A stretch of 64,000 nucleotides of DNA from Candidatus Ligilactobacillus excrementigallinarum (GTDB lineage Bacteria > Bacillota > Bacilli > Lactobacillales > Lactobacillaceae): positions 1 to 64,000 of the forward strand of contig DXFP01000053.1 of the NCBI GenBank assembly GCA_019114385.1, in the 5' to 3' direction. A program made the position numbers and the translations under genes. Within the stretch, counting starts at the first letter, position 1. Every line of letters starts with the position of its first letter. The notes under the pieces were generated by a model that worked only from the letters and a program-made list of their open reading frames with translations, was not told where the DNA came from and searched no databases. Positions 1-64,000 of the stretch are shown here, one piece after another.

Positions 1-40
1 AAAAATTAAACGGCGATAAAGAGGCAAAGGATGGGATTTT

Positions 41-1759
41 ATGGTTATCTTTTTAGTTTCGCTTGTCATTGTGGCACTGTTGATTTATTTGGGAGTGTAT
101 CTGTACAAACGACGCAATGCTAAATTGATTGACAGTTATCAAGAAGGAGTAAAACATATCACCGATACTTCTCTTGAGAAAGAAATGGCTGAAATTAGTC
201 ATTTGAATTTATCGGGCGAAAGTTTAACAGAGTTCGAAAAAATTGATAAAGATTATCGCGAAATTGTTAATCGCAAGTTGCCAGAAGTTTCTGAACTGTT
301 AAATGATTTGAAAGAATTGAACCAACATTATCAATTCGGAAGAGTAAATCATGAATTGGCAGATGTTGATGAAAAAATGAACGCTACAACTTCACAATTT
401 AAAGAAATCAAGGATAAGTTGGAAGAAATCCGGAAGGTTACGAAAGAACACCAAAAAGCAGTTTCTGAATTAAGTGCTAAGTATAAAGATTTACGAAAAA
501 CATTATTAGCGAAAAGTTTTTCATTTGGTCCAAGTAGTGACAAGTTAGAAGAACAACTAGGCGAATTGGAACAAAAATTCGATGATTATACAAAGGTAAT
601 GGAAAGCGGAGATTACGTTAAATCTGCTAAACCGTTAGTTGAATTACAAGATGCAACTCATGAGATGGAAGAAAAGATTGAAAAAATACCACCAATTTAC
701 AAGAATTTAAAAAATGTCTTTCCTGAACAAATTGAAGAGTTGAATCAAGCAGTTAATCAACTACTAAAGGAAAAATATGTTTTCCAAGAGAACTTAAAGA
801 AGAAGTTAGATGAAATTCAAAAATTAGTTGATAAGAATCTCGTTAACTTAGAAAAAGTAAACGTAAAAGATGCTGAAAAGCTAAACGATCAGTTAAGTGA
901 TTCAATTGATGAAGTATACGATACGATAGACAAAGAGTATCGTGCTCGGCATTTAGTTGAAAAGAACTACAAGTATTATCAAGATTTTTTGGAACATGCG
1001 GAAAGTCAAGAACACGAATTGTTAATTGATTTAGATCGCTTATCACAAAATTATGAATTGACACATAATGAATTAGAAGATGCACATGAATTACAAGCTC
1101 AAATCCGAGAAGTGCGAAAAGACTTTGATAATTTTACTAAACAACGGACAGAAGGCATAATTTATTCAACTGAATTGAAGAAACAGAAAGAAAACATTGA
1201 AAAGTTAAATAAAATTGAAAAACGTCAAAAAGAAATTAATGATGGGGTTTCAAATCTTTGGAAAGAAGAAAAAGAAGCACAAAAAGCGGTTCAAAGCTTT
1301 GATTTGGAAATTCATCGTATGCGGCGCGATATTGAAAAATTGAATTTGCCAGGTTTATCAAAGGAATATACAGATTATTTCTTTAAGGTAAGCGATGAAA
1401 TTCAAGCTTTGAATGAAGCATTGAATCAAATTCAAATTAATATGGATGAAATCACTAAAGCATTAATCAATACTCAATCAGATTTAGATGTTTTGGGTGA
1501 CAAGACAAAAGAAATTATCGATTGCTCAACATTGACAGAAGAATTCTTGCAATATGCCAATCGTTATCGAACACGTTACCCAGAAATTGCAGAAGCGTAC
1601 AAGAAGGCAGATCACTTGTTCAATAAACAATTTGATTATGTTGATGCATTAGATGTAATTTCAAATGCTTTAGAGGAAGTTGAACCTGGAATTTACAAGC
1701 GAATCACTGATGACTATGAAACACAAGAACAAGCACAACGTCAATATCCAATGAATTAA
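41..1759 (+). CDS. ezrA: Septation ring formation regulator EzrA
   Basis: 572 aa, N-terminal TM segment followed by long coiled-coil; EzrA-like sequence; located upstream of cysteine desulfurase-thiI as in other Firmicutes. Confidence 0.93.
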   Translation: MVIFLVSLVIVALLIYLGVYLYKRRNAKLIDSYQEGVKHITDTSLEKEMAEISHLNLSGESLTEFEKIDKDYREIVNRKLPEVSELLNDLKELNQHYQFGRVNHELADVDEKMNATTSQFKEIKDKLEEIRKVTKEHQKAVSELSAKYKDLRKTLLAKSFSFGPSSDKLEEQLGELEQKFDDYTKVMESGDYVKSAKPLVELQDATHEMEEKIEKIPPIYKNLKNVFPEQIEELNQAVNQLLKEKYVFQENLKKKLDEIQKLVDKNLVNLEKVNVKDAEKLNDQLSDSIDEVYDTIDKEYRARHLVEKNYKYYQDFLEHAESQEHELLIDLDRLSQNYELTHNELEDAHELQAQIREVRKDFDNFTKQRTEGIIYSTELKKQKENIEKLNKIEKRQKEINDGVSNLWKEEKEAQKAVQSFDLEIHRMRRDIEKLNLPGLSKEYTDYFFKVSDEIQALNEALNQIQINMDEITKALINTQSDLDVLGDKTKEIIDCSTLTEEFLQYANRYRTRYPEIAEAYKKADHLFNKQFDYVDALDVISNALEEVEPGIYKRITDDYETQEQAQRQYPMN

Positions 1760-1766
1760 TATTTCC

Positions 1767-1811
1767 AAAGAAGGCTGCGACATAATCCAGCCTTCTTTTT
1801 ATATCCGCATA
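1767..1811 (+). repeat. Copy 1 (truncated) of dispersed intergenic repeat: terminator hairpin plus start of arm
   Basis: aagaaggctgcgacataatccagccttctttttatatccgcata; stem AAGAAGGCTG/CAGCCTTCTT then T-run and the shared 'tatatccgcata' motif. Confidence 0.75.
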
Positions 1812-1915
1812 GATGCTTTTATTTTCGCTTTACAAAAGTAAGCCAAAATGATTAAATTAACAATGAGTCGTACCAGAATGAATAGATATAAATTATTTTA
1901 GAAAGGAAATGCTGC

Positions 1916-3064
1916 ATGATTTATTTTGATAATAGTGCTACTACAAAAGTGGATGATCAGGTATTAGAGACTTATAACAAAGTAAGTCAAAATATTTGGG
2001 GAAATCCATCATCATTACATGCATGGGGTGAGAAAGCATTCAACTTGCTGGAACAGTCACGAAAGCAAATTGCAGATTTGATGCATTGTAATGCAGATGA
2101 GATTTACTTTACTAGTGGCGGTTCTGAAGGTGATAACTGGGCAATTAAAGGAACTGCAATGGAAAAGATGCCGTATGGTAAGCACTTAATCACTTCAAGT
2201 GTTGAACATCCGGCAGTTTCCAATACAATGGCACATTTAAAAAAAATGGGCTTTGAAGTGACTTATTTACCAGTTGATAAAGAAGGTCGTGTATCTGCAA
2301 AAGATTTAAAAGCCGCAATTCGGAAAGACACAGTTCTGGTTTCAATTATGGCAATCAATAATGAAATCGGAACAATTGAACCCATCGATGAATTGGCAAA
2401 AGTATTGGAAGATTACCCGAAGATTCATTTTCATGTGGATGCTGTACAGGCAATTGGAAAAGGAATTGATGATTTATTAGCCAATCCACGAATTGATTTG
2501 ATGACTTTTTCTGGACACAAATTCCATGCTCCACGCGGAATTGGATTTATGTATAAAAAGCGTGGTCGCATGATTCAACCTTTAATTGATGGTGGCGGTC
2601 AAGAAAAGGCCTTGCGCGGTGGCACAGAGAACTTGCCCGCAATTGCTGGAATGGCAAAAGCGTTGCGGTTACTGCTTGATAACGAAACAGAAAAGGTAGC
2701 AATGCAACGTGAAATAAAGCAAAAAATTTACAATCATATTGTAAATTTTGATAAGGTTCACATTTTTTCACAACCGACAGCGCAATTTGCTCCCCATATT
2801 TTATGTTTTACAATTGATGGTGTTCGTGGAGAAACAATCGTACATGCATTTGAAAAGTATGGAATTTATATTTCAACAACAAGTGCATGTTCATCTAAAA
2901 AAGGAACAATTGCGGGAACTTTGAATGCAATGCATGTTCCAGAATCAATTGCAAGTTCAGCTGTACGTATTAGTTTAGATGAACATAATACAATGGCCGA
3001 AGCAGAAGAATTTATTAAAGTATTTGATCAATTATATGAAAAATTTAAGATGATTAACTCATAA
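1916..3064 (+). CDS. Cysteine desulfurase (NifS/IscS family; NifZ-like, paired with ThiI)
   Basis: MIYFDNSATTKVD start, SGHKFHAPRGIGF PLP-lysine motif, ACSSKKG Cys loop; immediately upstream of thiI. Confidence 0.93.
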   Translation: MIYFDNSATTKVDDQVLETYNKVSQNIWGNPSSLHAWGEKAFNLLEQSRKQIADLMHCNADEIYFTSGGSEGDNWAIKGTAMEKMPYGKHLITSSVEHPAVSNTMAHLKKMGFEVTYLPVDKEGRVSAKDLKAAIRKDTVLVSIMAINNEIGTIEPIDELAKVLEDYPKIHFHVDAVQAIGKGIDDLLANPRIDLMTFSGHKFHAPRGIGFMYKKRGRMIQPLIDGGGQEKALRGGTENLPAIAGMAKALRLLLDNETEKVAMQREIKQKIYNHIVNFDKVHIFSQPTAQFAPHILCFTIDGVRGETIVHAFEKYGIYISTTSACSSKKGTIAGTLNAMHVPESIASSAVRISLDEHNTMAEAEEFIKVFDQLYEKFKMINS

Positions 3065-3079
3065 GATTGGAGGAATAAA

Positions 3080-4297
3080 ATGCAATATTCAGAAATTATG
3101 GTTCGTTATGGCGAATTGTCTACTAAGGGAAAGAACCGTAAGAATTTCATTGATCGGTTGGCATATAATGTGCGGCAAGCATTACATGAATTTACGCAGT
3201 TAAAGATTACTGCGCATCGTGATCGGATGCATATTCAATTGAATGGCGAAGATTCGAATTTGGTTATGGAACGGTTAAACCAAGTATTCGGAATTCAAAA
3301 TTATTCACCTTCAATTAAGGTTGAACGAGATATTGAAGCTGTAAAAGCCAAAGCTGTGGAAATGATGAAGGAAAAATATCATGCAGGCATGACTTTTAAG
3401 GTAAATACGCGGCGTTCTGATCATCAATTTGAATATGATACAAATGCAATGAACGACCTTTTAGGCGGTGCAATTTTATCATCCTTTGATGACATTCATG
3501 TAAAAATGAAAAATCCAGATGTTACTTTACGCTGTGAAGTTCGTCCAGATGGAATTTTCTTATCATTCGGCAAAATTCCAGGTGCTGGTGGTTTACCAGT
3601 TGGAACAGCAGGAAAGGCAATGTTGATGCTTTCAGGCGGAATTGATTCACCAGTTGCAGGTTATCTAGCAATGAAGCGTGGGGTAGATATTGAAATGGTT
3701 CATTTCTTTAGTCCGCCATACACAAGTGAACAAGCCTTAAATAAAGCAAAGGAATTAACTGCTAAATTAGCTCCATATGTTGGAAAAATTAAATTTATTC
3801 AGGTTCCATTTACAGAAATTCAGGAAACAATCAAGCATGATGTTCCAGAAGGATATTTAATGACAATTCAACGCCGCTTTATGTTACGCTTAACTGAAGC
3901 AATTGCTAAGAAACGGCATGGATTGGCAATCTTTAATGGTGAAGCATTAGGCCAAGTAGCATCTCAAACCTTAGAAAGTATGGCAGCAATTAATGATGTC
4001 ACAACGATGCCGGTTTTACGCCCAGTAGTTTCAATGGATAAAAATGAAATTATTGAAATTGCACAAAAAATTGATACATTTGATTTATCAATTCAACCAT
4101 TTGAAGACTGCTGTACAATTTTTGCGCCACCTTCACCAAAGACAAAACCAAGAATTGATAAAGCACGTCAATATGAGGAACGTCTTGATGTTGATGGCTT
4201 AATTCAACGGGCATTAGATGGAATTGAAATTACAGAAATTAAAGTTTCAGATGAATTTATGAATCAAGACGAAGAAGATTTTGCAGAATTACTTTAA
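3080..4297 (+). CDS. thiI: tRNA 4-thiouridine synthetase ThiI
   Basis: [22 protein letters not shown]-loop [12 protein letters not shown]. Confidence 0.96.
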
Positions 4298-4329
4298 TTC
4301 AATGCTTGACGAACTAAATTTAGCAAGCT

Positions 4330-4580
4330 AGAATGAAATTATAAAAACGATGATCAAGAGGAATTTAGGTCAGAATCTTACAGGAAGAGTCAGAAACTGA
4401 GACGACTTAGACGATACTTAAATTTGTAGCTTGGGAGTTGTTATTCTGAACGGATATTAAGGATAGCCGGACTTGCTGATAGTTCGTTAACATTAAACAG
4501 CTAAGTGGAGAACAAAGTGTTTTCAAATTAGGTGGTACCACGGCATTGTCGTCCTATGTGATGACAGTGCTTTTTTTATA
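4330..4580 (+). promoter_or_regulatory. T-box leader upstream of valS
   Basis: Conserved T-box AGGTGGTACCACGG at 4530-4543, followed by terminator GCATTGTC..GACAGTGC-TTTTTTT; directly upstream of valS. Confidence 0.88.
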
Positions 4581-4615
4581 TCCGACAGACAATTTATGTA
4601 GAAAGGAATTTATCG

Positions 4616-7282
4616 ATGAGAGAAATTGATATGTCGACAAAATACGATCCAAAAGAAGTTGAACCGGGTCGTTATGAAAAATGGGTTAAAGACGGCGTTT
4701 TTAAACCTAGTGGCGATAAAAAAGCAAAACCATATTCAATCGTTATTCCACCACCAAATGTAACTGGTAAGTTGCATTTAGGACATGCTTGGGATAATAC
4801 TTTGCAAGATATGTTGATTAGACAAAAACGTATGCAAGGATACGATACACTATGGGTTCCTGGAACTGATCATGCAGGAATTGCTACTCAAGCTAAAGTA
4901 GAAGCCCAATTACGTGAAGAAGGCATTACTCGTTATGATCTCGGACGTGAAAAATTTGTTGAAAAAGTTTGGGACTGGGTACATGAATATAGTGATATCA
5001 TTCATAAACAATGGGCTAAGATGGGGATTTCTGTTGATTATGACCGCGAGCGTTTTACTTTGGATGATGGATTATCTAAAGCAGTTCGGAAAGTCTTTGT
5101 TGATTTATATAACAAAGGTTTAATTTATCGTGGTGAATATATCATTAACTGGGATCCTCAAGCGCGTACAGCTTTATCAGATATCGAAGTTATTCATCAA
5201 GATGATGAAGGTGCATTTTACCATGTTAAGTATCCATTTGTTGATGAAAACTATACATTTAATGGTAAGCACTATATTGAAATTGCAACTACTCGACCAG
5301 AAACAATGTTTGGGGATGTGGCAGTTGCAGTTAATCCAAGTGATGAACGATACAAAGAACTTGTAGGCAAAGAAGTGGTATTACCATTACAAGGTCGTCA
5401 TATTCCAATCATTGCAGATCAATATGTTGATCCAGAATTTGGAACTGGAATGGTAAAAATTACTCCAGCGCATGATCCTAATGACTTTAAGGTTGGAAAT
5501 CGGCATAATTTGAAGCGGATTAATACTATGAATGAAGACGCTACAATGAATGAAAATGCTGGTAAGTATGAAGGTATGGATCGCTTTGAAGCTCGTAAAG
5601 CAATTGTCAGCGATTTGGAAGATGAAGGCTATATGCTTAAAATTGAACCAATCGTACATAGCGTTGGTCACTCTGAACGGACCGGGGTTCAGGTTGAAGC
5701 TCGGTTATCAACACAATGGTTTGTAAAGATGAAACCATTAGCTGAAATGGCATTGAAGAATCAAAAAGAAGGCGACAAGGTAAACTTTGTTCCTAAACGA
5801 TTTGAACATACTTGGAATCAATGGATGGAAAACATTCATGACTGGGTAATTTCACGTCAACTTTGGTGGGGACACCGCATTCCAGCATGGTATAACAAAC
5901 AAACTGGTGAGACATATGTTGGAATGGAAGCTCCAGAAGATATTGAAAACTGGGAACAAGATCCAGATGTTTTGGATACATGGTTCAGTAGTGCATTGTG
6001 GCCATTTTCAACAATGGGTTGGCCAGATACTGATGCGGAAGACTTTAAACGTTACTTCCCAACAAGTACTTTAGTTACTGGTTACGATATTATTTTCTTC
6101 TGGGTTTCACGGATGATTTTCCAAAGCCTTGAATTTACAGGCGAAACACCATTTAAAAATGTTGTCTTGCATGGTTTGATTCGCGACGAACAAGGACGGA
6201 AGATGAGTAAGTCTCTTGGAAACGGAATTGATCCAATGGATGTCATCGATAAGTATGGTACAGATGCATTACGTTGGTTCTTAACAACAGGTTCTACTCC
6301 TGGCCAAGATATCCGTTTCTCATACCAAAAAATGGATGGTGCTTGGAACTTTATTAATAAGATTTGGAATGCAAGTCGGTTTGTAATTATGAATCTTGAT
6401 GAAGATACTAAGGCAGAATTACCATCTAAAGATGAATGGCAATTGGCTGATAAGTGGATTATTAGCCGATTAAATGACACGGTTAAAGATGTCACTCACT
6501 TCTTTGATATCTTTGAATTTGGAGAAGCAGGTCGTTCACTTTATAACTTTATCTGGAACGATTTCTGTGATTGGTACATTGAAATGGCCAAAGAAAACTT
6601 GAATGGTTCAGATGAAAAACTTAAGAAGAATACTCAAGCGATTTTATGCTACGTGCTTGATCAAACTTTGAGATTGTTACATCCTGTAATTCCATTTGTA
6701 ACTGAAAAAATTTGGTTAACAATGCCGCATGAAGGTAAGTCAATTGTTGTTGCTAAGTATCCAGAAGTACACCCTGAATTTGAAGATCAAGCTGCAGAAC
6801 GACAAATGGAAAACTTGATTGAATTAATCAAGTCGGTACGTAATAGTCGTGCAGAAGTGAATGCTCCAATGTCATCTGCAATTGATATTTTAATTAAGAC
6901 GAAAGATGATGAAACAAAGAAGATTTTTGAAGATAACATTGATTATATTCAAAGATTCTGTCATCCAAAACACCTAGAAATCAGTGCAGATGTTGAGGCA
7001 CCAGCATTAGCAATGACTTCCGTAATCACCGGTGCAGAAGTGTACTTACCATTAGCCGATTTAATTGATTTGAATGAAGAAATTAAGCGACTTCAAGGTG
7101 AAGCAGACAAACTTGAAAAAGAAGTTATGCGTGCTGAAAAGAAGTTAAGCAATGAAAAATTTGTAGCAAATGCTCCAAAGCAAGTTGTAGACAAAGAACG
7201 TGAAAAGTTAGCTGATTATCAAGATAAATTGGCTGCTACAAATAATCGAATTGAAGAACTTCAAGCTGAATTAGATAACTAA
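4616..7282 (+). CDS. valS: Valyl-tRNA synthetase
   Basis: 888 aa, [15 protein letters not shown] (HIGH), [13 protein letters not shown]-terminal coiled coil. Confidence 0.97.
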
Positions 7283-7296
7283 AATGATTTATTAGG

Positions 7297-7345
7297 CGTG
7301 AGCCCTTCAAAAAATATGGTTTGAATGGGTTCATGTCTTTTTTTT
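7297..7345 (+). terminator. Rho-independent terminator after valS
   Basis: TGAGCCC-TTCAAA...TTTGAA-t-GGGTTCA hairpin followed by T-run. Confidence 0.75.
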
Positions 7346-7364
7346 GAAAGTTAGGAAGATTGTT

Positions 7365-8684
7365 ATGGAAAATTCTGCATATCAAAAGGCACTCAATTTT
7401 ATTCATGGAAGAACAAAATTTAAGAAAATTCCAACTTTGGAACGCATGCAAGATTTTTGCAGACGCTTAGGTAATCCTGAACGTAATTTGAAAATGATTC
7501 ATATTACCGGAACAAATGGCAAAGGGTCAACCACTGCTTTTGCTCGGCAATTATTAATGGAAAAAGGATTCAAAGTCGGCTCGTTTACCTCACCATTTAT
7601 TATTAAGTTTAATGACCGCTTTTGTATTAACGGCAAAATGATTTCAGATGATCGTCTTGTAGAAATTGTTGATGAAATTCGTCCAATTGTAGATCAAATG
7701 GACATTGACTGGGAAAAGCGCGGTGGTGGTCCGACTGAATTTGAAATTGATACAGCAATAATGTTTAAGTATTTTGCAGAAGAACAAGTAGATTATGCAG
7801 TGATTGAGGTTGGCCTTGGAGGCACGTATGATTCTACTAATGTGATTATGCCATTAGTTTCAGTAATAACGAGTGTTGGCAAAGATCATTTAAAATATTT
7901 GGGACCAACAATTAAAGATGTTGCACGCAATAAAGCTGGAATTATCAAAGAAAAAACTCCAGTGATTATTGGCAATGTTCCTGAAGCTGCATATAAAGTA
8001 ATTCAGTCAGTTGCAGCAGAAAAAAATGCCGAATTATTTGCATTAAATCAACAAGTGAATGTTGAAAAACAACCGCAACGAGATTGGGGTGAAAGATTTA
8101 ACTATCACTTTGAAGATGCTCATTATCAAAATTTAATTGTTAATTTAATGGGAGATTACCAAATTAACAACGTCGCCTTAGCCCTAACTGCATGCCTAAT
8201 GATTGCCAAACAAGAAAAATGGCAATTTAGTTTAGCAGAGATTAGAAATGCCTTGGAGAAAACAACATGGCCTGGAAGATTTGAAAAAATTAATCAAGAG
8301 CCGCTGATTATTTTGGACGGTGCTCATAATTTACAAGCAGTTAAACAAATTACTAAACTGTTAAAAACACGCTTTAAGCAAAATCAAATCTATTTAATAA
8401 TGTCAATTTTACAAGATAAGCAGTCTGAGGAGATGTTGGCTGAACTTTTAACATTACCGAATGTAAACGTGATTTTAACCAGATTTAATAGCCCAAGACC
8501 AATTGCTGATTTAAATCAACTAAAAGAAAAGTTCCCTCAAATTGAGATTATTAATCAGTGGCAATTGGCATTGGTTAAGGTAATTCAAAATATGTCGGCA
8601 GATGATATATTATTATTTGCAGGTTCGCTTTATTTTATTTCGGAAGTACGTGAATATTTTGTGAATAAAGAAGAGGAGCAATAA
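7365..8684 (+). CDS. folC: Bifunctional folylpolyglutamate synthase/dihydrofolate synthase
   Basis: ITGTNGKGSTTAF P-loop, GGTYDSTNVI; start moved from ORF start 7344 to internal ATG (MENSAYQ). Confidence 0.93.
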   Translation: MENSAYQKALNFIHGRTKFKKIPTLERMQDFCRRLGNPERNLKMIHITGTNGKGSTTAFARQLLMEKGFKVGSFTSPFIIKFNDRFCINGKMISDDRLVEIVDEIRPIVDQMDIDWEKRGGGPTEFEIDTAIMFKYFAEEQVDYAVIEVGLGGTYDSTNVIMPLVSVITSVGKDHLKYLGPTIKDVARNKAGIIKEKTPVIIGNVPEAAYKVIQSVAAEKNAELFALNQQVNVEKQPQRDWGERFNYHFEDAHYQNLIVNLMGDYQINNVALALTACLMIAKQEKWQFSLAEIRNALEKTTWPGRFEKINQEPLIILDGAHNLQAVKQITKLLKTRFKQNQIYLIMSILQDKQSEEMLAELLTLPNVNVILTRFNSPRPIADLNQLKEKFPQIEIINQWQLALVKVIQNMSADDILLFAGSLYFISEVREYFVNKEEEQ

Positions 8685-8687
8685 TTT

Positions 8688-9338
8688 ATGAAAATTAAAG
8701 CAATGATTTTTGATATGGATGGAGTCGTTTATGATTCTGAAAAAATGTATTTTGCAGCTGATCAGGCAGCGGCAAAAAAATTAGGCTTCGATTTTCCTTT
8801 TGAATATTATAAACAATTCATTGGAGCCGGCTATGACACAATGTATAAGACGATGGTTAAAGACTATGGTGATGAAGATTTAATTAAACGGTTCATGGAA
8901 TTGAATCGGAAAGAAATTATTCCAACTATAAAAAAAGGAATGCTTAAATTTAAGCCTGGTTTTCTAAAGTTAGCACAATACTTGGAAGATCATGGAATTA
9001 TTTATGGATTAGCGTCAAGTAATTATACAAAGGATATTAATTTTTATCTCAAAGAAACGAATTTTGAAAACCGGTTTAATTTTATTGTTTCAGCAAATGA
9101 TGTTGCTAAAGCTAAACCTGCTCCTGATATATTTTTAAAAGCTTGGGAAAAAGCAGGTAAACCAGCTAAAAACGAAACAGTAATTATTGAAGATTCAACA
9201 AATGGAATCAAGGCGGCAAATCAAGCGGAAATTCCAGTTATTATGGTTCCAGATTATATTAAACCAACGACATTTGAAAAGGAACATACGCTTGCAATTA
9301 AATCAGATTTAAATGAAGTAATTGATTTTATTAGGTAG
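8688..9338 (+). CDS. HAD-family hydrolase (beta-phosphoglucomutase-like)
   Basis: IFDMDGVVYDSE, GLASSN, IIEDSTNGIKAA motifs. Confidence 0.88.
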   Translation: MKIKAMIFDMDGVVYDSEKMYFAADQAAAKKLGFDFPFEYYKQFIGAGYDTMYKTMVKDYGDEDLIKRFMELNRKEIIPTIKKGMLKFKPGFLKLAQYLEDHGIIYGLASSNYTKDINFYLKETNFENRFNFIVSANDVAKAKPAPDIFLKAWEKAGKPAKNETVIIEDSTNGIKAANQAEIPVIMVPDYIKPTTFEKEHTLAIKSDLNEVIDFIR

Positions 9339-9384
9339 TACAATTCAGCTTCAAAAACTCGTATTTATATATGAGGTGATATAA

Positions 9385-10056
9385 ATGAAGTTGATTAATC
9401 AATTGACCGATGAATATGTGATGGGACAATTAAGTCAATTTGGACCAGATACTTTAACAGATAAGGAATTACTATATTGTATTGTACGTATTTTTTGCAG
9501 CCAAAAAGTAGCACAAAAAAGTACAATCAGCTATTTTGATGAAAATCATGATTTTTCAAGAATTACGCAATTAACGCGGCTTGACTGGGAATTACTTTTT
9601 AATAACCAAAATAAAGCATTGAAAATGTTAGCAATTGAAGAATTGTTAAAAAGAAATCAACAATCGACGAAATATATTTTGGGACAAATTTGTTCAAGTA
9701 AAAAAGTTGGTGAATACTTGATTCCTAAATTAAAGTTTTATCAACAAGAAGTATTGTATGTCCTATATCTAGATACTAAAAATCAAATCATTCATGAAAA
9801 AGAATTATTTAAAGGTACACTGAATCAAGCAACTGTACATCCGCGAGAAATTTTTAAATTTGCAGTACAATATAGTGCCGCACGCATCATTGTTGCTCAT
9901 AATCATCCAAGCGGAATTTTAACGCCTTCAGAAAATGATCAGCAAATGACTCAAAGATTAGCTGAATGCGGTGAAATTCTTGGAATTGAGCTACTTGATC
10001 ATTTAGTCATTGGACAAAAGGACTATTATAGTTTTCGCGAGCATCATGTAATTTAA
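9385..10056 (+). CDS. radC: RadC family JAB-domain protein
   Basis: VAHNHPSGILTPSENDQQMT JAMM motif. Confidence 0.9.
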   Translation: MKLINQLTDEYVMGQLSQFGPDTLTDKELLYCIVRIFCSQKVAQKSTISYFDENHDFSRITQLTRLDWELLFNNQNKALKMLAIEELLKRNQQSTKYILGQICSSKKVGEYLIPKLKFYQQEVLYVLYLDTKNQIIHEKELFKGTLNQATVHPREIFKFAVQYSAARIIVAHNHPSGILTPSENDQQMTQRLAECGEILGIELLDHLVIGQKDYYSFREHHVI

Positions 10057-10059
10057 AAT

Positions 10060-10194
10060 AGGAAAACACTAAAAACGGGTATGCTGTAAGAAAATGTTCA
10101 ACGAATCACAGAAGAAAGATTCGAGAAATTACGAACTTACAAGCTGCCCGTTTATTTATACAAATAAAAAAGGTTGGACTTTTGTCACAACCTT
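10060..10194 (-). repeat. Copy 2 (near-complete, inverted) of dispersed intergenic repeat
   Basis: AAACGGG(10074-)/CCCGTTT(10147-10153), TGTAAG/CTTACA, CGAATC/GATTCG nested stems plus terminal hairpin aaggttggacttttgtcacaacctt. Confidence 0.75.
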
Positions 10195-10917
10195 AGATAA
10201 TTCCTTGAATTAAATTATATGTTCCGGCAATCAGCATAACGATGTATGCAATTTTGCGGACAGTTTGCATTGAAATTTTTTGTAAAATTCGATTACCAAC
10301 ATAAGTTCCAATTAGGCAACCACCAACCGCACAAATTGAAAATAATGATAATCTATTTGTGAATTGAGTGTAAATTAAATCATTTACAAGTAAGATAATT
10401 GAGGTCAAGAAGAAGTAAGTTTGAATAGTTGCTTGATATGTGATTGGATCATCAATTACTGAATCATAATATGCAACCATTGGTGGCCCACCAACCGCGA
10501 ACAAACCGCCGCTTAATCCACTTAGACTGCCTACACAAGCCTCTGTAAAGATATTTTTTGAAAGCTGAATCTTAGGTGCGAATTTGATTAGATAGATTGC
10601 TAAAATCCATAGAAAGATGCCTAGAAGAAGAGACATAGTTTTAGCAGAGAAATCAACCATTAAGTGAACTCCAATCGTACTTGTGATAAAAGAAAATATT
10701 GCTGGAATAATGATTAAATTCCATTTGATTTTTTTGAAATAACGGATGATAATCGTAATTTGCAAAAAAATACAGGTTAAAACTGAAATCATGGCTGCAT
10801 TTTTGTACGGTAAATCAATGAAATAAATGGAACAAATAGTGATCCAAAACCAAATCCTCCGGTAGTTTGAATTAATGCGGCTAAAAAAGCAATACATGCA
10901 ATAAAAATTAGACTCAT
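10193..10917 (-). pseudogene. Sulfite exporter TauE/SafE-family membrane protein, apparently frameshifted near the N-terminus
   Basis: Frame from ATG at 10917 gives MSLIFIACIAFLAALIQTTGGFGFGSLFVPFISLIYRTKMQP*; the remainder (LPYKNAAMISVLTCIFLQ...) continues in the -1 frame (ORF 10193..10927). The ORF-track N-terminus MNLNESNFYCMYC is the out-of-frame reading. Confidence 0.7.
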
Positions 10918-11004
10918 TTAAATTCATTTCCTTTATAAAAATGCTTCAATTTTAATTATAGCATAAAAAATTTAACTAATTTGAAAATTAGGATATTACA
11001 ATTC

Positions 11005-11033
11005 TTGTTTAAAAAAATTGTGTATGATAAAAT
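11005..11033 (+). promoter_or_regulatory. Putative sigma-A promoter of cold-shock gene
   Basis: TTGTTT-17 bp-TAAAAT (11005-11010, 11028-11033). Confidence 0.5.
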
Positions 11034-11062
11034 TTCTTTGCGTAAAAGAAAGAAGGTTAACC

Positions 11063-11269
11063 ATGTTACAAGGAACAGTGCATAAATTTGACAAACAAAA
11101 AGGATTTGGTTTTATTACTCCAGACGGTGAAAAGCAGGATTTATTTGTCCACTTTTCGGCAATTAATACACTTGGATTTAAAACACTAAACGAAGGTCAA
11201 AGAGTAGAGTTTGTTGAAGTTGAAGGTAAACGTGGGATGCAAGCAAGTGATGTGCACCCATTAAATTAA
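11063..11269 (+). CDS. cspA: Cold shock protein (CspA family)
   Basis: [34 protein letters not shown]; start shifted to ATG after AGAAGG RBS. Confidence 0.92.
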
Positions 11270-11306
11270 AATATCTTGGATTTTATCTCCGGCACAAGTT
11301 TTATTG

Positions 11307-11315
11307 TGGTATAAT
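11307..11315 (+). promoter_or_regulatory. Putative extended -10 promoter of mreB
   Basis: TGGTATAAT, no clear -35. Confidence 0.45.
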
Positions 11316-11377
11316 CTTACTAAATGTTAAAATTAAAGATAGTTATAAATAGAAGACGGATGAAGGGATGAGAAAGA

Positions 11378-12376
11378 GTGTTCGGATTTGGTGCGAAAAA
11401 TATCGGAATTGATCTTGGAACCGCAAATACAATTGTATACTCAGAAGGAAAGGGGATTGTTTTAAGAGAACCTTCTGTAGTTGCTAAAAATACTAAAACA
11501 GATGAAATTGTGTCTGTAGGTTCAGAGGCACGTGCAATGATTGGAAGAACACCTGCAAGTATCGTTGCAATTCGTCCAATGAAAGACGGTGTAATTGCAG
11601 ACTATGATACTACTGTTTCAATGATGAAATATTACATTGAAAAATCATTAGAGCCTCATTCAGGAAGACCAGATGTAATGGTCTGTGTACCTAGTGGTGT
11701 TACTGAAGTTGAAAAGCGTGCAGTAATTGATGCTACTAAAGTGGCAGGTGCAAAGGATGCATATGTGATTGAAGAACCATTTGCTGCCGCCATTGGTGCT
11801 GGTCTTCCTGTAATGGATCCTACTGGAAGCATGGTAGTTGACATTGGTGGTGGGACAACAGATGTGGCTACAATTTCATTAGGTGGAATTGTATCAAGCC
11901 GTTCAATTCGAATGGCAGGTGATAAGTTGGATGAAGCAATTATTGCATATGTTCGGTCTCATTATAATTTATTAATTGGAGAACGAACTGCTGAACAACT
12001 GAAAATCGATGTTGCTTCTGCTTCAGTTGAAGCTGCAAAAGAATTAGAAAGTCAGAGTGTTCGTGGACGTGATTTAGTAACAGGATTGCCACAAACAGTT
12101 GAAATTAAACCTGAGGATGTTGCAACTGCAATTCAAGAGGTTGTCCAAGCAATCATTACAGCAATTAAGGAAACTTTGGAAGAAACTTCTCCTGAAATTG
12201 CTGCAGATGTTATTGATCATGGAATCGTGTTAACAGGTGGCGGTGCTCAATTGAGACATTTACCAGAAGTTATCTCAGAAGCCACTAAAGTTCCAGTTTT
12301 TGTTGCTTCAGAACCATTGGATTGTGTTGCTATCGGAACTGGTGAATCATTAAAGAACATCGACGTAATGAAGTAA
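11378..12376 (+). CDS. mreB: Rod shape-determining protein MreB
   Basis: GTG start; [24 protein letters not shown] actin-fold motifs; followed by mreC, mreD. Confidence 0.95.
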
Positions 12377-12455
12377 CACTGACGATGAAAATCGTATCAT
12401 TTTAAGTGGTAGCAAATTAGTGTTCGCCGGTTAAAAAATGATACGGTTTTTATTT
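12375..12455 (+). terminator. Large-loop terminator/attenuator-like structure between mreB and mreC
   Basis: AAAATCGTATCATTTT (12388-12403) pairs with AAAATGATACGGTTTT (12435-12450, one G-U); 31-nt loop; T-rich tail. Confidence 0.6.
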
Positions 12456-12470
12456 TGAGGAGGATTATTA

Positions 12471-13322
12471 ATGCAAAAACCTTTTTTCAATAAGAAACTG
12501 GTAATTACGTTAGTTTCGTTGATTACTGCATTTTTGTTAATTGCATTTTCAATTGTCGTACGAAATGATCGTTCTACTCCATCATTTATTCAAAGTATTG
12601 GAAATAGTGCAGCAGGAGTAGTTGATACGGTTGTAAATGCACCTGCAGAAGGAATCTCAAAATTTACAGGTTCAGTTTCAAATTTAGTGAATACATACCA
12701 GGAAAATGCACAGTTAAAGAAAAAAGTTGATTCAATCAATGCTTTACAAGTTGAAAATGAGACTTTAAAGCAAGAAAATAAGCAATTAAAACAACAACTT
12801 TCTTTGGATAAAAGTTTAACATCATATGACAGTATTTCAGCTTCTGTAATTTCACGTGCTCCTTCTACATGGCAAAATTCAATTGTGATTAGTAAAGGGG
12901 CAAATGCTGGAATTACAAAGGGTTCAGCCGTTTTATCTGATAAAGGAATTATTGGTCGGGTTTCTGAAGTAAATAAAACGAATAGTAAAGTTGAATTACT
13001 AACTACACAAGATGATTCAGCAAACCGGTTTGCTGTTCAATTAATTGATAATGACGGTAACACTGTAAATGGATTGATTACAGATTATAATACTGATACA
13101 AATCAATTAGTAATGGGACAAATCACCTCAAAAGAAAAGGTGAAAAAAGGAACTAAAGTAATTACATCCGGATTAGGTGGAACAACTCCTAAGGGTTTAT
13201 ATGTGGGTACAGTAGCAAAGGTTGTTAATCAAGATGATGGATTGCCAACTAAAATTTATATTAAACCAGCTGCTGATATGACGAACTTAAGTGTTGTTAC
13301 AGTTGCTAAGAGACAAGATTAG
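12471..13322 (+). CDS. mreC: Rod shape-determining protein MreC
   Basis: N-terminal TM, coiled-coil, beta-rich MreC domain; between mreB and mreD. Confidence 0.93.
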   Translation: MQKPFFNKKLVITLVSLITAFLLIAFSIVVRNDRSTPSFIQSIGNSAAGVVDTVVNAPAEGISKFTGSVSNLVNTYQENAQLKKKVDSINALQVENETLKQENKQLKQQLSLDKSLTSYDSISASVISRAPSTWQNSIVISKGANAGITKGSAVLSDKGIIGRVSEVNKTNSKVELLTTQDDSANRFAVQLIDNDGNTVNGLITDYNTDTNQLVMGQITSKEKVKKGTKVITSGLGGTTPKGLYVGTVAKVVNQDDGLPTKIYIKPAADMTNLSVVTVAKRQD

Positions 13323-13330
13323 AGGGGTGC

Positions 13331-13846
13331 ATGATGAGAATTCAAAAAATGCGATACATCTTTCCAATCGGATTGTTTTTAGCAGTTTTTTTAGACGGAA
13401 CATTGACTCATATTTGGTCTGGCTGGATGGTAACTCCTTCAGTTTCAATTGAAAGCCGCTTAGTCATGTTGTGGTTGTTTATGGCTGTATGTTTTGGCGA
13501 TGTGGAACATATTATTCCATGGACAATTTTTGCGGGGTTTGTATATGATATGTTTTATACAGGAATAATTGGCGTATTTTTATTATTATTGCCATTGATG
13601 ATTTATATTACACGATGGATAATTCAATATTTTGAACCATCATTTGTAGTATTTTTATTAATTTATTTGATTGAAATTACACTGTTGCTGTCTCTTGGTT
13701 ACGGAATGAATGTGTTAATTAATCAAACAAATATCTCAGTCATCACATTTATTGGAAGAACACTAGGACCAAGTTTAGCATATAACTTGGCATTCTTTGT
13801 TGTTTTATACTATCCATTGAAAAAAATGTTCCTGAAATATTCCTAG
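13331..13846 (+). CDS. mreD: Rod shape-determining protein MreD
   Basis: Multi-TM 171 aa protein directly after mreC. Confidence 0.88.
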   Translation: MMRIQKMRYIFPIGLFLAVFLDGTLTHIWSGWMVTPSVSIESRLVMLWLFMAVCFGDVEHIIPWTIFAGFVYDMFYTGIIGVFLLLLPLMIYITRWIIQYFEPSFVVFLLIYLIEITLLLSLGYGMNVLINQTNISVITFIGRTLGPSLAYNLAFFVVLYYPLKKMFLKYS

Positions 13847-13861
13847 GAGAGGTGTGAAAAG

Positions 13862-14539
13862 ATGCCAAGCGAAGCCATTTCATTAAAAGGTCATAAAGAT
13901 GGCTATGAATTAGTTTTACATAGTGAGGCTAGTTTTGAACAGATTACTACAGATTTAAAAAAATTACTTGGAAAATTGTATAAAGACAATGCCAAATTTG
14001 ATGCTGATAAAATTGAGTTCAGTATTAAAACTGGGAAACGTTTACTTACAGCTGCAGAAAAAAAGCAAATTGAAGCTCTTTTTGCAGACTATCCGCTTTT
14101 TACCATTCATCGAATTAAAGCAGATGTGCTTTTAAAAGACGATGCAGTAGAAATGATTGAAAAAAATACAATCCATCCAAATGCAGACATTATTCGAAAT
14201 GGACAAGTTAAAACAATTAAGGGTGATGTTTTGTTTACAGGTACAATCCATGAAGGTGGAATTTTACAAGCAACAGGTAATATATATTTACTAGGTAATG
14301 TTGAAGGAATTGTATCTGCAGGTTATCCGGATAATGATAGTGCAGTAATTGTTGGTAATTTAAGTGCTGCACAACAAGTGAGAATTGCAGATTTAGTCAC
14401 AATTTTTGATGATGAAAATCGTGCTGATTCATTTGAACCGGTTGTTTATGTGAATGATTTGCATAAATTATCATATTTGAGATTAGAGGATTTGAAAAAG
14501 TTACGACCTAAGATTTATTCAAAAATTGGAGGACTTTAA
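13862..14539 (+). CDS. minC: Septum site-determining protein MinC
   Basis: C-terminal beta-helix DVLFTGTIHEGGILQATGNIYLLGNVEGIVSAGYP; followed by minD. Confidence 0.92.
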   Translation: MPSEAISLKGHKDGYELVLHSEASFEQITTDLKKLLGKLYKDNAKFDADKIEFSIKTGKRLLTAAEKKQIEALFADYPLFTIHRIKADVLLKDDAVEMIEKNTIHPNADIIRNGQVKTIKGDVLFTGTIHEGGILQATGNIYLLGNVEGIVSAGYPDNDSAVIVGNLSAAQQVRIADLVTIFDDENRADSFEPVVYVNDLHKLSYLRLEDLKKLRPKIYSKIGGL

Positions 14540-14541
14540 TT

Positions 14542-15348
14542 ATGGGAAAATCAATTGTTATTACTTCTGGTAAAGGTGGAGTAGGTAAAACTACTACTTC
14601 TGCTAATCTAGGAACTGCATTAGCCTTGATGGACAAGAAAGTATGTTTGATTGACCTTGATATTGGTTTGCGGAACCTTGATGTAGTATTAGGACTTGAT
14701 AATCGGATTATTTATGACATTGTTGATGTTGCTCAAGGAAGAGCGAAATTGCATCAAGCTTTAATTAAAGATAAGCGATTTAATGATAAACTCTATTTAT
14801 TACCAGCAGCACAAAATACAGATAAAAGTGCCTTGGAACCTGATGAAGTAAAGAGCATTGTAGAAGAGTTAAGGCCTGATTTTGATTATATTTTATTGGA
14901 TTGTCCAGCTGGAATTGAACAAGGCTTCATGAACGCTGTTGCTGGTGCAGATCAGGCAATCGTGGTTTCAACTCCAGAAATTTCTTCAGTGCGGGATGCA
15001 GATCGGGTTGTTGGCTTACTTGAACAACAAGATTTAAAAGAACCGCCAATGTTAATTATTAATCGAATCAAGAAGCACATGGTGAACGACGGTGATATGA
15101 TGGATGTTGATGAAATCACGCATCACTTATCAATTAAGCTATTGGGAATTGTATTTGACGATGAAGAAGTAATTAGTTCATCAAATAAAGGTGAGCCAGT
15201 TGTATTAGATGATAAGAGTATGGCCGGTCAAGGATATCGGAATATTGCACGTCGTCTTGAAGGTCAAACAGTTCCATTAATGTCACTTAAAGAACAAAAG
15301 AAAAAAGGATTCTTTGCTAAAATTGGTGATTGGTTTAAGAAGAAATAA
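14542..15348 (+). CDS. minD: Septum site-determining ATPase MinD
   Basis: SIVITSGKGGVGKTTTSANLG deviant Walker A, C-terminal amphipathic MTS GFFAKIGDWFKKK. Confidence 0.96.
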   Translation: MGKSIVITSGKGGVGKTTTSANLGTALALMDKKVCLIDLDIGLRNLDVVLGLDNRIIYDIVDVAQGRAKLHQALIKDKRFNDKLYLLPAAQNTDKSALEPDEVKSIVEELRPDFDYILLDCPAGIEQGFMNAVAGADQAIVVSTPEISSVRDADRVVGLLEQQDLKEPPMLIINRIKKHMVNDGDMMDVDEITHHLSIKLLGIVFDDEEVISSSNKGEPVVLDDKSMAGQGYRNIARRLEGQTVPLMSLKEQKKKGFFAKIGDWFKKK

Positions 15349-15406
15349 TTTAATGTAAGATGTAAACAATTTTATAAGTAGTGAATTACATCTATAAAAT
15401 TGGCTA

Positions 15407-15434
15407 AAGGGTGTGTTAATCACACTCTTTTTTA
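15407..15434 (+). terminator. Rho-independent terminator
   Basis: GGGTGTG-ttaat-CACACTC-TTTTTT. Confidence 0.65.
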
Positions 15435-15450
15435 GAGAGGAAAGAATTGA

Positions 15451-16377
15451 ATGGCAGTATCAAAGAAAAAAAGTAGATGGCCTAAAGTCTTTTTAATTAT
15501 TTTATTAGTATTTGTGGTTGTCTTTTTCGGAATTTGCATTTTTTTTATTAACTATGGTTTTGGCAGACATACTAAGAGTCCAGATCAACCAACAAGAGAA
15601 GCGATGGAGTGGCTGGATAAAACGCCTAAACAAACTTGGCATGAAACAGCTGTCGGAAATGATAAAATAAAGTTAGTTGCAACATATGTACCAGCAGCAA
15701 AACAAACGAATAAAACGATTGTAGTTGCACATGGTTGGCGGGAAAATTCTAAATTGATGGCTCGATATATTAAAATGTTTCATCATTTAGGTTATAATGT
15801 ATTAGCTCCTGATGATCGCGGAAGTGGTCGCAGTGGAGGAAAATATTTAGCATTTGGTTGGTTAGATCGCCTGGATTATGTAAAATGGATTCACCAAATT
15901 ATTCAAAAAGAAGGGAAAAATGTTCAAATTGGATTATTTGGAGTAAGTATGGGCGGAGCAACCGTTATGAATGTAAGTGGTGAAAAATTACCGCCGCAAG
16001 TTAAGTGTGTGGTTGAAGATTGTGGATTCAGCAGTGTATACCAAGAATTTGATAATGTGATTACTGATGATTATCATTTACCAGCAACTCCAATTTTACA
16101 AGTTGGTTCTCAAATTGCGAAACCGTTAATTGGTTATGATTTTCGTGATGCAAGTACAGTCAATCAATTATATCACAATCACTTGCCAATTTTCTTCATT
16201 CATGGTGACAGTGATGATTTTGTAAAAACATCGATGGTATATCAAAATTATGACGCAACAGATGCTCCAAAACAAATTTGGATTACAAAGGATACTAGCC
16301 ATGCGCATTCATTGAAGAATCACTATCAAGAATATCAGCAAAAAGTTGGTGCATTTTTTGCAAAATATTTAAAATGA
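15451..16377 (+). CDS. Alpha/beta hydrolase, membrane-anchored
   Basis: N-terminal TM; VAHGWRENS, GLFGVSMGGATVM nucleophile elbow; HGDSDDFV, Asp/His. Confidence 0.88.
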   Translation: MAVSKKKSRWPKVFLIILLVFVVVFFGICIFFINYGFGRHTKSPDQPTREAMEWLDKTPKQTWHETAVGNDKIKLVATYVPAAKQTNKTIVVAHGWRENSKLMARYIKMFHHLGYNVLAPDDRGSGRSGGKYLAFGWLDRLDYVKWIHQIIQKEGKNVQIGLFGVSMGGATVMNVSGEKLPPQVKCVVEDCGFSSVYQEFDNVITDDYHLPATPILQVGSQIAKPLIGYDFRDASTVNQLYHNHLPIFFIHGDSDDFVKTSMVYQNYDATDAPKQIWITKDTSHAHSLKNHYQEYQQKVGAFFAKYLK

Positions 16378-16458
16378 TCATTTTTTATCGGTAAAAAATT
16401 ATGATACAATGATAATTACTGATAATAGAAAATATAAGTGAAGAAGGGTGTTTTATAT

Positions 16459-18345
16459 ATGTGCGGATTTGTTGGATATGTAAATCAAACTGATATCCCT
16501 GAAGATACAATTGTTCATATGGCGAACCGGATTAGACACCGGGGCCCTGATGATGAAGGATATTTTACAGATGAAAATGTTGCAATGGGATTTAGACGAC
16601 TTTCAATTATTGATTTAGATCATGGTCGTCAACCTATGATTAATGATAAGCAAACTAAAGTGTTAACCTTTAACGGTGAAATTTATAACTATAAGGAAAT
16701 TCGTGAAGAATTAATTCAATTAGGTTATCAATTTAAGACAGATGTAGACTCTGAAGTTCTTTTGCATGGTTATGATGCATGGGGACCAAAATTGCTTGAT
16801 AAATTACGTGGAATGTATGCTTTTGTAATTTATGATCAAGAAAAGAATGAAGTTTTTGGTGCACGTGATCACTTTGGAATTAAACCAATGTACTACTATG
16901 ATGATGGTAAGTCATTCTTATGGGCTTCAGAAATCAAAGCATTCTTAGATCATCCAAAATTTGTTAAGGAATTCAATGAAAAACTGCTACCTGTTCACTT
17001 AAGTTTTGAATTTATTCCTTCAAAAGATACGATGTTTAAGCACGTCTACAAGTTATTACCAGGACAATATTTTATTCATCGTAATGGTAATACTGAAATT
17101 TACCAATATTACAAGTTTAATTATGATCACATTGATCAAAATCAAACAGTTGATAAAGATGCTGAAAAGATTAAAGGAATTGTTGACGAATCTGTTAAGG
17201 CTCATATGGTAGCTGATGTTGAAGTTGGTAGTTTCTTATCAAGTGGAGTTGACTCAAGTTTTGTTTTAAATGAAGCTGCGAAATTAAAGCCAGTTCAATC
17301 ATTCTCACTTGGATTTAATAATTCAAAATATAGTGAATTAGATTGGTCAAGCCGTTTTGCTAAGGAAATTGGTCAAAAGAATACTCGAATTACAATGGAT
17401 GGTAATGATTATTTCGATATTTTACCAACTATTATGTATTATATGGATGAACCACTTTCAAACCCATCTGCAATGCAATTGTATTATTTGTCAAAAGAAA
17501 CAAGCAAACATGTTAAAGTTGCATTGTCAGGTGAAGGTGCCGATGAATTCTTTGGTGGTTATAACACATACTTGGAAGCTAAACCATTTGAACGGTATCA
17601 AAAAGTTGTACCTCATTTTTTGAGAAATGCGATGGCAAAAGTTGTTTCAGGTCTTCCACGGTTCCACGGCAAACGTTTCTTAGAACGGGGAGCTCAACCA
17701 TTATATGAACGTTATTACCGTGTAAATTATGTATACAACTATAATGAACGTCAAAAGATCTTGAAAGATAAGAGCTTAAATCTTGATACAGGTGATTACA
17801 CAAAGCACATTTTTGATGAAGTTGCTAACAAGGATGAAATGACTCAAGAACAATACTTTGATATCAATACTTGGCTACCATTTGATATTTTGCACAAAGC
17901 TGATCGAATGAGTATGGCAAATTCATTGGAAGTCCGAACACCATTGGTTGATAAGAAAGTTGCTGAATTTGCTTCTACGATGCCAATTAGCACTCGGATT
18001 CAAGGAAAGGAAACAAAAGTATCATTCCGGAAAGCTGCTGAATCAGAATTGCCTGATCGTGTAGCAAATAAAGAAAAACTTGGTTTCCCATCACCAATTG
18101 CTTCATGGATTAAGGAAGACAAGTTCAGAAAACGAATTGAAGAAGCATTTACTTCTGACGTTGCAAAGAAATTCTTTGATACAGACGCTTTACTTGAAGT
18201 GTTGCAAGAACATATCAATGGAAAATCAAGCATGCAAAAGATTTTTACAATCTATACCTTTATTTTATGGTATCAAGTATACTTCCCAGAAGACACAGAT
18301 GCAGACACAATTGATAAAGTTCAATACACACAACCAATTGATTAA
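16459..18345 (+). CDS. asnB: Asparagine synthase (glutamine-hydrolysing)
   Basis: MCGFVGYVN (catalytic Cys2), RHRGPDDEGYF, SSGVDSSF; start moved from 16438. Confidence 0.95.
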   Translation: MCGFVGYVNQTDIPEDTIVHMANRIRHRGPDDEGYFTDENVAMGFRRLSIIDLDHGRQPMINDKQTKVLTFNGEIYNYKEIREELIQLGYQFKTDVDSEVLLHGYDAWGPKLLDKLRGMYAFVIYDQEKNEVFGARDHFGIKPMYYYDDGKSFLWASEIKAFLDHPKFVKEFNEKLLPVHLSFEFIPSKDTMFKHVYKLLPGQYFIHRNGNTEIYQYYKFNYDHIDQNQTVDKDAEKIKGIVDESVKAHMVADVEVGSFLSSGVDSSFVLNEAAKLKPVQSFSLGFNNSKYSELDWSSRFAKEIGQKNTRITMDGNDYFDILPTIMYYMDEPLSNPSAMQLYYLSKETSKHVKVALSGEGADEFFGGYNTYLEAKPFERYQKVVPHFLRNAMAKVVSGLPRFHGKRFLERGAQPLYERYYRVNYVYNYNERQKILKDKSLNLDTGDYTKHIFDEVANKDEMTQEQYFDINTWLPFDILHKADRMSMANSLEVRTPLVDKKVAEFASTMPISTRIQGKETKVSFRKAAESELPDRVANKEKLGFPSPIASWIKEDKFRKRIEEAFTSDVAKKFFDTDALLEVLQEHINGKSSMQKIFTIYTFILWYQVYFPEDTDADTIDKVQYTQPID

Positions 18346-18354
18346 TTGATTATG

Positions 18355-18400
18355 CCGAATGGATTGATTTTTTAATAAATTAAGTCCATTCGGTTTATTT
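18355..18400 (+). terminator. Rho-independent terminator after asnB
   Basis: CCGAATGGA (18355-18363)/TCCATTCGG (18385-18393) plus T-rich tail. Confidence 0.75.
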
Positions 18401-18457
18401 TTATTTTAAAATATGGAATAATTAGAAAAGAAGTTTATGTTAGTGAAGGTGGATTTG

Positions 18458-20002
18458 ATGTCTTTAAGTTTTAATGATGCACAGCTATTATTAAAAGAAC
18501 ATCACTTGCTGATTGATTCTTCAAAAGGAGTCGCAGATGAATTTACAAGTGTTACATATGACTCACGTAAAGTGACACCTGAAAGTCTCTTTTTTTGCAA
18601 AGGAAACTTTAAAGCAGAATATTTAGCAAGTGCAGTTGAAAAGGGAGCAACAGGATATGTTTCTGAAAAAAAATATGCAACTTCAGCTCAACTTGCATAT
18701 TTGATTGTTAAAGATGTTCAAAAAGCAATGGCGTTGTTAGGCGCTGCATTTTATGGATATCCGCAAAATGATTTATTCATCATTGGAATTACTGGAACAA
18801 AGGGCAAAACAACCAGTGCATATTTAACTAAGGGAATCTTGGACCAAGCTAATCACGGAAAGACAGCTTTATTTTCAACAGTTGATCGAACTGTTGGCCC
18901 TCGCCCTGAAGATACTTTTAAGTCTAATTTAACAACTCCAGAGTCACTGGACTTATTCCATGATATGCGGACAGCTGTTGATAATGGAATGACTCATTTG
19001 GTAATGGAGGTTTCATCTCAGGCATATAAAAAGAACCGAGTTTATGGATTACATTACAATGTTGGGGTCTTTTTGAATATTTCACCAGATCACGTTGGTG
19101 AAAATGAACATCCTACATTTGAAGATTATCTCATTTGTAAAGAACAAATTTTAGCTAATTCAGATTATTGTATTTTAAATGCAGATACCGAACATTTTAC
19201 TGATATTTATTATGCAGCAAAGTCTGATATTGATGCTGATCATTTAATCACCTTTACGCATCTAGATAAAAATGAACTACCTGATGGAAAGCAAATTGAT
19301 ATTCAAATTGAAAATGTAAAAGAAACTTTGATGGCAAGTACATTTAAGTTACATGCTCTTTCAAAAAAAGCTCAAGATTTAAAGATTGAAAATCAATATA
19401 CAATTTCAATTCCAGGAGATTATAATGAAGGTAATGCAACAAGTGCAATTATCGCAGCATTGTTAGCTAAAGTACAATCAAATGATGCAGTTAAAGGGCT
19501 GAAAGACGTTAAAATTGCTGGCCGAATGGAAATGGTTGAAACTAAGCAGCATGGTTTAGTTTATATTGATTATGCCCATAATTATGCAAGTTTGCATGCA
19601 TTATTAGAATTTCTGAGATCACAGCAAAAAGTTGATCATTTAATTGTAGTTGTTGGTTCAACAGGAAATAAGGGAGTATCTCGCAGAGCAGGCTTTGGTA
19701 AAGCAATTACTGAAGGTGCTGATTATGCGATTTTGACAAGTGATGATCCAGGCTACGAAGATCCAATGCAAATTGCAAAGGAAATTGATCAGCATATTGA
19801 TCATGAAAAAGTCAAAGTACAGTTTGAACTTGATCGCGAAAAAGCGATTGCTCAAGCAATTACGATGGCTCATCCAGGTGATGTAGTGGTTCTTGCTGGT
19901 AAGGGAGAAGATAAATATCAAAAAATCAATGGAGTAGATACACCGTATCCAAATGATTTAAATGTAGCAAAAAAAATTGTGGAAGGATTAGAAGATGAAT
20001 AA
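18458..20002 (+). CDS. murE: UDP-N-acetylmuramoyl-tripeptide synthetase (MurE; likely L-Lys-adding)
   Basis: GITGTKGKTTSAYLTKGIL, Mur ligase family; TSDDPGYEDP in place of the DNPR motif of mDAP enzymes. Confidence 0.88.
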   Translation: MSLSFNDAQLLLKEHHLLIDSSKGVADEFTSVTYDSRKVTPESLFFCKGNFKAEYLASAVEKGATGYVSEKKYATSAQLAYLIVKDVQKAMALLGAAFYGYPQNDLFIIGITGTKGKTTSAYLTKGILDQANHGKTALFSTVDRTVGPRPEDTFKSNLTTPESLDLFHDMRTAVDNGMTHLVMEVSSQAYKKNRVYGLHYNVGVFLNISPDHVGENEHPTFEDYLICKEQILANSDYCILNADTEHFTDIYYAAKSDIDADHLITFTHLDKNELPDGKQIDIQIENVKETLMASTFKLHALSKKAQDLKIENQYTISIPGDYNEGNATSAIIAALLAKVQSNDAVKGLKDVKIAGRMEMVETKQHGLVYIDYAHNYASLHALLEFLRSQQKVDHLIVVVGSTGNKGVSRRAGFGKAITEGADYAILTSDDPGYEDPMQIAKEIDQHIDHEKVKVQFELDREKAIAQAITMAHPGDVVVLAGKGEDKYQKINGVDTPYPNDLNVAKKIVEGLEDE

Positions 20003-21251
20003 TAATTTACCTAAATTTACACCAGTATTACTTGGGAGCGACTTCAATGTATATGGAATGGCTCGCTCATTTTACGAATTAACCAATCAACCAGTTAAAG
20101 CATTTGCAGAGCAGCAACTTGCCCCTACAAGATTCACTAAAATTGTTGATCTGGAATTGATTGATGGTTTTTCAGAAGATCCAACTTGGATTAATTCAAT
20201 GTTAAAAATTAAAGAACGTTACCGTAATCATGAAGAACCTGTAATTTTAATTGGTTGTGGCGACGGTTATGCTGAGTTGATTTCAAAACATAAATCTGAA
20301 TTGTCAGATGTTTTCATTTGTCCTTATATTGATTATGATTTATTGAAGCGCTTAAATAAAAAAGAGTCATTCTATGAAATTTGTGATGAATATGATTTGC
20401 CATATCCCAAAACAAAAGTTATCACAAAAGAAATGTGGGAAAGTAATGATCCAATTGAACAACCATTTGATTATCCAGTTGCATTAAAGCCATCAAACAG
20501 TGTTGAATGGGTTGATATTCATTTTGATGGTCGAAAAAAAGCATATCGGGTAAAATCAAGACCTGAATTGGATCAAATCTTACAAAAAGCATATACTAAC
20601 GGTTATCAATCGGATTTTATTTTACAAGACTTCATTCCTGGTGATGATAGTAATATGCGAGTTTTGAATGCGTATGTTGATCAAAATCATCAAGTTAAAA
20701 TGATGTGTTTGGGACATCCGTTGTTAGAAGATCCATCTCCAGCAGCAATTGGAAATTATGTAGCTATTCTACCTGAATATAATAAGGATATTTATCAACG
20801 CTTTCAAAAATTCTTGGAAGAAATTAATTTCACTGGATATGCAAACTTTGATATGAAGTATGATTCACGCGATAATACGTACAAGTTATTTGAAATTAAT
20901 TTACGTCAAGGACGGAGCAGTTTCTTTGTTACTTTGAATGGTTATAACTTGGCTTCTTGGGTAGTAAAAGATTATGTAACACATGAACTTGAAAATGCTC
21001 CAACAGTTTATGGCAATAAGGATGCTAACAAACATCAATTATGGTTAGGTGTCCCAGTAAAAGTATTTAAGAAGTACGCTCGTCAAAATGGAGATAAAGA
21101 ACGTGCATTAGACTTGATTGATCATAAACGTTATGGAATGACATACCGTTATGATAAAGATATGAATATTAAGCGTTGGGCATTATTAAAATGGATGGAA
21201 CATAATTATGCTAAAAACTTTAAACGATATTTTAAAGAAAATAAGGGTTAA
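19995..21251 (+). CDS. ATP-grasp ligase, D-aspartate ligase (Asl-fm)-like
   Basis: LLGSDFNVYGMARSFYE...QLAPTRFTKIVDLELIDGF, ATP-grasp FEINLRQGRSSFF; followed by aspartate racemase. Confidence 0.82.
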   Translation: MNNNLPKFTPVLLGSDFNVYGMARSFYELTNQPVKAFAEQQLAPTRFTKIVDLELIDGFSEDPTWINSMLKIKERYRNHEEPVILIGCGDGYAELISKHKSELSDVFICPYIDYDLLKRLNKKESFYEICDEYDLPYPKTKVITKEMWESNDPIEQPFDYPVALKPSNSVEWVDIHFDGRKKAYRVKSRPELDQILQKAYTNGYQSDFILQDFIPGDDSNMRVLNAYVDQNHQVKMMCLGHPLLEDPSPAAIGNYVAILPEYNKDIYQRFQKFLEEINFTGYANFDMKYDSRDNTYKLFEINLRQGRSSFFVTLNGYNLASWVVKDYVTHELENAPTVYGNKDANKHQLWLGVPVKVFKKYARQNGDKERALDLIDHKRYGMTYRYDKDMNIKRWALLKWMEHNYAKNFKRYFKENKG

Positions 21252-21976
21252 TGGGTGATTTTATGAAACACTTTTTTACAATTATTGGTGGAATGGGTAC
21301 GATGGCCACTGAAAGTTACATCCATCAGCTTAATAAGCGAATTGATGCTCATCAAGATCAAGATTATTTAAATTATATCTTGGTAAATCATGCAACTGTA
21401 CCTGACCGAACTGCATATATTTTGGATAATTCCAAACCTAATCCATATGATGATTTAGCAGAAGATATTCAACAACAAGCACAGTTAAAGCCGGATTTTT
21501 TTGCATTGCCATGTAACACTGCTCATTATTTCTATGATGATTTGCAAAAATTAACGGATATTCCAATTTTGCATATGCCGCGTGAAGCAGTAAATGCAAT
21601 TCATGAAAAATATCCAACAGCTAAAAAAGTTGGTTTATTAGCAACTCATGGCACAATTGCAGATCATGTCTATGAAAATGAAATAAAGAAGGCAGGATAT
21701 GAATTTGTTGGGCCAACAGATTCAATTCAGGCAAAAGTCAATCAATTGATTTATACCGATATTAAGGAACATAATTATGTTGATCGTCAATTATTTCATG
21801 GATTAGTAAAGACAATGATTAATGAATTTGAATGTGATGTGGTAATTCTGGGATGCACGGAGTTATCATTAGCACAGGAACGGGAACCAATTGAAGCAAT
21901 GCCAATTATTGATGGACAAATTGTTTTAGTTGAAAAGACTTTGGAAAAGGCATTAAAGATGCAGAAAGGTAAATAA
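21251..21976 (+). CDS. racD: Aspartate/glutamate racemase family protein (aspartate racemase)
   Basis: IIGGMGTMATESYIHQLN, ALPCNTAHYF and VILGCTELSLA Cys motifs. Confidence 0.88.
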   Translation: MGDFMKHFFTIIGGMGTMATESYIHQLNKRIDAHQDQDYLNYILVNHATVPDRTAYILDNSKPNPYDDLAEDIQQQAQLKPDFFALPCNTAHYFYDDLQKLTDIPILHMPREAVNAIHEKYPTAKKVGLLATHGTIADHVYENEIKKAGYEFVGPTDSIQAKVNQLIYTDIKEHNYVDRQLFHGLVKTMINEFECDVVILGCTELSLAQEREPIEAMPIIDGQIVLVEKTLEKALKMQKGK

Positions 21977-21979
21977 ATC

Positions 21980-22017
21980 AAAAAGAGGTTGGACTTTTAT
22001 GTCGCAACCTCTTTTTA
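21980..22017 (-). repeat. Copy 3 (hairpin only, inverted) of dispersed intergenic repeat; convergent terminator
   Basis: aaaaagaggttggacttttatgtcgcaacctcttttt. Confidence 0.75.
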
Positions 22018-22019
22018 AT

Positions 22020-22139
22020 TTACATAAATGAACTAACAGCTCCTAAAATTACAGCGCCAATGGTAAAAATTAACATCAGCCACACAACCACCATTGTTAT
22101 TTTTTGGAAGGTTGATTTCTTTTCTTTTTTCTTTGCCAC
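22020..22139 (-). CDS. DUF4044-like small membrane protein (39 aa), absent from ORF track
   Basis: GTG start with AAAGGA RBS; MAKKKEKKSTFQKITMVVVWLMLIFTIGAVILGAVSSFM, one TM. Confidence 0.8.
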   Translation of the reverse strand: MAKKKEKKSTFQKITMVVVWLMLIFTIGAVILGAVSSFM

Positions 22140-22221
22140 AATAATCATCCTTTAAAATCAATTACAAGGCTACTATACATTTTTTACCAAGTGGATGTCA
22201 ATCGGTGGTTTACAAGATAAA

Positions 22222-22250
22222 TTGAAAATTAAGTAAATTATCTTTATAAT
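22222..22250 (+). promoter_or_regulatory. Consensus sigma-A promoter
   Basis: TTGAAA (22222-22227)-17 bp-TATAAT (22245-22250). Confidence 0.75.
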
Positions 22251-22286
22251 GATACCAGTATGATTTGGATTGAACGAGGTTATAGA

Positions 22287-22646
22287 ATGCTTAAACAGTG
22301 GTATATTCAATTATTAATTTTAATATTAATTTGGATAATTTTGACTTTTATTACCAAACGTTTTATTTCGAAAAAATATCCGAAATTTAAGCGCTTAGAT
22401 GTATTTAGTATTTTTCTGTTAATTGCTATCCATTTTCTCTCGCAAAATTTAATCGGGTTATCATTAATTCCTTTCTTAGTTTGTGGATTATCATTATATG
22501 GATTAGCAATGACAATTTTGTATGCAGTACTTGAAGGTCAGATTATTTACAAAAAGTTTTTAACTCGCTTTTGGCGAGTGGCAGACTTAGTAATTTTAGG
22601 ACTGTATTGTGTATTATTGATTTTTAAGATCGTATCATTGTTCTAA
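22287..22646 (+). CDS. DUF3397-like membrane protein
   Basis: About 119 aa, 4 TM, upstream of mraZ as in other lactobacilli. Confidence 0.75.
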   Translation: MLKQWYIQLLILILIWIILTFITKRFISKKYPKFKRLDVFSIFLLIAIHFLSQNLIGLSLIPFLVCGLSLYGLAMTILYAVLEGQIIYKKFLTRFWRVADLVILGLYCVLLIFKIVSLF

Positions 22647-22656
22647 TATTTCTACG

Positions 22657-22790
22657 AAGAGGTTGTGACTGAGTCCAACCTCTTTTTTATCTGCAAAATT
22701 GGTTTTTAAAACAATTGGGTTCGATAATTTCTGAATCAATTCTATGTAATTCATCTGTTTTCCCCCAGTATACCTATTTTTTTGCTGTTA
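22657..22790 (+). repeat. Copy 4 (arm internally deleted) of dispersed intergenic repeat
   Basis: aagaggttgtgactgagtccaacctcttttttatctgca...aaaacaattgggt...ttctgaatcaattctatgtaattcatctgttttcccccagtatacct. Confidence 0.65.
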
Positions 22791-22867
22791 TTTTTTCATT
22801 ATCTTCATGACAAAATCATTTGTAATATAAATTTAAAAATTTATTAGTGGTTTTTCTTTTTAACAAG

Positions 22868-22892
22868 GTGGTTGAAAGTGGGGGATTGTGGT
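22868..22892 (+). promoter_or_regulatory. MraZ-type operator: three GTGGN direct repeats at 10-bp period
   Basis: GTGGT-tgaaa-GTGGG-ggatt-GTGGT (22868, 22878, 22888) upstream of mraZ. Confidence 0.75.
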
Positions 22893-22931
22893 AATATGTT
22901 TCATGGAGGTAATTAGAAGGTGGTGAAGACA

Positions 22932-23363
22932 ATGTTCATGGGTGAATTTAAACATTCAATTGATGCGAAAGGACGTTTAATTGTACCCGCAAAATTCCGT
23001 GACCAGTTAGGTTCAAATTTTGTGATTACTCGCGGCCTAGATGGATGTTTATTTGGTTATCCCATGGATGAATGGAATGTCTTACAAGATAAATTGAAAA
23101 AATTACCTTTGAATAAACGTGATGCACGTTCATTTGTGCGTTTTTTTTATTCAGCTGCAACAGAAAGCGGCTTTGATAAACAAGGGCGGATAAATATTCC
23201 TAAAGCTTTAAGAGAGCATGCAAAACTTGACAAAAAGTGTGTAATTGTCGGAGTTTCAAATCGAATTGAAATTTGGGCAGAAGAGCGTTGGGAATCATTT
23301 ACTGATGAAGCTGAAGAAAACTTTGATGAAATTGCAGAAAATATGATTGATTTTGAATTTTAG
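22932..23363 (+). CDS. mraZ: Transcriptional regulator MraZ
   Basis: [27 protein letters not shown]; two AbrB-like repeats. Confidence 0.95.
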
Positions 23364-23372
23364 GGAGAAACA

Positions 23373-24323
23373 ATGACAGAATTTAAGCATATTACAGTCT
23401 TATTAAATGAAGCTGTTGAAAACTTAGAGATAAAGCCTGATGGAATCTACGTTGATTGTACACTAGGCGGTGGCGGTCATACTCGTAAAATCCTATCTCA
23501 GTTAGCTGAAAATGGTCACTTGTATTCTTTTGATCAAGATCAAACTGCAATTGATTATAATAAGCAGCAATTTGAAACTGAAATTAAACAAGGAAAGCTT
23601 ACCTTAATAAAAGATAATTTCAGAAATTTAAAATTCGCTTTATCTGATTACGGAGTAAGTGAAGTAGACGGAATTGTATATGATTTGGGTGTTTCTTCTC
23701 CACAGTTCGATGTTGCTGAACGTGGTTTTAGCTATCGTTTAGATGCTCCGCTTGATATGCGGATGGATCAATCGCAAAAATTAACTGCACAGATTATTGT
23801 GAATGAATGGTCATTTAATGATTTGGTAAGAATTTTTTCACGATACGGAGAAGAAAAATTTTCGAAGCAAATTGCACGAAAAATTGAACAGGAACGGCAA
23901 CAACAACCAATTGAAACTACTACTCAACTAGTTGAAATAATTAAAGCTGCTTTGCCCGCTAAAGTTAAAAGAAAAAGCGGACACCCTGCAAAGAAAGTTT
24001 TTCAAGCATTGCGAATTGCAGTTAATGATGAGCTCGGTGCGTTAGAGCAATCACTTGAAGCTGCATTATCATTGTTAAAATTGAATGGTAGAATTTGTGT
24101 AATTACTTTTCAATCTCTTGAGGATCGTTTAGTGAAAACACTCTTTAAGGAAAAAAGTTCTTTACCAGATTTACCACAAGGCCTGCCAGTAATTCCTAAA
24201 GATATGCAGGTTAATTACCGGTTAGTAAACCGAAAACCAATTGTTCCATCAGAAGAAGAAATTAAAATTAATCATCGCGCGCATTCAGCTAAATTACGTG
24301 TGATTGAAAGAATAAAAAAATAG
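23373..24323 (+). CDS. rsmH: 16S rRNA (cytosine1402-N4)-methyltransferase RsmH
   Basis: [23 protein letters not shown]. Confidence 0.96.
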
Positions 24324-24347
24324 GATAGATAAGGTTGTGAATATAAG

Positions 24348-24713
24348 ATGGCTCAAGTAGCACGAAAATATGTAAAGCAAAATAATTATGGCAAACAAAA
24401 ACAAAATAATACTCAAGTTTCAACACTTGAAATTCAAAAAAAGAAATTTCGCAGACGAGAAAAAGCTGCATTATGGGGTTCACTTGTTTGGGTTGCTGCT
24501 TTAGGGTGTTTTACAATTGCATCTTCAACGAATGTAAATTCTGCTCAAACCCGCTTGCAAGATATCACATCTGAAATTACAAGTATTTCAAATAAAAATT
24601 CAAATATTAAGCAAGAAGTAAGTGAACTTTCAAGTCGTTCACGTTTGACAGGAATTGCTAAAAAAGATGGTCTATCTTTAAATGAACAAAATACAAGGAA
24701 TGTAACAAAATAA
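24348..24713 (+). CDS. ftsL: Cell division protein FtsL
   Basis: Small bitopic coiled-coil protein between rsmH and pbp. Confidence 0.88.
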   Translation: MAQVARKYVKQNNYGKQKQNNTQVSTLEIQKKKFRRREKAALWGSLVWVAALGCFTIASSTNVNSAQTRLQDITSEITSISNKNSNIKQEVSELSSRSRLTGIAKKDGLSLNEQNTRNVTK

Positions 24714-26860
24714 TGAACAATAAGCGTGAGATAAATGATAATACAGATGATAGTAAAAAGTTTGGAAAAGTAATATTTTTCATTGTTCTTAGTATTTTTG
24801 TATTGATTATCTTCCGCTTTTTTTATGTCGGTGTTTCTCATCATGCTGATGGTGAAAATCTTAAGAAGAAAGTGGAACAGTTATATTCAAAAAGAACAGA
24901 AGTTAAAGCCAAACGTGGAACTATTTATGATGCAAATAATCAGGTAATTGCTGAAGATACTACTACATACTCTGTGTATGTTGTTTTATCTAAGGATGCA
25001 CGGACATTTGACGGCAAACCAGCTTATTTGAAACCTTCTGAAAAGGATAAAGCTGCCAAGGTATTAAGTGAAAATCTTGGAACTTCATATTCGAAGATGA
25101 AGAAAATTCTTTCTCCTAAAGATCCAGATATCTATCAAGTTGAACTTGGATCTGTAGGAAAAAATATTTCATTAGAAACCAAAAAACGGATTCAGGATGC
25201 AAATATTACTGGGATTGAATTTACACCATCTCAAGCACGGTTATATCCAAATGGAACCTTTGCATCACACTTAGTTGGAATTGCTGAAAATGAAAATAAT
25301 AAATTAGTCGGCATTATGGGAATTGAAAAACAATTCAATTCAAAATTATCTGGTAAAAATGGAATTAAAAGTGAACAAACTGATGGTCAAGGGACTAAAT
25401 TGCCATGGACAAAGGAAGTTTCACGTCCAGTAAAAAATGGTGATAATATTTATACAACCTTGGATAGCCATTTGCAGAACTATTTAGAAACACTTTTGAC
25501 CAAAGCACAAAATACTTATCATCCAAAGAATATTAATGCAGTTTTAATGAATGCTAAAACAGGCGAAATTATTGCCGCTAGTCAACGGCCAACCTTTAAT
25601 GCTCAAACAAAAGTTGGCTTGAATTCATCTTGGACAAATACATTGACAGAATCAACTTACGAACCAGGATCATGTATGAAGATTTTTTCAATGGCAGCAG
25701 CAATTAATAGTGGCATTTATAATCCCAATGCAACTTTTAATTCTGGAAAATATAATATTGATGGTGCGTATGTATATGATTGGAATCGTGCTGGTTGGGG
25801 ACCAATTACTTATCGTCAAGCCTTTATTCGTTCATCAAATGTTGGAATGGCGCATTTGGAACAACAAATGGGGGCTAAGAGATGGTTACGTTATTTGAAA
25901 TCATTTGGTTTCTTAAAACCTGTAGATGCACCTGGATTAGAAAATGAAGCTAAGGGTTACATTGGTTATAAATATCCAATTGATCAAGCAAATACTGCTT
26001 ATGGGCAGAGTATTGATGTTACAGCAATGCAAATGATGCAAGGATTTACTGCTATTGCAAATAATGGAACAATGGTACAACCACGTATTATCAAGAAAAT
26101 TGTAGATCCAAATGATAATAAAACTGTTTATGAATCAAAACGTAAAGTTGTTGGTCATCCGATTACATCTTCAACAGCACAGCAGGTTCGTGGAATGATG
26201 CGAGATGTAATTACAGATAAGAACGGGACTGGTCAAGCATATAATATTAATGGGTATGATATTGGAGTTAAGACCGGAACTGCTCAAATTGCCAATCCAA
26301 ATGGTGGCGGTTATTTGACAGGAGATACAAACTATATTTTCTCAGTTGCAGGTATTGCTCCATTAAATAATCCAAAATATATTTTGTATGTAACAATGCA
26401 GCAACCAGAGACATTTGGTACTCAGGGAGCAGCAACCAAAGTATTAGCAACGATTTTCAATCCAATGATGAAACAAACATTACAAGATGACAGTACAAAA
26501 GGGACTTCAAATTCTGATAATGAAGTTCCAAACGTAAAAGGATTAAGTGTTGAAACTGCACAACAAGAATTGAAAAAAACGGATGCAGATGTGATTATCT
26601 GCGGAAATGGTGTTAAGATTAACCAACAATCAATTCCAGCAAATCAAACAGTAATGAAAGGTTCAAAAATTATTTTAGTAACAAATGGTGCTAAAACAAT
26701 TCCTGATTTAACTGGTTGGTCACGAAATGATGTAGTGACATTAGCTGATATGCTCGGAATCAAGGTTCATTTTGATGGTTCTGGATTCGTAAAATCGCAA
26801 AGTGTATCTGCAAATACGGTTGTAAAGAAGAATCAACAAGTAAATATTGCATTGCAATAG
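24713..26860 (+). CDS. pbpB: Division penicillin-binding protein with PASTA domains (Pbp2x/FtsI type)
   Basis: YEPGSCMK (SxxK), SSN, KTGTAQ; C-terminal VPNVKGLSVETA PASTA repeats. Confidence 0.93.
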   Translation: MNNKREINDNTDDSKKFGKVIFFIVLSIFVLIIFRFFYVGVSHHADGENLKKKVEQLYSKRTEVKAKRGTIYDANNQVIAEDTTTYSVYVVLSKDARTFDGKPAYLKPSEKDKAAKVLSENLGTSYSKMKKILSPKDPDIYQVELGSVGKNISLETKKRIQDANITGIEFTPSQARLYPNGTFASHLVGIAENENNKLVGIMGIEKQFNSKLSGKNGIKSEQTDGQGTKLPWTKEVSRPVKNGDNIYTTLDSHLQNYLETLLTKAQNTYHPKNINAVLMNAKTGEIIAASQRPTFNAQTKVGLNSSWTNTLTESTYEPGSCMKIFSMAAAINSGIYNPNATFNSGKYNIDGAYVYDWNRAGWGPITYRQAFIRSSNVGMAHLEQQMGAKRWLRYLKSFGFLKPVDAPGLENEAKGYIGYKYPIDQANTAYGQSIDVTAMQMMQGFTAIANNGTMVQPRIIKKIVDPNDNKTVYESKRKVVGHPITSSTAQQVRGMMRDVITDKNGTGQAYNINGYDIGVKTGTAQIANPNGGGYLTGDTNYIFSVAGIAPLNNPKYILYVTMQQPETFGTQGAATKVLATIFNPMMKQTLQDDSTKGTSNSDNEVPNVKGLSVETAQQELKKTDADVIICGNGVKINQQSIPANQTVMKGSKIILVTNGAKTIPDLTGWSRNDVVTLADMLGIKVHFDGSGFVKSQSVSANTVVKKNQQVNIALQ

Positions 26861-26875
26861 ATAAGGAGAGTAGAG

Positions 26876-27838
26876 ATGACAGTTACAAAATTGTTAATTC
26901 CATTTTGTTTAAGTTTAGTTTTAACAGTGGTATTTTTGCCACTGTTCATCAGTTATGCGCATAAAAAGAAACAAGGACAAATGATTCGTGAAGAAGGTCC
27001 TAAATGGCACGAAAAAAAATCAGGAACACCTACAATGGGTGGATTTGTATTTAACTTTGTAATTTTATTTACAAGTATTGTAGTGCCAATAATTTTTCAT
27101 AATTTAAATCCCCAAATCTTGATTTTAGATTTCATTTTGATTTTATATGGATTTTTGGGATTTTGGGATGATTCAATCAAGCTATGGAAGAAGCAAAATG
27201 AAGGTTTAAAGCCATGGCAAAAATTAGCAGGCCAAATTGTTGGTGGAATTGTTTTTTTATTCGTTTATCGCTTTGAAGGCTTTCCATTTTCAATTAGTTT
27301 CTTTGGTCATGAATTGCACTTAGGATTTATTTTTATCTTATTTGTAATTTTTTGGTTAGTTGGTTTTTCAAATGCAGTCAATTTGACAGATGGAATTGAT
27401 GGTTTAGTTGCGGGACAATCAATTATTGCATTTGGAGCATATGCAGTAATTGCAGGGGCTCAACATCAATATGATATATTAATTTTCTGCATCTCAGTAA
27501 TTGGTGCATTAGTTGGATTCTTATTCTTCAATCATAAACCAGCTAAAATCTTTATGGGTGATATGGGTTCATTAGCATTAGGTGGAGCGTTAGCAGCTGT
27601 TTCAATCTTGGTTCATCATGCATTATCGCTATTGATTATTGGAATTATTTTTGTGATTGAAACAGCCAGTGTAATTTTGCAAGTTACATCATTTAGATTA
27701 ACTGGTAAGCGAATTTTCAAAATGAGTCCAATTCATCACCATTTTGAAATGTGCGGTTGGAATGAATGGAAAATAGACATTGTATTCTGGATTGTTGGTT
27801 TGATTGCGGCAATTGGTTCAGTAATTGTGATTTTATAA
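26876..27838 (+). CDS. mraY: Phospho-N-acetylmuramoyl-pentapeptide transferase MraY
   Basis: [27 protein letters not shown]. Confidence 0.97.
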
Positions 27839-27856
27839 TTAAGGAAGTTCATTAAG

Positions 27857-29230
27857 ATGAAAATGATTGATACTTATCGAGATAAAAATGCTTTGGTAAT
27901 TGGACTAGGAAAAAGTGGAGTAAATTCAGCAAAGTTATTAAAAAAATTAGGCGCAAATGTTACTGTGAATGATAAAACTGATACTCCAAATGCCAAGCAA
28001 GTTGAAGAATTAAAATCTTTAGGAATTAAGGTAGTAACTGGAAGCCATCCAGTGTCATTAATTGATGATGTGGATGTAGTCGTTAAAAATCCAGTTGTAC
28101 CATACTCAAATCCACTTGTAAAACAGGCATTAGCACGAAAAATTCAGGTAATTACAGAACCTGAATTGGCATATGAAATTCTTGATTGTTCAATGATTGC
28201 AGTTACCGGTACAAATGGGAAAACGACAACGACAACGATGATTACTGAAATGCTCAATCATGGTAGAGATGGGAAAGCATATGCTGCAGGAAATATTGGA
28301 ATTCCTAGCACACAGGTTGCGCAAAAAGCTACTCCAAATGATGTGATGGTGACGGAATTATCAAGTTTTCAATTAATGGGAATTACTCAACTTCACCCGC
28401 ATATTGCCGTTTTAACAAATATTTATGAAGCACATACTGATTGGCATGGTTCACGTGAAAATTATGTTAAAGCGAAGATGCGTATTACCATGAATCAAAC
28501 GCAAGACGATTATCTGGTCGTAAATTGGGATGATCCGGAATGGCAGGAATTGAGCAAACAATCTAAAGCTCAAGTTGTACCATTTTCACGCAAAAAACTG
28601 ACAACCGCTGGCGCATTTCAAGATGGTGAATGGCTATATTTCCGTGATGAAAAAATTATGAATATCAACGAAATTAAGGTACCAGGTACTCATAATATTG
28701 AAAATGCATTAGCAGCTCTTACAGTAGCCAAATTAATGGGGTGTTCAACCGAGGCAATCGTAACAGTATTGAAGACATTTTCTGGAGTTCGGCACCGTAC
28801 TCAATTTGTGACTTCAATAAATGGTCGAAAGTTCTATAATGATTCTAAGGCAACTAATATGGAAGCAACTGAAAAGGCGTTGTCTGGATTTCAAGATAAT
28901 GTCATTTTACTTGCTGGCGGACTTGATCGCGGTTACCAATTTGATGATTTAATTCCAGCATTTAAAAAGCATGTCAAAGCATTGATTGTGTTTGGAGAAA
29001 CTGCAGAATTGATGAAAAATGCAGGAGAAAAAGCGGGAATTAAGATAATTAAAACTACTCATGATGCAGTGTCTGCTGTTCCAGTTGCTTATGATTTAAG
29101 TCAAAAAAATGATATTATTTTACTTTCTCCAGCTTGTGCAAGTTGGGATCAATGGCCTACTTTCGAAGTTCGTGGAGATAAATTTATTGAAGCAGTAGAA
29201 AAATTAGAACATCAATTGGAGGAAAAATAG
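27857..29230 (+). CDS. murD: UDP-N-acetylmuramoylalanine-D-glutamate ligase MurD
   Basis: VTGTNGKTTTTTMI, ALSGFQDNVILLAGG. Confidence 0.96.
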   Translation: MKMIDTYRDKNALVIGLGKSGVNSAKLLKKLGANVTVNDKTDTPNAKQVEELKSLGIKVVTGSHPVSLIDDVDVVVKNPVVPYSNPLVKQALARKIQVITEPELAYEILDCSMIAVTGTNGKTTTTTMITEMLNHGRDGKAYAAGNIGIPSTQVAQKATPNDVMVTELSSFQLMGITQLHPHIAVLTNIYEAHTDWHGSRENYVKAKMRITMNQTQDDYLVVNWDDPEWQELSKQSKAQVVPFSRKKLTTAGAFQDGEWLYFRDEKIMNINEIKVPGTHNIENALAALTVAKLMGCSTEAIVTVLKTFSGVRHRTQFVTSINGRKFYNDSKATNMEATEKALSGFQDNVILLAGGLDRGYQFDDLIPAFKKHVKALIVFGETAELMKNAGEKAGIKIIKTTHDAVSAVPVAYDLSQKNDIILLSPACASWDQWPTFEVRGDKFIEAVEKLEHQLEEK

Positions 29231-30328
29231 ATGAGACTGTTAGTTTCTGGTGGCGGAACTGGGGGCCACATTTATCCGGCGTTAGCATTAATTAATGAAA
29301 TCAAAAAAAAGGATCCGACAACGGAAGTTTTGTATGTTGGTACTCGAAAAGGACTTGAAAGCAAAATTGTTCCAGATGCCGGAATTGATTTTAAAACAAT
29401 TGAAATTCAAGGATTTAAACGTTCTTTATCTTTGGAAAACTTCAAGACAGTTTATTTGTTTTTGAAGAGTATTCATGATTCTAAAAAAATTATCAAGGAA
29501 TTTAAACCAGATGTAGTAGTTGGAACTGGTGGTTATGTGTGTGGATCCGTTGTATACGCAGCTTCAAGAATGCATATTCCAACAGTTGTGCATGAACAAA
29601 ATAGTGTTGCAGGGGTAACGAATAAATTTTTGAGTCACTTTGTAGATAAAGTTGCAATTTGTTTTGATGATGTACGCAAAGATTTTCCGGCAGAAAAAAT
29701 TGTTTTTACTGGAAATCCTCGTGCACAACAAGTAGCTGGAATGCAAAATAAAAATCGCTTAAGTGAATATGGTTTAGCAAATGACAAACCAACTGTTTTA
29801 ATTTTTGGCGGTTCACGCGGTGCTGAAAAAATTAATTCGTCGGCATTAGAAGCAATTAAAAAATTCGAAAATGTTGATTTTCAAGTTTTATTTGTGACTG
29901 GACGAGTTCATTATGATCAAATTATGAAAGATGCGGCAAAAATTGATATTCCGCAAAATGTAGTTATTAAACCATATATTCCAAATATGCCTGAAATTTT
30001 GCCGGAAATTGATTTAATTGTCGGACGTGCAGGTGCAACGAGTTTAGCTGAAATTACAGCACTAGGCATTCCATCAATTTTGATTCCTAGTCCATATGTA
30101 ACGGCTGACCATCAGACTCGGAATGCAATGAGTCTTGTGACTAAAAGTGCTGCTAAAATTATTAAAGAACAAGATTTAAATGGTGAGATTTTAGCACAAA
30201 CTGTAATTGATTTGATGAAAAATAAGGAACAACGTACTCAAATGGCGAAAAATGCTGAAGCAATGGGAGTTCGAGATGCTGCTGACCGTTTATACAATGT
30301 GATTGAAAAATTAATTGAAGAAAAATAA
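29231..30328 (+). CDS. murG: MurG N-acetylglucosaminyltransferase
   Basis: [34 protein letters not shown]. Confidence 0.97.
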
Positions 30329-30344
30329 ATTTTGAGGGGTAACG

Positions 30345-31193
30345 GTGATGCGAAAATCATTTAAAAAACTAAAAAAGTCCGAAGCGGAATTAACTCCTTG
30401 GGAAAAAGCACAAAAAAAGCGTCAGCAACAAAAGAAGCATCAGCATCATAAAAATGATTCACGTTCTTTTGTGAAAAAACTGCCTCAAACAAATAAATTA
30501 CGAAAACAACGATTAGCAAAAGGAACAGTACAATTAATCGTTATCTTTGGTGTTTTATTTGTTTCTTCGTTATTTTTCATTTTACCGTTTAGCCGAATTT
30601 TATCAGTTAATGTGAATACAAATGATGCAGAAACTAGACTTGCAGTGATAAAGGCAAGTGATTTACATTACTATGAATCATTAATCGGCGTATGGCCGCA
30701 AACTAGCAAAATAGAGCAACGGATTCATGAAAAAGTCCCTTCTGTAAAAAAAGCCAAAATTCAATATGAGGGAAGTCATATAATTATTGACATTCAAGAA
30801 TATCCAACAATCGGATATGTAATGAAAGGAAATAAATATTATAAGCTAACTTCATCTGGAATGATTGATAAATATGGTGCAAATAGCCCATCTGGTAATT
30901 ATCCAGTATTTTATAATTTCAAAAATAATAGTGAATTAAAAAAAATGACGCATCAATATGATAAGTTAAGTAAGAACTTACAAAAAGGAATTTCTGAAAT
31001 TCACTCAGAACCTACAAAAGCAGATCCTGGGAAAATAAAATTATATATGAATGATGGCAATCAAGTAATTGCTTCAACTGATACGTTTGCACAGAAGATG
31101 CAGTATTATCCTAATATTGTTTCTAAAATGAATCATACAGGAGTTGTCGATTTAGAAGTTGGGGCATATTCTTATCCTTATGGTAAAAATTAA
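30345..31193 (+). CDS. divIB: Cell division protein DivIB/FtsQ
   Basis: Basic N-terminus, single TM, POTRA-like domain; between murG and ftsA. Confidence 0.9.
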   Translation: MMRKSFKKLKKSEAELTPWEKAQKKRQQQKKHQHHKNDSRSFVKKLPQTNKLRKQRLAKGTVQLIVIFGVLFVSSLFFILPFSRILSVNVNTNDAETRLAVIKASDLHYYESLIGVWPQTSKIEQRIHEKVPSVKKAKIQYEGSHIIIDIQEYPTIGYVMKGNKYYKLTSSGMIDKYGANSPSGNYPVFYNFKNNSELKKMTHQYDKLSKNLQKGISEIHSEPTKADPGKIKLYMNDGNQVIASTDTFAQKMQYYPNIVSKMNHTGVVDLEVGAYSYPYGKN

Positions 31194-31323
31194 TATTTCA
31201 AAAAAAGAATTGGAAATCCCTGATTGGTGGTAGTAAAAAGGGGTATTTGTGTGTTAAAATTTAAATATTAAGATATTTTTCTTGAAAAATAACAAAAAAG
31301 TAACTGGATTGGAGGATTATAAG

Positions 31324-32688
31324 GTGGAAAATTCTGGAATTTATGTAGGATTGGACATCGGAACAACCTCGATTAAAGTCGTAATTGCAGAATACTTAAA
31401 AGACCAATTGAATATTATTGGTTATGGCAGTTCTCATTCGCAAGGCTTGTCCAGAGGTGTGATTGTAGATATCGATCAAGTCGTTTCTACAATTAAAGAA
31501 ACAATTAAACAAGCAGAGCAAAAAGCAAATATTGAAATTGATAGCGTAACTGTTGGGGTGCCTGCAAATATGCTTCAAATTCAACGTTGCAAAGGAATGA
31601 TTGCTGTAGGTGGTCAAGATGGAAACTCTGCAGAAATTACTGATGATGATGTTCATGAAGTAACCCGGGCAGCATTAGTGCAAAATCTTCCACCTGAACG
31701 TGATGTCATTGATGTTGTTCCTGATGAATTTTTCGTAGATGATATTGACAACATTAAAGATCCTCGCGGGATGATGGGCGTTAGATTAGAAATGCAAGGT
31801 GTAATGTACACTGGACCTAAGACGATTTTACATAATATTCGAAAATGTGTTCAACGTGCAGGATTAAAGATTAACGATATTGTAGTAGCACCGATTGCAT
31901 TGTCTGAATATGCCTTAAGTGATGCTGAACAGGATTTTGGGGCCGTTTTAATTGATTTAGGTGGTGGTCAAACAACTGCTGCTGTAGTACATGATCATAA
32001 AGTGAAATATACTTATGTTGATCAAGAAGGTGGAGACTATGTCACTCGCGATATTTCAATTGTTTTAAATACTTCATTTGAAAATGCGGAAACTCTCAAA
32101 CGTAATTATGGATTTGCGATGGCTTCACTTGCTTCTACTGAAGATTCAATCCCTGTAGAAGTTGTTGGTCAGCAAGAAGATGAAATGATTACAGAAGAGT
32201 ATCTTTCTGAAATTATTGAAGCTCGTATGCGGCAAATCTTTGAGAAAATAAAACAAGCATTGGGAAGTATTAATGCCTTTCAACTTCCAGGCGGTGTTGT
32301 TTTAACAGGCGGAATGGCTGCATTACAAGGAGTAACTGAATTAGCTCAAGAAATTTTTGAGGTTCCAGTAAAAATTTTCTACCCTCAAGAAATGAATTTG
32401 CGTTCTCCACAATTTTCTCAAGTAATTGGGTTGATTGAGGATACTACAAAACAAAGTGAAATTAATATGGTAGTTAAAAGTACTCTTGAAAATATTGATT
32501 TTGTATCACAAAATCAAACTTCAGCCAATCCTTCAATGAAGCCAGTTAAGAAAACAAATGTCAAGAATACCAAAACAAAATCTAAAGTTGTAAATACAAC
32601 AAATAAATCAGATAAACCAACTAAAGAAAAGAAAAAGCCAAAGAAGAGTAATGCAATTAAAAACTTCTTTAATAATTTCTTTGATTAA
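31324..32688 (+). CDS. ftsA: Cell division protein FtsA
   Basis: IYVGLDIGTTSIKVVIAEY; GTG start after GGAGG; C-terminal amphipathic NAIKNFFNNFFD. Confidence 0.94.
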   Translation: MENSGIYVGLDIGTTSIKVVIAEYLKDQLNIIGYGSSHSQGLSRGVIVDIDQVVSTIKETIKQAEQKANIEIDSVTVGVPANMLQIQRCKGMIAVGGQDGNSAEITDDDVHEVTRAALVQNLPPERDVIDVVPDEFFVDDIDNIKDPRGMMGVRLEMQGVMYTGPKTILHNIRKCVQRAGLKINDIVVAPIALSEYALSDAEQDFGAVLIDLGGGQTTAAVVHDHKVKYTYVDQEGGDYVTRDISIVLNTSFENAETLKRNYGFAMASLASTEDSIPVEVVGQQEDEMITEEYLSEIIEARMRQIFEKIKQALGSINAFQLPGGVVLTGGMAALQGVTELAQEIFEVPVKIFYPQEMNLRSPQFSQVIGLIEDTTKQSEINMVVKSTLENIDFVSQNQTSANPSMKPVKKTNVKNTKTKSKVVNTTNKSDKPTKEKKKPKKSNAIKNFFNNFFD

Positions 32689-32730
32689 TATGGATGGAAG
32701 TCTAAATTGTGAATAACGGAGGAGAACTAA

Positions 32731-33984
32731 ATGGACTACGAAGTAGATGAAAACAACAAAGCTAACATCAAAGTTATTGGTGTTGGCGGTGCTGGCGGAA
32801 ATGCCGTAAATCGAATGATCGCAGAAGATGTAAAGGGTGTTGAATTTATTGCTGCAAACACAGATGTTCAAGCATTAAAAAATTCAAACGCTGAAACAAA
32901 AATTCAATTAGGACCTAAATTGACAAAGGGATTAGGTGCAGGTGCTAATCCTGATGTTGGTGAAAAAGCTGCTGAAGAAAGTGAAGAACAAATTTCAGAA
33001 GCTCTTCAAGGAGCAAATATGATTTTCGTTACTGCTGGTATGGGTGGCGGTACTGGAACAGGTGCTGCTCCGGTTATTGCTAAAGTAGCTAAAGAAATGG
33101 GAGCTTTAACTGTTGGGGTTGTAACTCGTCCATTTTCATTTGAAGGACCAAAGCGTGCTCGTTTTGCTGCAGAAGGTGTGCAAAAGATGAAAGAACACGT
33201 TGATACTTTAATTATCATTGCTAATAACCGATTATTAGAAATTGTTGATAAAAAGACTCCAATGTTGCAAGCATTTCAAGAAGCAGATAATGTTTTACGT
33301 CAAGGTGTTCAAGGAATTACTGACTTAATCACATCACCTGGTTATGTTAACTTGGACTTTGCTGATGTTACAACCGTTATGAAAGACAAGGGTTCAGCAT
33401 TGATGGGAATTGGTTCAGCTAATGGTGAAAATCGGATTGAAGAAGCTACAAAGAAAGCTATTTCTTCCCCATTATTGGAAGTTTCAATTGATGGTGCTGA
33501 ACAAGTGTTATTAAATATTACTGGTGGTCCAGACTTAAGTTTATTTGAAGCACAAACAGCTTCAGAAATTGTAACTAATGCTGCATCAAGTGACGTAAAC
33601 ATCATTTTTGGTACTTCAATTAATGAAAATCTTGAAGATGAAGTTGTCGTAACTGTAATTGCTACAGGAATTGATAAAAAACGTCATGCAAGAAAAACAG
33701 TTAAACCTGCAAATGGCAGTTTATTAAATGGCAACAATGCTAATAATGTAAATACATCAAATAATGCAAATCAAAATAATGTTCGGAATAATGATCCACT
33801 TGCAAACTGGGATATTACTACAGAAATGAACGGTGGAAATCGTAATAATACACAACGTGATAATTTCAATAATGTTGAAAAGAAGGATTTTGATGTATTT
33901 GGTTCATCATCAAGCAGTAACGGATATGATCAAGATGATGATGACGATAATATGCCACCATTTTTACGCCACCGTCGTAAATAA
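32731..33984 (+). CDS. ftsZ: Cell division protein FtsZ
   Basis: [15 protein letters not shown] tubulin signature; [10 protein letters not shown]-terminal peptide. Confidence 0.98.
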
Positions 33985-34002
33985 TAAAGGAGGCTTGCTA
34001 AT

Positions 34003-34434
34003 ATGTCTTTAAGCGAGAAGATTAGTCGTTTTTTTGATGGATATGATTCAACCGATCAACCAGAAAACGAAGTATCATCAAATACATATAGTTCCGATAC
34101 GGATTCTTCTTCAAATAATGATCAACGTGGCAGTCGCATTATGTCGATTGTTGGTAAAAATGACCATGCAGAAAAGAAAATCATGCTATTTGAACCTCGT
34201 GTGTTTTCTGATGTAAAACAAATTTCGACGAGACTATTAGATGGTCAAGCTGCAATTATAAATTTTCAACGGATGGATGATCAGCAGATACATCGAATCG
34301 TAGATTTCTTGTCAGGAGTTGTATTTGCTATTGAGGGTAATATTAAACGTATTGGCGAAGAAATTTTTCTGTGTACACCAGCTGATTTTGAAGTTGAAGG
34401 AATGCTAACTGAAACAAGTTTTCGAGATTTTTAG
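34003..34434 (+). CDS. sepF: Cell division protein SepF
   Basis: DUF552 core ISTRLLDGQAAIINFQRMDDQQIHRIVDFLSGVVFAIEGNIKRIGEEIFLCTP. Confidence 0.95.
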   Translation: MSLSEKISRFFDGYDSTDQPENEVSSNTYSSDTDSSSNNDQRGSRIMSIVGKNDHAEKKIMLFEPRVFSDVKQISTRLLDGQAAIINFQRMDDQQIHRIVDFLSGVVFAIEGNIKRIGEEIFLCTPADFEVEGMLTETSFRDF

Positions 34435-34447
34435 TAGGAGTTAAGGA

Positions 34448-34711
34448 TTGATAACATCGTCTATTATAATTGGTTTATTTAACCTATATACATTAGCAAT
34501 TATTATTTATTGTTTAATGTCTTGGTTTCCAGGAGCGTTACAAACAAAGTTCGGTAATTTATTAGCACGGATTGTTAATCCATTTTTGGATATCTTTCAT
34601 TTTATTCCGCCAATTTTTAACATTGATTTTTCACCAATTATTGCCTTGTTTGTATTGCAACTTGTAGAACAAGGATTATTATGGTTAATTAGAATAATTT
34701 TTCCGGCGTGA
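34448..34711 (+). CDS. YggT family membrane protein
   Basis: LMSWFPGALQTKFGNLLARIVNPFLDIFHFIPP. Confidence 0.92.
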   Translation: MITSSIIIGLFNLYTLAIIIYCLMSWFPGALQTKFGNLLARIVNPFLDIFHFIPPIFNIDFSPIIALFVLQLVEQGLLWLIRIIFPA

Positions 34712-35499
34712 TAAAAATGGATGAAAATGTATATCAGCATTTTAAAAGTAATGAACATGATATAGTTGATAAAATCGCAAATTTAATTGTTAAGGCTCAA
34801 CTAAATTATGAACCTGTATTAACTGATTTCTTTAATCCAAGAGAGAAATTTATTGCTCAAAGTTTGATTGGAAGGTATGAAGGGATAAAGTTAGCTGCAT
34901 TTGGTGGATATCATTTTGCTGAACGGCAGCGGGTTTTATTCTATCCTGATTACTTTCGATATGTAAAACAGGATTTTAAGTTAGCTTTAATGCAGATTAA
35001 TTATCCAGAAAAATTTGCTAAATTACATCATGGTCAAATTTTAGGAACATTAGCTAATTCTGGTATTAAACGTGATGTAATTGGAGATATTATTACTGAT
35101 GGATGTCATTGGCAGTTTCTGACTGAGGAGAAGTTAAGCGACTATTTAAAAAATGAGATTACAAGAATTGGTAAAATTAATGTTCGACTAGAACAAGTTG
35201 ACATGAATAAATTGATTACACCAATAAATTCATGGAATCAACAGGTGATATTACTTTCTTCATTAAGACTAGATTCATTTATTTCAAGCGCATTTAAAAT
35301 TTCAAGATCCAAAGCAAAAACTTTAGTTGCTAATGATTTAGTTCAAGTAAATTGGGCCGAAGTTAGTCAAGCAGATTATCAAATTGCTAAATTTGATATT
35401 ATTTCTGTTCGTAGATATGGTCGAATCAGATTAGATAAAATTCTTGGTAAAACACGAAAACAAAAACTCAAAGCAGAAGTTTCAATTATCAAAAAATAA
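34708..35499 (+). CDS. ylmH: S4-domain RNA-binding protein YlmH
   Basis: RLDSFISSAFKISRSKAKTLVANDLVQVNW S4 domain; cluster position. Confidence 0.9.
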   Translation: MIKMDENVYQHFKSNEHDIVDKIANLIVKAQLNYEPVLTDFFNPREKFIAQSLIGRYEGIKLAAFGGYHFAERQRVLFYPDYFRYVKQDFKLALMQINYPEKFAKLHHGQILGTLANSGIKRDVIGDIITDGCHWQFLTEEKLSDYLKNEITRIGKINVRLEQVDMNKLITPINSWNQQVILLSSLRLDSFISSAFKISRSKAKTLVANDLVQVNWAEVSQADYQIAKFDIISVRRYGRIRLDKILGKTRKQKLKAEVSIIKK

Positions 35500-35608
35500 T
35501 TCAAGATAATGCCATTTGATTCTAAGATAATTGTAAAATTCTTAATTTTTTATAGCTAATGACAGCTAATCAATGTTAAAATGTGTTAATGTAGTGGAGG
35601 TGATAGGG

Positions 35609-36361
35609 ATGGCTTTGACCCCCTTAGATATTCATAATAAAGAATTTCACGTTAAATTACGTGGATATGATCAAGATGAAGTAAATGAATTTTTGGATCA
35701 AATTATTAAAGATTACGAAGCATTATTAAAAGAAAATGATTCATTGCGTGATAGTTTGAAACAAAATGAGGAAAAGTTAAAATACTTTAATGACTTAAAA
35801 GATTCATTGAATCAATCAATTATCGTTGCACAGGAAGCTGCTGATAAAGTTAAAGCCAACTCTCAACGTGAAGCTGAAATTATTAACCGTGAAGCACAAA
35901 AGCAAGGTCAAGATATTATTGATCAAGCCAATGAAAAAGCACGGAATATCATTGATGAATCATCCAAAAAAGCCAAAAAATTGGCAATTGAAACAGATGA
36001 TTTACGTAAACAAGCTCGTATTTTCCGTCAAAAATTGCAAGTAATGATGGAATCACAACTTGAAGTTGTTAAGGGTAGCGAATGGGACGAAATCTTGAAA
36101 CAAGGTAAAACAAGCAGTTATGAAGAAATTCAAGATGCAATTCGTCAAGATGAGACTCTTGATAAAGAAACTGCACGTGAAATCAAGCCGGTTCAAGATG
36201 ACGAAGAATTTAATTTCCAACCCGTTCAACCAGAACCTGAAGAAAATACTTCAAATGGTGAATCAGAAACAGTCGTTGTCTTTCCAGACAATGATGATCA
36301 AACAGCATCAAATGATGATTTAAACGGTCAACACTTTGCTCCAGATGACAATGAACAATAA
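35609..36361 (+). CDS. divIVA: Cell division initiation protein DivIVA
   Basis: [32 protein letters not shown]; start moved from 35573. Confidence 0.95.
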
Positions 36362-36394
36362 AACGATTTTTTAATTAAGAACACGACAAAATTA

Positions 36395-36605
36395 TATAAT
36401 TTAAGCGAGTCAGTGATGGTGGAAGGCTGATAATTCAATGTAATTTATGTTATCATCTTAATTTACATAATTTTGAACATCTATTAAGTAGAAATTATCG
36501 TTTCATCTCGTTATCGATGATTAATGAGGAGATGTAAAATCTCAAATTATGGGTGGTACCACGAAAATCTCGTCCCGTTGCGGACGGGATTTTTTATTTT
36601 TGAAA
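36395..36605 (+). promoter_or_regulatory. T-box leader upstream of ileS
   Basis: GGTGGTACCACG near 36552; terminator CGTCCCGTtgcGGACGGGATTTTTT; candidate specifier ATC in 'tgttatcatctt'. Confidence 0.9.
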
Positions 36606-36616
36606 GGAGAATTTGA

Positions 36617-39412
36617 ATGCGAATTAAAAAAACCTTGAATATGGGTAGAACTAAATTCCCAATGCGCGGTAATCTTCCAGTTAAAGAAGTAGAACGGCAA
36701 AAAGTTTGGGAAGAAAATAAAATTTATGAACAACGGCAAAAATTAAATGAAGGCAAGCCAACGTTTGTTTTACATGATGGCCCTCCATATGCAAACGGAA
36801 ATATTCATATGGGACATGCAATGAATAAAATTTCAAAAGATTTCATCGTTCGTTCTAAATCAATGATGGGCTTTCGTGCTCCATTCGTTCCAGGGTGGGA
36901 TACTCACGGTTTACCGATTGAACAACAATTGAAGAAGCAAGGTGTTGATCGCAAAGCGCTTTCAATTGCAGAATTTCGTGAAAAATGTCGTGAATATGCA
37001 TTGAAGCAAGTGGATAAGCAACGGAATGATTTTAAACGTCTTGGTATTTCAGCGGAATGGGATAACCCATATGTAACATTAGATCCAAAATTTGAAGCTG
37101 AAGAAGTTCGAATCTTTGGTAAAATGGTAGAAAAAGGCTTGATTTATAAAGGCCGTAAGCCAGTTTACTGGTCATGGTCAAGTGAATCTGCACTTGCTGA
37201 AGCCGAAGTTGAATATCATGATGTAACGTCTCCATCTGCATTTTATGGCGAAAAAATTATTGATGGCAAAGGTATTTTAGATGATGACACGTATATGGTT
37301 GTTTGGACAACAACTCCGTGGACAATTCCAGGTTCAGAAGGAATTACAGTTTCAGCTGATTTTGAATATTCAGTAATTCAACATGATGATGATTCACGCA
37401 AATTTGTAATTGCAACTGAATTGTTAGAAAAAGATGCTGAATTATTTGGCTGGAAGAATATCAAAACACTTAAAACTGTTAAGGGTTCTGATTTGGAAAA
37501 CATGATTGCTCAACATCCATTTGATAAGGAACGTTCATTAGTTGTAATGTTAGGCGATTTTGTCACATTAGATGCTGGTACTGGTCTAGTTCATACTGCT
37601 CCAGGATTTGGTGAAGATGACTATAAAGTTGGAATGAAATATGGATTGGATGTTTTCGCACCAGTCGACGCTAAAGGTTATTTGACAGAAGAAGCTGGTG
37701 AAGATTTTGCTGGAGTCTTCTATGAAGATGCAAACCAAATTTCATTAGACAAATTAAAAGCAGCAGATGCATTAATTTTGCAAATGGATTATGAACACAG
37801 TTACCCATTTGACTGGCGAACGAAGAAACCAATTATTTTCCGGGCAACTCCACAATGGTTTGCTTCAGTTGATAAAATTCGTGATGATATTTTAGATGCA
37901 ATTGATAACGTTGAATTTATGCCTGAATGGGGTCAAAAACGATTACATAATATGATTCGTGATCGTGGCGACTGGGTAATTTCACGGCAGCGTGTCTGGG
38001 GTGTCCCATTACCAATTTTCTATGGTGAAGATGGCGAAGCAATTATGACACCTGAAACAATTGAACATGTCGCACAATTGATTGAAAAGCATGGGTCAAA
38101 TATTTGGTTTGAAAAAGATGCTAAAGAATTATTACCAGAAGGTTTTACAAGCGAACACTCTCCAAATGGAACCTTTACAAAAGAAACAGATATTATGGAT
38201 GTATGGTTTGATTCTGGTTCATCTCACCAAGGTGTACTTGCAAGTCGGGATTATTTGACATATCCTTCAGATTTAGTCCTTGAAGGTTCTGATCAATACC
38301 GCGGATGGTTTAACTCAAGTTTAATTACAAGTGTAGCTGTATCAGGCAAAGCTCCATATAAACATGTAATTTCTCAAGGATTTACTTTAGATGCCAATGG
38401 ACACAAGATGAGTAAATCACTTGGAAACGTAATTGTTCCAAATGATGTAATTAAGCAAATGGGTGCTGAAATTATTCGTTTATGGGTATTAAGTGCAGAT
38501 ACATCCGCTGATGTTCGGGTTTCAATGGGAAGTTTCCAACAAATTTCTGAAAGTTATCGTAAGATTCGAAATACATTTAGATTCTTGCTTTCTAATGTTG
38601 CCGATTTTGATCCAAAAGAAAATACTGTAGCATTTGATGAATTAGAAGCAATTGATCAGTATATGGAAATCAAGGCAAATCAATTTACCAAAGAAATTTT
38701 GGATGACTATGCCAAATATGATTTCAACGACATTTATAAGAAAGTTATCAAGTTTATCACTGCTGACTTATCTGCGTTCTATTTAGATATTGCCAAAGAC
38801 GTTATCTATATTGAAGAAGCAAATGGTCATAAGCGTCGTTCAATGCAAACTGTTTTGTACGACATTGTGGTGCGCTTAGCTAAATTATTAACTCCAGTAA
38901 TTCCACATACAACCGAAGAAGTATGGGAATACTTAAAAGAAGAAGAACAATTTGTTCAATTAGCTGAAATGCCAGAAGTAAATTACTACGATGGTCAAAC
39001 TCAAGTTATCGAAGACTGGGCTCGATTCATGAAAGTAAGAGCAAATGTATACAAATCACTTGAAATCGCGCGTGATAACAAGTTAATTGGTAAATCATTC
39101 GAAGCTCATGTTAAATTGTATGTAACTGATGGAATTCATGCAGAATTAGAAAACTTGGGTGCTGACTTGAGACAAGCAATGATTGTTTCTCAATTAGATA
39201 TTTTAACAATGGATGATGCTCCTGAAGATGCAGATGACTATGATGAAGTTAAAGTTATAGTTGAGAAGGCAGAAGGAGAAGTTTGCCCTCGTTGCCGGAT
39301 GATTAAGAACGATATTGGTACTGATTCTGATTTACCAGAAATTTGTGCACATTGTGCTGAAATTGTGCGTCATGATTTCCCAGAAGCACTTGAAGAAGGT
39401 TTAGAAAAATAA
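36617..39412 (+). CDS. ileS: Isoleucyl-tRNA synthetase
   Basis: [29 protein letters not shown]-terminal Zn CPRCRM..CAHC. Confidence 0.98.
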
Positions 39413-39420
39413 TAAATCTA

Positions 39421-39640
39421 AAAGACGTGTCAAAACATAAAAAACAGCATGTTTTAAAAAACGAACGAATTATGTAGTATTGATTCGGAGATTTTTGAAT
39501 TTGCAGATATGTTTGTTTTGGAACTCGATTATGTAGGTTTATAAAAAGAGGTTGGACTTATGTCACAACCTCTTTTTATATTCGCATAAAGGACATCTCC
39601 GTAAGTTCAAAATTTTCTAAATCTTACCGAGTTTTTTAGT
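39421..39640 (-). repeat. Copy 5 of dispersed repeat: inverted full element plus a degenerate second arm on the other side of a shared hairpin
   Basis: Reverse complement of 39421-39578 aligns along its length with copies 7 and 8; 39579-39640 (ttcgcataaaggacatctccgtaagttcaaaa...) resembles a forward arm. Confidence 0.75.
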
Positions 39641-39763
39641 TCTATCATATTTTCTTTTTATCACAGAGGCATGCATTTTGTGTATAATGATAATTAGTTA
39701 AACTATATTTTTTAATTAAACTTTGCTATGATAATGTTTAAAGTAAATAAATGAGGAATAAAA

Positions 39764-40306
39764 ATGGATTTTAAAGAAAAAGTATTATCTATAAAAAATA
39801 TTTTTGATGGTAAAGTAGTTCATCTTGATCAAGAAACAGTTCAGTTACCAGATGGCAATCAAGCACAACGAGAGATCATTCGGCACCCAGGTGCAGTTGG
39901 AATTATTGCAATTACAGACAGCAATAAGATTGTTTTGATTCGACAATGGCGTGCACCATTGAATCAAGTAACATTGGAAATTCCAGCAGGAAAAATTGAA
40001 CTAAGTGAACAAGATAATCCATTACTAACAGCAAAAAGAGAATTAAATGAAGAGACTCGCTTCGCAGCTGACGATTTTGAGTTGGTTTCAAAGTTCTATA
40101 CTTCTCCAGGTTTTGCTGATGAAATTATGTATCTTTATCATGCAGTTAATTTAAAAGCAGTTAAAGAAGAGTTACCACAAGATAAAGATGAATTTTTAGA
40201 ATTAGTTGAATTAAGTCCTGCAGAAGTTCAGAAGGCAATTGAAAATGGTGAAATTTGCGATGCTAAAACATTAATGGCAATTATGTTTTGGCAAATGATG
40301 GAGTAG
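39764..40306 (+). CDS. nudF: NUDIX hydrolase (ADP-ribose pyrophosphatase)
   Basis: GKIELSEQDNPLLTAKRELNEETRF Nudix box. Confidence 0.9.
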   Translation: MDFKEKVLSIKNIFDGKVVHLDQETVQLPDGNQAQREIIRHPGAVGIIAITDSNKIVLIRQWRAPLNQVTLEIPAGKIELSEQDNPLLTAKRELNEETRFAADDFELVSKFYTSPGFADEIMYLYHAVNLKAVKEELPQDKDEFLELVELSPAEVQKAIENGEICDAKTLMAIMFWQMME

Positions 40307-40310
40307 TCTA

Positions 40311-40652
40311 ATGAGAACAGATGATAAACGCACATTTTATGATCAGGAATCCGATGAAGAACCTTTAAGAAGAAGTCGACAACCACAATTCGATGAACCT
40401 AAACAATTAAAACGTCATCAAGCAGATGATGAACAAGCTAAATTTTGGAATAAATTTAAGCGAAAGCAACCAGAAAAAAATCAATCAGAACCAATGGAAC
40501 AGTATTCGCGAGTAGCTCAGAAGCAGCGAGATATTGATGAAGAAAATGAACGTAAAACGCGAGAATTAGGCAAAAAACTAAATAAAGTTATTTTTATTTT
40601 AATTGGATTAATTGTCATAACTTATTTGATAATGAGATTTGTTAATTTTTAG
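40311..40652 (+). CDS. Hypothetical tail-anchored protein
   Basis: Charged N-terminus, C-terminal TM; translationally coupled to neighbours. Confidence 0.7.
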   Translation: MRTDDKRTFYDQESDEEPLRRSRQPQFDEPKQLKRHQADDEQAKFWNKFKRKQPEKNQSEPMEQYSRVAQKQRDIDEENERKTRELGKKLNKVIFILIGLIVITYLIMRFVNF

Positions 40653-40662
40653 GAGGCATTAA

Positions 40663-41355
40663 ATGAGATATGGAATAATTTGTGCAATGGAAGAAGAAAT
40701 CAAAGAATTACTTGCACATTTGAATGACCAAAAAGAAACTCGAATTGGAAAAATGAAATTTTATGAAGGACAAATTAATAATCAAAGTGTTGTTTTAGTA
40801 GAATCTGGGATTGGTAAAGTTCAATCAGGAGTTACTACTGCATTTTTGATTCAGAATTTTAAAGTTGATTGTGTAATTAATTCTGGATCAGCAGGGGGAA
40901 TTGGAGATGGTTTGCATGTTGGTGATGTAGTTTTATCGACTGGAACAGCATACCATGATGCCGATGCAACTGCATTTGGTTATAAAAAAGGTCAGTTGCC
41001 TGGTCAACCACAAATTTTCCCAGCAAGTCAAGAATTGATTGGTAAGGTAAAAAGAGCAGCTGAAAAGAACGATTTAACAATTAAAGAAGGATTGATTGTA
41101 ACTGGGGATCAATTTATTGATTCAAGCAAAAAAATTGCAAAGATAAAAGCAATCTATCCAGATGCACTCTGTTGTGAAATGGAAGGCGCTGCAGTTGGAC
41201 AAGTGGCATGTGAATTTGACATTCCATACTTGGTAATTCGTGCAATGTCAGATGTCGGAGATGAAGATGCAGGTCAAACTTTTGATGAATTTATTATTGA
41301 TGCTGGAAAACGTTCAGCTAAAATGATTTTAACTTTATTAGCGGAAGAGGCATAA
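40663..41355 (+). CDS. mtnN: 5'-methylthioadenosine/S-adenosylhomocysteine nucleosidase
   Basis: MRYGIICAMEEEIKELL, SGIGKVQSG, CCEMEGAAVGQ. Confidence 0.96.
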   Translation: MRYGIICAMEEEIKELLAHLNDQKETRIGKMKFYEGQINNQSVVLVESGIGKVQSGVTTAFLIQNFKVDCVINSGSAGGIGDGLHVGDVVLSTGTAYHDADATAFGYKKGQLPGQPQIFPASQELIGKVKRAAEKNDLTIKEGLIVTGDQFIDSSKKIAKIKAIYPDALCCEMEGAAVGQVACEFDIPYLVIRAMSDVGDEDAGQTFDEFIIDAGKRSAKMILTLLAEEA

Positions 41356-41358
41356 ATT

Positions 41359-42513
41359 ATGAATAAAATTTATTTAGATAATGCTGCGACTACGCCAATG
41401 GCTCCAGAAGTGATTGATTCAATGACAAAAGCGATGCAAAATGTATTTGGAAATGCTTCTGCAGTAAATTCATTTGGCAGAGACGCACGCTTTGTTTTAG
41501 ATCAAAGCAGACATATTATTGCGCAATCAATTAATGCTAAATTAGACAACGAAATCATTTTTACAAGTGGTGGAACTGAAAGTGATAATACCGCAATTAT
41601 TCAAACTGCAATGAAACGTAAGAATGAAGGCCGTCACTTGATTACGACTGCGATTGAACATGAAGCAGTTTTAAAGCCAATGCATTATTTAGAAACTCAA
41701 GGATTTGAAGTTACGTATTTACCAGTTGATAAAAATGGTTTAATTAGTTTAGAAGATTTGAAGCGTGAGTTACGTGACGACACAATTTTAGTTTCTATTA
41801 TGAGCGGTAATAATGAAGTTGGAAGTCGAATGCCCATTCATGAAATTGGAGAAATTGTAGCAAATTCTAATGCTTGGTTTCATACGGATGCAGTTCAAGC
41901 TTATGGATTAGTAGATATAGATGTTCAGGCTGATCATATTGATCTATTATCAACTTCTGCCCATAAATTAAATGGACCTAAATTCTTAGGATTCTTATAT
42001 GAACGTGATGGACTAAAACTTGAACCATACATTAGAGGCGGAGATCAGGAAGTTATGCGACGTGCTGGAACAGAAAACGTTCCTGCAATTGCGGGTTTTG
42101 CTACTGCAGTTAAGATCGATGATTCCGAGGAAAAAGCTAAGCGGACAAAACGCTATTATGGCTTCAAGCACCAATTGATTGATGGATTAAAGAAAAATCA
42201 AATTGATTTTGAGGTAAATGGGAAAGTAGATCAAGGAGAATTACCTCACGTAATTAATATTTGGTTTAAAGGGATCCCAAACGATGCGTTCATTACCAAT
42301 CTTGATTTAAACGGGATTGCGGTGGCTGCTGGCTCAGCTTGTACAGCAGGTTCTTTGGAACCATCTCATGTGTTAAAAGCAATGTTTGGGAAGGATTCAA
42401 AACGGACAACTGAATCAATTCGATTTAGTTTTGGAATTGAAAATACGGCTGAAGAAATTGATCAAACTGTGGCAGCAATTACTAAAATCGTTAATCGTTT
42501 TAAAAATAAATAA
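41359..42513 (+). CDS. Cysteine desulfurase (second paralogue, MnmA-associated)
   Basis: MNKIYLDNAATTPMAPEV, SAHKLNGPKFLGF, GSACTAGSLEPSHVL. Confidence 0.94.
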   Translation: MNKIYLDNAATTPMAPEVIDSMTKAMQNVFGNASAVNSFGRDARFVLDQSRHIIAQSINAKLDNEIIFTSGGTESDNTAIIQTAMKRKNEGRHLITTAIEHEAVLKPMHYLETQGFEVTYLPVDKNGLISLEDLKRELRDDTILVSIMSGNNEVGSRMPIHEIGEIVANSNAWFHTDAVQAYGLVDIDVQADHIDLLSTSAHKLNGPKFLGFLYERDGLKLEPYIRGGDQEVMRRAGTENVPAIAGFATAVKIDDSEEKAKRTKRYYGFKHQLIDGLKKNQIDFEVNGKVDQGELPHVINIWFKGIPNDAFITNLDLNGIAVAAGSACTAGSLEPSHVLKAMFGKDSKRTTESIRFSFGIENTAEEIDQTVAAITKIVNRFKNK

Positions 42514-42524
42514 GGAGAAGAATT

Positions 42525-42866
42525 ATGGCATACACAGAAATTGCACAAATTAAAGGAGATCCACAAAAATATCGTTTATCAAGTCAGATTAAAAAGTATT
42601 CTTTGCGAGATGTAGGTTTTGTTGAATCTGAAAGCGGAAAATTTCAATTAGAACGCGCATTAGATCCATCATCACCATATAATCAAGGCTTTAAATTCAA
42701 AATGACGGTTGATTCAGAATTGAAAAAATTTAAAATGGCAACAACGACTGCTAATGGAATACGTGAAGTCGATGTTCATCAAGGAAAAGATGTTGAAACT
42801 CATTTGGAACAATTGAATTATATTTTAGATAATTTAATTGAACGCGAAATTATTGAAAAATGTTAA
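42525..42866 (+). CDS. DUF1831-like protein
   Basis: 113 aa between cysteine desulfurase and mnmA, a conserved position in lactobacilli. Confidence 0.75.
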   Translation: MAYTEIAQIKGDPQKYRLSSQIKKYSLRDVGFVESESGKFQLERALDPSSPYNQGFKFKMTVDSELKKFKMATTTANGIREVDVHQGKDVETHLEQLNYILDNLIEREIIEKC

Positions 42867-42901
42867 TTTCTTATTTTTTATAAGAAAAAGTTATGGTCCT
42901 C

Positions 42902-42931
42902 TTGCAATAGGGGACTTTTCGTGTTTATAAT
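42902..42931 (+). promoter_or_regulatory. Putative mnmA promoter
   Basis: TTGCAA (42902-42907)-18 bp-TATAAT (42926-42931), overlapping hairpin GTCCTC/GGGGAC. Confidence 0.5.
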
Positions 42932-42986
42932 GGATAATACTGAACAAGACGACCTTCAAATCGTTAATGATTCAGAATCTAAATGA

Positions 42987-44129
<1,143 letters not shown>

Positions 44130-44136
44130 TGATTTT

Positions 44137-44180
44137 CAAGAGGTGCGACATAAGTCCAGCCTCTATTTTTTTACCTGTTT
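44137..44180 (+). repeat. Copy 6 (hairpin-only remnant) of dispersed intergenic repeat
   Basis: aagaggtgcgacataagtccagcctctattttttt. Confidence 0.7.
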
Positions 44181-44282
44181 TTCATATTTTATCTTATTTT
44201 CTTTTTTTAAATTTCATCAACTTTATCTTCATTGAAGAAGTAGTATATAATAGAATTAACTATAAAATTAGAGGAAATAAAA

Positions 44283-44939
44283 ATGACAAAATTATATTTT
44301 GTAAGACATGGAAAAACAGAATGGAATTTAGAAGGCAGATATCAAGGTTCAAAGGGTGATTCACCTTTACTTCCAGAAAGTTATGAAGAAATCAAAGAAC
44401 TTGCAGCTTATTTGAAAAAGATTAAGTTTGCTAAAATTTACTGTAGTCCATTAAAACGTACAATGACTACTGCACGAGAAATTAAGAAATATCTTAATCA
44501 GCCTGGAATTCAAATTGAAGCAGATCAGGCATTCATGGAATTTAATTTAGGTAAGATGGAAAAAATGAAATTTACAGATGCTGAGGCAAAATATCCAGAA
44601 GAAGTAAATAATTTTCGTCATCATCCTGATAAATATGATCCAACTACAATCCATGGTGAATCGTATGTTGATTTATTTAATCGGATGACTCCTAAAATTA
44701 AAGAGATTTGTCAGCGTTATCCAGACGAAAATATTTTAATTGTCAGTCATGGAGCAGCATTAGGTGCAGAAATCCGACATTTAATGGGAGTTGATTTAGC
44801 TCATTTACGCGATAAAGGCGGATTAGCAAATACAAGCACGACGATTTTGCAAACAAATGATGGCAAACAATTTAAGTGCTTAGCATGGAACAAAACAGAT
44901 TATTTGAAGCGGAAGTTAGACGCAACTGATGTAATTTAG
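44283..44939 (+). CDS. Histidine phosphatase (phosphoglycerate mutase-like)
   Basis: KLYFVRHGKTEWNLEGRYQG. Confidence 0.92.
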   Translation: MTKLYFVRHGKTEWNLEGRYQGSKGDSPLLPESYEEIKELAAYLKKIKFAKIYCSPLKRTMTTAREIKKYLNQPGIQIEADQAFMEFNLGKMEKMKFTDAEAKYPEEVNNFRHHPDKYDPTTIHGESYVDLFNRMTPKIKEICQRYPDENILIVSHGAALGAEIRHLMGVDLAHLRDKGGLANTSTTILQTNDGKQFKCLAWNKTDYLKRKLDATDVI

Positions 44940-44948
44940 GTGGTAAGT

Positions 44949-45617
44949 ATGGCAGGCGAAAGAGAAAAGCGACAAAAAAAGGCAGAAAAGGCAACTCATG
45001 AATTAATTGAAGCAATTGATAAGGATCCATACAAAGTAGATAATTATTATGAACTCAGTACAATTTTGACGGAAATGCAAAGTTTTCCGCAAGCAGAAGA
45101 GTTATTGAAAAAAGCATTAACTATTTTTAAAGCGGATTCTGAACAAAGTCTCTTACATTATGGATTGGGTAATGTGTTTTATAGTGCTGGTTTATATAAA
45201 GAAGCTACACAAGAATTTCAAAATGTAAAAGATGAAACTTTAAAAAATCAAGCTTATTTGATGCTGGGCCAAACATATTATGTCCAAAATCAATATCAGC
45301 AAGCCTTAGTTTTTGCATTAACTGCAAGTGAAGCGATGCCGCAAGATAAGGCTCCGAAGATTTTGCTTGCGGATTGCTTTTTAGCGACTGGTGATTTTGA
45401 ACAAGCAAAGCATTACTATTTAGAAGCGTTAAAAATTGATGCGCAAGATAAGCATACTCTGTTTCAACTTGGAGTAATTGCCTTTACAAAAGAATCACAA
45501 ACGGCAGGAGAAAAATATTTTCAACAAGTAAGGAAAATTGATCAAAATTATTATCAAAAGATGATGTCACGACTAAGTGATTTGCAAAAAGCGATTAAGT
45601 CAAAGGATGAAAACTGA
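44949..45617 (+). CDS. Tetratricopeptide repeat protein
   Basis: TPR-like repeats; between histidine phosphatase and recD2; start could be 44940 or 44949. Confidence 0.85.
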   Translation: MAGEREKRQKKAEKATHELIEAIDKDPYKVDNYYELSTILTEMQSFPQAEELLKKALTIFKADSEQSLLHYGLGNVFYSAGLYKEATQEFQNVKDETLKNQAYLMLGQTYYVQNQYQQALVFALTASEAMPQDKAPKILLADCFLATGDFEQAKHYYLEALKIDAQDKHTLFQLGVIAFTKESQTAGEKYFQQVRKIDQNYYQKMMSRLSDLQKAIKSKDEN

Positions 45618-45620
45618 TAA

Positions 45621-48059
45621 ATGAACGATGAATTGATTCAAGATCAAGAACAATATGTTATTGGCAGAGTAAAAAATATCTTTTTTCAAAATAATGATAA
45701 TTTCTATAAAGTATTGTTGGTAAGTGTAGAAGAAAATAATTTTACTTGGAAAGAGCATACGATTACAGTTGTTGGAAATTTTGCCAATATCCAAGAAGAT
45801 GAAAAATATAAATTTACTGGAAAACTTGTTAAACATCTCAAATATGGAGAACAGCTTAGTGCACGCAGTTTTGAAGTGCAGATGCCTAATACTACGGAAG
45901 GTCTGATTAATTATTTTTCAAGTGATAAATTTCCTGGAATTGGGAAAAAGACTGCTGAAATGATTGTAAATACATTGGGAGATAATGCATTGCAATTATT
46001 GATTCAAGATCCAGAAAGAGCAGAACATCTTGGATTAAGTAAGCGTCAAACTGAAACTTTAAAAGCAGCGGTAGAAGACCATAATCAAACAGATACGATT
46101 TTAATTGCATTAAATAATTACGGTTTTTCAAACAATTTATCTGCTAAAATTTTTGCTAAATATCATGAAAAAGCTTTAGAGGTAATTAATGAAAATCCAT
46201 ATCGGCTTTCAATTGAAATTGACGGAGTTGGTTTTATTAAGGCGGATCAAATTGCTCAAGAATTAGGAATTGAAGCAGATTCAAATTTAAGAATTAGTGG
46301 TGCAATCATTCAAGTATTAAACGAATTATGCTATGAGTCTGGTAATACATACGCTGAATCCAAACAAGTAATTGAGAAAGCAATTTTATTGCTAGAAAAG
46401 GGCAGACAAGTTGAAATTGTTCCTGATCAAGTAGCAGATGAAATTATCAAGTTAGAAAATCAGCATAAAATAGTTGCTGATCAAAAACATATTTATCTGA
46501 AAAGACTGTACCATGAAGAACATGGGATTGCGAATAAAATTTATACAATTTGTTCTAACCAAGAACAGAAGAATTATGATCAAGTCAAATTACGTAAATT
46601 ATTAACGAAGATTGAAAAGCAGCTTAAAATTCAATTCGATGAAATTCAAGAAGATGCAATTTTTACAGCAATTAATTCGCGATGTTTCTTACTTACAGGT
46701 GGTCCTGGGACCGGGAAAACAACAATCATTAATGGAATAGTGGCATTGTTTGCTGAATTGAATGGGATTGATTTAAATAAAATAAAACAGCAAAAAGATG
46801 ATTCACAATCTCCAATTTTATTAGCTGCTCCAACGGGACGAGCTGCAAAAAGAATGAGTGAGACAACTGGCTTACCAGCAAAAACAATTCATCGCTTATT
46901 AGGAATCAATGGCCATGATGAAGATTATTCAGAAAACAAAGTTGATGAATTATCTGGTGATTTGTTAATTATTGATGAGACATCAATGGTTGATACTGAA
47001 TTAATGGATATCTTATTAGGCGCAATTCCTTATAATATGCAAGTTATTTTTGTTGGAGATAAAGATCAGTTGCCTTCTGTAGGACCGGGACAGGTTTTTG
47101 CTGATTTGTTAGCAAGCAATCAGATTCCGAAAAAAGAGCTTACGAAAATCTATCGGCAATCAAAGGACTCATCGATTGTAGAATTATCGCACCATATTCA
47201 AGAAGGCGAGTTGCCTAAAGACTTTACTAAGCAATTTGCTGATCGTTCATTTATTCCATGTCATGCTTTTCAAGTGCAACATGTATTAGAGCAAATTATA
47301 CGTAAATGGCTTGCAAAGGGATATAAAATTCAAGATTTTCAAGTACTTGCACCAATGTATAAGGGTGAAGCAGGAATTGATCGATTAAATAGTGAAATTC
47401 AACAGATTGTAAACCCAGCAAATCCTAAGCGAAAGGAAATCAAGGTTAATCAACAGATTTTTCGAATTGGAGATCGGGTTCTGCAATTAGTCAATGATCC
47501 AGAAAAAAATATCTTTAACGGTGATATTGGAAAAATAATTGGAATTGATTTAAAAAATGTAAAAAAACATGTTCCTGTTGACAAGTTAATTGTTGATTTT
47601 GATGGTAATGAGGTGTCGTACGAAAGAAAAAATTGGAACCAAATAACTCTTGCGTATTGTATGTCAATTCATAAGTCACAAGGGGGAGAATTTCCATGTG
47701 TTGTGATGCCGATGGTACGGCAATTTTCACGGATGTTTGCACGTAATTTATTATATACTGGAATAAGTCGAGCAAAGCAGAAACTGATTTTACTTGGAGA
47801 ACAGGAAGCTTTTGAAGCATGTGTTAATAAAGTGTCGTCTAACCGTCAAACAGGATTAAAAGAAATGCTTTGGGCAGTATTTGGAGTAGAAACTCCAGAA
47901 GCAATTGATATGGAAAAAGAAAGTAAGATTGATTCAGAAACTGCCTCAACTGATTCAGAATCGTATATTTTAACAGAAGATTTGATTAAAGCAGATCAAA
48001 TTGATCCAATGATTGGGATGCATGGAGTAAAACCAAGTGATTTTATTGAAGCAAAATAA
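45621..48059 (+). CDS. recD2: RecD-like ATP-dependent DNA helicase RecD2
   Basis: LTGGPGTGKTTIINGIV, LLIIDETSMVDTELM, YCMSIHKSQGGEF. Confidence 0.95.
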   Translation: MNDELIQDQEQYVIGRVKNIFFQNNDNFYKVLLVSVEENNFTWKEHTITVVGNFANIQEDEKYKFTGKLVKHLKYGEQLSARSFEVQMPNTTEGLINYFSSDKFPGIGKKTAEMIVNTLGDNALQLLIQDPERAEHLGLSKRQTETLKAAVEDHNQTDTILIALNNYGFSNNLSAKIFAKYHEKALEVINENPYRLSIEIDGVGFIKADQIAQELGIEADSNLRISGAIIQVLNELCYESGNTYAESKQVIEKAILLLEKGRQVEIVPDQVADEIIKLENQHKIVADQKHIYLKRLYHEEHGIANKIYTICSNQEQKNYDQVKLRKLLTKIEKQLKIQFDEIQEDAIFTAINSRCFLLTGGPGTGKTTIINGIVALFAELNGIDLNKIKQQKDDSQSPILLAAPTGRAAKRMSETTGLPAKTIHRLLGINGHDEDYSENKVDELSGDLLIIDETSMVDTELMDILLGAIPYNMQVIFVGDKDQLPSVGPGQVFADLLASNQIPKKELTKIYRQSKDSSIVELSHHIQEGELPKDFTKQFADRSFIPCHAFQVQHVLEQIIRKWLAKGYKIQDFQVLAPMYKGEAGIDRLNSEIQQIVNPANPKRKEIKVNQQIFRIGDRVLQLVNDPEKNIFNGDIGKIIGIDLKNVKKHVPVDKLIVDFDGNEVSYERKNWNQITLAYCMSIHKSQGGEFPCVVMPMVRQFSRMFARNLLYTGISRAKQKLILLGEQEAFEACVNKVSSNRQTGLKEMLWAVFGVETPEAIDMEKESKIDSETASTDSESYILTEDLIKADQIDPMIGMHGVKPSDFIEAK

Positions 48060-48063
48060 ATCC

Positions 48064-48220
48064 AAAAAAAGAGGTTGTGACATAAGTCCAGCCTCTATTT
48101 CTATATTCACATAATCGAGTTCTAAAACAAACAGGCATATCTGTAAATTCAAAAACCTCCGAATCTTTGCTGTGTAATTCGTTCGGTTTTTTCCTTACTT
48201 AGGATGTTTTGTCACACCTT
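48064..48220 (+). repeat. Copy 7 (full length) of dispersed intergenic repeat
   Basis: aaaaaaagaggttgtgacataagtccagcctct...ataatcgagttctaaaacaaacaggcatatctgtaaattcaaaaa...ggatgttttgtcacacctt. Confidence 0.8.
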
Positions 48221-48231
48221 CCTTTTGGATG

Positions 48232-49188
48232 CTATTCTTTTCTACGGTCAGCAGGGGAAACACTGTCAATATTTACCCAAAGTGGATAATCAACCATTTT
48301 TAAATATAAATCATTATATTTTCCACCAACTTCACGACTATCAATTTGTGTCTGTTCAAGTGAGTTAACAGTTAAATGCATATTATTTGCACGAAATTGA
48401 TGAACAAATGGTAATTTTAATGGATCAGAAAAACGCGAGATAAGTAAGAAAATCATAAACGTGAAAATATTAACCCGATCAATAATTACTAAATCTAACG
48501 GATCGTGATCACTTGTGAAGTCACTTTCATGTGCGTGATTGCGTAAATTAACAATAAATGCTCTTTTATAAAATTTATATTTATGTCCAATTCTCAAGGT
48601 TACTTTAAATGAATCTAAGCTATTATAATATGCTTTACAAAGATTAATAAAATCAGCAAGCCATTTGATATGGTTACGTAACCAATGATGCTTTTCTCGA
48701 CTACGAATATTGGCTAACATTGCACCCAAACCAATTGAATAACTATCTAAAAAATAACCCGTTTCTTCATGATTTGTTTCATAGTACTGAACTAGAGAAT
48801 ACTTTTCTGGTTCAGTGGTTTCAAGAATTTGTTTAAGTGCAATCAAAGGATTTCGTGCAATCCCTATTTCATCTGCAAATTGATGATGTTGACCCACACT
48901 AATAAATCCAATTGGAAGATTAACCACATCAGCTTCTTTTATTCCTGAAAGTACTTCATTTAATGTACCGGTTCCGCCAATAACAATGATGACATACCTT
49001 TTATAATCTGCATATTTTAATTGATGCAAAAATGACATGCTGTATTCTTTTGCATCCCCGACCTTAGTAGTTTCTTGAGAACGATAATCAATTTTTTGGT
49101 CATCTAATGATTTTTTTACTTTTTGCCAGTCTTTTTGTGCCTTTCCATAATTCGCATGTGGATTGGCAATGATATAAAATGACTTCAT
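48232..49188 (-). CDS. dagK: Diacylglycerol kinase (DagK/YegS-like lipid kinase)
   Basis: MKSFYIIANPHANYGKAQKDW, IIVIGGTGTLNEVLSG; start moved from 49224. Confidence 0.85.
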   Translation of the reverse strand: MKSFYIIANPHANYGKAQKDWQKVKKSLDDQKIDYRSQETTKVGDAKEYSMSFLHQLKYADYKRYVIIVIGGTGTLNEVLSGIKEADVVNLPIGFISVGQHHQFADEIGIARNPLIALKQILETTEPEKYSLVQYYETNHEETGYFLDSYSIGLGAMLANIRSREKHHWLRNHIKWLADFINLCKAYYNSLDSFKVTLRIGHKYKFYKRAFIVNLRNHAHESDFTSDHDPLDLVIIDRVNIFTFMIFLLISRFSDPLKLPFVHQFRANNMHLTVNSLEQTQIDSREVGGKYNDLYLKMVDYPLWVNIDSVSPADRRKE

Positions 49189-49326
49189 TCTCTCAACTCC
49201 CATCATTAGTGTCCTACACACCATTATTGCATTATTACAATTGAATTACAAGAGTTTAAAGAAAAATATAAGATAAGAAAATAAAAAGGGAGATACAATT
49301 AGATGTCAGAAACAATTTCAAATATT

Positions 49327-49490
49327 AAAAGAGGCTGGACACAAGTCCAGCCTCTTTTTTTATATCCGCATAACCGGGTTCCAAAACAAACAGGCATGTC
49401 TGTAAATTCAAAAAAATCCGAATCAATACTACGTAATTCGTTCGTTTTTTTCCTTACAATATGCCTGTTTAAGGTGTTTTGTCACACCTT
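49327..49490 (+). repeat. Copy 8 (full length, best-preserved structure) of dispersed intergenic repeat
   Basis: GAGGCTGGACacaaGTCCAGCCTC; AAACAGGCA(49388-49396)/TGCCTGTTT(49462-49470); TGTAA/TTACA; AAGGTGT/ACACCTT. Confidence 0.85.
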
Positions 49491-49499
49491 CTTGATTTG

Positions 49500-51179
49500 T
49501 TAAATTGTTACTAACATTGGTAAAATCATTGGATGTCGTTCTGTTTGTTCAAATAGGAACAACTGTAAATCAGAAATGATAGCATCTTTAATCATTGATT
49601 CTGAAATTTTCTTATTATTTTTCAAAACACGATTAATTGTACGTGCGATCCGTTTCTTTCCTTTACTGATTAATTCACCAGATTCACGCATATAAATAAA
49701 TCCGCGTGATAAGAAATCAGGACCTGCAATAATTTTGTGCTTCTTCATATCGATGGTTGCTACAACAACAACCAATCCTTCTTCAGAAAGTGCACGACGA
49801 TCACGTAGAACAATATTTCCAATATCACCAATTCCTGAACCATCTACATAGACATCACTTGCATTGAAATGTCCTGCAACACGTGCAGAATCAGCAGTTA
49901 ATGCAAGTACATCACCATTTTCAAGAATGAATGAATGATCTAGCGGTACACCGCATTGTTCTGCTAATTCAGTGTGAATTTTAAGCATACGATACTCACC
50001 ATGAATTGGCATAAAGAATTTTGGCTTAATTAAACGAAGCATTAATTTTTGTTCTTCTTGGCCACCGTGACCGGAAGCATGAATATTATTTACCTTTCCA
50101 TGAATTACATTGGCGCCGGCTTCTTCAAGTTCATTAATAACTCGATTAACACTTGTAGTATTTCCTGGAATAGGAGAACTTGAAAAGACAACTGTATCAC
50201 CTGGTTGAATAGTAACTTGACGGTGAGTACCATTGGCAATTCGACTTAACGCAGCCATTGGTTCACCCTGAGAACCAGTACATAAAATCATAACTTTATT
50301 GGCCGGTAAATTATTAATTTCCCGAGGATCAACAATTGCATCTTCAGGGATATCTAAATATCCAAGTTCACGTCCATTAACAATAGCAGCTTCCATACTT
50401 CTACCAAACACTGCAATTTTACGACCGCGTTTAATAGCGGCATCTGCAGCTTGTTGAATCCGAGAAATATTAGAAGCAAATGTTGCAAAAATAATTCTGC
50501 CATCGACTTTTTCAAAAATGTGGCGGATGGAATGTCCAACCCATTTTTCAGATTTCGTAAAATTAGGAATTTCGGCGTTTGTGCTATCTGAAAGTAAACA
50601 CAATACGCCATCATCACCTAATTTTGCCATTTTTTGAAGGTTAGGTGGTTGGTTAGTAACTGGAGTAAGATCAAACTTATAATCCCCAGTTTCTACAATT
50701 GTTCCAGATGGAGTTTTAACAGCCACTCCCAATGTATCTGGAATTGAGTGAGTAGTTCTGAAAAACGATACGCTTGTTTTTCTGAATTTTAATACAGTAT
50801 TCTCATTAATTTCATGTAACTCAGCATTTCTAAGCAATCCATGTTCTTCTAATTTACTTTTAATCAATGCTAAGGGGAGTGGACCTGCATAAATAGGCAC
50901 ATTCAATTGTTTCAGTAAGTATGGAATTCCACCGATATGATCTTCATGACCGTGTGTAATCACTAAAGCTTTAATTTTTTGTTTATTTGCAATTAAATAT
51001 TGAAAATTAGGGATTACATAATCAATTCCAAGTAAGTCATCTTCTGGAAATTTTATTCCAGCATCAATTACGATAATCTCATCTTGAAATTGGACACCAT
51101 ACATATTTTTGCCAATTTCACCTAAGCCGCCGATTGCAAAAACAGCAGTTTCATTATTTTTAACTTTGAGTTGTTTCAT
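49500..51179 (-). CDS. rnjA: Ribonuclease J (RNase J1)
   Basis: [31 protein letters not shown] beta-CASP metallo-beta-lactamase. Confidence 0.95.
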
Positions 51180-51182
51180 AGG

Positions 51183-51395
51183 CTAAAACTCCGTTAATTT
51201 GAAGTTCTCGCTTTGTTTTTCATAGTCTAAAGTTTTTTCATCTAAGCCTTCGATGAATTCAACATTATATTCAGTATTTTCTTCAACTAATAAACGAGCT
51301 TCAACTTCTGACTTAGCTTCTAAATACAAAGTTTCAGTATTTTCACGACGAGGATTGATTCTCTTTGTTGGTTGATAATAAACTTTAAAAATCAT
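51183..51395 (-). CDS. rpoY: RNA polymerase epsilon subunit (DUF1447)
   Basis: [34 protein letters not shown]; upstream of rnjA. Confidence 0.93.
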
Positions 51396-51601
51396 TTTTT
51401 ATATCTCCTTTGATAAATTTCATTTTATTGTAATAGTTAATTACAATATTTTCCGAACAAGAATTGCTTTCACAATATTTAATACTATTTTATCATATTG
51501 ACGAAATTAAGTATAGAAAGCTGAATGATTTATTAATAAGAAATAGTTGATTTAGCGATTTGAATGCAGATGAATTATAATAAATGTAGTAGGTGATTGA
51601 G

Positions 51602-52084
51602 ATGCTAAAAATATTTTTAATTCTTGTATTAATTTTGATAATTGGATTTGTTTTAGTAATTATTAAAAAACAAAAACAACGTAAAGCATTGTTGTTATTA
51701 CAAAAGGAAAGTCAAAAGATAACCAATCAAGCGTTTAATTTTGCTATTCAGCACATAGATGAAATTAAGTTAGATGATTCAACCAAAGTTAGTTCAGAAT
51801 TTGTATCTAATGTATGGGGTAATCGAGTGACTGCTTTTGAATATTCAATTGATGTTCCTGGAATTGAAACCACAGAACTTAATTTAATAAAAAATGAATT
51901 ACAGCAGCAATTGGATATTTATGCTAAAAGTCATCAATTAAAGCAATATGAACAACATCCAGTATTTATAGTTTCTGATATTTGGATTTTTGCAAATGTT
52001 TTGCATATTGATGTTTCTCATATTACAAACCAAGTAACATGGGCATATATTCAAGACATTGAAAAATCTGATCGAACAAAATAA
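51602..52084 (+). CDS. Hypothetical membrane-anchored protein
   Basis: N-terminal TM, no recognised domain. Confidence 0.65.
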   Translation: MLKIFLILVLILIIGFVLVIIKKQKQRKALLLLQKESQKITNQAFNFAIQHIDEIKLDDSTKVSSEFVSNVWGNRVTAFEYSIDVPGIETTELNLIKNELQQQLDIYAKSHQLKQYEQHPVFIVSDIWIFANVLHIDVSHITNQVTWAYIQDIEKSDRTK

Positions 52085-52097
52085 TAAATAAAAATTA

Positions 52098-52267
52098 AAA
52101 TGTAATAAAACATAAAAACGAGTATTCTATAAGTAATAAATCAAATGAACTATGAAGTAAGGATTTGCGGAATTTTAAGCTTACAGATATACTTGTTTTT
52201 TTGAACGCAAATAAATAATATATAGTGAGAATAAAAAAGGTTGGACCTATGTCACAGCCTTTTTTAT
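52098..52267 (-). repeat. Copy 9 (full length, inverted) of dispersed intergenic repeat
   Basis: AAAAACGAGTAT(52114-52125)/ATACTTGTTTTT(52189-52200); terminal hairpin aaaaaaggttggacctatgtcacagcctttttt. Confidence 0.8.
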
Positions 52268-52271
52268 CAAA

Positions 52272-52829
52272 TTATTCTAATATTAATGTACCTTCTGGAG
52301 CTTCAAAAGGATTGTCTTTATTAATATGATCAAAGAAAAGAATTCCGTTTAAGTGATCGATTTCATGTTGTACAACAATTGCTGGATAACCTTTAAGACG
52401 GTCAATATGTTCATTTCCTTCTAAGTCATACCAACGTAATTTAATTCGATTAGCACGAGGAACATATCCGGGAACCTCACGATCAACTGAAAGACAACCT
52501 TCCCCTTCAGCCAGGGCTGCTTTTTGAACAGATTCGCTGATAATTGTGGGATTGACTAAAACATGTTTAAATTCTGGTTTCTCACCTTCGGGACCTGGAA
52601 CTAAAACAGCTGTCATTCGAATTGACTGATTAACTTGCGGAGCAGCGAGACCTACTCCAGCTCTTAATTTGTACTTTTTAGCAATTTCTTCATCCTGACT
52701 ATTTTCTAAGAATTCCATTAACTGTGCTGCTAGTTTTTGCTTTTCATCAGATAATGGAAAAGTAACTTTTTCAGCACGTTTACGTAAAGTAGGGTGACCT
52801 TCACGAATGATATCATCCATTGTAATCAC
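52272..52829 (-). CDS. def: Peptide deformylase
   Basis: [23 protein letters not shown]. Confidence 0.96.
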
Positions 52830-52924
52830 TAGTTGATTCCTCCTGACATTTTATTCTTTACCATCTATGATAGCACAAAGTATAATAAATTTAAGTGCAA
52901 ACATAAATGAAAAGGGTGAACATT

Positions 52925-53203
52925 TTGGAAAATAATTATGCATATCCATTAATGCCAGAATGGAGTAAGGATGAGATCATTAAAATGGTAGAGTTTTATG
53001 CTGCTGTTGAACAAGCAAATACAACTGGAATTGATAGAGAAAACTTTTTAAAAAAGGTAGCAGAGTATCACAAAATTGAGCCGTCAATTGCAGCTCAAAA
53101 GCAGCTTGATCGTGAATTTAAGACTGTTTCGGGTTTAAGCATTTATCAGACGATTAAGGCTGCAAATGAAACAACGAAAAAATGGTTGAAAGTGAGGAAG
53201 TGA
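52925..53203 (+). CDS. UPF0223 family protein
   Basis: NYAYPLMPEWSKDEIIKMVEFYAAVEQA; TTG start after AAAAGGG. Confidence 0.85.
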   Translation: MENNYAYPLMPEWSKDEIIKMVEFYAAVEQANTTGIDRENFLKKVAEYHKIEPSIAAQKQLDREFKTVSGLSIYQTIKAANETTKKWLKVRK

Positions 53204-53204
53204 G

Positions 53205-53975
53205 ATGAAGTGGGAAGAAATTGATGAAATTATTAAACCATTAATGTTTGATGCACGAAAAAAAGTATTACAAAGTTTTAGTCAGCAACTTGATGTTCAA
53301 ACTAAGTCCAATAAGAATGACTTAGTTACAAATATGGATAAAGCAATTGAAAAATTTTATATTGATAATTTACATGCAAAGTTTCCGAAGGCTAAAATTT
53401 TAGGAGAAGAAAGTCAAAAAGATAAATTTGAAGATTCAACAGATTTATTTTTTGTGATTGATCCAATTGATGGAACAATGAATTTCGTTAAACAAAAAGC
53501 ACATTTTGCTAGCATGATTGCTGTTTTTGATCACCAAAAACCTGTTTTAGGATATATCATGGATATGACAGCTGGAGAATTGTATTGGGGCGGTCCTTCA
53601 GTCGGGGTATACCGAAATTTTGAAAAATTGCAAGCTCCATCGAATTTATCTTTAGCAGATGGGTTAATAGGAATGGGATTACCGATGCTTTTAAATCCTA
53701 ATTCTGGAATGGCAGATGTTGCTCGTCAAAGTTCAGGAGTGCGCATGTATGGCAGTGCCGGAATTGAATTTATACACGTGCTAAATGGTGAAACTTTGGG
53801 ATATGTTTCAAAATTACATGCCTGGGATTATGCTGCTGGAAAAATTTTGGCAGAGACACTTGATTTAACCGTTGAGGCAATTGACGGAACCGACATAAAT
53901 GTGCTATCATCGAAAGTTGTATTAGTAGCGACAAAAAACGCACAAAAACAAATTAATGAAATTATTAACGCCTAA
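53205..53975 (+). CDS. Inositol monophosphatase family protein
   Basis: ILGEESQ, FVIDPIDGTMNFV, AWDYAAGKIL. Confidence 0.93.
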   Translation: MKWEEIDEIIKPLMFDARKKVLQSFSQQLDVQTKSNKNDLVTNMDKAIEKFYIDNLHAKFPKAKILGEESQKDKFEDSTDLFFVIDPIDGTMNFVKQKAHFASMIAVFDHQKPVLGYIMDMTAGELYWGGPSVGVYRNFEKLQAPSNLSLADGLIGMGLPMLLNPNSGMADVARQSSGVRMYGSAGIEFIHVLNGETLGYVSKLHAWDYAAGKILAETLDLTVEAIDGTDINVLSSKVVLVATKNAQKQINEIINA

Positions 53976-53980
53976 ATGCT

Positions 53981-54010
53981 AACTGTGGCTGTTTGTCACA
54001 GTTTTTTTAT
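53981..54010 (+). terminator. Rho-independent terminator
   Basis: AACTGTG-gctgtttgt-CACAGTT-TTTTT. Confidence 0.7.
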
Positions 54011-54104
54011 GAATATCATTGAAAATTAAGCGATTCTTTTTCATGATTTGTGAAAATTAAATGCATTTTTGGTTTGTAAAGGTTAACTGAAAGGAAGAAA
54101 TATA

Positions 54105-55946
54105 GTGAAAAGACGTGAAGATATTCGAAACGTTGCCATTATCGCACACGTTGACCACGGTAAAACTACTTTGGTTAATGAATTATTAAAGCAGTCAAAT
54201 ACATTGGATGATCATACTGAAATTAGCGATCGTGCAATGGATTCAAACGATATTGAAAAGGAACGTGGAATTACAATCCTTTCAAAGAATACTGCTGTAA
54301 AATATGGCGACAAACAAATTAATATTTTGGATACTCCAGGGCATGCTGACTTTGGTGGTGAAGTAGAACGAATCATGAAAATGGTTGATGGGGTATTATT
54401 AGTTGTTGATGCCTTTGAAGGTACAATGCCTCAAACACGTTTTGTTTTGAAAAAAGCTTTGGATCAACATTTAACTCCAATTGTTGTAATTAACAAAATC
54501 GACCGTCAAGGTGCTCGTCCAGAAGAAGTTGTTGATGAAGTTCTTGATTTATTCATTGAATTAGGTGCTGACGAAGATCAATTAGATTTTCCTGTAATCT
54601 ATGCTTCTGCAATGAATGGAACAACATCGATGGACCCAGACCCATCAACTCAAGAACACACTATGGATCCAATTTTTAATACGATTTTGGATACAATTCC
54701 TGCACCAATTGATAATTCTGACGAACCATTACAATTCCAAGTTGCAATGCTTGACTATAACGACTTTGTTGGTCGAATCGGAATTGGTCGTGTATTCCGC
54801 GGAACAATTAAAGTTGGTGACCAAGTTACAGTTATGAAACTTGATGGCTCACAACAAAACTTCCGGGTAACTAAGTTATTTGGTTTCATGGGATTGAATC
54901 AAGTTGAAATTCAAGAAGCCAAAGCAGGAGATTTAATCGCTGTTTCTGGGATGGAAGAAATTAATGTCGGTGAAACAGTATGTCCTGTTGATCATCCAGA
55001 CGCATTGCCAATTTTGCGGATTGATCCACCTACATTACAAATGACATTTATGCAAAGTGATTCACCATTTGTTGGTAAAGATGGAGACAATGTTACTGCA
55101 CGTAAATTGGAAGATCGTTTAAAAAAGCAACTGCATACAGATGTATCTTTGAAAGTTGAAGATACAGATTCACCTGATGCATGGACGGTTTCTGGACGTG
55201 GTGAATTACACTTGTCAATTTTGATTGAAGAATTACGTCGTGAAGGCTTTGAATTATCAGTTTCACGTCCTAAGGTTATTTACCGTGAAATTGACGGCAA
55301 ATTATGTGAACCGTTTGAAGCAGTTACAATTGATACTCCGGATGAATATACAGGTTCAATTATTGACTCTCTTGCTCAACGTAAAGGTGAAATGAAGAAC
55401 ATGGAACCTAATGGAAATGGTCAAACACGGCTTGAATTTTCAGTACCAACACGTGGTTTAATTGGATATGATTCACAATTCTTATCAATGACACGCGGAT
55501 ATGGTATTTTGAATCACACATTTGATGAATATAAACCTGTAATTCGAAACTGGGAACCAGGTCGTCGAAATGGTGCATTAGTTTCAATTAATCAAGGAAA
55601 AGCAACAACATACGCTATTATGGGTGTTGAAGGCCGTGGTACAATTTACGTTGACCCAGGTACAGAAGTTTATGAAGGTATGATTGTTGGTAAATCATCT
55701 CGCGAACGTGATATCTCAGTTAATGTAACAAAGGGTAAGAATCTGACAAACGTGCGTGCAGCTGCTAAAGATCAAACTGCAACAATCAAGACTCCAGAAC
55801 ATCTTACACTTGAAGAAAGTATGGAATTCTTAAATGAAGACGAATTGCTTGAAGTTACACCAAATCACTTGCGGCTACGGAAGCGTATCTTAAATACTAA
55901 TGAACGTGAAAAGGCTGCAAAACGTGAAAAAAAAGCTAAGCAATAA
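54105..55946 (+). CDS. typA: Translational GTPase TypA/BipA
   Basis: [33 protein letters not shown]. Confidence 0.97.
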
Positions 55947-55961
55947 AAATTATAATTTTAA

Positions 55962-56098
55962 TTAGAGGCTATGACGAAAGTCCAGCCTCTATTTTTATGG
56001 CCGGATAATCGTTTTCCAGAATAAGTAGACTTGTCTGTAAGAAAAATCTGAGTCTTTACTGTATAATTCATTCTTTTTTTCTACAGTATATTTATTTT
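55962..56098 (+). repeat. Copy 10 of dispersed intergenic repeat
   Basis: gaggctatgacgaaagtccagcctctatttttatggccggataatcg...; AATAAGTA/TATTTATT and CTGTA-a-GAAAAA/TTTTTC-TACAG stems. Confidence 0.8.
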
Positions 56099-56260
56099 CG
56101 CGTACTGCCATATTTTCTTTTTTGAAAATTATTTTCTATTTTTGAAGATTTATTTCAAAGTTTTTCATCAATAGATTGAATGTGGTATAATTTTGAAGAA
56201 TATTGATAAAAATAGAAGGGTGGTTACATTAGGTTAATCACTTTAAAACCTAATTTTAAA

Positions 56261-57481
56261 ATGAAAAAGATATTAAATAAGTGGAAAGAGAAAGTGAAAT
56301 ACTTTGACTGGATGCTTTTTATTCCATACATTGTATTATGTTGTGTAGGAATTGTAATGGTTTATTCAGCAAGTTCAATTAACTTATCATATGTTGGTGA
56401 AAATACCGCTTCATATATGATTAAACAGTTGTTATATGTTGTTCTGGGAATAGTATTACTGTTCTTTTTTTCTCATATTTCAACTAAGGTCTGGACTAAT
56501 AAAATTTTATTGCTTAGTGGAGCAGTAATTATTGGATTTTTGCTGTTTATTGCGAAATATTTTACTAATTCAATTAATGGGGCCAATGGTTGGATTCAAT
56601 TAGGGGCATTTAGTTTGCAACCTTCTGAATTTTGTAAATTATTTTTAGTGTTATTCTGTTCATATGTTTTTGCCAATTGGTATCACAGACGGCAGCAGGA
56701 TTTGAAAATTACTAATAAATTTCAACCATATTTTGTAATTGGTTTATTGTTGTTTTTAGTTTTATTTGAACCAGATACAGGTGGATTTATGATTAACTTT
56801 GCAATTGTGTTGATCATTTATTTGACGTCACGGATTCCTGAAGACGGTTGGTTATATCGTAAAAAAGGCATCCGGTTATCTAATACAACAGTATTACTTT
56901 TATGGATTGCAACGTTTATTATTTTATTGCAAGTTCCACGACTCCCATTTATTCAAAAAATGGGCGATAAATTTTACCAAATTGCACGTTTTACTGCTTT
57001 TTATGCTCCATTTAAACATGCACAAAGCACAGGTCGTCAACTAGTAAATTCATATTATGCCATAAGCAATGGTGGATTATTTGGCTTAGGATTAGGAAAT
57101 AGTATTGAAAAACGGGGGTATTTGCCAGAACCATATACAGACTTTATTTTATCAGTAACTACAGAAGAATTAGGAGTAATTCTAACGACTTGTATACTGT
57201 TATTATTGTTATTTATTATGTTAAGAATTTTCTTAATTGGAGTTCGTGCAAATAACTTATATGATCGATTAGTTTGTTATGGTGTTGGTACTTTTATGTT
57301 TGTTGAATCATTATTTAATATAGGTGCTGTGATTGGATTATTACCAATTACAGGAGTTACCTTACCATTTATTTCATATGGTGGATCAAGTATGTTCGTC
57401 CTTTCGATGGCTTTAGGACTTGTAATGGGAATTTCAGCAAACCAGAAACGACATTTAGAAAAGAGTCCTTTAGATGATTGA
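56261..57481 (+). CDS. ftsW: SEDS peptidoglycan polymerase FtsW (FtsW/RodA family)
   Basis: GIVMVYSASS, GLGLGNSIEKRGYLPEPYTDFILSVTTEELG. Confidence 0.88.
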   Translation: MKKILNKWKEKVKYFDWMLFIPYIVLCCVGIVMVYSASSINLSYVGENTASYMIKQLLYVVLGIVLLFFFSHISTKVWTNKILLLSGAVIIGFLLFIAKYFTNSINGANGWIQLGAFSLQPSEFCKLFLVLFCSYVFANWYHRRQQDLKITNKFQPYFVIGLLLFLVLFEPDTGGFMINFAIVLIIYLTSRIPEDGWLYRKKGIRLSNTTVLLLWIATFIILLQVPRLPFIQKMGDKFYQIARFTAFYAPFKHAQSTGRQLVNSYYAISNGGLFGLGLGNSIEKRGYLPEPYTDFILSVTTEELGVILTTCILLLLLFIMLRIFLIGVRANNLYDRLVCYGVGTFMFVESLFNIGAVIGLLPITGVTLPFISYGGSSMFVLSMALGLVMGISANQKRHLEKSPLDD

Positions 57482-57791
57482 AAATGAAAAATTTGAAATG
57501 ACAGCACGGCAAGGAGTAATCGTATATTTATATCGATTACGTCAGAGTCGTCAATTAAGAAAATTTGGTCAAATTGAGTATGTGTCAAAGCGTATGAAGT
57601 ATGTTGTCCTTTATATGAACCAAGATCAAATTGAGCAAAATATTGCCAAAATTAAAAAAATGCGAAATGTGCGAAAAGTCCAATTATCGTATCGACCTTT
57701 TTTAAGAACTGATTATGCTTCTTCAGAAGACGGGTATAAATTAACTGAAGAAGATAAAGAAAAATTTAAGAAAACAAAGAGTGAGTCATAA
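57474..57791 (+). CDS. YlbG family protein (DUF2129)
   Basis: RQGVIVYLYRLRQSRQLRKFGQIEYVSKRMKYVVLYMN; before rsmD. Confidence 0.88.
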   Translation: MIENEKFEMTARQGVIVYLYRLRQSRQLRKFGQIEYVSKRMKYVVLYMNQDQIEQNIAKIKKMRNVRKVQLSYRPFLRTDYASSEDGYKLTEEDKEKFKKTKSES

Positions 57792-58345
57792 TGCGGATAA
57801 TTTCAGGAAATTACGGTGGTAGAAGGCTTAAAGCTGTTCCAGGAATGAAAACTAGACCAACTACTGATAAAGTTAAGGAATCAATGTTTAATATAATTGG
57901 TCCATACTTTGATGGTGGAGTTGTCCTTGATTTGTTTGCCGGAAGTGGTGGATTGAGTATTGAAGCAGTATCTAGAGGAGCAGATGTTGCTTACTTGGTT
58001 GATCGTCAGTATCAGGCAATTAAGACAATCAAAGAAAATATCAAAGTAACAAAAGAAGAACAGAAATTTAATGTATTTAAAGCAGATGCAGCAAAAGCGT
58101 TACAAAAATTTAGTCAGCAAAACATTAAGTTTGATTATATTTTTCTCGATCCACCTTATGCGAAACAACAGATAATTGATAATTTGAATAATTTTGTGGA
58201 ATTGGGATTATTAAACCTTAATGCAGTAATTGTTTGCGAAACTGATGAAAATGCACAGTTAGAAGATAATCTTCAAGATTTTGAAATGCTTAAACAAGTC
58301 ACTTATGGTATTACTGTAGTGACAATCTATCGTTATAAGGGGTAA
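57791..58345 (+). CDS. rsmD: 16S rRNA (guanine966-N2)-methyltransferase RsmD
   Basis: MRIISGNYGGRRLKAVPG, DLFAGSGGLSIEAVSRG, FLDPPY. Confidence 0.95.
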   Translation: MRIISGNYGGRRLKAVPGMKTRPTTDKVKESMFNIIGPYFDGGVVLDLFAGSGGLSIEAVSRGADVAYLVDRQYQAIKTIKENIKVTKEEQKFNVFKADAAKALQKFSQQNIKFDYIFLDPPYAKQQIIDNLNNFVELGLLNLNAVIVCETDENAQLEDNLQDFEMLKQVTYGITVVTIYRYKG

Positions 58346-58350
58346 TTAAC

Positions 58351-58839
58351 GTGAATGCAATTTTTCCGGGAAGTTTTGATCCATTAACAAAGGGACATTA
58401 TGATTTAATTTATCGTGCTAGTCGAATTATGGATCATTTAACTGTGGCAGTGATGACAAATACTTCTAAAAAAGCATTATTTACTACAGATGAAAAAGTA
58501 AAAATAATTAAAGATGCAGTTGCTGAATTAAATAACGTGGATGTGATTGCTGTTGAAAAAGGGCTAACTGTTGACTTAGCACAAAAATTAAATGCAACGG
58601 TGATTATCCGAGGAGTTAGGGACACAGAAGACTTTGAATTTGAGAAAAAAATTGCAAATTTAAATCGAAAATTAAATTCAGAGATTGAGACGCTTTTACT
58701 TTCATCTTCACCTGAATTTGAAGCAATTTCGTCTTCAATGATTAAAGAAATTGCGAAATTTGGCGGTGATGTTTCACAATTTGTGAATCCAACAGTACAG
58801 CATTTAATTGAGGAAAAAATAAATGAAAAAGAAAACTAA
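58351..58839 (+). CDS. coaD: Phosphopantetheine adenylyltransferase
   Basis: AIFPGSFDPLTKGHYDLI. Confidence 0.96.
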   Translation: MNAIFPGSFDPLTKGHYDLIYRASRIMDHLTVAVMTNTSKKALFTTDEKVKIIKDAVAELNNVDVIAVEKGLTVDLAQKLNATVIIRGVRDTEDFEFEKKIANLNRKLNSEIETLLLSSSPEFEAISSSMIKEIAKFGGDVSQFVNPTVQHLIEEKINEKEN

Positions 58840-59866
58840 AAAATTTATTATTTTAATAGTTGTCTCAGTATTGATTTTTTTAAGTGTATTTTTACCATTA
58901 CCATACTACATTGAGTTACCAGGATCTGCAGAAAATATTTCACAATATATTAAGGTTGAAAAACAATCAAAGAAGCATCAAAAAGGTGAATTAATGTTAG
59001 TTTATATTCGTGAACTGCACGCAACGCCTTTAACATATGCGATGAGTTATTTGAATCCATTTGCTCAACGAGATAGTGCAAAAAATTTATATCAAGGAAA
59101 TACAGAAGATGATTATCAAAAAATTCAACAGTATTATATGCAAGATGCGATAAATGAAGCAGAATATGTTGCATTTAAAGCTGCAAATAAAAAGATTTCA
59201 CGAAAATATTTAGGATTATATGTGATGTCAGTGATGCCTAATTCTAGTTTTAAAGGAAAGCTAAAAGTGGGTGATACGGTTGAATCTGTAAATGGTAAAC
59301 ATTTTGATGATTCTCAAGGGTATACATCATATATTAAATCGTTGCCTAAAAATTCTAAAATTACAATTGGTGTTCAAAGTGGAAAGAAACACTTAAAGTT
59401 AACTGGAACAACTCAAAAATTAGTTGGAACAAATCAATATGGAATTGGAATAACTCTGGCAGATCGAACTGAAGTAAAACCATCTGAAAAAATTAAAGCG
59501 GATATGGACGGAATTGAAGGCCCTTCAGCAGGATTAATGATGTCGTTACAAATTTATGATGATTTAACCAATCATAATTTGCTTAAGGGACGTAAAATTG
59601 CTGGTACTGGAACCATTAATGCACAAGGACAAGTTGGAGACATTGGTGGTGCAGATAAAAAGGTCGTAGCAGCTTCAAATGCCAAAGCGACGGTATTCTT
59701 TGTTCCCAATAATCCAATTCCAAAAGAAGTAAAACAAGCATATCCAGATTTAAAGACTAATTATCAAGAAGCAAAAGAAGCTGCTAAAAAAATTCATACA
59801 AAAATGAAGATTGTTCCTGTAAGGACATTTAATGATGCTGTAAAGTACTTAGAAAATACAAATTAG
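58823..59866 (+). CDS. PDZ/Lon-type serine protease (YlbL/SepM family)
   Basis: N-terminal TM, PDZ, GIEGPSAGLMMSLQIYD catalytic Ser; ATG at 58823 overlaps coaD. Confidence 0.9.
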   Translation: MKKKTKKFIILIVVSVLIFLSVFLPLPYYIELPGSAENISQYIKVEKQSKKHQKGELMLVYIRELHATPLTYAMSYLNPFAQRDSAKNLYQGNTEDDYQKIQQYYMQDAINEAEYVAFKAANKKISRKYLGLYVMSVMPNSSFKGKLKVGDTVESVNGKHFDDSQGYTSYIKSLPKNSKITIGVQSGKKHLKLTGTTQKLVGTNQYGIGITLADRTEVKPSEKIKADMDGIEGPSAGLMMSLQIYDDLTNHNLLKGRKIAGTGTINAQGQVGDIGGADKKVVAASNAKATVFFVPNNPIPKEVKQAYPDLKTNYQEAKEAAKKIHTKMKIVPVRTFNDAVKYLENTN

Positions 59867-59895
59867 CATTTTGTTAATAGTGCTGTTGGAATAAT

Positions 59896-60038
59896 AAGAA
59901 GTTGGACGTAGTTCCAGCTTTTTTTAATACCCGCATTATCGAAACTCTAAAATAAACGAGTATATTTGTAAATTAAAACCATAGGAATCTATATTTTATG
60001 ATTCATTTGATTTTTATTACAGTATGCTCGTTTTTTGT
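59896..60038 (+). repeat. Copy 11 of dispersed intergenic repeat
   Basis: AAACGAGTAT (59954-59963)/ATGCTCGTTT (60024-60033, one G-U); hairpin agaagttggacgtagttccagctttttt. Confidence 0.8.
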
Positions 60039-60130
60039 ATTTGATCAGAATTTATTATTTTTGAAAAATGTATTAAATAATAAATATTTTTCGTATATAT
60101 AAGTGTGGACAACGTAAAGGAGGGAAAAAG

Positions 60131-60826
60131 ATGTTTGATAATTTAAGAGATTTTTGGGAAGATAATCGAACCAAAATTATCATTATTAGTTTAGTCGGTG
60201 CAATTGCGGTCTGCTTATTTGTTCCATTTGGTAAGCAATCTCAAGTAGAAGAAACTCAACAAGCATCGTCTTTTGAGATAAATTCAACTAGTAAGTACAG
60301 CACTCAAGAAGTAAGTTCAGCCTTTAGTATAAATAACAATGGTAACTTATATGTAGATATTAAAGGCGCAGTTAATCATCCGGGAGCATACCAAATGAAT
60401 GATAATCAACGTGTAGGAGATGTGATTGAAAAAGCGGGTGGATTAACTTCAAATGCTGATTTAAATCGAGTAAATTTAGCTCAAAAATTAAATGATCAAA
60501 TGATAATTTATGTTCCACGTAAAGGAGAAACAATTCCAATTTCTCTTAATTCACAGCAGACGCAAAATAATAATCCAAGTAATTCTACGGAAGCGACTGT
60601 AAATTCAAATGCAGAACAACATGCATCTTCAATCGGAAAAATAAATCTAAATACAGCAACATTGGATCAATTACAACAATTAGATGGAGTGGGCGAGAAA
60701 AAAGCACAGAAAATTATTGATTATCGTCAACAACATAACGGATTTAAACAAATCGATGAGTTAAAAAATGTAGATGGAATTGGTGATAAAAGTTTTGAAA
60801 AATTGTCATCTCAAGTTTGTGTTTAA
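60131..60826 (+). CDS. comEA: Competence DNA receptor ComEA
   Basis: N-terminal TM, SLBB domain, C-terminal helix-hairpin-helix INLNTATLDQLQQLDGVGEKKAQKI. Confidence 0.94.
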   Translation: MFDNLRDFWEDNRTKIIIISLVGAIAVCLFVPFGKQSQVEETQQASSFEINSTSKYSTQEVSSAFSINNNGNLYVDIKGAVNHPGAYQMNDNQRVGDVIEKAGGLTSNADLNRVNLAQKLNDQMIIYVPRKGETIPISLNSQQTQNNNPSNSTEATVNSNAEQHASSIGKINLNTATLDQLQQLDGVGEKKAQKIIDYRQQHNGFKQIDELKNVDGIGDKSFEKLSSQVCV

Positions 60827-60902
60827 AATTTTTGTTATACTTGATTTAAGTTAGATTAAAAATTTTGTGAATAAGAAATCATTACAACTGGGGATGAATA
60901 TT

Positions 60903-61391
60903 ATGAGTAATAAAGAAAAAAGAATTCCATGGAATCAGTATTTTATGTCGCAAGCAATTTTACTTTCAATGCGCGGTACATGCAAACGATTATCCGTTGG
61001 AGCAATTTTAGTAAGAGACGATCGCATTATTGCAGGCGGTTATAACGGTTCTGTATCAGGAGATGTTCATTGCTTAGATGAAGGCTGTTATGTAGTCGAT
61101 GGACACTGTTTAAGAACTATTCATGCAGAAATGAATGCAATTTTACAATGTGCAAAATTTGGAATTGCTACGGATGGAGCAGAAATATATGTTACTGATT
61201 TTCCTTGTTTGCAATGCACAAAAATGCTTTTGCAAGCAGGAATTAAGAAAATATATTATTTAAGAAATTATCATAATAATCCATATGCCGTTTCATTATT
61301 AAAAAAGAAAAATGTTGATACTGTTCAAGTTAAAATTGATCCAAAATATTTAGATTCTGTTGTAAAAGTTGCTGAAGAAAATCAATCATAG
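60903..61391 (+). CDS. comEB: ComEB / dCMP deaminase family protein
   Basis: HAEMNAILQ, PCLQCTKML zinc deaminase; ATG after GGGGATG; ORF track start 60867. Confidence 0.92.
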   Translation: MSNKEKRIPWNQYFMSQAILLSMRGTCKRLSVGAILVRDDRIIAGGYNGSVSGDVHCLDEGCYVVDGHCLRTIHAEMNAILQCAKFGIATDGAEIYVTDFPCLQCTKMLLQAGIKKIYYLRNYHNNPYAVSLLKKKNVDTVQVKIDPKYLDSVVKVAEENQS

Positions 61392-63670
61392 TGCGTAAAT
61401 ACTATTTATTATTTACTGCATTTGAATGTATACTAATTAATTATTTGCTGATTAATCCTCAAAATTGGATTGTATTAGCAGTTACTTTTTTATATATTTT
61501 ACGAGTTCAGACATTAGGAATAAAAAAATTAAAATATTTTTTAATTATATTTGGAATAATTTGGTATGGATTTCAATCGAATTATAATTATAAGATTTTT
61601 CAAAAAGATAATTTTAATAATCAAAATCAAATTACAAATATCACAGTAAGAGTTTTTCCTGATCAAATTGATCAAACAAATAGGATATATAAATTTATTG
61701 GAACAAAAATTGATAATGGAGAAAAAGTTCAAGTAAGCTATCAACCATTGCATTCTGATGATTTGGCTAAAATAACAAAGAGTAAAAAAGCAAAAGTAAT
61801 TGAAATCCAAGGAAAAGAAACTCAGCCAGAATTGCCAACTAATGAAAATCAATTTAATTATCGCAATTATTTACTAAGTAAAAACATAAGGCAAATAATT
61901 TATGCAAAAAAATGTTATGTAAAAAATATATCAGGTGAAAGTCTTTTTGATAAAATGCTTGAGTATTTTCATAGTTTGAGACAGAATCTTGCTGAATATT
62001 TTACCTCATTACCTACATGTTTAAGAAATTATTGTAATGCATTGATTTTGGGCAAAATTACAGATGATTTTCATGATACTAGTGAAAATATCAAGCATTT
62101 AGGATTATTATATTTATTTTGTTTATCAGGAATGCATGTATTTTTTATCAAAAAATATTTTAATGAATTTTTGGAGCTATTTTGTATTACACAAGAAACA
62201 ATTAATTTAGTTTTACTTTGCATTTTACCCGTTTATTGCATTTTAGGTGGAAATAATTTAAGTCTAAGCAGAGCAATTTGGATGATTTGGGTTGGAATCT
62301 TTTCTTCGTTTATTCTAAAAAATCAATTTTCTGGAATAGAATGTTGGAGTATTACGGTAATTATTTACCTAATATTATATCCAGCGATGTTTTTATCCTT
62401 AGGTGCGAAATTGAGTTATTTGTTAACTTTTATTTTATTGTGTCAACGTGATCAAAATAATTTTATGCTAAGTTTTAAGTTAAATAATTATAGTGTTCCA
62501 TTAATTTTAAATAGTACATTTCAGTGGAATATACTTACTGTTTTTTATTCAGTAATTATTGGTGAATTATTTGAGAAAGTGATTTTTCCGGCCACATTAA
62601 TAGGTGCAACTTGCATCTGGTTCAATTCACTTTGTAACTGGCTATTAAAGATTTGTGATTCGATTTTTAATCAACTTGCACAATTAAATACAATAATCAC
62701 ATTTGGTAAATTACCAATGATATTTTGTATCATCATTTTAATTTTGTTTTTTCAATTAGAAAATAATGTTCATAAAAAAGTTAAATGGATGCTGATTATT
62801 TTAATTTATACAGGTAACTATGCATATATTCATTTTCCTTTAAGTAGTGAAGTTGTCTATTTTGATATAGGCCAAGGAGATAGTACATTAATTAGAACAA
62901 AATTCAATCAAGATGTTGTTTTAATTGATACTGGCGGTAAAGTTAATTTTGGAAAGCAAAAGCAGACAAAGGGTACTACAATGGGAGAATCCGTGATTGC
63001 AAATTACCTATTAAGTAAGGGAATTGATCAAATAGACGGGTTATACTTAACTCATCAAGATACAGATCATGTAGGGTATTTTCCAAGTATTGGCCGAGAA
63101 ATTCATTATAAGAAAATCTATGTGCCTGCTGGAATGGAAAATTTAGTTAGTTTTCAAGCAAGATTAGCGCAAATATATTCGCAAAGACCTATAGTTGTTC
63201 CACTTACTAATCAAATTTCTGCAGAAAATGGACTACAAATTTTACATCCTTTTAATGCAGGAAAAGGAACAAATAAAGATTCACTTGTTTTGTTGAAGAA
63301 AATAAATGATTTTACATTTTTATTTACAGGTGACTTAGATCAAGAAGGCGAGTTGCAAGTTTTAGAACACTATCCAATGTTAAGAACCGATTTTTTCAAA
63401 GTAGGTCACCATGGGAGTAAAACGGCTACAAATCCTAATTTTGTAAGTCACCTTCATCCCAAATTTGCGATTATTTCTGCTGGAAGGCATAATCGATTTC
63501 ATCATCCAAATCAAGAAACATTACAAACATTAAATCAATATCAAATTCCATATTTATTAACTGCGAAAGATGGTATGATTAAGATATCAGTTTATCGAAA
63601 TCGATATCAAATAACTAATGGAGGAAATGCTTTTGGATGTACAAGAAGCGATTCAAAAGATAAAAGATAG
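61391..63670 (+). CDS. comEC: DNA internalization channel ComEC/Rec2
   Basis: Competence domain plus VYFDIGQGDSTLIRT, THQDTDHVGY metallo-beta-lactamase-like domain. Confidence 0.94.
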   Translation: MRKYYLLFTAFECILINYLLINPQNWIVLAVTFLYILRVQTLGIKKLKYFLIIFGIIWYGFQSNYNYKIFQKDNFNNQNQITNITVRVFPDQIDQTNRIYKFIGTKIDNGEKVQVSYQPLHSDDLAKITKSKKAKVIEIQGKETQPELPTNENQFNYRNYLLSKNIRQIIYAKKCYVKNISGESLFDKMLEYFHSLRQNLAEYFTSLPTCLRNYCNALILGKITDDFHDTSENIKHLGLLYLFCLSGMHVFFIKKYFNEFLELFCITQETINLVLLCILPVYCILGGNNLSLSRAIWMIWVGIFSSFILKNQFSGIECWSITVIIYLILYPAMFLSLGAKLSYLLTFILLCQRDQNNFMLSFKLNNYSVPLILNSTFQWNILTVFYSVIIGELFEKVIFPATLIGATCIWFNSLCNWLLKICDSIFNQLAQLNTIITFGKLPMIFCIIILILFFQLENNVHKKVKWMLIILIYTGNYAYIHFPLSSEVVYFDIGQGDSTLIRTKFNQDVVLIDTGGKVNFGKQKQTKGTTMGESVIANYLLSKGIDQIDGLYLTHQDTDHVGYFPSIGREIHYKKIYVPAGMENLVSFQARLAQIYSQRPIVVPLTNQISAENGLQILHPFNAGKGTNKDSLVLLKKINDFTFLFTGDLDQEGELQVLEHYPMLRTDFFKVGHHGSKTATNPNFVSHLHPKFAIISAGRHNRFHHPNQETLQTLNQYQIPYLLTAKDGMIKISVYRNRYQITNGGNAFGCTRSDSKDKR

Positions 63671-64000
63671 AAAGTTAGCAAATATTTATCTAGTTTTAGG
63701 TGAAGAAGAATATCAAGCAAATGAATTACGAAAAAATTTGCTTAAATTGATTCCGAATGAAGAAAAGGATTTCAATATTGCAGAATATGATATGGAAGAT
63801 GTACCGTTAAGTGATGCTATTAATGATGCAATGTCTGCACCATTTTTTGGAGATATGAAATTAGTCTTTATTAATCATCCGTATTTTTTAACCGGCGAGA
63901 AAAAGAAAACAAAAGTTGAACATGAGTTAACCGAACTGGAATCTTATTTAGAAAGACCTTTAGATACAACAGTACTGGTGATAAATGCATTATATCCAAG
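63627..64000 (+). CDS. holA: DNA polymerase III delta subunit HolA (truncated by window end)
   Basis: MLLDVQEAIQKIKDRKLANIYLVLGEEEYQANELRKNL...; overlaps comEC 3' end; TTG at 63633 is an alternative start with better RBS spacing; not in ORF track. Confidence 0.85.
   Translation, partial: MLLDVQEAIQKIKDRKLANIYLVLGEEEYQANELRKNLLKLIPNEEKDFNIAEYDMEDVPLSDAINDAMSAPFFGDMKLVFINHPYFLTGEKKKTKVEHELTELESYLERPLDTTVLVINALYP

Follow-up and report, generated by a model that had tools for sequence, protein, structure and literature searches.

The window, that is, the whole 64,000-nt stretch of DNA analysed here, contains a mobile repeat unit of approximately 165 bp. A complete young copy lies between a dagK-like ORF (48232-49224, -) and an RNase J-like ORF (rnjA), and the paired stem picked out at this position by an earlier note is the inner hairpin of the repeat. 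A second young copy fills the gap between that dagK-like ORF and a convergent recD2-like ORF (45621-48059, +). From left to right the unit consists of an A-tract, a left-end hairpin (hp1, GAGGTTGTGACATAAGTCCAGCCTC), a linker, a long arm AAACAGGCATG...CATGCCTGTTT that encloses the stems P2 (TGTAA/TTACA) and P4 (CGAAT/ATTCG), a right end GTTTTGTCACACCTTC and a T-tract. The features of this copy and the other copies in the window are given in Table 1.

Table 1. Parts of the repeat unit and its copies in the window.
Feature	Positions	Strand	Basis
hp1, left-end hairpin, terminator-like stem-loop AAAAGAGGCTGGACACAAGTCCAGCCTCTTTT; outer arm is an IS1182-type terminal repeat	49327-49358	+	fold, terminator scoring, end comparison
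Linker GCATAAtCGGGTTCCAAAACA, unpaired, kept across species	49363-49387	+	
P1, 5′ side of covarying arm	49388-49397	+	
P1, 3′ side of covarying arm	49461-49470	+	
P2, 5′ side, TGTAA	49401-49405	+	
P2, 3′ side, TTACA	49454-49458	+	
P4 hairpin, arm tip, CGAAT...ATTCG	49419-49440	+	
Right end GTGTTTTGTCACACCTTC; reverse complement resembles left end (GAAGGTGTGACAAAAC v GAGGTTGTGACATAAG)	49473-49491	+	
Complete young copy, ~9 nt from end of RNase J-like ORF (49500-51179, -)	49328-49491	+	
Complete young copy, 3′ side of P1 deleted	48068-48221	+	
Copy with part of P1 5′ side deleted; hp1 in common with an older arm on its other side (39545-39625, +)	39418-39578	-	
Old copy, stem AAACGGG/CCCGTTT	10049-10200	-	
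Old copy, partly deleted	22653-22803	+	
Old copy, stem AAACAAGTAT/ATACTCGTTT	52093-52267	-	
Old copy, stem AATAAGTA/TATTTATT	55959-56120	+	
Old copy, stem AAACGAGTAT/ATGCTCGTTT	59892-60057	+	
hp1-like hairpin without arm	44139-44176	+	
hp1-like hairpin and start of linker, without arm	1768-1811	+	

The 176-nt region folds far more stably than dinucleotide shuffles of it, on the plus strand (z = -10) as well as the minus strand (z = -8.5), and hp1 is a predicted intrinsic terminator, with a G+C-rich stem followed by a T run. The resemblance of the right end, in reverse complement, to the left end gives the unit an inverted-repeat-like form. In the window's genome (G000) the right end has a hairpin of its own that is absent in the other species, and we rejected it as a second conserved hairpin of the element. 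No Rfam family matched the repeat above its gathering score. The only match in the window was a T-box leader (4341-4559, +) upstream of an 888-aa ORF (4616-7282). A variant of the arm with an inserted segment on its 5′ side (GACGCGAAGCTA or similar) occurs in several species (G001, G010, G003 and G018; e.g. L112, L115 and L107), as if two subfamilies coexist.

Copy number and distribution

The host is a poultry-associated Ligilactobacillus that carries about a hundred copies of this mobile repeat. We counted approximately 100 arms in the 1.47-Mb genome of G000, where a covariance model of the arm gave 121 matches, both strands counted. A single blastn search of the 1.47-Mb assembly (131 candidates) found 40 copies of at least 84% identity. 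The older, diverged copies were recovered by profile from stretches of the genome and are thus a sample. Within the genus the model found arms only in the L. aviarius group, in 6 of 26 genomes: G000, G001 (Candidatus L. faecavium), G002, G003 (L. aviarius DSM 20655), G010 (L. araffinosus) and G018 (L. aviarius UMNLAv11). Among 121 sampled genomes of the family, a single copy outside the genus was convincing. It is of the aviarius type, lies in G076 (L246:1440-1620), which belongs to another genus, and may reflect transfer or contamination. A model match in G155 (L247) was rejected as a long unrelated palindrome.

Covariation of the arm

The earlier note had claimed that the outer stem recurs in several copies with changes on both of its sides. 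The stem that it described, AAACAGGCA/TGCCTGTTT, is present at 49388-49396 and 49462-49470 and is accompanied by the second stem, TGTAA/TTACA; the stems of the other copies that it listed (those starting at 10049, 52093, 55959 and 59892) also pair as claimed. Moreover, both-side changes exceed chance. In a 25-sequence alignment we found 43 both-side-changed cells against 19.1±4.1 after shuffling (0/500), and 5-14 when the partner was slid; a set of 18 arms gave 36 such cells against 15.8±3.3. The excess remains when the null is simulated along a FastTree tree, keeping the number of changes in each column, at 58 double-change cells against 16±5.6 for 32 non-redundant copies and 50 against 12±4.5 for G000 alone. 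Likewise, summed over 23 stem pairs, covariation came to 74, compared with -0.7±14 in the simulated null. These counts used a structure derived from folds and from the consensus rather than from covariation; some bias in them is possible. No single pair, however, reached E<0.05 in an all-pairs search.

The excess in diverged copies is located in P1 and P2. When arms were swapped between copies in G000, pairing of P1 fell from 0.872 within the same copy to 0.783±0.012; for P2 the same-copy value was 0.853 against 0.810±0.013 swapped, and for P4 there was no significant excess of same-copy pairing. All 107 copies taken together gave no covariation signal, because the young copies represent a few star-like bursts. 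That set mainly reflects the division of G000 from the aviarius group, and non-redundant sets were used instead. Part of one side of P1 is deleted in two of the window copies (48068-48221 and 39418-39578), and the stem is therefore not kept in every copy.

Replacement of native terminators

Insertions are independent, and they lie at intrinsic terminators, where the native stem-loop is lost. We identified approximately eight pairs of filled and empty sites, in which the empty allele is a native terminator stem-loop between an A-tract and a T-tract. At the dagK-rnjA site, three relatives have in common a hairpin GATTGCGCC..GCGCAATC between the two tracts; in L. aviarius DSM 20655 the element stands in place of the hairpin, and the G000 copy has the opposite orientation. 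The dagK of the window's species is 62-66% identical to that of the relatives. Approximately seven further loci are filled in one genome and empty in another, such as those between G018 and G003 at AAAAAGGTTGTGGCTCAGGCCACAACCTTTTTTATC and AAAAAGACTGGGCTGTTAAGCCTAGTCTTTTTTAG. A site of this kind (EL1/EL105) is empty in G003, filled on the plus strand in G018 and filled on the minus strand in G010. The left flank is an A-tract of 77-85% A and the right flank a T-tract of 64-79% T. No target-site duplication was seen by eye at the filled and empty pairs. Among 119 copies, 62 lie between convergent genes and none between divergent genes, and the right end is a median of 8 nt from a stop codon.

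One locus departs from this pattern. At L099:2664-2837 in G018, whose empty allele is found in L180, the arm of the element is joined to an apparent host terminator hairpin, which seems to have been kept as hp1. Therefore, either replacement does not happen every time or the element's left boundary can vary. In approximately eight young copies in G000, hp1 also belongs to an older arm lying on its far side, which is what one would expect were the hp1 of older copies itself a target.

Relationship to IS1182-family insertion sequences

Insertion sequences of the IS1182 family have, as their terminal repeat, the left end of the element; the element's right end is a poorer match to the IS end. A related Ligilactobacillus (G012) has a full-length IS that passes the IS1182 model NF033551 (310.6 bits; cut-off 270) and whose terminal repeats, GAGGCTGTGACATAAGT, are those of the element's left end. 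At least one of its three copies lies cleanly between A and T tracts. Matching IS ends are found at contig ends of G000, G001 and G018, where repeats break the assemblies, and several stand directly behind genes. The fragment in G018 codes for the C-terminal portion of a PF13751-domain transposase. In G000, a PF13751 search found no complete IS1182 transposase, and the IS is represented by its ends only.

An IS end has replaced the hp1 of an element copy in G018 (L139). G000:C12 (L223/L014, ~33535-33912) contains a nest made up of an old arm, an IS1182-type end and a young copy; the young copy occupies the place at which the IS would have an internal hairpin. The IS1182-type ends (L216, L217, L218 and similar) can themselves form two hairpins, a terminal one, GAGRCTGT...ACAGYCTC, and after it a long subterminal one, AATAGCGAAAT...ATTTCGTTATT, an arrangement that the repeat shares.

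The repeat is short, has no transposase gene, occurs in many copies and is present or absent at orthologous sites (approximately eight loci), with an IS1182 repeat at its left end and an imperfect one at its right. We therefore call it a MITE, using the term broadly for a small non-autonomous element related to an IS, since the target-site duplication usual for MITEs was not seen. At the filled and empty sites it inserts by stem-loop replacement, and IS1272, of the IS1182 family, has been described as replacing stem-loops without target duplication (PMC5678879). It is probably an IS1182-family insertion sequence that mobilises the repeat.

Proposed mode of spread

The explanation that we favour, and consider likely, is that of a terminator-replacing MITE of approximately 165 bp with IS1182-type ends, moved in trans by an IS1182-family transposase, in which the foldability of the arm serves the copies that transpose. 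The transposase would act in the stem-loop-replacing mode proposed for IS1272. After insertion, the left hairpin of the element would serve the flanking genes as a terminator, possibly in both directions, and insertion would therefore be tolerable. With less certainty, the long inner arm would stay foldable since a folded subterminal hairpin is needed in transposing copies. Successive source copies would have carried different yet complementary stems, giving rise to the covariation observed, while within single copies template switching (quasi-palindrome correction) would rewrite the arms from each other. Resident copies would then decay.

A bolder version, which we put forward tentatively and regard as rather less likely to be right than wrong, is that, for donor and target alike, mobility reads the shape of DNA and not its sequence. 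A target could be any terminator hairpin, a folded subterminal hairpin would be required of the donor and kept by compensation, and even the left hairpin might be supplied by the target, as at L099:2664. In that case the element would amount to an exchangeable terminator that spreads by itself and rewrites host genes at their 3′ ends.

What maintains the arm

Compensation in the arm arises in at least two ways: source copies differ from one another, and one arm is rewritten on the template of the opposite arm. The second is visible in single copies in which one arm has become the exact complement of the other, indels included. Thus L038:998-1163(-), otherwise a young copy, contains a 26-bp perfect inverted repeat, its 5′ arm being the exact complement of its own 3′ arm; the perfect repeat is 18 bp in L215:18018-18184(-) and 16 bp in L026, against 12 in the consensus. 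Such one-arm rewrites in single copies make templated correction a real second source of compensation.

It could be argued that compensation is purely mutational, quasi-palindrome template switching matching the arms without any selection on structure. The multi-base rewrites in L038, L215 and L026 are what such a process predicts, as is the tip loop TTCG that has been turned into the complement of CCTC in L024 and L214:6347. Under unselected correction, however, the bulge that separates P1 from P2 should be erased, as should the internal loop CCTC/TTCG; both are still there in most copies and in the consensuses of the species. Templated correction is therefore probably not the only source of compensation. 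Variants common to several copies, which are inherited through transposing lineages, are also scarcer in stems, although marginally so (pooled odds ratio 2.3, p=0.051, by variant count). This suggests, from few mutations, that a structural constraint may act in those copies that go on to transpose. We therefore consider an origin by mutation alone unlikely, if still the best placed of the alternatives.

A second alternative is that the arm is a functional RNA element in the 3′ ends of mRNAs, involved in stability or regulation and kept by selection on resident copies. The stable fold on both strands, the covariation and the location at gene ends would all fit this, and in young G000 copies between co-directional genes the arm lies upstream of hp1 in the transcript in 11 of 12 cases. 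There is no such orientation bias in other species or in old copies, however, so the arm often lies beyond the terminator. Moreover, private mutations are as dense in stems as at unpaired sites (0.0079 v 0.0098, p=0.61; 0.0105 v 0.0130, p=0.60), giving no indication of selection on resident copies. Deviations from the group consensus within stems comprised 32 G.U and 49 A.C; G.U is not the commoner, and there is therefore no sign of selection on a plus-strand RNA. Together with the partial loss of P1 in two window copies and the lack of an Rfam match, this makes a host RNA function improbable.

Resident copies thus appear, from the distribution of their mutations, to decay, and we infer that the structure of the arm serves transposition and not the host, as the MITE explanation has it. 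The earlier proposal that structure is maintained rather than primary sequence is borne out across source lineages but not as selection on resident copies. With regard to the two causes that it offered, selection or gene conversion, templated rewriting of arms does occur in single copies, whereas for selection there is the marginal shortage of stem variants in transposing lineages.

A different mover that acts on hairpins, such as a Y1 transposase of the IS200/IS605 type or a REP-associated tyrosine transposase, seems more doubtful still. The ends of the element are hairpins and G000 has one truncated Y1 (IS200-like) gene at a contig end (G000:C61:73-300, L140); against this, Y1 genes were found in 2 of 8 genomes searched and in 2 of 6 carriers of the element, and the element has IS1182-type inverted ends. 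We rejected a Y1 transposase as the mover for its rarity. Lastly, that these are ordinary terminators diverged in place, repetitive by chance or through concerted evolution without mobility, would suit the good terminator-like hairpin hp1 and the position of nearly all copies at gene ends, but it is already contradicted by the precise presence and absence in close relatives, the opposite orientations at one site and the restriction to a clade of 6 of 26 genus genomes, and we give it almost no weight.

Comparison with known systems

The MITE resembles the IS1182 family and staphylococcal IS1272 (PMC5678879) in its IS1182-type left end, in replacing a target stem-loop and in the lack of a visible target duplication. 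It differs from IS1272 in having no transposase, in its size of approximately 165 bp, in targeting intrinsic terminators and in its conserved, covarying subterminal hairpin. The pneumococcal SPRITE is likewise small and rho-independent-terminator-like, with AAAA/TTTT ends and enrichment between convergent genes near stop codons (PMC3049150). However, SPRITE consists of one duplex and a T-rich tract, with no empty site found and no IS assigned, whereas for the present repeat empty sites are found, an IS family can be named and there is a second hairpin, which covaries; this distinction is drawn from the description of SPRITE in PMC3049150 alone. RUP and BOX of S. pneumoniae are also MITE-like and folded, and the ends of RUP resemble a resident IS; that IS is IS630-Spn1, both RUP and BOX duplicate their target, and sequence and target differ from those here (PMC3049150). 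SPRITE is the nearest described MITE, with RUP and BOX further off. REP and BIME sequences are, like this element, palindromic repeats outside genes, but REPs are palindromes of 20-40 bp and their REP-associated tyrosine transposases belong to a different enzyme class. Group IIC introns also insert at terminators; unlike the repeat, they do so behind the hairpin without removing it, and are ribozymes with a reverse transcriptase.

IS1182 goes unmentioned in a recent review of prokaryotic MITEs (PMC10969869). In the literature searched, which took in few subscription journals, we did not find an element that joins terminator replacement to IS1182-type ends and a covarying subterminal arm, and a search for the repeat in L. 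aviarius returned nothing specific. What is new here is a MITE family with an unusual target mode.

Stem-loop replacement has so far been proposed for one staphylococcal IS, from few events. The present MITE has dozens to approximately a hundred copies per genome, and named relatives provide clean empty sites, so that the choice of target and the requirements on the donor become testable. Moreover, two sources of apparent covariation, source lineages and templated arm rewriting, can be told apart in a signal that could otherwise be read as a functional RNA. For the host, these data mean that a small genome can have the terminators at many of its gene pairs taken over by a mobile element.
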